Part shown: positions 1 to 35,984 of the stretch, one piece after another
Layout of the letters: each line of letters starts with the position of its first letter
Numbering within the stretch: position 1 is the first letter of the stretch
DNA from: Planctomycetota bacterium
GTDB taxonomy: Bacteria > Planctomycetota > Planctomycetia > Gemmatales > Gemmataceae
NCBI GenBank assembly: GCA_016872605.1
Contig: VGZI01000045.1
Location: 1-35,984 of the forward strand
Length of the DNA stretch: 35,984 nt
Direction: 5' to 3'
Translations under genes and position numbers: made by a program
The notes under the pieces: generated by a model
Database searches by the model: none
Told to the model about the DNA's origin: nothing
What the model saw: the letters and a program-made list of their open reading frames with translations, nothing else

Positions 1-3000
1 GTGAAGATCGTGTCCGTCACGTCGGGCGTCACGGTGACATTGGCCGACGGTACGCCGAGCGCAACGATGGCGGCTTTCAGCGCCGGACCATCGGTAGCCG
101 CCACGCCAGTGTAAGTGAACGAAGGCGATGAGACGCCATTGAGCGTCACCGCCAAGGTCGTGGTGTTGGCGACCGCGTTCGTCAGTGTGATTATCTGCGT
201 CGAGCCAATGCCGTCGACTTGCACATCGCCGGCGTCGATTCGAGTTCGACCGGTAAGCGTCGCACCTTCCAGGGCGTTGACTTCGAGGCGGCCGGTGTTG
301 ATCTTGTTGAAGCCCTGTCCGCTGTCTTGCAGACCGGCGCTGAAGATTAAGTCGCTGTCCTGGGGACCGTCGCCGATGTCGAAGAAATTCGCCGCTGTGC
401 CGCCGAGCGTGACGCGCCCGGCGCCCTGAATGCGCGACGAGCGAACGGTGTCCGACGTCGCCGTCAACGTGGCAGCGCCGGCGCCCGAGCCGATTGTCAG
501 GTTGCTGGTGGTCGGCAGTTGCACGTCGCCGCCGATCATGGTGAGCGAGCCGGTCGGCGACAAGGTTTGGGCGAACCCGCCCAAGTTCCACAGGCCGTCG
601 TTGTTGATGAGAACATCCGAGCTCGTGGCGATCTGATTGTTGCCCAGGTACAACACCTGAGCGAAATCGAGCACGGGCACGGCGCCGGCGGTCTGCAGCG
701 TCGCGTCAATCGTCGTGGCGCCCTTGACCGCCTGCACTGGCGTGAAAGCGCGGACGCCAGCCAGGCTTCCGCCGAAGGTGATCAAGAACTTGTTCGCGCC
801 GTTGGGCACGACGGTGACGGAGCCGGGCGTCGCCAATCCGCCGATGGTTGGCAAGGCATTGAGCGCCGCCTGGATTTGCGCCGCTTCATAGGCCGGATTG
901 GTGTAGTACGTCAGCGGCGCCGACGCGGGACTGCTGTTGTAGCTGAGCGTGAAAACGTCGCCATAGGCCAAACCGGAGAGATCGAGCGCCTGCACCTGCG
1001 AAACCGGAGTCGTGTCGCCGATCTGCAGGTTGTTGGTGAGGGCAAGCGCCCCGCCGGTCTTGGCAAGTTCGAGCACGCCCGAGTGGACATCGGTGAGTCC
1101 GCTGTAGGAGTTGGCCGTGGCGCCGGCGTATTGCACGGTGGACAGTCCGACCTTGTTGACTCCGAAGTTGCCCGCGTTCATCGTGCGCGTAATCGTGATC
1201 GTGCTGCTCGACGTGCGGATGATGGTTGGCCAATTGGTTCCGATCATGCGACCGCCAAATGTCGCGACGTAGGTCCTTCCTGAGGACGGAACCGCAACGG
1301 ACACCACGCCGCCGCGCAGAGCGATGGTGGGCAGCGCGTTCAGCGCATCCTCGATCGCCTTGGCATTGGCAGTCCGCGCCGCCGTTGTACTGCCCGAATT
1401 GAAATTGAGCGTCGGCGTGGTTGCGCCGTCAAAGCTCAGGGTGTAAGCGCCGTTGCTTGGGAACAAGGTGCTGAACTGAATCGACTGCGTTTGGAACTGG
1501 TCGGTAATGAGTTGATCGATGGTCAAGCGCGATGATCCATCAGCGCCGATGGCCGAGGTGCTGCCCAGGAGCAGAGGCAAGGTGCTGGCGGTGTTATTGC
1601 CTGCGACGCTATCAAGGGCGCCCGCGCCGCCAAAGCCCGGACCGTTGAGGATGATGCTCTTGCCCGACGATTCGGTGATGCCGCCTTCCATCTGCAACGT
1701 CGCGCCGGTGGCGACCACTGTCGAGCTTTCGGCGCCGAGTTGGACCGCGGTGATGTCGACGACGGTGACGCCCGCCCCGAGCGTCGCGGTCAGCATCGGT
1801 TGAGCGGTCATGGCCAGAGCGCCGCCGTTGAAGTAGACGGTGTAGACATTGCCGTTCTGCGTGACCGTCACGTTGTTAGCCGCGTTTCCGGTGGCGGTTT
1901 GAATCGCCGTGTCGAGTGCCGCCTTGACCTGGGCGGCGCTGGCGCCGATCGACAGGTCGATGGTATTTACTCCGTTGTAGGTCAGGTGATACTGTCCGCT
2001 GGTGCCGAGGACGTTAATCGTCTGAATGGCCGAGGTCGTACCGCCCAGAGCGGTGTTGTGCTGGATGTTGAGCACGCCGGAGTTAACAAGCGTGTTGCCG
2101 GCATACGTGTTGGCATTGGGAAATACGAGCGTACCGGTTCCGACCTTGGTAAGATCGGCGGCCGGCGCCGGACTGGGGATCGGATTGGCAACGCTGGTAG
2201 GGGGATCCTGGATGGTCCCGGTCACGCTGAAGCGCGTCGTCGGATCGGCGCCGATGCTGCTGCTCGTTTGCAAGAACACGGGCCCGGTCCAGGTGTTATT
2301 GCCGCTGACGTTGCGCAACGCGCCTGGGCTGGCCGTGGCCGAACCGAGCACCGTGACGGCCGCGAGGCCGGCGGGCGCTTCATAACGGAAGCGCGTGGCA
2401 TCAACGACGGTGATCGTGAACGTGCCGTTGTACCCGCTCGGCGTGAAGCCGGCGATGGTGACTGTTTCTCCAGTGAACAGGCCCGCCGTGCTCACGACCG
2501 TCGCGGTGACCGTAGTCCCGCCGACGACTTGGCTGGCGGCCGTGATGCCATAAAGTGCGGCGCTGCCGGCGCCGTTGAGCCAAAGCCGCTGCGTGGCGGG
2601 CAGGCTGATGCTGGAGTTGTTGTGCAGCGGGTCGCCGTCGAGTTCGAGCGACGCCCCGGTGCTGACGCGCGTTCCGACGCCGCCGTCGGCGACGCGACTC
2701 ACCGCGATGCTCGTGCCGCCCGCCGGCGTGGCGCTGATCAGCGGCTGTGCCTTCTTGGCGAGCGGCCCACCAAAGGTTACGGTGTAGACGATTCCCGTCG
2801 TGACGCCCGTCGGCGTGGTGAACGAGATGTTCGACTGCGTAACGGAAACTGAGCCGCCGCCACCGTTGATGCTCGACAGGGCATTGAGCGCGTTCTGCAC
2901 GCTCGCCGTCGGCGTGGCGCCGCCGAACGGGGGAACGCCATAGGTCAGGAGGCCCGTCGTTTGGCCATTAAAGGTCAGCGTGAACTGATCGGTCGGCAAC

Positions 3001-6000
3001 GTGCTGAAGACGGTGATGCGTTGCACGTCGTCGCCGTCGTTAGCCCCGAGCGCGCCGGCGTTTTGCACGCTGAGAATGCCCGCGTTGACGTACGTGGTGC
3101 CGCTGTAACTATCGCTCTGCGTCAGCGTCAGTCGGCCTGGGCCCAGCTTGACGAGCCCCATCGACAATGGACCGGAAGTCGGGGTCGCCGACAGCGCTGC
3201 CGGCTCGACGACCGGACTGCCGATCGTCAGCGTGTCGCCCAGGTTCGCGACGCTGAACGCCACGGTGCCGGCCGGCCTGGTCGTCGGCGAAAAGCCGGGA
3301 ACGGAGGTCAACGTGACCGTGGTCGTCGGGCTGCCCCACGAGTTGTTGCCGACGACGTTGCGCATGGCGCCGGTCCCGGTGATGCCGCTGCCGGAGAGCA
3401 CCAGGTTCTCGGTCGCAACGTTGATCGGCGCATTGGCGGCACTCTGCAATTGAAGTTGCGCGCCGTCGCGGACGGTCGTGGTGCTGCCGGCGACACCGAG
3501 CGCGTTGGAGTTCTGCACGTTGAGAACGCCTTGATTGACCATCGTGCCGGCGGTCGTGTTGGTTCCGTATGAGCCGGCACTCGCCAGGACGAGCGTGCCG
3601 GTGCTTTCCTTGTCGAGGCTGAAGCCGACGCCGTTGTCGGTGATGCTGACGGCGTTGGTGGCGGCGGTGATGGCGCCGCTGGCGACGAGGGTCCATGTCC
3701 CGCCGCTGGTGTAGGCGCCGTTGCCGGTCGATCCGACGAGTTGGAAGGTATTGGCGCTTGCGCCGGCGACGGTCCAGGTGGGATTGCCGACGGTGTTATT
3801 GGCCGCCGTGTTGCCCAGGACACCCGTGATGCTGACTTTTTGTCCGTTGACAAGGCCATGCCCGTTGCTGGTGACGACGATCGGCGCCGCATTGCTGGCC
3901 GCGGTGACGGCGCCGGTGCTGGTGGCGGTCCACGTTCCACCCGACGAATAGTTGCCGTTGCCCAGGGAGCCATTCAAGGAGAAGCGGCTGACGTCGATGA
4001 CGGTGACAGTCCAACTGCCGTTGGCGGCAGTGTTGCCTTGCACGTTGCTGATGGCGATCGTCTGCCCCGTCGCCAGGCCATGATTGGCGCTGGTGATGAC
4101 GATCGGGGCTGCGTTGGCGAGAGTCAACGAGCTGCCCGAATCGACGCCGATGGTGCTGTTCGTATTGAGCGTCAGCGTGCCGGTATAGGTGTTGACGTTG
4201 GACGAGCTTCGCAGAGCGCCGGTGTTGTGGCCGCTGTAGGTAAGCGGGATGCCGTGGGCGTTGACGGTGACCGGTTCGAGATAGAGACTCGACTCCAATA
4301 CGAGCGCCGCGTTCGGCTCCACGATCGTGCCGCCGCCGGGCGTGACCGACACGGAGGTGAATGAGCCCGCCGGACTGGTGACGGCCGGGATCAACACGGG
4401 TGTCGGTTGGTTGGCCAGCGTGCCGCCGAAGGTGACACGGAACATTCCTGCGTTAAGCGACACGACGGCTGCCGTGCCCCCGCTAAAACCAGCCGTGTTG
4501 AAGAACCCAGGCGTCAGGACGCCGACGATGGCGGCGGCGTCGCTGGCCGGCACGCCAGTGTAGGTGATGGGCCCGGTCGTGTACGTGTTGCCGCCGTTGC
4601 GTATGCTGATCGTGAACTGGAGTACCGGCGGGCTGTTGCTGGTGCCGGCCGTGCCGGTGTCGGTGAACGATGTCGTTGTGCCGGACGTGATCGGCGCGAG
4701 CCTTTCGCCAAACGACCCGGAAGTGGTCGAGCGGTAGACATAGTAGCCGGTCGCGCCATCGACGACGTGCCAGGAAAGATCGATGGCCTGGCTGGGGGCG
4801 CTTGTGGTAAAGGACGTTTGGCTGCTGGCAATCGACTCGCCGTACGGTCCCACCGCGGTTACGACGTAATAGTACGTTGTGCCGGCGCTGAGCGTGCCGG
4901 CCGAAGCCGACAGCGCGGACGTCACGAGTGTCGGAGCAGCGGTTGCCTGGACGGAGATCGCTTGAACGCCGGCGATCGCGGCGCCGCCCAGGGCGCTGGG
5001 ATCGCGGACGACGAGATTGCCTTGCTGGATATCGGTGACGCCGGCGTAGGTGTTGGGTCCGGACAGGATGACATCGCCGCCGCCGATCTTGGTGAGCGTA
5101 TTGGCGTTCGTCGTCGTCAGATCACTGATAATTCCGAACACATTGAGCGAGGCCGCGGACAGGCCATTCTGCAAAGCTTGCGACCCGTTGGCGCTGATGG
5201 TCGTCGGCCCGGCCAACACGATGGGGCCGTTCCAGGTGTTCTTGCCGGCCACGGAGCGCAGCGCGCCCGGATACGTCGGCGCATTGGGGAGCGTGTTGTC
5301 GTCCAGAGTGAACTGCCAGGCGCCGCGTCCATAGGTGGCGGCGGTCAGCACGTTCATCGATGGATTGAGATCGAGATCCTTCACCTGCACGACGGGCAAA
5401 CCGGCGCCGAAGCGCTGCCAATTGCCCGAACCCCCCGTGAGCTTCCAAACGCCTTCGTCCGTGCCGGCGTACAGGTCGTTCGTGCGATAGTCGTGCACGA
5501 CCGTCCAAACAGGCAGCACCAATCCTGTGTGCGCGGACAACGGCAATCCGGAGCTGATGTCGGTCCAGGTTCGGCCCGAATCACTCGACTTGAAGACGCG
5601 TCCCGTGCCTGCCGCGGTCACGCGCCCGGCCGCGACCACGTACAGAACGTTGCTGTTGGACGGGTCGACGATCAGGTCTTGAATCGTGGTGCCTGGCTGC
5701 AGCGGCGGAGCGCGGTCGGCCAACGTCCACGTTCCGCCAACGCCGACGCCATTACCCGCTGAGCCGACTAATTCAAAGCGATTCGCGTCGACGACGTTTA
5801 TCGTGAACAAGCCATTGGCGTTCGTGTTGACTGCGACGCCGGTGATAATAACGCGCTGGCCCGTTTGCAACCCGTGGTTGTTGCTGGTAATGACGATGGG
5901 CGTGGCGTTGGTCGCCCCCGTGATGCCGCCAGTTCGGAAGGTCCACGTGACGCCATGATTTTTGGTCAGGAAGATGTTATTGGTATTGGCGACGTAAATG

Positions 6001-9000
6001 GTGTCCGGAACATAGGTATTGGCGCCGACGTCGCCGACGCTCGGGAAGAACGAATCGGCAAGGAACGGCCCCTGGTAGGTTGCAGCCGCCACTTGACCGT
6101 TGGCCGGCGAGTTGAGCAGGATGCTCGACGCGCCGGCGTTCATCGACTCGCCCACCGAGGCGCCGGCGCTGCCCAAGAGCACGCGATTCGAATTCACCAG
6201 GTCGATGGCGAAATCCGATTGGGCGGCGCCGGCGATCCAGGCGCTGCCGCCCGTCGTGCTGCGACGGAAGATCCCGCCGAAAAGGGAATACGCGATGTTC
6301 GGATCGCTTGCGGAATAGCGAACCAGCGTGGCGCTGGACACGCCCGGATCGACCTGCGACCAGGCGGACGTGCCGTCGTAGCGTGCCGTGCCGTTCGCTT
6401 GTGTGCCGGCCAGGAGGATGCCGGAGTTGCCCGGCTGCGAGGCGACGCTGTTAAGGTTCGTGATGTTAAGGTTGCCGTTGAGATTGGCCCAGGTGCTGGC
6501 CGCGTCGTCGAAGCGCCAAACGCCGCCGTCGGTGCCGGCGACGAGCACCGGAGTGTTGGTGAGCGGATCGATGGTCAGAGCAAGGGCATGGACATCGGTG
6601 TGCGGACCGACGTTATTGGCGTCCTTGGAGCGATCCGCCCAGGCGCCGCCGCCATTGGCAGAGCGAATGACAAAGTTCGTGCCGGCGCCGGCGTCATGAC
6701 CGGCGACAAAGACAAGATCGTTGCCGCCGACGCGCCGAGCGACGATCGAGATGGCGTAGTTGCCCTGGCCGGCCAGATAGTTCGCCGGATTGGCGCCGGT
6801 CTTCGCCCAGGAAGTGCCGCCGTTGGTCGTCCTGAAAACGTCCATTGAGTTGCCGGCGGGATTGGACACTGCCGCATACGCGGTGCCGAACACCCCTCCG
6901 GCCACGGTCGCGAGCTTGATCGTGCCCGTGGTGCCGCCGACCGCCGCCGAAAAGACGCCGCCGGCATTCCACGTGGGTCCGGGAACGTCCGGATTGTTGG
7001 TGACGCGGACGTCGTTGCTGTTGGGCGCGGTTGGGTTACCGAGCGCCGCATAGAGCCGAAGCGTGGCGCCGTTGTTCTCGATGGCCACGTCGGAGTAGGA
7101 GTAGTTCGTCGTCGGCGCGCCCGGAGGCGTCATGTTGAGCCAATTCGTGCCGTTGTAGCGCCAGATGCCGGCGTTGCCTGTCGAGCCATTGGTCGCGCGA
7201 TCGCTGACGGCCACCCAGATCATCAGCGGATTGTTCGGATTGACGACGATCTTGTTGATCGCCTTGCCGGCGAGCGGGTTGGATCCGTCTGGATTGACCA
7301 GCTTCGTCGTGATGGTGGTGGCAAGGTCGGCACGTGTGCTGGCGGAGTAGACGCCGGAGCCGTAGTACGAGTCGGCCGAGTTGTTCCCTTCGCCGGTGCC
7401 GAAGTAGACCGTCGAGTTTGCGGTTTGAGCGATGGTGACGGCGCCGCCGAAAATGACCGAGCCATTGATGTTGTCGAACACCGGGGTCCAGTGCGTGCCG
7501 CCATCGACGGTGCGCCAGAACCCGCCGTCGGCCGTGGCGATGTAGATGTCGCCCGCGAATCCTTGTTGCACATCGACGCCGGTGACGCGGCCGGTCGTTA
7601 GCTGATTGCCGGTCGGTTGCGCGCCGCCATTGACGACAGCGTTGGCGATGGGCGCCGGGCCCTGGGCGAACCACTGTGTCGGTGTGGCGTTGGCGGACCC
7701 GCCGACCAGGGTCGTGACCGGCGCGGTCATGGTCGTGCTGCCGCTGACGCCGCTGGCGCCGGCCGTCATGGTGGGCTGCGCCTGTCCATCGAAGCTCCCC
7801 TGGAAGCCGACGCTGAAAGTGCGATAGCCCGTCGCGCCTTTGACGAACTCGCTGACCGTCGGCGTGCCGGCGCCGGTCAGGGCGAATACTTGTGCGGATC
7901 CGACGTCCTGATCGGCCAGGGCGCCGGTGAAGACGAAGTCGGCGAATTCGACGCCGCCGGAGACGCCCGCCGCCGCGATTCCGCTGATCGTGCCGCCGAT
8001 ATTGGTGAGCACCTGGAGGTTTCCGAGTGCGGCGACGATGTTATTCTTCTCCGTGAAGGCATTGCCGGTGTAGGTGATCGGCGCCGTCAGGTTGTAGCCG
8101 AGCTGTTGCGCTCCACTGGCGGGATCGAAGTAGAGTTGATATGTGTCGCCGACGTTGAAGCCGGTGAACAGGACACGCTGCTCTTCGTTTGTGCCGGCAT
8201 AGATCGTGTCGATATTGACAACGACTTGGCCCGCAACGTTCTTGACCGAGGACAGATTTTGCAGGGCGGCCTGCAATTGACCGGCGGTGATGTTGTAAGG
8301 CAGCGGCCCGGTGTCGGAGCCGTTGAAGTCGAGCGAAAAGGCGCCGGTGGGGATGACCGCGGTGCTGCCGATGGTGAAGGTCTGGATGGCCGACGCGACG
8401 TTGTTGCCGGCGCCCTGGATGAGCAGCGGTTCGCCGCTCACGGTGATGCCGCCTTGGAGCTGGAGCTGCGCTTTGTCGGCGATGTAGGTGCCGCCTTCGG
8501 AACTGACGCCGGCGCTTCCCAGGCCGCTGGTGATCTGCACAGCGAGCAGCGTGGTGGTGCCGGCCAGCGTGCCACCGAAGGTGACCAGGAAATTGCCGGG
8601 GTTCAGGGCGACCACGGTGGCGGTTCCCCCCGCGGGGAGTATGCCGGCGTCGCTTAGACGCGTCTGAATCGTTGCGGCGTCGGCCGGAGTGCCCGTGTAG
8701 GTGATGGCGCTGGTCTGCGTTCCGCCGGCGTACGAAAGCCGGAATTGTGTCGAACCTGCGACGGCGCCGACCAGGGCGATTTGCTGTTGCCCCGCGATCC
8801 CCGGGCCGCCCAGCGCGGCCCCGTTCTGAATGGTCAGCGTGCCCTGGTTCACGAGCGTGGTGCCGCGGTACGTGTTGGTGCCGGAGAGGAAAAGCGAGCC
8901 GCCGCCGTCCATGATGAGATCGGTTCCGGCGGTTGTCGGGTTCGTCGGGTCGGTGATGGCGCCGGTGACGAGCAAGCGCGAGTTCGGATTGATGTTGATG

Positions 9001-12000
9001 GTCGGACTGACGAGCGCGATGCCGAAGTTGTTGGCTCCGAGCACCGGATTGAGGCGATTGATGATGTTCGTAATGAGCGTGCTGGGGTTCGTGCTGTACG
9101 TGATGCTGCCGGTGGTCACGGGAGCGCCGACGCCGTCGTCATAGGTCAACGTAAACGTCGAGCCAGAGGCAACGCCGGCGAAAGTAAGAGTCTGGACGGC
9201 GTTAACGCCGCCGCCGCCCGGGGTGCTGGTGACGACGGTAACGCCGCCGGCGGACGAAGTCAAAGTGTTGATCGCCTGGTTGGCTAACGTTCCCTTGAAC
9301 GACAGAGCAATCGATGAGTTCAGCGTGATCGGGCCATGCCAGAGATTATCTTTGCCGAGCACGGTGAGGGCCGAATCGCCGAATATGCTGTTGCCCGTGC
9401 CGTTCAGAGACAAAGGCGTGTCCCAGATGGCGGCGCCGATCGATTGGCCGCCGTTGCTGTCAGGTGTCGGGTTGGCGAGTTCGAGCGCGGTTCCCGGCTG
9501 GACGATCGTCCCGGCATTGCCCCGCGCGCCCAGACCTGTGTTGTTTTCAACGCGAACCACACCGTTGCGAATCTCGACACCGCCCATATACACGCCGGGC
9601 CCTTCCAATTCGAGTCGCTGAGAGCCAAGCTTGATCATACCGCCGAAGTTGCCGGCGGGGGTGATCTGAGCGGTGTACCTCCACTGTGTTTGGCTGCTGG
9701 AGTTTCCACCCGGATTGACGACGATGGTTATCCAGGTCGCATACAAGCCGGATACCGGCGCAAAGCTAATCGCCTGAGGGCCAAGGCCGGCATACAACCA
9801 GTTTTGGCCGGGACCGGCTCCGGCCCCAAAGGGAGGAATGCCGGGGTCGTTAACGTGGACGACATCTATGGTTGCGGTTGTGGCCGTGTAATCAATGGTG
9901 ATACTGGCGCCACCTCGGTTGACAGGAGTCGGCCGAACGCTTACGAAATCGTTGCTTGCATCGTAGATCAGTCGAGCATTTGCCGGATCAAGCTTCCAGT
10001 TCCCCATGTACACACGAATATCGTCGGGTTGCGTGTGTACGAAGGCATTGAGAACAAGCCGACCACTGGTGGACCCGGTGTTGACGCCGTTGTTGACCCC
10101 TGGGCCGATATTCTCATTGCGGTTGCCGCCGGCATCTCCCGCAAAGTTCAGCGCTCCCTGGCCCTGCGAGATTTCTCCCGTTGACACCAGGTTGCTTCGC
10201 CCGAACACCTCTTCGACGCCGATGCCGACAGGCCCCTTGAGTTGGATGTTGCTGTTCAGGGTGTTGACGCCGGCGAGATTCTCAACCGCCCCTTGCTGAT
10301 CGATCTTGGAATAAGCATGGTGAATGCCCATGCCCTGAAGTACCATGTTGTGCGTGAAGGTGAAGCTCGTGCCATCGGCATAGGGCCGCAACATCAGAGC
10401 GGCATCGAAGTTGACCGTGACCGTCGGCTGTACTTCCTGCACGCTGGGGTTCGGCCCGCCGAGTGCAGCCGGATCCTGGATGGTTATCCAGCCGGCGCTG
10501 ATAGTCGTGCTACCGAAGAACTGCTGGTTCGCGTTGGGCAGGATCAGATGGCCGGCGCGAACCTTCGTTAGCAAGCGGTTCGTCGGAAAACTCGACGTGC
10601 CGCCGGCGATGCCACCGGTAACCGTCAGACTGTAATCCTTGGTGAAGTACGTGTTGTCCGCCGTTTGGTTGGGATCAGCATCGACGCCGATGGCCGCGTC
10701 CGTGGGAAGGTTGATGATCGGGAATGTCGACGGCGGCGTGCCGGCAGTCAGGGCCGTGCCGGTATCGGTGAAACTCGTGTTGTTGACGCCGTTCACCGTC
10801 GCCACGAGCGAGTTGGCGCCATACGTCCCCTGCGTCGTGCTGCGGTAGAGTTTGTATCCCGTCGCGCCGGCGACCGACGACCACGACAGAGTGACATTCT
10901 GCCGACCCGCCACCACCAGGAACGTGGCTTCCGGCGATGCCAATGACTCGCCGTATCCATCCAAGGCGGTCACGACCCAATACGTTTGTCCCGGGGCCAG
11001 CCCCACGGCCGCCACCAGGTCGTTGGCGCTCAGACCGGTCGGCGCCGTAAAGAACTTCTCGACGTAGGTGTTGATGCCGCTGATCGAATGCAAGGCGCCA
11101 AGACCATTGAACCCGGTCCCGTTCAGCCCCACCGGCGATGCAACCTGAAGACGATTGACCGTCGACGTGACCGAATCGATGTGCCCGACGTTTGACTCGA
11201 GATTCAAACCGGCGCCGCTTGCAACGGTGACGATGGGCTGGAGGTCGTAGGATTGCGTTGCCCAGTTGGAGATGTGCCGTTTGGTCTGTGGCCCAAGTCC
11301 TTGCGAATCGCGCAAGGTGACGGTGCCGTTGGAGATCGTCGTCAAACCCCGATAGGTGTTGGCGGTGCCGACGCTTCCAGCGGTCGGCGACAGTACCAGG
11401 TCGCCGTTGCCGATTTTGGTCAGATCGAACGGGCCCGCCGCGGGCACGGGCGACGGATCCTGGACGACGCCGGTCAAGAACAGACGCGTCTGATTGGCGG
11501 CGGCATCGACGTTGACCGTAACATTAGCGCCGACCGGCGGATCGCTGCCGAGTGTGACCGTGCCTGTCCAGGTATTGTTGCCCAGCGCATTCCACAACGC
11601 CCCTTGCGGGTTGCCCGCGACGACGAACCCGGCCCCGTTCAGCGTCAGCGGCACGTCGTTTACCACAAAACCCACGTAGGGATTGTTGACGGCGTCAAAC
11701 GCCTGCGTCGGATCTTGCAACGTCCAATATTGCGAGCTCGCCGGACCATTGGGAGCAATCGTCGAATCGAACTGGAGTTTCAGCGTACCGATCGTGTCCA
11801 GAAGCGTATTGCGCACGACGCTGGTCCCGGCCGCGGGAACACTGCCCAGCGCTTGCGGATGCGCCAGCGTGAGCGTTCCGTCGGCCACCGTGGTTGAGCC
11901 GCGATAGCTGTTGGCGTTGGCCAATATTAGCTCTCCTCGGCCGCTCTTCGTGACGTTAAACGGTGAGCCAAGATCGCTGATGCTGCCCGTGATCGTCAAA

Positions 12001-12857
12001 GTCGATCCGGTGACTTCGTTGAAGCTCGTGTTGCTTCCTATCTGAATCGGGCCAGACCAAACGTTCGAGCCGGCGAGATTCACGAGGCTGCCGTCACTGT
12101 TGACACCGGCGCCAAAGAGCTTCAGCGTGTTGCCGATGGGGTTGGCTGCGCCGATGCTGTTGAGCTGAAGTTGCGAGTTATTGCCCACCGTCACGGTGTT
12201 GGTAGACACGCCCAAGGCTTTCGCATGGCTGATGCGAACGATACCGGCGTCATGGTCGATGTTGAACGGTCCAACATAGCCGCTGTTGTCATTGGTCAAG
12301 ATCAGCGTGCCGGCGCCTTCTTTGGTGAGTTGCGAGCCGCTCGTGCCGGTTAGTTTTCCCGATAACGTCAGGTCAGCGCCCTGACCCACCGTGAAGAACT
12401 GCTGGCTGGATGAGGTGGCGGCAAGCTGTATGTCCATGCCGATCCTCTCGCCGGTCAGGAAGGAACCGACCTGGATCGTGCCGCTTCCAGGAGTGCCAGG
12501 ATCGCCGAGGGTCAAGCTGTTGCCGCTCAGATCAAAGGGGCTGGCGCCGCCCGAGATTTGGATGGAATTGACAACCAGCCCGGTGATATTGTTGACCGAA
12601 GTGAAACCGGCCGATGCCGAGTTGCCGAAGATCAGGTCGGTTGCGGGCGTGGCCGGTTGCGGCGCAGCGCCCCCCTGCCAGTTGGCGTTCGTGTTCCAGT
12701 TGGTGTCGGCGCCGTTGCCGGTCCAGATGAACGCCGCCGGCGCCAGCCGGTTTTCCAATTCCTCGATCGACAAGCGAAACCGAGGCTTCTTCTCAATCGT
12801 CTTTTTTCGGGCACTCAGCGATGATCTCAGCCAGCGAACCAGATTGAAAGACCACAT
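1..12857 (-). CDS. Giant secreted beta-helix repeat protein, planctomycete type (partial, C-terminus beyond left edge)
   Basis: One open frame runs from an ATG at 12857 to the left edge (4285 complete codons). I translated long stretches and checked the frame at 12857, 10007, 7571, 5258, 3353, 1529 and 44; all agree. The N-terminus has a basic stretch and then LSIEELENRLAPA near residues 30-42, the LE-x-R motif common in large planctomycete surface proteins; there is no ordinary hydrophobic signal peptide. The body is built from autotransporter-associated beta-strand repeats (for example KVGTGTLVFPNANTYAGNT, then a short strand and GVLNIQ), alternating with modules carrying VQAALNAL-type helices followed by VTFGG. 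Inserted are two fibronectin-III-like segments (about residues 599-704 and 2636-2739), a BNR/sortilin-like propeller (about 1726-2519) and E1_FCCH-like modules. A purine-rich AAGGGG lies 9 bases before the ATG. Surface location and an adhesive or structural role are inferences; no catalytic residues were recognised. Confidence 0.9.
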   Translation of the reverse strand, partial: MWSFNLVRWLRSSLSARKKTIEKKPRFRLSIEELENRLAPAAFIWTGNGADTNWNTNANWQGGAAPQPATPATDLIFGNSASAGFTSVNNITGLVVNSIQISGGASPFDLSGNSLTLGDPGTPGSGTIQVGSFLTGERIGMDIQLAATSSSQQFFTVGQGADLTLSGKLTGTSGSQLTKEGAGTLILTNDNSGYVGPFNIDHDAGIVRISHAKALGVSTNTVTVGNNSQLQLNSIGAANPIGNTLKLFGAGVNSDGSLVNLAGSNVWSGPIQIGSNTSFNEVTGSTLTITGSISDLGSPFNVTKSGRGELILANANSYRGSTTVADGTLTLAHPQALGSVPAAGTSVVRNTLLDTIGTLKLQFDSTIAPNGPASSQYWTLQDPTQAFDAVNNPYVGFVVNDVPLTLNGAGFVVAGNPQGALWNALGNNTWTGTVTLGSDPPVGANVTVNVDAAANQTRLFLTGVVQDPSPVPAAGPFDLTKIGNGDLVLSPTAGSVGTANTYRGLTTISNGTVTLRDSQGLGPQTKRHISNWATQSYDLQPIVTVASGAGLNLESNVGHIDSVTSTVNRLQVASPVGLNGTGFNGLGALHSISGINTYVEKFFTAPTGLSANDLVAAVGLAPGQTYWVVTALDGYGESLASPEATFLVVAGRQNVTLSWSSVAGATGYKLYRSTTQGTYGANSLVATVNGVNNTSFTDTGTALTAGTPPSTFPIINLPTDAAIGVDADPNQTADNTYFTKDYSLTVTGGIAGGTSSFPTNRLLTKVRAGHLILPNANQQFFGSTTISAGWITIQDPAALGGPNPSVQEVQPTVTVNFDAALMLRPYADGTSFTFTHNMVLQGMGIHHAYSKIDQQGAVENLAGVNTLNSNIQLKGPVGIGVEEVFGRSNLVSTGEISQGQGALNFAGDAGGNRNENIGPGVNNGVNTGSTSGRLVLNAFVHTQPDDIRVYMGNWKLDPANARLIYDASNDFVSVRPTPVNRGGASITIDYTATTATIDVVHVNDPGIPPFGAGAGPGQNWLYAGLGPQAISFAPVSGLYATWITIVVNPGGNSSSQTQWRYTAQITPAGNFGGMIKLGSQRLELEGPGVYMGGVEIRNGVVRVENNTGLGARGNAGTIVQPGTALELANPTPDSNGGQSIGAAIWDTPLSLNGTGNSIFGDSALTVLGKDNLWHGPITLNSSIALSFKGTLANQAINTLTSSAGGVTVVTSTPGGGGVNAVQTLTFAGVASGSTFTLTYDDGVGAPVTTGSITYSTNPSTLITNIINRLNPVLGANNFGIALVSPTININPNSRLLVTGAITDPTNPTTAGTDLIMDGGGSLFLSGTNTYRGTTLVNQGTLTIQNGAALGGPGIAGQQQIALVGAVAGSTQFRLSYAGGTQTSAITYTGTPADAATIQTRLSDAGILPAGGTATVVALNPGNFLVTFGGTLAGTTTLLAVQITSGLGSAGVSSEGGTYIADKAQLQLQGGITVSGEPLLIQGAGNNVASAIQTFTIGSTAVIPTGAFSLDFNGSDTGPLPYNITAGQLQAALQNLSSVKNVAGQVVVNIDTIYAGTNEEQRVLFTGFNVGDTYQLYFDPASGAQQLGYNLTAPITYTGNAFTEKNNIVAALGNLQVLTNIGGTISGIAAAGVSGGVEFADFVFTGALADQDVGSAQVFALTGAGTPTVSEFVKGATGYRTFSVGFQGSFDGQAQPTMTAGASGVSGSTTMTAPVTTLVGGSANATPTQWFAQGPAPIANAVVNGGAQPTGNQLTTGRVTGVDVQQGFAGDIYIATADGGFWRTVDGGTHWTPVFDNINGSVIFGGAVTIAQTANSTVYFGTGEGNNSADSYYGSGVYSASTRADLATTITTKLVNPDGSNPLAGKAINKIVVNPNNPLMIWVAVSDRATNGSTGNAGIWRYNGTNWLNMTPPGAPTTNYSYSDVAIENNGATLRLYAALGNPTAPNSNDVRVTNNPDVPGPTWNAGGVFSAAVGGTTGTIKLATVAGGVFGTAYAAVSNPAGNSMDVFRTTNGGTSWAKTGANPANYLAGQGNYAISIVARRVGGNDLVFVAGHDAGAGTNFVIRSANGGGAWADRSKDANNVGPHTDVHALALTIDPLTNTPVLVAGTDGGVWRFDDAASTWANLNGNLNITNLNSVASQPGNSGILLAGTQANGTARYDGTSAWSQVDPGVSSATLVRYSASDPNIAYSLFGGIFRRSTTGGSAWIAGAAQSDFAIDLVNSNRVLLGSAGASVGESMNAGASSILLNSPANGQVAAATYQGPFLADSFFPSVGDVGANTYVPDTIYVANTNNIFLTKNHGVTWTFRTGGITGATNATPIVITSNNHGLQTGQRVIITGVAVNTNANGLFTINVVDANRFELVGSAGNGVGVGGTWTLADRAPPLQPGTTIQDLIVDPSNSNVLYVVAAGRVTAAGTGRVFKSSDSGRTWTDISSGLPLSAHTGLVLPVWTVVHDYRTNDLYAGTDEGVWKLTGGSGNWQRFGAGLPVVQVKDLDLNPSMNVLTAATYGRGAWQFTLDDNTLPNAPTYPGALRSVAGKNTWNGPIVLAGPTTISANGSQALQNGLSAASLNVFGIISDLTTTNANTLTKIGGGDVILSGPNTYAGVTDIQQGNLVVRDPSALGGAAIAGVQAISVQATAAPTLVTSALSASAGTLSAGTTYYYVVTAVGPYGESIASSQTSFTTSAPSQAIDLSWHVVDGATGYYVYRSTTSGSFGERLAPITSGTTTSFTDTGTAGTSNSPPVLQFTISIRNGGNTYTTGPITYTGVPASDAAAIVGVLTPGFFNTAGFSGGTAAVVSLNAGMFRVTFGGTLANQPTPVLIPAVTSPAGSFTSVSVTPGGGTIVEPNAALVLESSLYLEPVTVNAHGIPLTYSGHNTGALRSSSNVNTYTGTLTLNTNSTIGVDSGSSLTLANAAPIVITSANHGLATGQTIAISNVQGNTAANGSWTVTVIDVSRFSLNGSLGNGNYSSGGTWTATSTGAVTAASNAAPIVVTSNGHGLVNGQKVSITGVLGNTAANNTVGNPTWTVAGASANTFQLVGSTGNGAYTSGGTWTLVASGAITAATNAVSITDNGVGFSLDKESTGTLVLASAGSYGTNTTAGTMVNQGVLNVQNSNALGVAGSTTTVRDGAQLQLQSAANAPINVATENLVLSGSGITGTGAMRNVVGNNSWGSPTTTVTLTSVPGFSPTTRPAGTVAFSVANLGDTLTIGSPVVEPAALSATPTSGPLSMGLVKLGPGRLTLTQSDSYSGTTYVNAGILSVQNAGALGANDGDDVQRITVFSTLPTDQFTLTFNGQTTGLLTYGVPPFGGATPTASVQNALNALSSINGGGGSVSVTQSNISFTTPTGVTTGIVYTVTFGGPLAKKAQPLISATPAGGTSIAVSRVADGGVGTRVSTGASLELDGDPLHNNSSISLPATQRLWLNGAGSAALYGITAASQVVGGTTVTATVVSTAGLFTGETVTIAGFTPSGYNGTFTITVVDATRFRYEAPAGLAAVTVLGSATASPGALRNVSGNNTWTGPVFLQTSSSIGADPTTRFSVTGTIQDPPTSVANPIPSPAPAADLTKVGTGTLVFPNANTYAGNTLVNSGVLNIQHNTALGGTTSAIQTINVLGTSGQYHLTYNGVNTIDLSIGASAAQVKAALDTAIQTATGNAANNVTVTQNGNVYTVYFNGGALAMTAQPMLTATLGAGVTVVDITAVQLGAESSTVVATGATLQMEGGITESSGKSIILNGPGFGGAGALDSVAGNNTASTLPLLLGSTSAIGADGSSRLTIDQLITDQFQTQSIQFSTLFPSNGAYTLSFDGATTPTLNFNSGSTTAARTANAKAIEDALNALPTIALRGGVVSVAVPSSGRTYVATFGGRMIGTNWPTIIRTSSSTITITRTMNAGNFGVNKVGLSTVQYAGATANSYSGLTDVHSGVLELAKTGGALALTNNLQIGDTTPVSQVQALDLSGLAYGDVFTLSYNSSPASAPLTYYTNPAYEAAQIQAALNALPTIGGLATPGSVTVVPNGANKFLITFGGSLAGVRAFTPVQAVKGATTIDATLQTAGAVPVLDFAQVLYLGNNQIATSSDVLINNDGLWNLGGFAQTLSPTGSLTMIGGDVQLPTTSNLTIGSGAGAATLTATSDTVRSSRIQGAGRVTLGGTAANFFDIGDGPQDSDLIFSAGLQDSGQGFNKINTGRLEVNALEGATLTGRTRIDAGDVQVDGIGSTQIITLTNAVANTTTLAVTLNGVSSPSFTYTGVAATDGPALKAAIVALGVPSANVTVTPDVTDTIF
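3690..4115 (-). repeat. Tandem pair of E1_FCCH-like modules in the giant protein
   Basis: Two adjacent modules (4115-3927 and 3893-3690) share the pattern N-A-A-P-I-V-x-T-S, HGL-x2-GQ, GNTAAN, a VTV strand, F-x-L-x-GS-x-GNG-x-Y and SGGTWT. A third copy lies at 5909-5724 within the propeller and a diverged one at about 2549-2371 (LFTGETVTIAGF then YNGTFTITVVDATRF). The pattern matches what I know of the bacterial E1_FCCH-like domain of tail-fibre and adhesin-like proteins. The family name is from memory; the repetition itself is visible. Confidence 0.7.
5300..7680 (-). other. BNR/sortilin-like beta-propeller region inside the giant protein
   Basis: This part of the giant frame (about residues 1726-2519) does not look like the flanking beta-strand repeats. 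It reads as photosystem-assembly/sortilin-like propeller blades, with recurring phrases such as IYIATADGGFWRTVDGG, VYFGTGEGNN, VFKSSDSGRTWTD and LYAGTDEGVWKL, which resemble the BNR pattern S-x-D-x-G-x-T-W. It ends near TYGRGAWQFTLDD and the autotransporter-type repeats then resume. One E1_FCCH-like module (5724-5909) sits inside it. Such propellers often bind glycans or proteins, but the ligand cannot be told from the sequence. Confidence 0.75.
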
Positions 12858-13441
12858 GAAACTGAACCCCTTCGAGACGTAAGGCCAAACAGGATAAGAG
12901 ATAACAAGAGATCAATAGTAAGTTAGTTTATGCGCTAACCCCACCGACATAAAGGCCTGATTTTACTCGCCCGGTCAACGAAAGGGCGGCACGAGTTGAT
13001 TTTTCATCAGCTCCTCGCCTTAGCACCTGGCTCACCTGGATGACTCAAGCCGTCAAAATCGCAATCTGCGCGCACTGAGCCTACGCGCCCTCCTCAAACT
13101 ATAACGGTTGCATGATCGTTTAGTTTGGTCCAACTTGGCTGGAAAAGCTGATTTTGTCGCCCCACAATACGCACCCTGCCTGTTAACGAAGCTGAACCAC
13201 TGTTAACATTTGGACGAGCTGCACCGGCCCGGCAGATTGTGCCTGCATCAACGAATCCTGCTTGCTCTGGGCTCACAATTTGCCGAGATTTGTCTCAAGT
13301 CCGCTTTGTCCACCCCGTTCGGACCCGCCGAGCCGCGCTGGAAAGTGAGTTTCAGCGTGCAAATCTCACGCCATCCTGCAAAAGGCCAGTAGTTCTTGCT
13401 TTCTTCGATTCGCTTACCGACGCCGTTGTCCTGGCCAACGC
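12858..13441. other. Intergenic region upstream of the giant gene
   Basis: No gene is supported in these 584 bases. The part next to 12857 should hold the promoter and leader of the minus-strand giant gene; it is AT-richer than its surroundings (about 12890-12960), but I could not choose a convincing -10/-35 pair. Two identical TGTTAAC heptamers start 20 bases apart at 13181 and 13201, a spacing of roughly two helical turns. A 60-codon minus frame at 13094-13276 has no recognisable features. Confidence 0.5.
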
Positions 13442-14488
13442 TCAGAACTTTCCGTCGCGGACTTCGAAGTGCGTGGGCTTGCCGAGCGTTGGGCCCGCGC
13501 GGCGCACCCAATGGGCGATCCAAGCGATCATCTGCTCCGCACCGACACGCGGCTTGCCGAACAGGCGATGGCTTCGCTCCGCGTCGCTCAAGAGGGCATC
13601 TGGGCCCTCGGTCCCCTCGAAGAGCACGCGCTTGCCGAAGCGGCGGCCGAACTCCTCGGCAACCTTGCGAACGCTCAAAATCTCGGGGCCGGCGATGTTG
13701 AGCACCAGCGGGGCCCGTGCGAGGAGTGCGAAGGCCGACAGGGCTGCAGCGTTCGCGTCGGCTTGCCATATCGCGTTCAAATAGCCCATGCAAACATCGA
13801 CCGGCTGATTGGTCCACACGCGCTGCGCGATGTCCACCAGCACGCCATAGCGCATCTCCGTCGCGTAGTTCAGACGCAGGATCGCTGTCGGAATCGCGTA
13901 CGCTTCGCTGCAGTACGCATACATGCGTTCCCGGCCGACGCAGCTCATGGCGTATTCGCCGATTGGGGCGAGCGGATCGCTTTCGCATGAGCCCGTCGCT
14001 TGCGCTCCGGGCTGGTGGACGGGTGTTAGGCCATACACATTCCCCGTCGAGAAGGCGACGATGCGCGAGCGCCGGAATTTGCGGCACACGAGGGCCGGCG
14101 CGAGGCAGTTCATCGCCCAGGTGCGGGCTTCTTGTCCGGTGGAGCCAAACTTCATGCCGAACATGGCGATGACGTTGGGGACTTCGGGCAGTGCGGCGAG
14201 TTGAGCGTCGTCGAGTAGATCGCAACGGATGGTATCGATGCCGTGACGTTGCAGCCAGGCTTCGGCGCCTGGGTCAGAAAAGCGGGCGACGCCAATGATG
14301 CGCCGCGTGACGCCGGCGCGTTCGGAGGCGATGCGTGCCATGTTGGCCAGCGTCGGCCCCATCTTGCCGGCAACGCCCAATAGCATCAAGTCGCCTTCGA
14401 GTTTGGCCAACGTCTGGATGGCGTGCGTCGTCGGCTCGCTCAAAAGTGCGTCAAGGGCATCGATCGAGTCGATGGTTGCGGGGAGCAT
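13442..14488 (-). CDS. Extended SDR / NAD-dependent epimerase-like protein with atypical active site
   Basis: This is a 348-residue protein with the fold signature of extended short-chain dehydrogenases (sugar-nucleotide epimerase/dehydratase family). A GxxGxxG nucleotide-binding motif is at residues 38-44 (GVAGKMG) and a strand ending FSTGNVYGL at 146-154 supplies the usual Ser/Thr. The catalytic Tyr is at 179, but the expected YxxxK is YAMSC, with Cys183 where the Lys should be. The N-terminus is about 30 residues longer than usual before the first strand. It lies downstream of the DUF1080 gene on the same strand, separated by a 59-base gap that contains a hairpin. The Shine-Dalgarno is weak. 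Substrate is unknown; with the Lys lost it may be a non-catalytic NAD(P)-binding protein or use a changed mechanism. Confidence 0.85.
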   Translation of the reverse strand: MLPATIDSIDALDALLSEPTTHAIQTLAKLEGDLMLLGVAGKMGPTLANMARIASERAGVTRRIIGVARFSDPGAEAWLQRHGIDTIRCDLLDDAQLAALPEVPNVIAMFGMKFGSTGQEARTWAMNCLAPALVCRKFRRSRIVAFSTGNVYGLTPVHQPGAQATGSCESDPLAPIGEYAMSCVGRERMYAYCSEAYAIPTAILRLNYATEMRYGVLVDIAQRVWTNQPVDVCMGYLNAIWQADANAAALSAFALLARAPLVLNIAGPEILSVRKVAEEFGRRFGKRVLFEGTEGPDALLSDAERSHRLFGKPRVGAEQMIAWIAHWVRRAGPTLGKPTHFEVRDGKF

Positions 14489-14500
14489 GTTTCTCGTTTT

Positions 14501-14538
14501 CGTTTAGCGCCCGCTTGGCGCGACGCGGGCGCTAAACG
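14501..14538. repeat. Perfect 14-bp hairpin repeat, CGTTTAGCG family
   Basis: Arms 14501-14514 and 14525-14538 are exact reverse complements and enclose a 10-base loop. The unit lies between the DUF1080 stop and the SDR start. The outer arm CGTTTAGCG / CGCTAAACG recurs at 23728-23785 between groES and groEL2. It has no T-run on either side, so it looks like a dispersed palindromic repeat more than a classical terminator. Confidence 0.8.
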
Positions 14539-14547
14539 AGGATGGGT

Positions 14548-15105
14548 TTATTCCTTCACACGGATGTTCTTTACGTCCATCTTGCCGATCTCAGCGCGGA
14601 GGATGAACTCGCTGGCCTTGGCGGCGGCCTTCGATGTTCGCGCAGTTTTGCCATTGATCTTGTGTTCGAGGGTGTCTCCTTTGGCGACGAGTTCAAAGGT
14701 GTACCACTCGCCTTCCTTGACGTCCTTGTTTTCCTTGTTGCCCGGGACGATGTCGAACTTGGTGCCGCGGAAGAGTATGTCGTTGTTGCATTTGGGGCCT
14801 GGTCGGAAGTCGAATTTGAAGTGCACGTCCTTGGCGTAGCTGGCGACGGTTTCGATGTAGGCGTTGCCGGCGTCGAAGGCGATGATGCCGCCGTCGACGA
14901 TTTTGAATCGGCCCTTGTGCGATTCGGTCTTGCCTTCGAGCGTTTCTTTCTTCTTGGTCTTGGAGGTCTGCCAGCCGTCGAAGTTCTTGCCGTTGAAAAT
15001 GAGCTTGAAGCCGTCTTCGAGCTTGAAATCACCGCCGCGACTTTGCGGGGCCGGCAGGATGAGGGCCAGACCGACGAGGAATGTGGCGTAAGAGAAAACT
15101 CGCAT
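14548..15105 (-). CDS. Secreted DUF1080 (3-keto-disaccharide hydrolase-like) protein
   Basis: The frame extends upstream to 15294, but ATG at 15105 is preferred: it has GAGAGG 7 bases upstream and begins a normal signal peptide (MRVFSYATFLVGLALILPA, probable cleavage near residues 20-25). The mature part (185 residues in all) has the DUF1080 landmarks: GFKLIFNGKNFDGWQ near residues 32-46, a GGIIAFDAGNAYIET strand, FKFDFRPGPKCNNDILFRG, and a C-terminal DVKNIRVKE typical of the family's last strand. DUF1080 proteins adopt a concanavalin-like beta-sandwich and some hydrolyse 3-keto-glycosides; planctomycetes carry many. It is among the shorter members. A role in periplasmic sugar processing is inferred from the family. 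Confidence 0.88.
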   Translation of the reverse strand: MRVFSYATFLVGLALILPAPQSRGGDFKLEDGFKLIFNGKNFDGWQTSKTKKKETLEGKTESHKGRFKIVDGGIIAFDAGNAYIETVASYAKDVHFKFDFRPGPKCNNDILFRGTKFDIVPGNKENKDVKEGEWYTFELVAKGDTLEHKINGKTARTSKAAAKASEFILRAEIGKMDVKNIRVKE

Positions 15106-15284
15106 AGGGACACCTCTCAAGTAAATGTGACGCAGGGCCGACAACGGGCCCGGTGGGTTGGCGTCATTGTATAAGGGCAGGTAGACCTTCGTCGGCCAAG
15201 AGCATTTTTCACCCCGCCCAGAAGCCGCCGAGGTTGTACGCATGGCCGATCGATACGCTGTATTATCACAGCAGAGGACCACGA

Positions 15285-15756
15285 ATGAATACACTCACGC
15301 GAATTACCATAGATCCGGCGATCTGCCACGGAAAGCCGACGATCCGGGGGTTAGGATACCCGGTCGAGACCATCCTCGAACTGCTCAGTTCCGGGAGGGT
15401 GCACGACGCGCCCGCGCGGCCCCTTTTGGGAGGGCGAGGCTCCTGCCGAGCCGGAAGCGTCAGCATCGTAATGTCAACTCAGATTATTTGCGGGCTCGCG
15501 GCTCGGCAGGAGCCTCGCCCTCCCGTGCCGTTTGTAAACCATGTCGTGCACCCGTTCCGGGATGTCGATCGATGACATCCTCGCAGATTTTGAAGATCTG
15601 GAGCGCGATGACATTCTAGCCGCCTTGGCCTATGCGGCACGCCTCAGCCAGGTAAAGAACATGGAATGTGTGTATGTTGCAACGAAACAACGTAACCAAT
15701 TATATTGCGGCGAGTTACGGACGAGCATTTCGTTGCACGCGGTTTTGAATGAATAG
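15285..15756 (+). pseudogene. DUF433 antitoxin-like gene interrupted by a small insertion element
   Basis: The N-terminal half (15285-15395, 37 codons: ITIDPAICHGKPTIRG, then YPVETILELLSSG) and the C-terminal half (15562-15756: MSIDDILADFEDLERDD, then ILAALAYAARLSQVK) are the two contiguous halves of a DUF433 domain. Removing 15396-15561 joins them into one 101-codon frame, with LLSSG followed directly by MSIDD as in intact family members. As it stands, the first half reads into the element and stops at 15575. AGAGGA lies 6 bases before the ATG. DUF433 proteins are usually antitoxins paired with a PIN-like DUF5615 toxin; no toxin gene is seen beside it, since the next gene (15785) is convergent and unrelated. 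The reconstructed C-terminus is somewhat longer than usual. Confidence 0.88.
15396..15553. mobile_element. MITE-like element with 8-bp target duplication
   Basis: The 158-bp insert is flanked by the direct repeat GTTCCGGG at 15388-15395 and 15554-15561. Its ends are inverted: GGGTGCACGAC (15397-15407) and GTCGTGCACCC (15543-15553). Inside is a perfect 25-bp inverted repeat (15428-15452 and 15500-15524) around a 47-base loop. No transposase is encoded, so it would be moved in trans. The clean duplication and the intact halves of the host gene suggest a fairly recent insertion. The internal sequence GAGCCGGAAGCGT is also found in the hairpin at 28607-28668. Confidence 0.85.
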
Positions 15757-15784
15757 GCCATTTTGGCGGCAACTGAGATGCCGA

Positions 15785-18619
15785 TTACCCGACGACGCTG
15801 ACGCTGCCGGTGCCGCCGTCGATGCGCAGGCGTTGGCCGGTCTTGATGCGGCGATGGACGTCGGGGATGCCGGCGACGGCGGGAAGGCCGAACTCGCGGG
15901 CGACGATGGCCCCGTGCGAAAGCATGCCGCCGGTCTCCATGATCAGGCCGCGTGCGCGGACGAAGAGCGGAACCCAGGCCGGATCGGTCGACGGGCACAC
16001 AAGGATATACGGCTCGTGCGGCATCGTGGCGCCGCCGACGTGTTCCAGCACCCACGCCGGCGCTTCGACGATGCCGGCCGAAAGCGGAATGCCTTGCATC
16101 ATCCCCGCATCGCCGATCGCCAACTCCCGACCGATGGCGTCGAGATCGTCGCTGAAGATCACGGTCGGGACCAGCAGGCTAAGCGCGATTTCGCGTTGGC
16201 GCCGGCGATTTTCGATGATGTCAAAGTACATCTGCGGCGCTTTCGTTTCGGCCAACTTTACGAGTTCGGGAAGTTCATCCAGAGTCAGGAAGAAGATGCC
16301 GTCGCCGAGTTCGTAACGGCGAGCCAGCTCAACAAGCGCTCGCCGGATGAGGGCGTAGCCGCGCAGCATGTGGTGTTTGGCGGTTTCGCGCAGGCCCACA
16401 TAAGTCTGCAAACGGCGCAATTCGGCTTCGACGGCGGGTCGCTGATGGGGCAAGAGGCGTGCTTCGTCAGCGAGCTTGAGCCAGGCGACGTGCCAGGCCT
16501 CAGCGACGTCGATCCCCCTCACCCCCGACCCCTCTCCCCCGGAGGGAAGAGGAGAGAGTGTGCCATCGAGCGATGACGGATCTTCGTTCCAGCGCGGCTT
16601 CGCCAACTCCATCTCCTGGCTGCCGCGATGGCCGAACCGCCTGAGGAAATCGTCACGCGACATTTTCCCTTCACGCATGCTACGGAGGCCCTGCGGCAAG
16701 TCGGTCGCCTCGTCGGGGTGAACCCCCATGACGAGCTCGCGCAAATGGGCCTGGGCTTTCTCCATGCCGATCGCCAGTGCCTCGGTGGGATGGATTTCCT
16801 CCGGCTGCAAACGGGCCGCGAAGCCGCGTTCCAACTCGCCCAGAAGCAACGCCGCGATCGCCGTCGGCTTCAAGCTGTGCCGGGCGAAATCGAAGAGTGT
16901 GAGCTGCATCCAATCGCGCAGCTTTTGCAGCACGGCTAGCGCGCTCAACGTCGTCACGTCTACTCGCTCACCGCTTTCGACCTCGGCCAGGAAAGCCGGC
17001 ACGATCGCCTTCGTGAAATCATCAGCAAACGTCTCGAAGAGGCGCTGCTGACCCACCTGCGACCACCACATCTTGAGAAACAGCCACGGCAACTTGACGA
17101 AGAACCAGAAACCGGCGCGACGCGGATTGAACGTCGCCGAAGGATAGATCGCCTTGTTCGGATGCTTCTTCAAAAAGTCAAAGTTGTGCTCGAACGGCAA
17201 GTCCTTGTACTGCATGCGCGGCTCGCGGCTCAGGTTGCAGTACGGTCGGCCGCAGACCACGTCGAACATGCCGACCTCATCTAACTCCGGATCGGGATCA
17301 AAGCCGAGGTCCCGATACATCTCGCCGAACCCGCCTCGGCCCGACATGAATTGCCGCACGATCGACCACGTCATCGGAGTCGGATCGGGGAGAATCTCCG
17401 AGAGATTGAATCGGCTCCAGACGGTTCCGTTCGGATCGGCCAGTGCCTTGCACGCGGCGATCTCGGCCTGGCGAACCTTCTCGCGCTCGGCCGGATCGAT
17501 CGGCACAGCGGGCGATTTCAGCTTGATGGGCCGCGATTGAAGCAGAAAGTACTCGCCGCGTGACAAGGCCCATTCGATATCGCAGGGCGTTTTGAAGTAA
17601 GCCTCGACACGCAAGCCGAGCTCAGCAAGAGCGCGGACCTGGTCGTCGGTAAGCGACGGATCGTCGCTGCTGCCGGTCTGTCCTTTGCCATCCTCGGCCA
17701 GGGTGGCGACCCGCTCAGTTTTGCGCGAGATCACGCGTTCCTTCGTGGTCAAATGATGCTTGTCGAGCACGAAGCGGTCGGGCGTGACCTTGCCGAGCAC
17801 AATCGCTTCGCCGAGGCCGAACGCCGACTCGATGATGATCTCCGGCGCCTGCGATACAGGATTGGCGGTGAACATGACCCCGGCGACTTCGGCCGGGCAC
17901 ATCATCTGAATGTTGACCGCCGTGCCGAGCAGCCCGTCCATCTTGTGATGCGCGCGATAGGTCACGGCACGTTCGCTGTTCCACGACCGGAAGACGGCGT
18001 TGACGGCGGCGACGAGCATGGCCCAGGGATCGGTCGGGAACGGCTGTCCGGTGCGCTGGGCGAAGATGTCGAGCAGGCGTTGACAACGCTCACCGTTGTC
18101 CGATCCCACGGGTTCGCTGCGCTCACCCCTGGGCTTCAACGTGACTTCCATTGCCTCGCGGTCGATGCCGGCGACAGTGTGTGCGAACATCTCGATGAAG
18201 TGGGCGTACGCTTGCCAGGCGCCTTCGGTATTGCCGGTGCGTTCGCCCATGGCGGCGACGCAAGTTGGGTTGAGCCCGACGTTGAGTACGGTGTCCATCA
18301 TGCCCGGCATCGACTGGGCCGCCCCACTGCGGACCGCGACGAGCAGCGGCTTCGCGCCGACGCCGAGCTTGCGTCCAGCGAGCGTTTCCAGTCGGTCCAG
18401 GTTGGCGCGAAGTTCGGCTTCGAAGCTATCGGGCCAGCGCTCGTTGTGGCGATAAAAGTGGTCGCAGCATTCCGCGGAGACGGTGAATCCGGGCGGGACG
18501 TTGAGTCCGGCTCGCGTCATGTCGGCGAGGCTCGCGCCTTTGCCTCCGATGAGGTGCTTGATGTCGCTGCCGCCGTCCGCTTGATGATTGCCGAAGAAGT
18601 AGATCCAACGATGGGTCAT
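15785..18619 (-). CDS. PEP/pyruvate-binding ATP-grasp protein with swivelling phosphohistidine domain (rifampicin-phosphotransferase-like architecture)
   Basis: The 944-residue protein starts with a PPDK/PEP-synthase nucleotide domain: LIGGKGASLADM near residue 25, GLNVPPGFTVS, VRSGAAQSMPGMMDTVLN near 96-112, then AEVAGVMFTANPV and CDIEWALSRG before LLQSRPI. A long helical middle follows. The C-terminus is a PEP-utiliser mobile domain with GGMLSHGAIVAREFGLPAV, where His902 is the expected phospho-carrier. The PEP/pyruvate TIM barrel of true PpsA or PPDK is absent, so the order resembles rifampicin phosphotransferase (ATP-grasp, substrate region, His domain). Two segments look like translated dispersed repeats (about residues 161-172 and 686-702). 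It is convergent with the broken DUF433 gene; a 93-base gap containing a palindrome separates it from the PQQ gene upstream. Substrate unknown; antibiotic modification is only one possibility. Confidence 0.88.
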   Translation of the reverse strand: MTHRWIYFFGNHQADGGSDIKHLIGGKGASLADMTRAGLNVPPGFTVSAECCDHFYRHNERWPDSFEAELRANLDRLETLAGRKLGVGAKPLLVAVRSGAAQSMPGMMDTVLNVGLNPTCVAAMGERTGNTEGAWQAYAHFIEMFAHTVAGIDREAMEVTLKPRGERSEPVGSDNGERCQRLLDIFAQRTGQPFPTDPWAMLVAAVNAVFRSWNSERAVTYRAHHKMDGLLGTAVNIQMMCPAEVAGVMFTANPVSQAPEIIIESAFGLGEAIVLGKVTPDRFVLDKHHLTTKERVISRKTERVATLAEDGKGQTGSSDDPSLTDDQVRALAELGLRVEAYFKTPCDIEWALSRGEYFLLQSRPIKLKSPAVPIDPAEREKVRQAEIAACKALADPNGTVWSRFNLSEILPDPTPMTWSIVRQFMSGRGGFGEMYRDLGFDPDPELDEVGMFDVVCGRPYCNLSREPRMQYKDLPFEHNFDFLKKHPNKAIYPSATFNPRRAGFWFFVKLPWLFLKMWWSQVGQQRLFETFADDFTKAIVPAFLAEVESGERVDVTTLSALAVLQKLRDWMQLTLFDFARHSLKPTAIAALLLGELERGFAARLQPEEIHPTEALAIGMEKAQAHLRELVMGVHPDEATDLPQGLRSMREGKMSRDDFLRRFGHRGSQEMELAKPRWNEDPSSLDGTLSPLPSGGEGSGVRGIDVAEAWHVAWLKLADEARLLPHQRPAVEAELRRLQTYVGLRETAKHHMLRGYALIRRALVELARRYELGDGIFFLTLDELPELVKLAETKAPQMYFDIIENRRRQREIALSLLVPTVIFSDDLDAIGRELAIGDAGMMQGIPLSAGIVEAPAWVLEHVGGATMPHEPYILVCPSTDPAWVPLFVRARGLIMETGGMLSHGAIVAREFGLPAVAGIPDVHRRIKTGQRLRIDGGTGSVSVVG
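16514..16558 (-). repeat. In-frame dispersed repeat inside the phosphotransferase gene
   Basis: A C-rich plus-strand tract (CCCCTCACCCCCGACC, then CTCTCCC and a GGAGGGAAGAGG arm) is read on the minus strand as LSPLPSGGEGSGVRG. The stretch has the composition of widespread bacterial intergenic repeats, not of the neighbouring domain, and falls in a linker of the middle region. Confidence 0.65.
18103..18138 (-). repeat. In-frame copy of the GAAGCCC-AGGGGTGAG repeat in the phosphotransferase gene
   Basis: Read on the minus strand the unit is GAAGCCCAGGGGTGAG, then CGCAGCGAACCCGTGGGAT, encoding KPRGERSEPVGS. It matches the intergenic units at 18633-18708, 23334-23393 and 27293-27329 at both ends and differs in the centre. 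The peptide sits between the ATP-grasp subregions, probably in a surface loop. Confidence 0.6.
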
Positions 18620-18632
18620 GGGGTGGGATCCG

Positions 18633-18708
18633 CCGAAGCCCGGGGAAGAGGTACTCCGAATCCCTGGGATATCCCAGAGGTTCGGAGTACCTCACCTCTG
18701 GGCTTCGG
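18633..18708. repeat. 76-nt palindrome made of two inverted repeat units
   Basis: Two 38-base arms (18633-18670 and 18671-18708) are near-perfect reverse complements with almost no loop. The unit reads CCGAAGCCC, an AGRGGTGAGGTACTCCGAA-like core and CTGGGAT. It lies in the gap between the PQQ gene stop (18713) and the phosphotransferase start (18619), both minus strand, and could form a long hairpin in the intercistronic RNA. Confidence 0.85.
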
Positions 18709-18712
18709 TCCA

Positions 18713-21283
18713 CTATTCTACGCGGACCTTGTCTTCGGGGCAGTAGAGGACGGGGCGATTCTCATAGGGGCTCATGAGTCCGCCGCCGACACCGCCGCCG
18801 AAGTAGAGTTGTCGTCGATACCCGTCGGCTGTGCGCGTGACGACGAGCCGCGCCGACGTCGATACGGCGCCCATCTGTTTGGTCAGGTCGAAGGTCCAAA
18901 CGATGTCGCCGGTCTGAGGAACCATGCAGCATGCTTTGCCATTCGTGGTCACCACGAAGACACTGAGTGATCGTTCGTAGACCGGATCACTATCGAGGAC
19001 AGGAGTGCCGATGATCGGGGAATGAAGAAAGTACTTCCAGAGTTCTTTGCCGTCAGCTCGACGGACGCAATAGATATGGGCGTTACGGCAGCCGAAGTAG
19101 ATGCGATGGCCGTCGACGGCGGGAGAATCGATGACGCCGTTGGGAAGCTTGATGCGCCATTGTTCCTTGCCGGTGGCCGCATCGAGGCATTGCAGCGCGC
19201 CACCGGGTCCCTCGGGATTCTTGGTGTCTTCCAAGACGTCTCCATTGCCTGAGGTGACGTAGACCAGGCCGTCCTTGACGACCGGAGTCGACCAGACGGG
19301 ATAGGGGGCCGGAGTTTTCCAGATCACGTCGCCGTTGTTGGCATTGAAACAAAAGACGGCGGTTTCTCCCTTGTCGCCCTTTTGATCGCGATCTTCGGCG
19401 CTGCCGCAGTAGAGGCGACTGCCGACGACGCGCATGCCGCCGCCGAACCGCAGGAGCCGGCCGCGATACTCGGCTGGTGGAAAGCGCCAGGCGACGACGC
19501 CTTCTTTCTTGGCCAGGCTCTTCTGCACGTCGAGGCAGTAGACGCCGTCGTTGCCAGCGCCGATGTAGAGTTTGCCGTTGGCGACGGTCGGGCTTGACTC
19601 CGTCTGGCCGCCGGTCGGGAAACGCCAGAGTTCAGTTCCGTCACTGGCGTCCAAACAAAACACAGCGCAATTCGTGTCGTGATGGAAGCCTTCGCCGAAA
19701 TAGAGCTTGCCGTCCGCGATACAAGGCGTCGAGATCATTTGCCGAAAGTAGCTTCGCTCATACGCCCATTTCTGCACGCCGGTGTGACGATCCAAGCGGA
19801 CCATGGTAGCCTTTTGAAAGGCATCCGAGTAGCAGGCGTAAATGGCATCGCCATCGATAGTCGGCGAGGACGCGAACATGCCGCGGATATTTTCTGGCGC
19901 GACGAACATCGGCTTCAGGTCATCGTTCTCTTCGCGTTCCGCCTTTGCGGTCAGGTTGCCGCTTTGTTGCTTACCGGTCATGGTACCGCCGACATCGATC
20001 TGTCGCCCGAAGACGATCGGCACGAAAGCAACATGTCCTACCAACATCGCGCCGATGATGATTCCCTCTGTGGTTACGGGCAGCGCCGCAAACGCCTGCG
20101 GTTGCCATACGGCCCGGCAGATTCGATATGCCGTGCCGGCGCCGACGGCCAGCGTGGTCACGACTACCGACGTCCAGCCCGGGTCGGTCCAGCGTATTTT
20201 CTCGCTGATGCACCAAAGAACGATCGTGGTGACGACACAGCTGACGGCCATGAACAACAGCACGATCAACTCCGTTCGCGCCGGCGCTTCATTGTCGCCG
20301 TCCGAAAGAGCGTTGAGTTGGCGGCGCCAGGCCCACAAAGCACAGGCCATCGACACGACCGTCATGATAAACCAGAGGCCTGCGGGGGTGCTCCACCAAC
20401 TCTCGCGAATCACGCTGGTCGCATACTCGCCCAGCAGCCAGTGTACCAACAGAATCGAGCTATTGATGCTGATCACGGTGATGAACGCGAGCCATTGGCG
20501 AAAAAGGACGAAGACGCCGCCGAAGATGCTCGGAAACATCATCGCCAGAAGGGCGAGCGGCGCCCCGACCGCCATCGTCGGAATGACGCCGAAGACGAAA
20601 TTCTGAGTGCCGAGTACTGAGTACTGAGTGCTGAGTACTGAGTACAGTTGACTCAGTCCTGACCTCTGACCTCCGACCTCTGACTTCTGACCTCTCCCCC
20701 CTGACTCCTGCTTCTTCGGCGAATACTCCGGACCGAAGCCGGGCTCGAGTTTGTCATTCAGGGGCGGCAGTTTCCCTTTTTTGGCACGATAATCTTTCAG
20801 GACCTTTCGCATTTCCTCGGTCGTGCCGCTGAAGGTCTTGCGAAAGTAAGGTTCCGCAGACACTAACGAGAAAACCACGCGATCCTTCTCGACCTGCGTT
20901 CCCAGCAGTTGAAACCACGTCCCATCCACGAACGCAAAAGTTACGTAGTCCTTTTGCTGCGGCTTGAGAAAGAAAACTATCTCTTGACCCGGTCCGAACC
21001 GCTTGAGCAAAGGTTCGATCTTGTTGTTCTTGAAGGTCTTTTCGTCGGCCACTTTCAGGTTGATCGGCATGTCGCGAAACGGCGCCTTGCCCTTGATGGC
21101 CTCGGTGATCGTCACCATCATGGCGGGCTTGTCGGCCAGGTACTTGTCCACCTTGCCGACGAGCACGTAGGTCGAGCTTCCTTCGATAGCAATCAACGGC
21201 GTCTTGGCGACGATGACGGCGTCGGCTCGCTGCCAAGAAAGTACGACGATCACGGCGAGCGCAAGTGCGAATCGTGTTCGCAT
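18713..21283 (-). CDS. Membrane-anchored PQQ-like beta-propeller protein
   Basis: The frame is open from 21538, but ATG at 21283 is chosen: it follows a GGGGGGA Shine-Dalgarno and opens a signal peptide (MRTRFALALAVIVVLSW). The 856-residue protein has an N-terminal periplasmic-like domain (about 25-190), a low-complexity stretch derived from repeats (about 192-227), about five hydrophobic segments (for example MMFPSIFGGVFVLF, LWFIMTVVSMACALWAW, ELIVLLFMAVSCVVTTIVLW, GIIIGAMLVGHVAFVPIVF), then PQQ-type blades with ELWRFPTGG, GKLYIGAGNDGVYCLD, DVIWKTPAPYPVWSTPVV and ELWKYFLHSPIIGTPV. PQQ-like propellers occur in BamB-type scaffolds and quinoprotein dehydrogenases; no dehydrogenase active site was recognised, so a binding or scaffold role is more likely. 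It is transcribed divergently from groEL1. Confidence 0.85.
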   Translation of the reverse strand: MRTRFALALAVIVVLSWQRADAVIVAKTPLIAIEGSSTYVLVGKVDKYLADKPAMMVTITEAIKGKAPFRDMPINLKVADEKTFKNNKIEPLLKRFGPGQEIVFFLKPQQKDYVTFAFVDGTWFQLLGTQVEKDRVVFSLVSAEPYFRKTFSGTTEEMRKVLKDYRAKKGKLPPLNDKLEPGFGPEYSPKKQESGGRGQKSEVGGQRSGLSQLYSVLSTQYSVLGTQNFVFGVIPTMAVGAPLALLAMMFPSIFGGVFVLFRQWLAFITVISINSSILLVHWLLGEYATSVIRESWWSTPAGLWFIMTVVSMACALWAWRRQLNALSDGDNEAPARTELIVLLFMAVSCVVTTIVLWCISEKIRWTDPGWTSVVVTTLAVGAGTAYRICRAVWQPQAFAALPVTTEGIIIGAMLVGHVAFVPIVFGRQIDVGGTMTGKQQSGNLTAKAEREENDDLKPMFVAPENIRGMFASSPTIDGDAIYACYSDAFQKATMVRLDRHTGVQKWAYERSYFRQMISTPCIADGKLYFGEGFHHDTNCAVFCLDASDGTELWRFPTGGQTESSPTVANGKLYIGAGNDGVYCLDVQKSLAKKEGVVAWRFPPAEYRGRLLRFGGGMRVVGSRLYCGSAEDRDQKGDKGETAVFCFNANNGDVIWKTPAPYPVWSTPVVKDGLVYVTSGNGDVLEDTKNPEGPGGALQCLDAATGKEQWRIKLPNGVIDSPAVDGHRIYFGCRNAHIYCVRRADGKELWKYFLHSPIIGTPVLDSDPVYERSLSVFVVTTNGKACCMVPQTGDIVWTFDLTKQMGAVSTSARLVVTRTADGYRRQLYFGGGVGGGLMSPYENRPVLYCPEDKVRVE
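20603..20709 (-). repeat. Heptamer-type repeat arrays read in frame in the PQQ gene
   Basis: Two short arrays lie side by side: units of TGAGTAC / TGAGTGC (20603-20645) and units of TGACCTC / TGACTTC / CGACCTC (about 20660-20709). On the minus strand they are translated as SVLSTQYSVLGTQ and GGRGQKSEVGGQRSG. They fall exactly between the N-terminal domain and the first membrane segment, so the protein tolerates them as a linker. Confidence 0.75.
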
Positions 21284-21621
21284 GTTCCGATCCCCCCATA
21301 CCGAGCGACGTCCGTTCCATGATTGCGGCAGGAACGGGGTTGGTTCAATCCCATGATAACGACGAGCCCCGCGCAACGCCAACCGATTGACAAAATTTGT
21401 CAGGTGAATCGGCGATTGCTGCCACTTTGACATAAGCGGCGGCGACGCAGAAGCAGCGTCGATGCCACAACCTACACATATGCATATATTTAGGTGAAAC
21501 GGCATCTCTGGCACGCCCATTGCTTTTGTGGGACACACTCGCGGGGAGATTCCCTCGATTGAGTCCGATCATTACCGTCCGCCGTTACGAGGCGGGGCTA
21601 AACGTTTGAGGAGATCGACGA
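21284..21621. promoter_or_regulatory. Divergent control region between the PQQ gene and groEL1
   Basis: This 338-base gap holds the groEL1 sigma-54 promoter (21509-21524), a perfect 15-base palindrome TGACAAAATTTGTCA (21388-21402) about 107 bases upstream of the -24 element, and ATATGCATAT (21478-21487) about 22 bases upstream of it. The first is in the range expected for an enhancer-binding-protein site. No inverted repeat resembling CIRCE (TTAGCACTC-N9-GAGTGCTAA) was found. A GCTAAACG segment near 21598-21605 resembles one arm of the CGTTTAGCG repeat family. Confidence 0.6.
21509..21524 (+). promoter_or_regulatory. Sigma-54 (RpoN) promoter of groEL1
   Basis: The sequence CTGGCACG-CCCA-TTGCTTTT matches the -24/-12 consensus YTGGCACG-N4-TTGCW at every conserved position. 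The GG (21510-21511) and GC (21522-21523) dinucleotides are 12 bases apart, as sigma-54 requires. The predicted start is about 21535, giving a leader of about 87 bases. Sigma-54 holoenzyme needs an AAA+ activator to open the promoter. Confidence 0.8.
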
Positions 21622-23319
<1,698 letters not shown>

Positions 23320-23333
23320 CCAAGAGTAATTTG

Positions 23334-23393
23334 GAAGCCCTGGGGTGAGGTTCTCCGAACCCCAGGGTTCGGAATACCTCACCCTGGGGCTTC
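23334..23393. repeat. 60-nt imperfect palindrome between groEL1 and groES
   Basis: Arms 23334-23363 and 23364-23393 are reverse complements with only a few mismatches. Each begins GAAGCCC and contains GGTGAGGT and CCGAACC. It is the same inverted double unit as at 18633-18708. Once transcribed it would fold into a long hairpin just after the groEL1 stop and before the groES start; there is no T-run after it, so it may affect RNA stability or processing more than termination. Confidence 0.85.
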
Positions 23394-23412
23394 AAATAAG
23401 GAACGAAAAACC

Positions 23413-23718
23413 ATGAGCAAAGAGAAAGAAAAGATTCGTCCGCTGGATGATCGCATTGTCGTCGAGCCGCTCGAAGCGGAAGAAAAAACCGCCGGCGGCA
23501 TCTTGCTGCCGGACACGGCCAAACAGAAACCACAGCGCGGCGTCGTCGTCGCTGCCGGCCCTGGCAAAATGCTCGACAACGGGAAACGCGCCGCACTCGC
23601 CGTCGCCAAAGGGGACGAAGTCCTTTACGGGAAGTACTCCGGCAGCGACGTCAAGATCGGTAACAAAGAGGTCAAGATCCTTCGCGAAAGCGACATCCTC
23701 GCCAAGATTGTCAAGTAA
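23413..23718 (+). CDS. groES: Co-chaperonin GroES
   Basis: The 101-residue protein is of normal GroES length. It has the N-terminal strand [20 protein letters not shown], the mobile loop [16 protein letters not shown] that docks on GroEL, the [14 protein letters not shown] roof region, and the C-terminal [13 protein letters not shown]. GroES caps the GroEL ring to close the folding chamber. Here it lies between two groEL paralogues, 93 bases downstream of groEL1 and 92 bases upstream of groEL2, so it may serve both. AAGGAA lies somewhat far upstream of the ATG. Confidence 0.97.
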
Positions 23719-23727
23719 TACATTCCC

Positions 23728-23785
23728 CGTTTAGCGGCCGTGCAGAAGCGCCAGGCGTCTGGAGCTTTCACGCGAGCGCTAAACG
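23728..23785. repeat. CGTTTAGCG inverted repeat between groES and groEL2
   Basis: CGTTTAGCG at 23728-23736 and CGCTAAACG at 23777-23785 are perfect inverted copies about 40 bases apart. The same arms bound the hairpin at 14501-14538. It fills most of the groES-groEL2 gap. Confidence 0.7.
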
Positions 23786-23810
23786 AAGAGAAATCTGGAG
23801 TTGAACCATT

Positions 23811-25450
<1,640 letters not shown>

Positions 25451-25451
<1 letters not shown>

Positions 25452-25590
25452 AAAGCTGTCAACCGTCAGCTTTCAGCTATCAGCCGAACGGAGTTCGGTG
25501 ATAGAATTGCAATGGTGGCATCATCAGCTATCAGTTGTCAGGTTCAGCTTCCCGGCTGATAGCTGACGACTGATAGCTGACAGCTTTTTT
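25451..25590 (+). terminator. Inverted repeat with T-run after groEL2 (likely terminator or attenuator)
   Basis: An outer arm at 25451-25486 (starting AAAAGCTGTCAACC) is largely complementary to 25553-25589 (ending GATAGCTGACAGC) and is followed by TTTTTT at 25585-25590. The arms are made of CAGCTATCAG / TGATAGCTGA units, a motif that also occurs at about 35126-35192, so it is a repeat-derived structure. dnaJ starts 28 bases later, so readthrough or a further promoter would be needed for its expression. Confidence 0.55.
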
Positions 25591-25618
25591 GCTGACAGCT
25601 TTTTCGTCCGGAGTCGCC

Positions 25619-26704
25619 ATGACCAAGCGCGATTATTACGAAGTGCTGGGCGTCGCCAAGACGGCCTCGGACGATGAGATCAAGAAGGCCTACCGCGACC
25701 TGGCGATGAAGTACCATCCCGATCGCAATCCGGGGGATGAAGAAGCCGCCAACAAGTTCAAAGAGGCGGCCGAGGCCTATGCCGTCTTGAGCGATCCGGA
25801 CAAGCGCCAGCTCTATGATCGTGCCGGTCATGCCGGAGTCGAAGGCGGCGGCGGCATCCCGCAGTTCGGCAACCTCGATGACATTCTGCGCCACTTCGGC
25901 GAGATGTTCGGCGGGATGGGGGGCCTTGGCGGGGCGCTCGGCTCTTTTTTTCAGAACGCATTCGGGGCCAGGGAGGAGGGACCTCCGGTCAGTAGGCTCA
26001 AAGTCGTCATCGACCTTCCCGAGGCATTCGCCGGATGTTCGAAGCGACTCGATATTCAAACACCTGACCTGTGCCCCGATTGCGAAGGAAGCGGAGCAAA
26101 AAAGGGCACAAAGCCGACGACGTGCCGAAAATGCGGGGGCCAGGGACAGGTCCTCTCGCGAGGCTTTGGCATGGTTCGCGTCACGGAGTGTGCGGCCTGC
26201 GGCGGGCGAGGCAGCATCAATACCGACCCATGTGCGCGCTGTCAGGGGCATGGTCGCCTCAACGCCGCACGTACGATCGAAGTGACCATTCCGGCGGGCA
26301 TTCAGACGGGCGAAGCCATAACGTTGCGAGGGCAGGGGGTTGTCGCCGAGCCCGGAATGCCGCGCGGCGACCTTCTGTGCGTCATCGAGGTCGGGCCGCA
26401 CGATGTCTTCAAACGCGAAGGCGAGCACCTCGTCTGCCAAAAGGAAATCACCTTCGCCCAGGCGGCGCTTGGAGGTGATATCGAAATCCCCGGCATCGAT
26501 GGGGCGTTCCAGCAATCGATTCGCCCGGGCATTCAGAGTGGCAATGTCCTGCGCATTCCCGGCAAGGGCATGCCCATCCGTGGCGCCGGAGGCCGGCGCG
26601 GCGACTTGCATGTGATCCTCGTCGTCAAGACGCCGCGCAACCTGAACAAACGCCAGGAAGAGCTTTATCGCGAACTGGCGGAGTTGGATCGCCAGTCCAG
26701 TTAG
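25619..26704 (+). CDS. dnaJ: Co-chaperone DnaJ (class I Hsp40)
   Basis: ATG at 25619 begins [14 protein letters not shown], the conserved DnaJ start; the frame extends ten codons further but that part is repeat sequence. The 361-residue protein has the J-domain (residues 1-70, HPD at 33-35), a short Gly/Phe-type linker ([14 protein letters not shown]), four zinc-binding CxxCxGxG motifs ([32 protein letters not shown]) and the C-terminal peptide-binding domains. The HPD motif stimulates DnaK ATPase. It is followed after 73 bases by grpE. dnaK itself is not in the window. The frame is intact and of typical length, slightly shorter than the E. coli protein. Confidence 0.96.
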
Positions 26705-26777
26705 CGCCGATTGCGGCCCTGCGCTCGCAAACAGCTTTCCGACCGAGAAGCCGCCAGCAGCGATGAGTGAGGACACG

Positions 26778-27287
26778 ATGAGCGAAGAAGCCAACGCCGC
26801 AGTCGAGCAACCATCGGCTCCAACGTCGCCGCAGGATGACTTGGAAGCGATCAAGAAGGAGCGCGACGAGTACCTCGACTTGGCCACGCGCACGCGCGCG
26901 GAGTTTGAGAATTATCAGAAGCGAGTTCAGCGCGACCGCGAGATGGATCGGAAATACGCGTTTGGGCCTTTAGCGGAGAGTTTGCTGCCGATTCTCGACA
27001 ACCTGGATCGCGCATTGGCCGCCGCCAAACAGGCCGGCGAAACAGGGCCCTTGGTTCAGGGCGTCACCATGGTTCAGGCGCAGTTTCTGGAAATGCTCAA
27101 GCGTCACGGCGTCACGCGCATCGAATGTGAAGGGAAGCCCTTTGATCCGCACCTACACCAGGCCATTGTGCAGCAGCCGAACAATGACGTGGAGCCGAAC
27201 ACAATTTTGCATGTGGTCGAGCACGGCTTCGTGAACCAGGACCGCGTGCTGCGGCCCGCGAAAGTCATCGTTTCGACAAAGGGATAA
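26778..27287 (+). CDS. grpE: Nucleotide exchange factor GrpE
   Basis: The protein has an acidic disordered start (MSEEANAAVEQPSAPTSPQ), a long coiled-coil helix (DLEAIKKERDEYLDLATRT, then RAEFENYQKRVQRDRE) and the C-terminal beta domain with ILHVVEHGF and VLRPAKVIVSTKG, as in GrpE. It releases ADP from DnaK. ATG at 26778 is preferred because TGAGGA lies 4 bases upstream; an ATG five codons earlier (26763) lacks a ribosome binding site. From 26778 the length is 169 residues, typical for the family. It probably shares a transcript with dnaJ. Confidence 0.95.
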   Translation: MSEEANAAVEQPSAPTSPQDDLEAIKKERDEYLDLATRTRAEFENYQKRVQRDREMDRKYAFGPLAESLLPILDNLDRALAAAKQAGETGPLVQGVTMVQAQFLEMLKRHGVTRIECEGKPFDPHLHQAIVQQPNNDVEPNTILHVVEHGFVNQDRVLRPAKVIVSTKG

Positions 27288-27292
27288 GTACT

Positions 27293-27329
27293 CGAAGCCT
27301 AGGGGTGAGGTACTCCGAACCCCTGGGAT
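27293..27329. repeat. Single unit of the GAAGCC-AGGGGTGAG repeat upstream of the FmdB gene
   Basis: The 37-base unit starts CGAAGCCTAGGGGTGAGG, continues TACTCCGAACCCCTGGGAT and lies between the grpE stop and the FmdB start. It matches one arm of the double units at 18633-18708 and 23334-23393. Its ends (AGGGG and CCCCT) can pair as a short hairpin. Confidence 0.75.
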
Positions 27330-27343
27330 CAATGGGTGAAGTA

Positions 27344-27682
27344 ATGCCAACCTACGAATACGAATGCAAAGCCTGCAAGCACCGATTCGAGGAACTGCAA
27401 TCGTTCAGCGAGGCGCCGCTCAAGAAGTGTCCAGCATGCAAGAAGAAAAAGCTCCAGCGATTGATCGGCGTCGGAGCGGCCATCATCTTCAAGGGCAGCG
27501 GGTTCTATCAAACCGACTATCGCAGCGAGTCCTACAAGAGCGCCGCCAAGGCCGAGGAAGCCAAGCAAACAACCGAAAAAACCGGCACGGACACGACAAA
27601 GACAACGACCGACACAAAAGACACGTCGGGAACTGCCACGAAGGCGGAAAGCAAAACGACGGGGAAAAAAGCCAAGTCGTGA
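27344..27682 (+). CDS. FmdB-family zinc ribbon protein
   Basis: The frame is open from 27305, but that part is repeat-derived; ATG at 27344 gives the standard family start MPTYEYECKACKHRFEE. The zinc ribbon is formed by Cys8, Cys11, Cys29 and Cys32 (two CxxC pairs), followed by GSGFYQTDYR as in the FmdB/CxxC_CxxC_SSSS family. The C-terminal half (112 residues in all) is low-complexity Thr/Lys-rich. The family is called putative regulatory protein, but its function is not settled. It lies between grpE and yacG, so it may be co-transcribed with the chaperone genes. Confidence 0.9.
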   Translation: MPTYEYECKACKHRFEELQSFSEAPLKKCPACKKKKLQRLIGVGAAIIFKGSGFYQTDYRSESYKSAAKAEEAKQTTEKTGTDTTKTTTDTKDTSGTATKAESKTTGKKAKS

Positions 27683-27695
27683 CGGGAGCAAGCCG

Positions 27696-27932
27696 ATGAC
27701 TACGGTACGTTGCCCAATCTGCGAAACACGCATGGATTTGTCGGGGCCGAAGGAATGGCCGGATCGGCCATTTTGCAGCATGCGCTGCAAATGGATCGAT
27801 CTCGGTCGCTGGCTGGGCGGTGATTACCGCATCGAAACCCCTATCAGCGAGGAGGATACCGAAGAAAACGAGTTGGCTAATTCTCCGAAACCGGCCGTTC
27901 CTTCGGCCGATCCCCATAGAGAGGAGGCGTAG
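27696..27932 (+). CDS. yacG: YacG-type zinc finger protein (DNA gyrase inhibitor family)
   Basis: The 78-residue protein begins MTTVRCPICETRMDL and has the four zinc ligands of YacG: Cys6, Cys9, Cys27 and Cys31 (CPIC and CSMRC), followed by IDLGRWLGGDYRI, the family signature. In E. coli YacG binds GyrB and blocks DNA binding by gyrase. The acidic, proline-containing tail after residue 50 is variable in the family. It starts 13 bases after the FmdB stop, so the two are very likely co-transcribed. Its own stop codon forms part of a terminator hairpin. Confidence 0.93.
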   Translation: MTTVRCPICETRMDLSGPKEWPDRPFCSMRCKWIDLGRWLGGDYRIETPISEEDTEENELANSPKPAVPSADPHREEA

Positions 27933-27954
27933 GCAACTGCGCCTCTCTTTTTTT
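27924..27954 (+). terminator. Intrinsic terminator after yacG
   Basis: GAGGCG (27924-27929) pairs with CGCCTC (27940-27945) around a 10-base loop and is followed by a run of seven T (27948-27954). The yacG stop lies in the loop side of the stem. The next gene starts 80 bases later. Confidence 0.7.
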
Positions 27955-28034
27955 GCGCTGTCCGAGCCTGAAGCGGCAGCAAAGAGCTCCCTATGCAAGC
28001 GATTCAGGCGCTGATCGCCCGTTGGAGCGCCGCC

Positions 28035-28625
28035 ATGGGCCTTACCTATATCATCGACGGCTACAACCTCATTCATGCTCTGGGAATGATCCAGACGGTC
28101 GAGGAATCACGGGGTCTGGAGGCGTCGCGGCAACGGCTACTCGTCTTTCTTCGGCGAATTTTTGCGGATCTTCGCGATGCGCAGGTCACCATAGTCTTCG
28201 ATGCCCACAGCGCGCCGCGCGGCGCCCCGCGCCGGCTGCTTTATCACGGGCTTCAGATTCACTTCGCTCCCCCGCGCCTTACCGCGGACGACTGGATCGA
28301 AAATCTGATTCAAGCGGCCAACGAGCCGCGCAAACTGATTGTCATCTCCAACGACAACCGTTTGCAGGCGGCGGCCCGGCATCGCGGCGCTCAAGCCTGG
28401 TCGCACGAGGCCTTGCTCGATTTCGCCGAGCGGCACGAGTCAGCCCCGGCGGACGGTTCGCGGGCCAGCGGCGACACCCGATCGGCTGCGTTGTCGCCCG
28501 CGGAACGGCAACAGTGGATCGACGAGTTTCAAAGTCTTGAGGACGATCCCGAATTGAAGGAGTTCTTCGATATGGATCGCTTCGACGATGACATGCCAGA
28601 TGTTATGAACGAGCCGGAAGCGTAA
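28035..28625 (+). CDS. NYN-domain ribonuclease-like protein (YacP family)
   Basis: ATG at 28035 begins MGLTYIIDGYNLIHALGM, the conserved first strand of the NYN domain with its Asp-Gly-Tyr-Asn; an upstream ATG at 27993 would add 14 unconserved residues. The 196-residue protein also has VTIVFDAHSAPRGAP and KLIVISNDNRLQAAA, giving the acidic residues expected of this PIN-like nuclease fold. B. subtilis YacP (Rae1) cuts mRNA on the ribosome, so an RNA-processing role is likely. The last five codons and the stop are inside a perfect hairpin repeat (28607-28668). The C-terminal region after about residue 140 is variable. Confidence 0.9.
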   Translation: MGLTYIIDGYNLIHALGMIQTVEESRGLEASRQRLLVFLRRIFADLRDAQVTIVFDAHSAPRGAPRRLLYHGLQIHFAPPRLTADDWIENLIQAANEPRKLIVISNDNRLQAAARHRGAQAWSHEALLDFAERHESAPADGSRASGDTRSAALSPAERQQWIDEFQSLEDDPELKEFFDMDRFDDDMPDVMNEPEA

Positions 28626-28668
28626 GCGACGGGCCACACAGTCCGTCGCTTACGCTTCCGGCTCGTTC
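28607..28668. terminator. Perfect 26-bp hairpin between convergent genes (repeat-derived, likely bidirectional terminator)
   Basis: Arms 28607-28632 and 28643-28668 are exact reverse complements with a 10-base loop. The left arm contains the final NYN-gene codons (GAGCCGGAAGCG) and its TAA stop. The minus-strand gene ending at 28691 converges on it. The arm shares GAGCCGGAAGCGT with the MITE at 15396-15553. No long T-run follows. Confidence 0.75.
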
Positions 28669-28690
28669 GCCGAGCGAGGCTCTTTGGGAC

Positions 28691-30943
28691 TTATTTCTTT
28701 CCGATCGGCGTGCCGAATTGCTCGGCGGCCCATTTGGTGAGCGGACCCGGAGGCGCCATGCCGGCCGTCGACTGCACGAGCTCAAAGCCCAAGATGCCTA
28801 CCAGGAACATGATCACGACGCACGGTAACATGAAGATCACCGGCAACACGCCCCACGGCGCCGGCGGTATCAGCTTCTCGCGTATGATTGTCCGCGTTCG
28901 GCCCGGCTCGACCTCCACGTCATCATCTACCTCAACGTCGCCTTCCACCTCCACGTCCTGATCGAGATCGGCAAAGTCGCTGCTTTCCTCTTCGACCTGA
29001 GCATCGTCGACCACCGCTGCGTCGTCGTCGGAAACGGTCGCTTCCGAGTCGTCCTCGTCAAGGGCGACCACCTGGCTGCCGCTCTCCTCTTCTTGATTTA
29101 GAGCCGAATCTTCCAGTTCGAGATCGAAATCGGAGCTCTCCAACTCCGAGTCGGCCACCGTGGCGTCGTCGCTTTCGTCGAGCGCGGGAACTTCGAAGTC
29201 CGTGTCGAAGATGTCCTGCTCTTCCGCCGAGGCAGGCTGCTTCATTTTCGTCTTTGGTTTGGCCTTCGACTTGACCTGCGGCGCTGGCTCATCCGCGACC
29301 GCCTCCTGGTTGCCGCTATCATCGAGCGTGAGTTCAAACTCGCCCTCGGAGTCGCCGGCGGCGCCTTCACCGGAGCCTTCGAGACTTAGCTCGAACTCGC
29401 TACTTTCGCCCGCGGGGGCTTCTGGAGCATCCTCGTCGGCGTCGAGGCTAAGGTCGAACTCGCTGCTCCCCTCATCGTCCTCGGCAGCCTGCGATTGCTG
29501 CGGCCGCGGCGTGCGGTCGCCGCTGCCGCTCAGCTCGAATTCGCTGTCGGAGTCATCGATCGGGCTGGAGACTTGTGGTTTGGGCGTGTCGTCGACGTCG
29601 AGGCTCAAGTCGAAGTCGCTTGCTTCGTCGCCTCCTTCCAGGGAAATCCCCTCATCCGCTGGGTTGTCGAGCGAGATGCCGCTGGTCGGCCCGGTCAGCT
29701 CGGGCGCCTCGTCCTGATCGAGAACTTGCTCGGAGTTTTCATCCGCGGCTTCCAGGCTGAAATCGCTGGTGTCGCTTAGTTCGAGCTCGGCACTTTCTTC
29801 GCCCGCGGGCACGAGGTCAAAGTCGCTGCTCCCCTCGCTGGCGGCTTGGGCGGTAAAGTCGAAGTCGCTGCTGTCGCTGGCCGCGACTTTGTCCGCTTTG
29901 GGCGTCTTGGGACCCTCTTCTTTGAGTTCTGACGACAACTCTAAATCGGAATCGGACAACTCAAACGGACTGGACGTTGGCAACTTCACCTGCGATTTCG
30001 CTTTGAGCTTCGTCGGCGGTTGGTCCTTCTGCTCTTGTTGCTGCTTGAGGATCTCTTCGTCGAGATTGATTTCCTCGGTGAGCATCATTTCGCCTTCGGC
30101 CGAATCGGCGGGCGGCAGTTCGACTTTTTCGAGGCGAACGTTACTGTCGCTGGCGGACGCATCGCCGGGCTCACCGAGCGGGACATCGTCAGCGGAGCCG
30201 TGGAGCTTGACGTCGCTGTCGTCGTCCATTGGAACGAGGCGGACGCCGCTGTCGGCGGGAGCGGCGCCGGCCGGCCGCGGCGAAGCAGCAGGCTTGGGAC
30301 TGGCGCCGGAGGCGGCCTTGGCTTTGGGCTGAGCGCCTGAGCCCACAGCAAGTTGCTTGCTGCTGGGCGGCGACGGATGCACGCCCGTCCTCGGCTTCAG
30401 CGGATCGGGAGAAATCTTGACGTCGCTATCCGGAACCTTGACATCGCTGTCCTTGGGGACCGAAAACGTCACGTCGCTGCCGTCAGCAACGAGGCGAACG
30501 TCACTGTCGCTGCCGGGCTTGGGAGTGGCAGCCCGCTTTGCCTTGGAGGATCCAGGGGGCTTGCTCTTGGCGCCGCTGCCGGGCGCCGGGACAATCACGT
30601 CATTACCGACGTCGACACTGTCGTCACCAGCGACCTGGAAATCGAATACTTCAGGAGCACCTTGGTTCTTGGCGGGCGACTTCGGAGAGGGAGGCGATTT
30701 TTTCTTCGATGCCGACGATCCGCCGGACTTTGATCCGCCCGGAGCATCGATCGCCAACTCGTGCTCATCGCTCGAGCCGCCGCGCGCACGCGCCAACTCG
30801 TGCACGTCCTGAACACGGAAGCGCAACGTACCGCGGTCCTGAAACGAGCGAATCTTGCCCTTTTGGGCAAATTGCTTCAGTTCATCGACCGACATCTTGA
30901 GGAACTGAGCGGCTTCCTGGAGCGTGTAATAACCTTGGGCCAT
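28691..30943 (-). CDS. Excisionase-like HTH protein with long acidic repeat region and C-terminal membrane helix
   Basis: ATG at 30943 is chosen because GGAGGGGAT precedes it and MAQGYYTLQEAAQFLKMS starts the domain. Residues 1-60 form a MerR/excisionase-type helix-turn-helix (YTLQEAAQFLKMSVDEL, KGKIRSFQDRGTLRFR). A basic Ser/Lys/Pro linker follows, then about 500 residues of acidic low complexity with many S-D/E-F/V-x-L/F units (SDVRL, SDVKL, SDFDL, SEFELS). Near residues 697-722 is one hydrophobic helix (VLPVIFMLPCVVIMFLVGIL) and about 30 C-terminal residues. The layout suggests a DNA- or partner-binding head tethered to the membrane by a long negatively charged spacer. I do not know a characterised homologue; function is open. 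A possible promoter is at 31046-31073. Confidence 0.88.
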   Translation of the reverse strand: MAQGYYTLQEAAQFLKMSVDELKQFAQKGKIRSFQDRGTLRFRVQDVHELARARGGSSDEHELAIDAPGGSKSGGSSASKKKSPPSPKSPAKNQGAPEVFDFQVAGDDSVDVGNDVIVPAPGSGAKSKPPGSSKAKRAATPKPGSDSDVRLVADGSDVTFSVPKDSDVKVPDSDVKISPDPLKPRTGVHPSPPSSKQLAVGSGAQPKAKAASGASPKPAASPRPAGAAPADSGVRLVPMDDDSDVKLHGSADDVPLGEPGDASASDSNVRLEKVELPPADSAEGEMMLTEEINLDEEILKQQQEQKDQPPTKLKAKSQVKLPTSSPFELSDSDLELSSELKEEGPKTPKADKVAASDSSDFDFTAQAASEGSSDFDLVPAGEESAELELSDTSDFSLEAADENSEQVLDQDEAPELTGPTSGISLDNPADEGISLEGGDEASDFDLSLDVDDTPKPQVSSPIDDSDSEFELSGSGDRTPRPQQSQAAEDDEGSSEFDLSLDADEDAPEAPAGESSEFELSLEGSGEGAAGDSEGEFELTLDDSGNQEAVADEPAPQVKSKAKPKTKMKQPASAEEQDIFDTDFEVPALDESDDATVADSELESSDFDLELEDSALNQEEESGSQVVALDEDDSEATVSDDDAAVVDDAQVEEESSDFADLDQDVEVEGDVEVDDDVEVEPGRTRTIIREKLIPPAPWGVLPVIFMLPCVVIMFLVGILGFELVQSTAGMAPPGPLTKWAAEQFGTPIGKK

Positions 30944-31045
30944 GGCGATCCCCTCCACCCACGAACGACGTCGCGTTGGCGTAGCGCATGCATTGGTCAG
31001 CCCCAAGAACGGAGCTTTCACATTTTCTCCATTCTATCATTATCG

Positions 31046-31073
31046 ATTGTAACGCAATAGCGTCTGGACACAA
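31046..31073 (-). promoter_or_regulatory. Possible sigma-70-type promoter of the HTH gene
   Basis: On the minus strand TTGTGT (31073-31068) and TACAAT (31051-31046) are 16 bases apart. The predicted start near 31039 would give a leader of about 96 bases. The -35 matches only partly, so this is tentative. Confidence 0.35.
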
Positions 31074-31204
31074 GACAATCGAGATTTGGCCCACGAATTA
31101 ACGAATAGGGAAGCGATAACGATTCTCCGGGTCACACAGAACCGACGCAATGACAAATGACGAAGTCGCGCATGACAAAGGAATGTGACGAAACATGATG
31201 GGCC

Positions 31205-31234
31205 AAAAAAACGGACAGGCGAAAACGCCTGTCC
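31205..31234 (-). terminator. Intrinsic terminator of the BON-like gene
   Basis: On the minus strand GGACAGGCG pairs perfectly with CGCCTGTCC (31234-31226 and 31221-31213) around TTTT, followed by a T-run (31211-31205). It lies 20 bases after the stop at 31255. The region from here to 30943 holds no other gene; it contains the HTH gene promoter and short direct repeats of the ATGACAAA type. Confidence 0.85.
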
Positions 31235-31254
31235 TGTCGGAATCGCTTGTCGGT

Positions 31255-31485
31255 TCACAACACTTCGATCTCATTCGCGAGAATCGGCAAGTCAGTGAGT
31301 TCCATGGCCGCATGTTGGGCGAGTTGTTTGGCGTGATAGGTGGCGGACCAGCCTTGGAGGATCAAGCCGTCCGGCAGACGGATCACCCGGAGATCGCGAA
31401 CTCGATTGCCGAGCAGGCGTTGCAACATGCCTTCCAGCCGATCCTCTTCCGAGAGGATGCCTGATGCGAGTACATTGGTGCTCAT
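31255..31485 (-). CDS. Small BON-domain-like protein
   Basis: ATG at 31485 is preferred to one at 31503 because AAGGTGG lies 7-8 bases upstream. The 76-residue protein has a helix (EEDRLEGMLQRLLGN), strands VRDLRVIRLPDGLILQGW, a second helix (HAKQLAQHAAMELTD) and a final strand ILANEIEVL. The order and the GLILQGWSATYHAKQLAQ stretch resemble BON domains, which bind membranes or periplasmic partners. No signal peptide is seen. It is a single gene with its own terminator. The family assignment rests on pattern only. Confidence 0.7.
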   Translation of the reverse strand: MSTNVLASGILSEEDRLEGMLQRLLGNRVRDLRVIRLPDGLILQGWSATYHAKQLAQHAAMELTDLPILANEIEVL

Positions 31486-31788
31486 AGAGAACCACCTTGC
31501 CATGGGAGAGAAAAAACCACCGCCTCACCAACCGTGATAGGCGGATATTACGCTCGCGTTGTTGGCGCTGGTTGTTGACGGATTGGCCAAGGATGCGGGG
31601 TTAGCCCCGCGATCTTCCACAAGTCCTGGTTCCCACCGCGTGGAAGAGGAAACCTCGCCCTCCGTGAATCCTGGCTCGGCCTCTCCGCCGAGCAAGGCGC
31701 CTCCAGCGCCTCATTGCTGTTATTAGGCTAACCGCCAGCAGGGTCGCTGTCAACGAATAACTTTACACAAAAGGAGGAAAATTTTTCC

Positions 31789-31827
31789 ATGAACCCGGGC
31801 AGCTTGGGCGATTGGTGCTTTTTGTAG
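31789..31827 (+). CDS. Possible 12-codon leader peptide upstream of queG
   Basis: An ideal Shine-Dalgarno AAGGAGG (31771-31777) precedes an ATG at 31789 that encodes MNPGSLGDWCFL and then TAG. The bases between them form the palindrome GGAAAA-T-TTTTCC. The spacing (11 bases) is longer than ideal. It is far stronger than the Shine-Dalgarno of queG. No amino-acid run typical of an attenuator is present, and a TATAAT lies downstream of it, so it may not share the queG transcript. Confidence 0.3.
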   Translation: MNPGSLGDWCFL

Positions 31828-31872
31828 CGAAAATGACGGTCGACACGCGACGGCAAACCCGGCCCTAATCGG

Positions 31873-31878
31873 TATAAT
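31873..31878 (+). promoter_or_regulatory. Possible -10 element of queG
   Basis: A perfect TATAAT lies 45 bases upstream of the queG ATG. No good -35 hexamer was found at 16-18 bases (TCGACA at 31840 is 27 bases away), so it is a tentative call. Confidence 0.35.
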
Positions 31879-31922
31879 CGCGAACAGGCTTTTGGTCGCC
31901 TGAACCAACGGCACGACTCCCG

Positions 31923-33008
31923 ATGCTCCCAATTGAAACACGCCTCAAAGAACAAGCCCGGGCCCTCGGTTTCGACCTCGTCGGCATTGCACCGGCGGCG
32001 AACGCCGACGGATTTGCCCACCTACGCGATTGGCTTGACCAAGGCTTCGCCGGCGAGATGGACTACATGGTCCGCCATGCCGAAGCACGACGCCACCCGA
32101 AATCGATCCTGCCCGATGTGCGAACCGTTGTCATGGTCGGGATCAACTACAAGAATCAGGGGTCAGGCGTCAGGGATCAGGAGTCAGGCGGCGAGCGTCA
32201 GGTGCCTGCAGTTGGCAATGCGCCTGGATTTGAAGGGCGAGTCTCGAGCTACGCCGCGGGACGCGATTACCACGATGTCGTTCGTGAAAAACTCAAGAAG
32301 CTGCTCGAATGGGTGCAGCGCGAAGTCCCCGGTGCACGAGGCCGGGGTGTCGTCGATACCACTCCGCTGCTGGAGCGCGACTTCGCCCGCCGAGCTGGCC
32401 TCGGTTGGTTCGGCAAAAATACGATGCTGCTCAACAAGCGGCTCGGCAGCTTTTTCTTTCTCGGGGCACTCCTGCTCGACCTGGAGTTGTCATCGGACGA
32501 CCCATTCGAAGCCTCGCATTGTGGAACATGCACGCGCTGCCTGGATGCGTGCCCGACCGACGCTTTTGCCGGGCCCTTTCAGCTCGATTCGCGCCGGTGC
32601 ATCAGTTACTTGACCATCGAACTGCGAGGCCCCATTCCCGACGAACTGCGGCCCGCCATCGGCGAGTGGGCCTTCGGCTGCGATATCTGCCAGGACGTTT
32701 GCCCGTGGAATCGCAAGGCGCCGTTCGGACGTGACCCGGAGCTGCAGCCCACGGACGGAACACTGCATCTTCAACTGCTTGAGATTCTCGAACTGAGCGA
32801 CGAGGAGTTTCGACGGCGGTTCGGGGGCACGGCGTTGTGGCGAACCAGGCGGGCAGGGCTGTTGCGGAATGCGGCCATCGTTCTGGGAAACGTCGCTGAC
32901 GAACGAGCGCTGCCGGCATTGGAGCGTGCCCTGAACGATGTCCCGCTCGTTCGCGAAGCCGCACAGTGGGCGATCGCCCAGATTCGTGCGCGATCACGAG
33001 CAAAATAA
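31923..33008 (+). CDS. queG: Epoxyqueuosine reductase QueG
   Basis: The 361-residue protein has the QueG order: an N-terminal cobalamin-binding reductase region (ALGFDLVGIAPA, GEMDYMVRH, SYAAGRDYHDVV, TTPLLERDFARRAGLGWFGK), then a ferredoxin-like domain with two 4Fe-4S motifs (Cys200, 203, 206, 210 in CGTCTRCLDACPT; Cys253, 256, 260 in CDICQDVCP), and a C-terminal HEAT-like helical repeat (ERALPALERALNDVPLVREA). QueG reduces epoxyqueuosine to queuosine in the tRNA wobble position. An in-frame repeat-derived insert (about residues 78-93) sits after VGINYKN. It converges with der across a hairpin. Other queuosine genes are not in the window. Confidence 0.96.
   Translation: MLPIETRLKEQARALGFDLVGIAPAANADGFAHLRDWLDQGFAGEMDYMVRHAEARRHPKSILPDVRTVVMVGINYKNQGSGVRDQESGGERQVPAVGNAPGFEGRVSSYAAGRDYHDVVREKLKKLLEWVQREVPGARGRGVVDTTPLLERDFARRAGLGWFGKNTMLLNKRLGSFFFLGALLLDLELSSDDPFEASHCGTCTRCLDACPTDAFAGPFQLDSRRCISYLTIELRGPIPDELRPAIGEWAFGCDICQDVCPWNRKAPFGRDPELQPTDGTLHLQLLEILELSDEEFRRRFGGTALWRTRRAGLLRNAAIVLGNVADERALPALERALNDVPLVREAAQWAIAQIRARSRAK
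32155..32188 (+). repeat. Heptamer repeat read in frame in queG
   Basis: Units ATCAGGGGTCAGG, CGTCAGGGATCAGG and AGTCAGG run in tandem and encode NQGSGVRDQESGG, a loop absent from typical QueG. The unit type (TCAGG-R-G) resembles the arrays in the PQQ gene read in the other sense. Confidence 0.65.
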
Positions 33009-33040
33009 GCGCCGAACTCGTACGCCAAGACCGGAATTTG

Positions 33041-33112
33041 AAACGCAGAGCACGTAGAGAACGCGGAGAGCAAAACGGAAAACTCTCTGCGTCCTCTGCG
33101 TGCTCTGCGTTT
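33041..33112. terminator. Long inverted repeat between convergent queG and der
   Basis: Arms 33041-33070 and 33083-33112 are complementary at 27 of 30 positions around a 12-base loop; each is built from ACGCAGAG-type units. TTTTAT follows on the plus strand and a shorter T-run on the minus strand, so it could end both transcripts. The unit is repetitive and probably belongs to a dispersed repeat. Confidence 0.65.
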
Positions 33113-33181
33113 TATATTCGGACGCGCCGTCTCGGCCGTGCTGGGTGCTCTGCGGTGAGAAAGACGCGCGAAACCTGTCGC

Positions 33182-34654
33182 TCACACGTCGTCCCACAAC
33201 TCGCCGACTTCCTTCTTCTTTTCCTTCCGCGAGCGAGCACGGCTAATGCGTTTCGGCTGCGGTTTGTCGTCGGCTCCATCGTTGTCGCCGCCGTCGTCCT
33301 GGGTGCGCGCTCGAAGATACAACTTGATGGGCACGTCGGGGAATCGGAAATGGTCACGCAGGGTCTTAAGGAGGTAGCGCTGATATGTCTTGTCGAACAA
33401 CTCCGGACCATTGGTGAACAGCACAATCGTCGGGGGGAGCGTGGCCACTTGGGTCGCGTAGTAGACCCGCGGCAACCGGTTCGAGCGGACGGCCGGCGAT
33501 TGATCGACCATCGCTCGCCGGATAACGCGATTGAGGTCGCCCGTGGATACGCGCAGACTCGCTTGCTTGTGCAGGTTTTGAGCCAAATCCAACACGCTCT
33601 GCACGTTCTTTCCCTCCTTTGCGGTGACGAATGCGATCGGCACGAAGTCGAGGCTCGGGAAAACCTTGCGCACATACTCGCCGAATTCGCCTGTGCTGAT
33701 TTGGCCCTTCAACAGGTCCCACTTGTTGACGACGAAAATGGCCGGCTTGTAGTTGTCGAGCACATAGCCGGCCAGTCGCTTGTCGACCATGCTGATATTT
33801 TTGGGCGCGTCGAGAAAATGCAGGACCACATCAGCTCGGCGAATGGATCGCTCCGCTCGCGCCAGGCTGTAGAACTCGACATCGGTTTTGATCTTGCCGC
33901 GATTGCGCACGCCGGCCGTGTCGATGGCGATGATCGACTTGCCGTCCTTCTCGAAGCGGACATCAATGCTGTCGCGGGTCGTGCCCTCGACCTCGCTGAC
34001 GATAGTGCGTTCTTCCTCGGCAAGACAGTTGATGAACGTGCTCTTGCCCGTATTGCGTTTGCCGACGATCGCGAGTTTCAGCGGTTCCTCGGCGAGCCGA
34101 GCCCTGTCAGGGGCCGGTTGATTTGGCAGATGCTCGGCGATCAACCTGAGCAACTCCTCCTTGCCGCGGTTGTTCTTGGCGCTGACGCACAGCACGTCGC
34201 CGAAGCCGAGCTTGTAGAACTCGCCGATCTGATCGTCGAGCCCGGCATGATCGCATTTGTTGGCGACGAGCAGCACCGGCTTTTGCACGCCTCGCAACCG
34301 GCGTGCGACTTCATCGTCGAGGGGCACAGGTCCGCTCTTGGCGTCAACAAGAAAGAGCAACAGATCGGCTCGATCGATGGCAAGATTGATTTGGCGTTCG
34401 ACATCGCTCGTGAGGTTATCGACGTCGTCGATCCCCATGCCGCCCGTGTCGGTCAACTCGAAGTAGCGTTCGCCTTCGCCTTCTTTGCGCTTTCCACGCG
34501 AGCTGGCGGCATAGGCAATGGGCGTCGTGATGCGGTCGCGCGTGACGCCGGGCGTCGGATCGACGATGGCGATGCGTCGGCCGGCGAGCCAGTTGAACAG
34601 CGACGATTTGCCCACATTCGGCCGACCGACAATCGCCACCTGCGGAACTGCCAT
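33182..34654 (-). CDS. der: GTPase Der (EngA), ribosome assembly
   Basis: The 490-residue protein has two tandem GTPase domains and a KH-like C-terminus, the Der architecture, and equals the E. coli length. Domain 1 has GRPNVGKS (10-17), TPGVTRDR, DTGG and NKCD; domain 2 has GKRNTGKST, EGTTRDSI, DTAGVR and NKWD. The second P-loop reads GKRNTGKS in place of the usual GRPNVGKS but keeps the GKS. The C-terminus is a charged tail (KPQPKRISRARSRKEKKK). Der acts in 50S subunit maturation. ATG at 34654 is preferred (GAGG 8 bases upstream, MAVPQVAIVG start); an in-frame GTG at 34681 is an alternative. It lies 59 bases after the small secreted-protein gene on the same strand. Confidence 0.96.
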   Translation of the reverse strand: MAVPQVAIVGRPNVGKSSLFNWLAGRRIAIVDPTPGVTRDRITTPIAYAASSRGKRKEGEGERYFELTDTGGMGIDDVDNLTSDVERQINLAIDRADLLLFLVDAKSGPVPLDDEVARRLRGVQKPVLLVANKCDHAGLDDQIGEFYKLGFGDVLCVSAKNNRGKEELLRLIAEHLPNQPAPDRARLAEEPLKLAIVGKRNTGKSTFINCLAEEERTIVSEVEGTTRDSIDVRFEKDGKSIIAIDTAGVRNRGKIKTDVEFYSLARAERSIRRADVVLHFLDAPKNISMVDKRLAGYVLDNYKPAIFVVNKWDLLKGQISTGEFGEYVRKVFPSLDFVPIAFVTAKEGKNVQSVLDLAQNLHKQASLRVSTGDLNRVIRRAMVDQSPAVRSNRLPRVYYATQVATLPPTIVLFTNGPELFDKTYQRYLLKTLRDHFRFPDVPIKLYLRARTQDDGGDNDGADDKPQPKRISRARSRKEKKKEVGELWDDV

Positions 34655-34713
34655 GCGAAGAACCTCAATGCCGCTTGCCACGAAACCCGCGTCGCAAGCG
34701 GCATTATACCACT

Positions 34714-34986
34714 TTAGCGCACGAAGGCTTCGAAGCCGCGATGGCGCAAGTGGCGGGCGACACGATACGCGTCATCGGCGTAGCGATAACTGCCGTACAC
34801 GCGCCACGGCTCATGAGCGCAATCACGCACATAGACCCGATAAAAGTGAACGTGCGGCCGGTGTGGATGATGCGGGTAGCTGGGATAGGTCGGCAGGCGA
34901 TCGTGGGCTTCCGTGGCCGCCGGCAGGGTCAATGGGGCCATCAATCCAAGCGATGCAACCACGGCAATTATCAGCGTGCGGAACAT
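34714..34986 (-). CDS. Small secreted His/Pro-rich protein
   Basis: The 90-residue product has a signal peptide (MFRTLIIAVVASLGLMAPL, probable cleavage after ATEA), then a His/Pro-rich stretch (YPSYPHHPHRPHVHFYR) and a small alpha-beta module: a strand (RVYVRDCAHEPWRVYG), then DDAYRVARHLRHRGFEAFVR, the shape of a half SPOR domain. GAGAGGAAA precedes the ATG. The His cluster might bind metal; this is a guess. It is upstream of der in the same direction, with no obvious terminator between them. Confidence 0.75.
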   Translation of the reverse strand: MFRTLIIAVVASLGLMAPLTLPAATEAHDRLPTYPSYPHHPHRPHVHFYRVYVRDCAHEPWRVYGSYRYADDAYRVARHLRHRGFEAFVR

Positions 34987-35256
34987 GGGGATTTCCTCTC
35001 TGTTTTGGTGGTATCAGTTCTGCCGTCGCACTTGCGAGCGGTGCCAAGAGAGGAACGTCGTCGTGGGAAAGCCCTTGCGCCGCCGGTACACGGGATTCAT
35101 TTCTTCTTAACGCGGCAGAGCCGCAGCCATCAGCTATCGGCCAAACCATCAAAGCTTGGCCTTCTCTGGCTGAAGGCTGATAGCTGACAGCCTGGGCAGG
35201 TCCTAACTTCCGTGCACCGTGCAGAGAATCAGGACAATTGGTGGACGTGCGAGCCG
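34987..35256. other. Intergenic region with a CAGCTATC / GATAGCTG inverted repeat
   Basis: The only structure seen is at about 35126-35192, where GCCATCAGCTATC and GGCTGATAGCTGACAGCC flank TTGGCC-type inverted bases. It is related to the repeat after groEL2 (25451-25590). The rest should contain the promoter of the small secreted-protein gene, which I could not define. Confidence 0.5.
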
Positions 35257-35850
35257 TCAGGGAAGCTCGAACTCCGTAACGCGCACGTAGCGTGTGCTGC
35301 CTCGCATGCTTACGGATCCATGGAAGAGCTGCGTTCGGCCTTGAGCGACGACGCGCACGCTGAACGAAGCTGGGTCCGGGTAGCCAGGTCGGCCCGCGTT
35401 ATGGTGTTGGCCGAAGAAGTCCACGTACACCTTGTACTTACCGCGCGGCGCCTTGCCGGTCGGCCAGAAGACATTCTCGACGGCATTCATGGTGGCCAGA
35501 GATTCACGCGCGTTCCGATCGACATCCAACGCACCGCCGCAGCGCGAGTTCTTGTGGTCGTACCAGATCTTCTCGCCGGACGGGCAGATCACGTGCAAGT
35601 CGAGGTCGTTCTTGCTCGTCCAGTAGAGCGATATCTGCACGTCGCCGGACTTCGCCTTGGCCTTATCGAGTTCGTCGGCGATCTTCTTGTCCAGGCTGTC
35701 GTCCTTGGCAGAGGCGGAGATTGTCAACGTGTCCTCCAGCGTTGGGCCGAAGCTGTGGAAGGTCGTCAGGCCGACGAAACCGTCTTTTCGCACCGAGTCG
35801 AGCGTGCGAACAAATGGCCCCGGGGTCGCGACGGCGGAGATCTTCACCAT
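35257..35850 (-). CDS. DUF2135-type protein
   Basis: The 197-residue protein starts MVKISAVATPGPFVRTLD at an ATG at 35850 with AAGGAGAGGG upstream; a GTG at 35892 is an alternative without a ribosome binding site. The central part, GDVQISLYWTSKNDLDLHVI, then CPSGEKIWYDHKNSRCGGAL and DVDRNA, is the DUF2135 (YfaP-like) signature, followed by YKVYVDFFGQHHNAG and a last strand FSVRVV. The fold is a beta-sandwich of unknown role, often found next to von Willebrand factor A genes. No signal peptide is seen. It follows the partial gene at the right edge after 45 bases and is likely co-transcribed. Confidence 0.82.
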   Translation of the reverse strand: MVKISAVATPGPFVRTLDSVRKDGFVGLTTFHSFGPTLEDTLTISASAKDDSLDKKIADELDKAKAKSGDVQISLYWTSKNDLDLHVICPSGEKIWYDHKNSRCGGALDVDRNARESLATMNAVENVFWPTGKAPRGKYKVYVDFFGQHHNAGRPGYPDPASFSVRVVAQGRTQLFHGSVSMRGSTRYVRVTEFELP

Positions 35851-35895
35851 GCCTTCCCTCTCCTTGGGGAGCATGATCCCAAAAACGCTCACGCG

Positions 35896-35984
35896 CTAAG
35901 CGGGCAGGGCAACATCGCCGAACAGGGTTCCCTTCTTCGTCTCGGCGCTCCAGCGCAGGATGCGGACCGGGTCGAAGCTGGCGG
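35896..35984 (-). CDS. C-terminal fragment of an unidentified gene (runs off the right edge)
   Basis: The last 28 codons before a TAG at 35896-35898 read ASFDPVRILRWSAETKKG, then TLFGDVALPA. The frame is open to the window edge and the residues look coding, but too little remains to name it. The next gene starts 45 bases downstream on the same strand, suggesting an operon. Confidence 0.55.
   Translation of the reverse strand, partial: ASFDPVRILRWSAETKKGTLFGDVALPA

What the first reader, a model, noticed from the sequence alone, without database searches (positions are those of the whole stretch)
21509..21524. Near-perfect sigma-54 promoter in front of a groEL
CTGGCACG-CCCA-TTGCTTTT fits the -24/-12 consensus at all conserved positions, sits 98 bases before groEL1, and no CIRCE operator is visible. 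Chaperonins are normally driven by heat-shock sigma factors or HrcA. The known precedent I recall is groESL3 of Bradyrhizobium, co-regulated with nitrogen fixation through NifA. Here an unknown activator could tie GroEL1 to a particular signal.
Basis: partly seen in the sequence, partly recalled or inferred. Interest (0 to 1): 0.72.

Follow-up and report, generated by a model that had tools for sequence, protein, structure and literature searches.

The report
Sigma-54 enhancer switch for planctomycete chaperones
A planctomycete chaperonin operon carries a promoter of the rare sigma-54 type plus a matching activator-binding site, and the same pair stands in front of protein-folding genes in other planctomycetes, which suggests that these bacteria run their protein-stress response with an unusual switch.

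Summary
The site is real. TGGCACGCCCATTGCT (21509-21524) is one of three perfect matches in the 6.7 Mb genome, and 69 of 80 groEL1-type upstream regions carry a good -24/-12 site, against 1 of 80 antisense. It is not peculiar to one groEL. A conserved dyad, CTGCCAAWTTGGCAG, lies about 90-115 nt upstream; the window copy is 21420-21432. Dyad plus promoter, sought in 149 genomes of the phylum, gave 44 matches in 32 genomes and 0 for the reversed control. Behind them are GroEL, GroES, DnaK, Hsp20 or ClpB in 38 of 44, receiver-only proteins in 5, undetermined in 1. HrcA: 1 of 149, weak. The likeliest activator is a conserved NtrC-type protein (here G000:C65:16614-18098); in 46 loci read, a short histidine kinase is beside it in 35 and dnaK nearby in 16, with the dyad before dnaK in 15. 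Sigma-54 promoters for planctomycete chaperones were already predicted in print (PMC12316311); I saw no enhancer or activator assigned in the passages read. Nothing was tested at the bench.

The parts
21509..21524 (+). -24/-12 promoter element of sigma-54 type, TGGCACGCCCATTGCT
   Evidence: conserved in 69 of 80 upstream regions
21416..21436 (+). Enhancer (activator site), TTGCTGCCACTTTGACATAAG; dyad core TGCCACTTTGACA at 21420-21432, 89 nt before the -24 element
   Evidence: best of the 36 kb window with a matrix that left out the window and its two closest relatives, 15.8 against 11.2 for the next; a site scoring 12 or more is in 68 of 74 regions
21534..21534 (+). Expected transcription start, approximate
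   Evidence: inference from the usual spacing after the -12 element; not measured
21622..23319 (+). groEL1
   Evidence: PF00118, TIGR02348 above its cut-off
23413..23718 (+). groES
   Evidence: PF00166
23811..25451 (+). groEL2
   Evidence: PF00118, TIGR02348 above its cut-off
25589..26704 (+). dnaJ (start codon uncertain); co-transcription with groEL1 inferred from order and spacing
   Evidence: PF00226, PF01556, PF00684
26763..27287 (+). grpE; co-transcription with groEL1 inferred
   Evidence: PF01025

Best explanation
The groEL1-groES-groEL2-dnaJ-grpE cluster is started from a sigma-54 promoter that stays shut until an NtrC-type activator, bound 89 nt upstream at the TGCC-N5-GACA dyad, opens it by ATP hydrolysis. 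The same dyad and promoter drive dnaK, other groES-groEL genes, hsp20 and clpB in planctomycetes, so this is one chaperone regulon in place of an HrcA-controlled one. The activator is most likely the conserved REC-AAA+-HTH protein whose copy here is G000:C65:16614-18098, usually paired with a short histidine kinase; the signal is probably protein-folding stress such as heat. Shown by sequence: promoter, enhancer, gene classes behind them, gene neighbourhood. Inferred: that this protein binds the dyad, that this kinase phosphorylates it, and the signal.
For: Promoter conserved: 69 of 80 regions, 1 of 80 antisense. Dyad TGCC-N5-GGCA in 41 of 76 regions, 0.4 expected; matrix site scoring 12 or more in 68 of 74, 0 or 1 in ten shuffle rounds, 0 of 80 gene-internal (matrix trained on these regions). 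Dyad plus promoter: 44 matches in 32 of 149 genomes, 0 reversed; 38 of 44 before GroEL, DnaK, Hsp20, GroES or ClpB. Own dnaK and a second own groES-groEL also carry the pair. Candidate activator: PF00072, PF00158, PF02954; match at E<=1e-120 in 86 of 149 genomes; kinase beside it in 35 and dnaK in 16 of 46 loci read, dyad before dnaK in 15 of those 16, promoter in register in 8 of 16; DnaK hits around 75 activators only at two, both of this family. HrcA 1 of 149. R. baltica chaperones are heat-induced while rpoN and rpoH are not (section read), as expected if an activator carries the control.
Against: No binding, start-site or expression data. In the own genome the candidate is beside an Hsp70-like gene, not dnaK, and no kinase is next to it. 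30 of 46 loci show no dnaK in the stretch and 11 no adjacent kinase; some stretches end early. In 8 of the 16 dnaK-linked loci no -24/-12 site scoring 5 was found in register. 7 of 32 genomes with the strict pattern lack the candidate at E<=1e-120. ClpB lies beside two activators of other families (L250, L239). The window dyad departs from consensus in its right half, and the promoters at own dnaK and second groES are weaker.
Confidence: 0.62

Rival explanations
1. Promoter and enhancer are real and chaperone-specific, but the activator is another of the NtrC-type proteins, or differs between lineages.
For: 11 strong activators in this genome. 7 of 32 genomes with the strict pattern lack the candidate at E<=1e-120. 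ClpB is next to two activators of other families.
Against: The candidate family is tied to dnaK in 16 of 46 loci read, while no other activator of the 75 checked has DnaK within 1.5 kb. Two of the seven genomes (G008, G101) have a more distant member of the same tree clade.
Confidence: 0.26
2. The main groEL1 start is a sigma-70-type or other heat-shock promoter, and the sigma-54 promoter is a minor, conditional one.
For: Sigma-70-like hexamers, 9 of 12, at 21462-21490. Chaperonins are essential and need basal expression, which sigma-54 promoters lack without activator (recalled). R. baltica has an rpoH (section read).
Against: No sigma-32-like site in the window at up to 2 mismatches, no CIRCE at up to 3. 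I did not test whether the hexamers at 21462-21490 are conserved.
Confidence: 0.09
3. A chance match in a GC-rich genome.
For: Matches with up to one mismatch are not enriched in the genome (62 against 84 reversed).
Against: Conservation in 69 of 80 regions against 1 of 80 antisense, and coupling to the dyad with 44 matches against 0.
Confidence: 0.02

Closest known systems
Predicted sigma-54 promoters of Planctomycetia chaperone genes (PMC12316311, PLoS One 2025; passages read)
   Same: GroEL, GroES, IbpA, GrpE, DnaJ and DnaK groups reported as enriched for predicted sigma-54 promoters in Planctomycetia, fewer in Phycisphaerae.
   Different: In the passages read no enhancer sequence and no activator is assigned to these genes; the terms 'UAS', 'upstream activat' and 'HrcA' have 0 occurrences in its main text.
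HsfA/HsfB two-component activation of lonD in Myxococcus xanthus (recalled; reference title seen)
   Same: Histidine kinase and partner activate a heat-shock gene; that HsfA is NtrC-type and works with sigma-54 is recalled.
   Different: Other phylum; as recalled the target is a protease gene, not the main chaperone set. Orthology was not tested.
groESL3 of Bradyrhizobium under NifA and sigma-54 (recalled)
   Same: A chaperonin operon with an enhancer-dependent sigma-54 promoter.
   Different: As recalled, one of several groESL copies, tied to nitrogen fixation, with the NifA site TGT-N10-ACA; here the dyad is TGCC-N5-GGCA-like and covers dnaK, hsp20 and clpB.
hrcA-grpE-dnaK of Chlamydia trachomatis with tandem sigma-66 and sigma-54 promoters (PMC8762339; passages read)
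   Same: A chaperone operon with a sigma-54 promoter beside another one.
   Different: There HrcA and CIRCE also act; here no HrcA match in the genome and no CIRCE in the window.
HrcA/CIRCE control of groE and dnaK (known from other bacteria)
   Same: Same target genes.
   Different: Repression, not activation; HrcA found in 1 of 149 genomes here, weakly.

Membership tests
Sigma-54 (RpoN) promoter | GG-N10-GC with TGGCAC...TTGC consensus | tested here: met
Sigma-54 (RpoN) promoter | rpoN gene in the genome | tested here: met
   PF04552 at C106:9518-9991, 201 bits
Sigma-54 (RpoN) promoter | conserved upstream activator site | tested here: met
   dyad in 68 of 74 regions; window copy 21420-21432
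Sigma-54 (RpoN) promoter | loss of transcription without rpoN; start about 11 nt after the -12 GC | not testable with these tools
   needs RNA and a mutant
NtrC-type sigma-54 activator (candidate G000:C65:16614-18098) | receiver, sigma-54 interaction AAA+ domain, Fis-type HTH | tested here: met
   PF00072, PF00158, PF02954
NtrC-type sigma-54 activator (candidate G000:C65:16614-18098) | GAFTGA loop that contacts sigma-54 | tested here: inconclusive
   the own copy reads HSFTGA where most relatives aligned read GAFTGA or GSFTGA; function of the variant unknown
NtrC-type sigma-54 activator (candidate G000:C65:16614-18098) | binds the chaperone dyad | not testable with these tools
   only gene neighbourhood and distribution support it
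HrcA/CIRCE regulon | CIRCE operator TTAGCACTC-N9-GAGTGCTAA (recalled) | tested here: not met
   0 in the window at up to 3 mismatches
HrcA/CIRCE regulon | hrcA gene | tested here: not met
   no match in G000; 1 of 149 genomes
Sigma-32 (RpoH) heat-shock promoter | GTTGAA-N13-CCCCAT-like promoter (recalled) | tested here: not met
   0 in the window at up to 2 mismatches; an rpoH gene was not searched for
NifA-controlled groESL (Bradyrhizobium type) | NifA site and link to nitrogen fixation | not tested
   neither was searched for
HsfA/HsfB heat-shock two-component system | orthology of activator and kinase to HsfA/HsfB | not tested
   no Myxococcus sequence was compared

The most novel reading that the evidence does not exclude
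Planctomycetota replaced the HrcA and sigma-32 heat-shock switches by an enhancer-driven one: a kinase without a recognisable sensor domain and its NtrC-type partner, often encoded with dnaK, read the supply of free DnaK and turn on the main chaperones through one enhancer, with a receiver-only protein of the same regulon as phosphate sink or feedback.
Probability: 0.33. Interest if true: 0.86.

Novelty: new variant of a known kind. Interest (0 to 1): 0.72.

Why it matters
How planctomycetes control heat shock seems to be open: the R. baltica study saw chaperones rise while rpoH, rpoE and rpoN were not regulated, and suggested 'a significantly different response cascade' (PMC2754498, section read). 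This gives a concrete circuit with DNA sites and a candidate activator that can be tested. Sigma-54 promoters are known for lacking basal activity without an activator (recalled), so putting essential chaperones under one would be surprising and would say how tightly such a switch can be set for a housekeeping need.

Tried and rejected
The perfect palindrome TGACAAAATTTGTCA at 21388-21402 (only exact copy in the genome) was my first enhancer candidate. Its form TGACA-N5-TGTCA is absent from the up to 600 nt upstream of the 80 relatives, so the dyad at 21420-21432 replaced it.

NtrC-type genes near dnaK-clpB in G037 and G081 (L239, L255) were considered as regulator and set aside: in L239 a PilC-like gene lies by it (read by eye), and they are convergent with the chaperone genes, some 4 to 5 kb from dnaK; in L239 the end of clpB is within 1.5 kb.

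A leader RNA structure: mean fold z-score -0.85 over 66 leaders, not pursued. An IHF-like site as such was not established; a TAAGT-N15-ACTTA dyad turned up instead.

Own hsp20 and clpB were not looked for.

Full report
WHERE IT IS. The window is contig 45 of a 6.7 Mb genome. The nearest groEL1 relatives are contigs labelled Singulisphaera sp. (88%), Gemmataceae (86%) and Gemmatales (81%), so it is a planctomycete. The genes are groEL1, groES, groEL2, dnaJ and grpE in one direction. In R. baltica, Cpn60 (RB8966), Cpn10 (RB8969), GroEL (RB8970), DnaJ (RB8972) and GrpE (RB8974) have locus numbers in the same order and are heat-induced (section read).

THE OBSERVATION. The -24/-12 site is exact and by itself rare but not decisive: three perfect matches in the genome, and no excess of matches with up to one mismatch over the reversed pattern, 62 against 84. 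I therefore asked whether relatives keep it. One scan of genome contigs with GroEL1 gave 586 relatives, of which the best 80 were kept. Of 80 upstream regions (79 loci plus the window; L072 dropped for having 126 nt), 76 have a GG-N10-GC site scoring 5 or more of 7.5 and 69 scoring 6 or more; antisense gives 5 and 1, shuffles 4.0 and 0.45, inside the gene 2 and 0 of 80, far upstream 1 and 0 of 66. The score demands GG and GC, so those four letters are not themselves evidence; the excess over controls is. Eleven regions score under 6; one of the two lowest (L137) is the only locus with a non-planctomycete label, Spartobacteria.

THE ENHANCER. A search for spaced inverted words upstream of the -24 element gave one outstanding answer: TGCC-N5-GGCA in 41 of 76 regions against 0.4 expected. 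A symmetric matrix refined from it reads about CTGCCAAWTTGGCAG and its best sites lie mostly 80-125 nt before the -24 element, with a few farther. At a score of 12 or more it is in 68 of 74 regions of at least 180 nt, 0 in nine and 1 in one of ten shuffle rounds, and 0 of 80 gene-internal controls. The matrix was trained on these regions, so I also scored the window with a matrix that left out the window and its two closest relatives: the site at 21416-21436 is still the best of the 36 kb, 15.8 against 11.2.

THE REGULON. I joined dyad and promoter into one pattern with no mismatch allowed. In seven genomes it gave 10 matches, in 5 of the 7, and 1 for the reversed pattern. In 149 genomes of the phylum a slightly stricter form gave 44 matches in 32 genomes and none for the reversed pattern; 117 genomes have none at this strictness. 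I took the longest reading frame starting within about 450 nt behind each match and classed it by BLAST against seeds. For the 44: GroEL 16, DnaK 13, Hsp20 4, GroES 3, ClpB 2, receiver-only protein 5, one undetermined at a contig end (L183). In some, another gene comes first: groES before groEL in L164 and L192, a receiver-only protein before groES in L177, a small metal-ribbon-like protein (by eye) before groES in L184. The nine further matches are GroEL 3, DnaK 2, Hsp20 1, receiver 1, and two outside the pattern: L148, glycosyltransferase-like by eye, and L149, unknown. In the own genome the pair, with weaker promoters, is also before dnaK (L300) and a second groES-groEL (L267), and at a larger distance (198 nt) before a short protein on contig 42. 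HrcA was found in 1 of 149 genomes, at 24.1 bits against a cut-off of 22.2, while 7 of 14 control genomes ring.

THE ACTIVATOR. The own genome has 11 strong sigma-54 activators. I compared activators of 12 genomes, the own one and 11 chosen because they carry the dyad (75 proteins in hand, G144, G076 and G063 incompletely sampled). The protein at G000:C65:16614-18098 is in reciprocal best match with one protein in 10 of 11 other genomes, at 43-53% identity; 43% is no more than the background between activators, and for G063 and G076 the later search shows another gene as the true counterpart, so these low ones are doubtful. In a tree it falls with members from six further genomes at 98/80 support; the bootstrap had not settled and 13 of 75 rows had been dropped by my motif filter. 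Of 149 genomes, 86 have a match at E<=1e-120. In 8 of 9 genomes reached through named contigs there is one clear best match, 451-905 bits against 321-387 for the next, in one genome (G002) split in two pieces; the ninth, a 3.2 Mb MAG, has only a 316-bit match.

NEIGHBOURHOOD. I read 46 loci of this family: the own one, five, and 40 fetched out of the 86 genomes, mostly the best-scoring. For G064 and G090 the coordinates had already shown a dyad match nearby, and G080 was known to have dnaK beside it. A short histidine kinase is next to the activator in 35 of 46. dnaK is in the stretch in 16 of 46, in 15 of them within 1.5 kb; in 15 of the 16 a dyad scoring 12 or more lies before dnaK (L341 has none), and in 8 of the 16 (L336, L337, L339, L340, L345, L346, L347, L348) a -24/-12 site scoring at least 5 stands in register between dyad and dnaK. 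The own copy has an Hsp70-like gene behind it instead (PF00012) and no kinase. As control, DnaK was sought around all 75 activators in hand with up to 1.5 kb of flank: two hits, both in this family, one of them the own Hsp70-like gene; ClpB was found beside two activators of other families, L250 and L239. Three kinases examined show only HisKA and HATPase-type domains; one of them begins with a hydrophobic stretch (by eye).

CO-OCCURRENCE. By hand count, 25 of 86 genomes with the family have the strict pattern, against 7 of 63 without (Fisher p 0.009).

HOW IT PROBABLY WORKS. Sigma-54 polymerase waits at 21509-21524; the activator, when phosphorylated, binds the dyad 89 nt upstream and remodels the closed complex (established for sigma-54, recalled). 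A kinase without a recognisable sensor domain and the dnaK linkage suggest that the signal is chaperone supply; that is inference. The unchanged rpoN level during heat in R. baltica fits control by an activator.

WHAT IS KNOWN. A 2025 matrix study already reports enrichment of predicted sigma-54 promoters for planctomycete chaperone groups (PMC12316311; passages), so the promoter class is not new. An enhancer and an activator for these genes did not turn up in the search listings, nor in the passages read. Studholme and Dixon 2004 on Pirellula activators is not held and may contain part of this; that is the main risk to the novelty claim. The Myxococcus precedent is from memory and from a reference title.

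Noticed in passing
groEL1 loci among L060-L139, 39-44 nt after the start of TGGCAC; absent in the window: A half-site like the enhancer's, CTGYCA, stands at a nearly fixed place just after the expected start in 48 of 69 groEL1 leaders (53 of 69 have it anywhere in 20-80; the antisense motif 7 of 69; 0 of 44 in 80-140). It is rare in the other regulon loci, 8 of 53.
   Followed up: partly
Between dyad and -24 element, e.g. L087, L091, L146, L170, L177, L186: A second dyad, TAAGT-N15-ACTTA with up to one mismatch per half, occurs at exactly spacing 15 in 16 of 123 segments against 1.6 expected, often near -43 or -53 from the -24 element.
   Followed up: partly
L145, L152, L160, L178, L180, L191, and L177 before groES: Receiver-only proteins of about 120-155 residues repeatedly stand behind the enhancer and promoter (PF00072 checked for L145 only). 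Role unknown.
   Followed up: partly
21388-21402: Perfect palindrome TGACAAAATTTGTCA, the only exact copy in the genome; not conserved in relatives.
   Followed up: yes
21544-21557: Short hairpin-like GGGGAGATTCCC in the groEL1 leader, with a similar AGGGAGATTCCCT at the same place in the closest relative L060.
   Followed up: no
L263:6082-6102 (G080): The enhancer dyad lies only about 50 nt before the dnaK start, behind the activator gene, with no -24/-12 site in register towards dnaK.
   Followed up: no
L041 (G000:C42): Strong dyad (18.8) and a -24/-12-like site 198 nt apart before a short protein that looks DksA-like by eye; a 45-residue piece hit no Pfam family.
   Followed up: partly
15785-18619 (-): Large protein with PF01326 and PF00391 (PEP synthase or dikinase-like), below the cut-offs of the specific NCBIfam models listed.
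   Followed up: no
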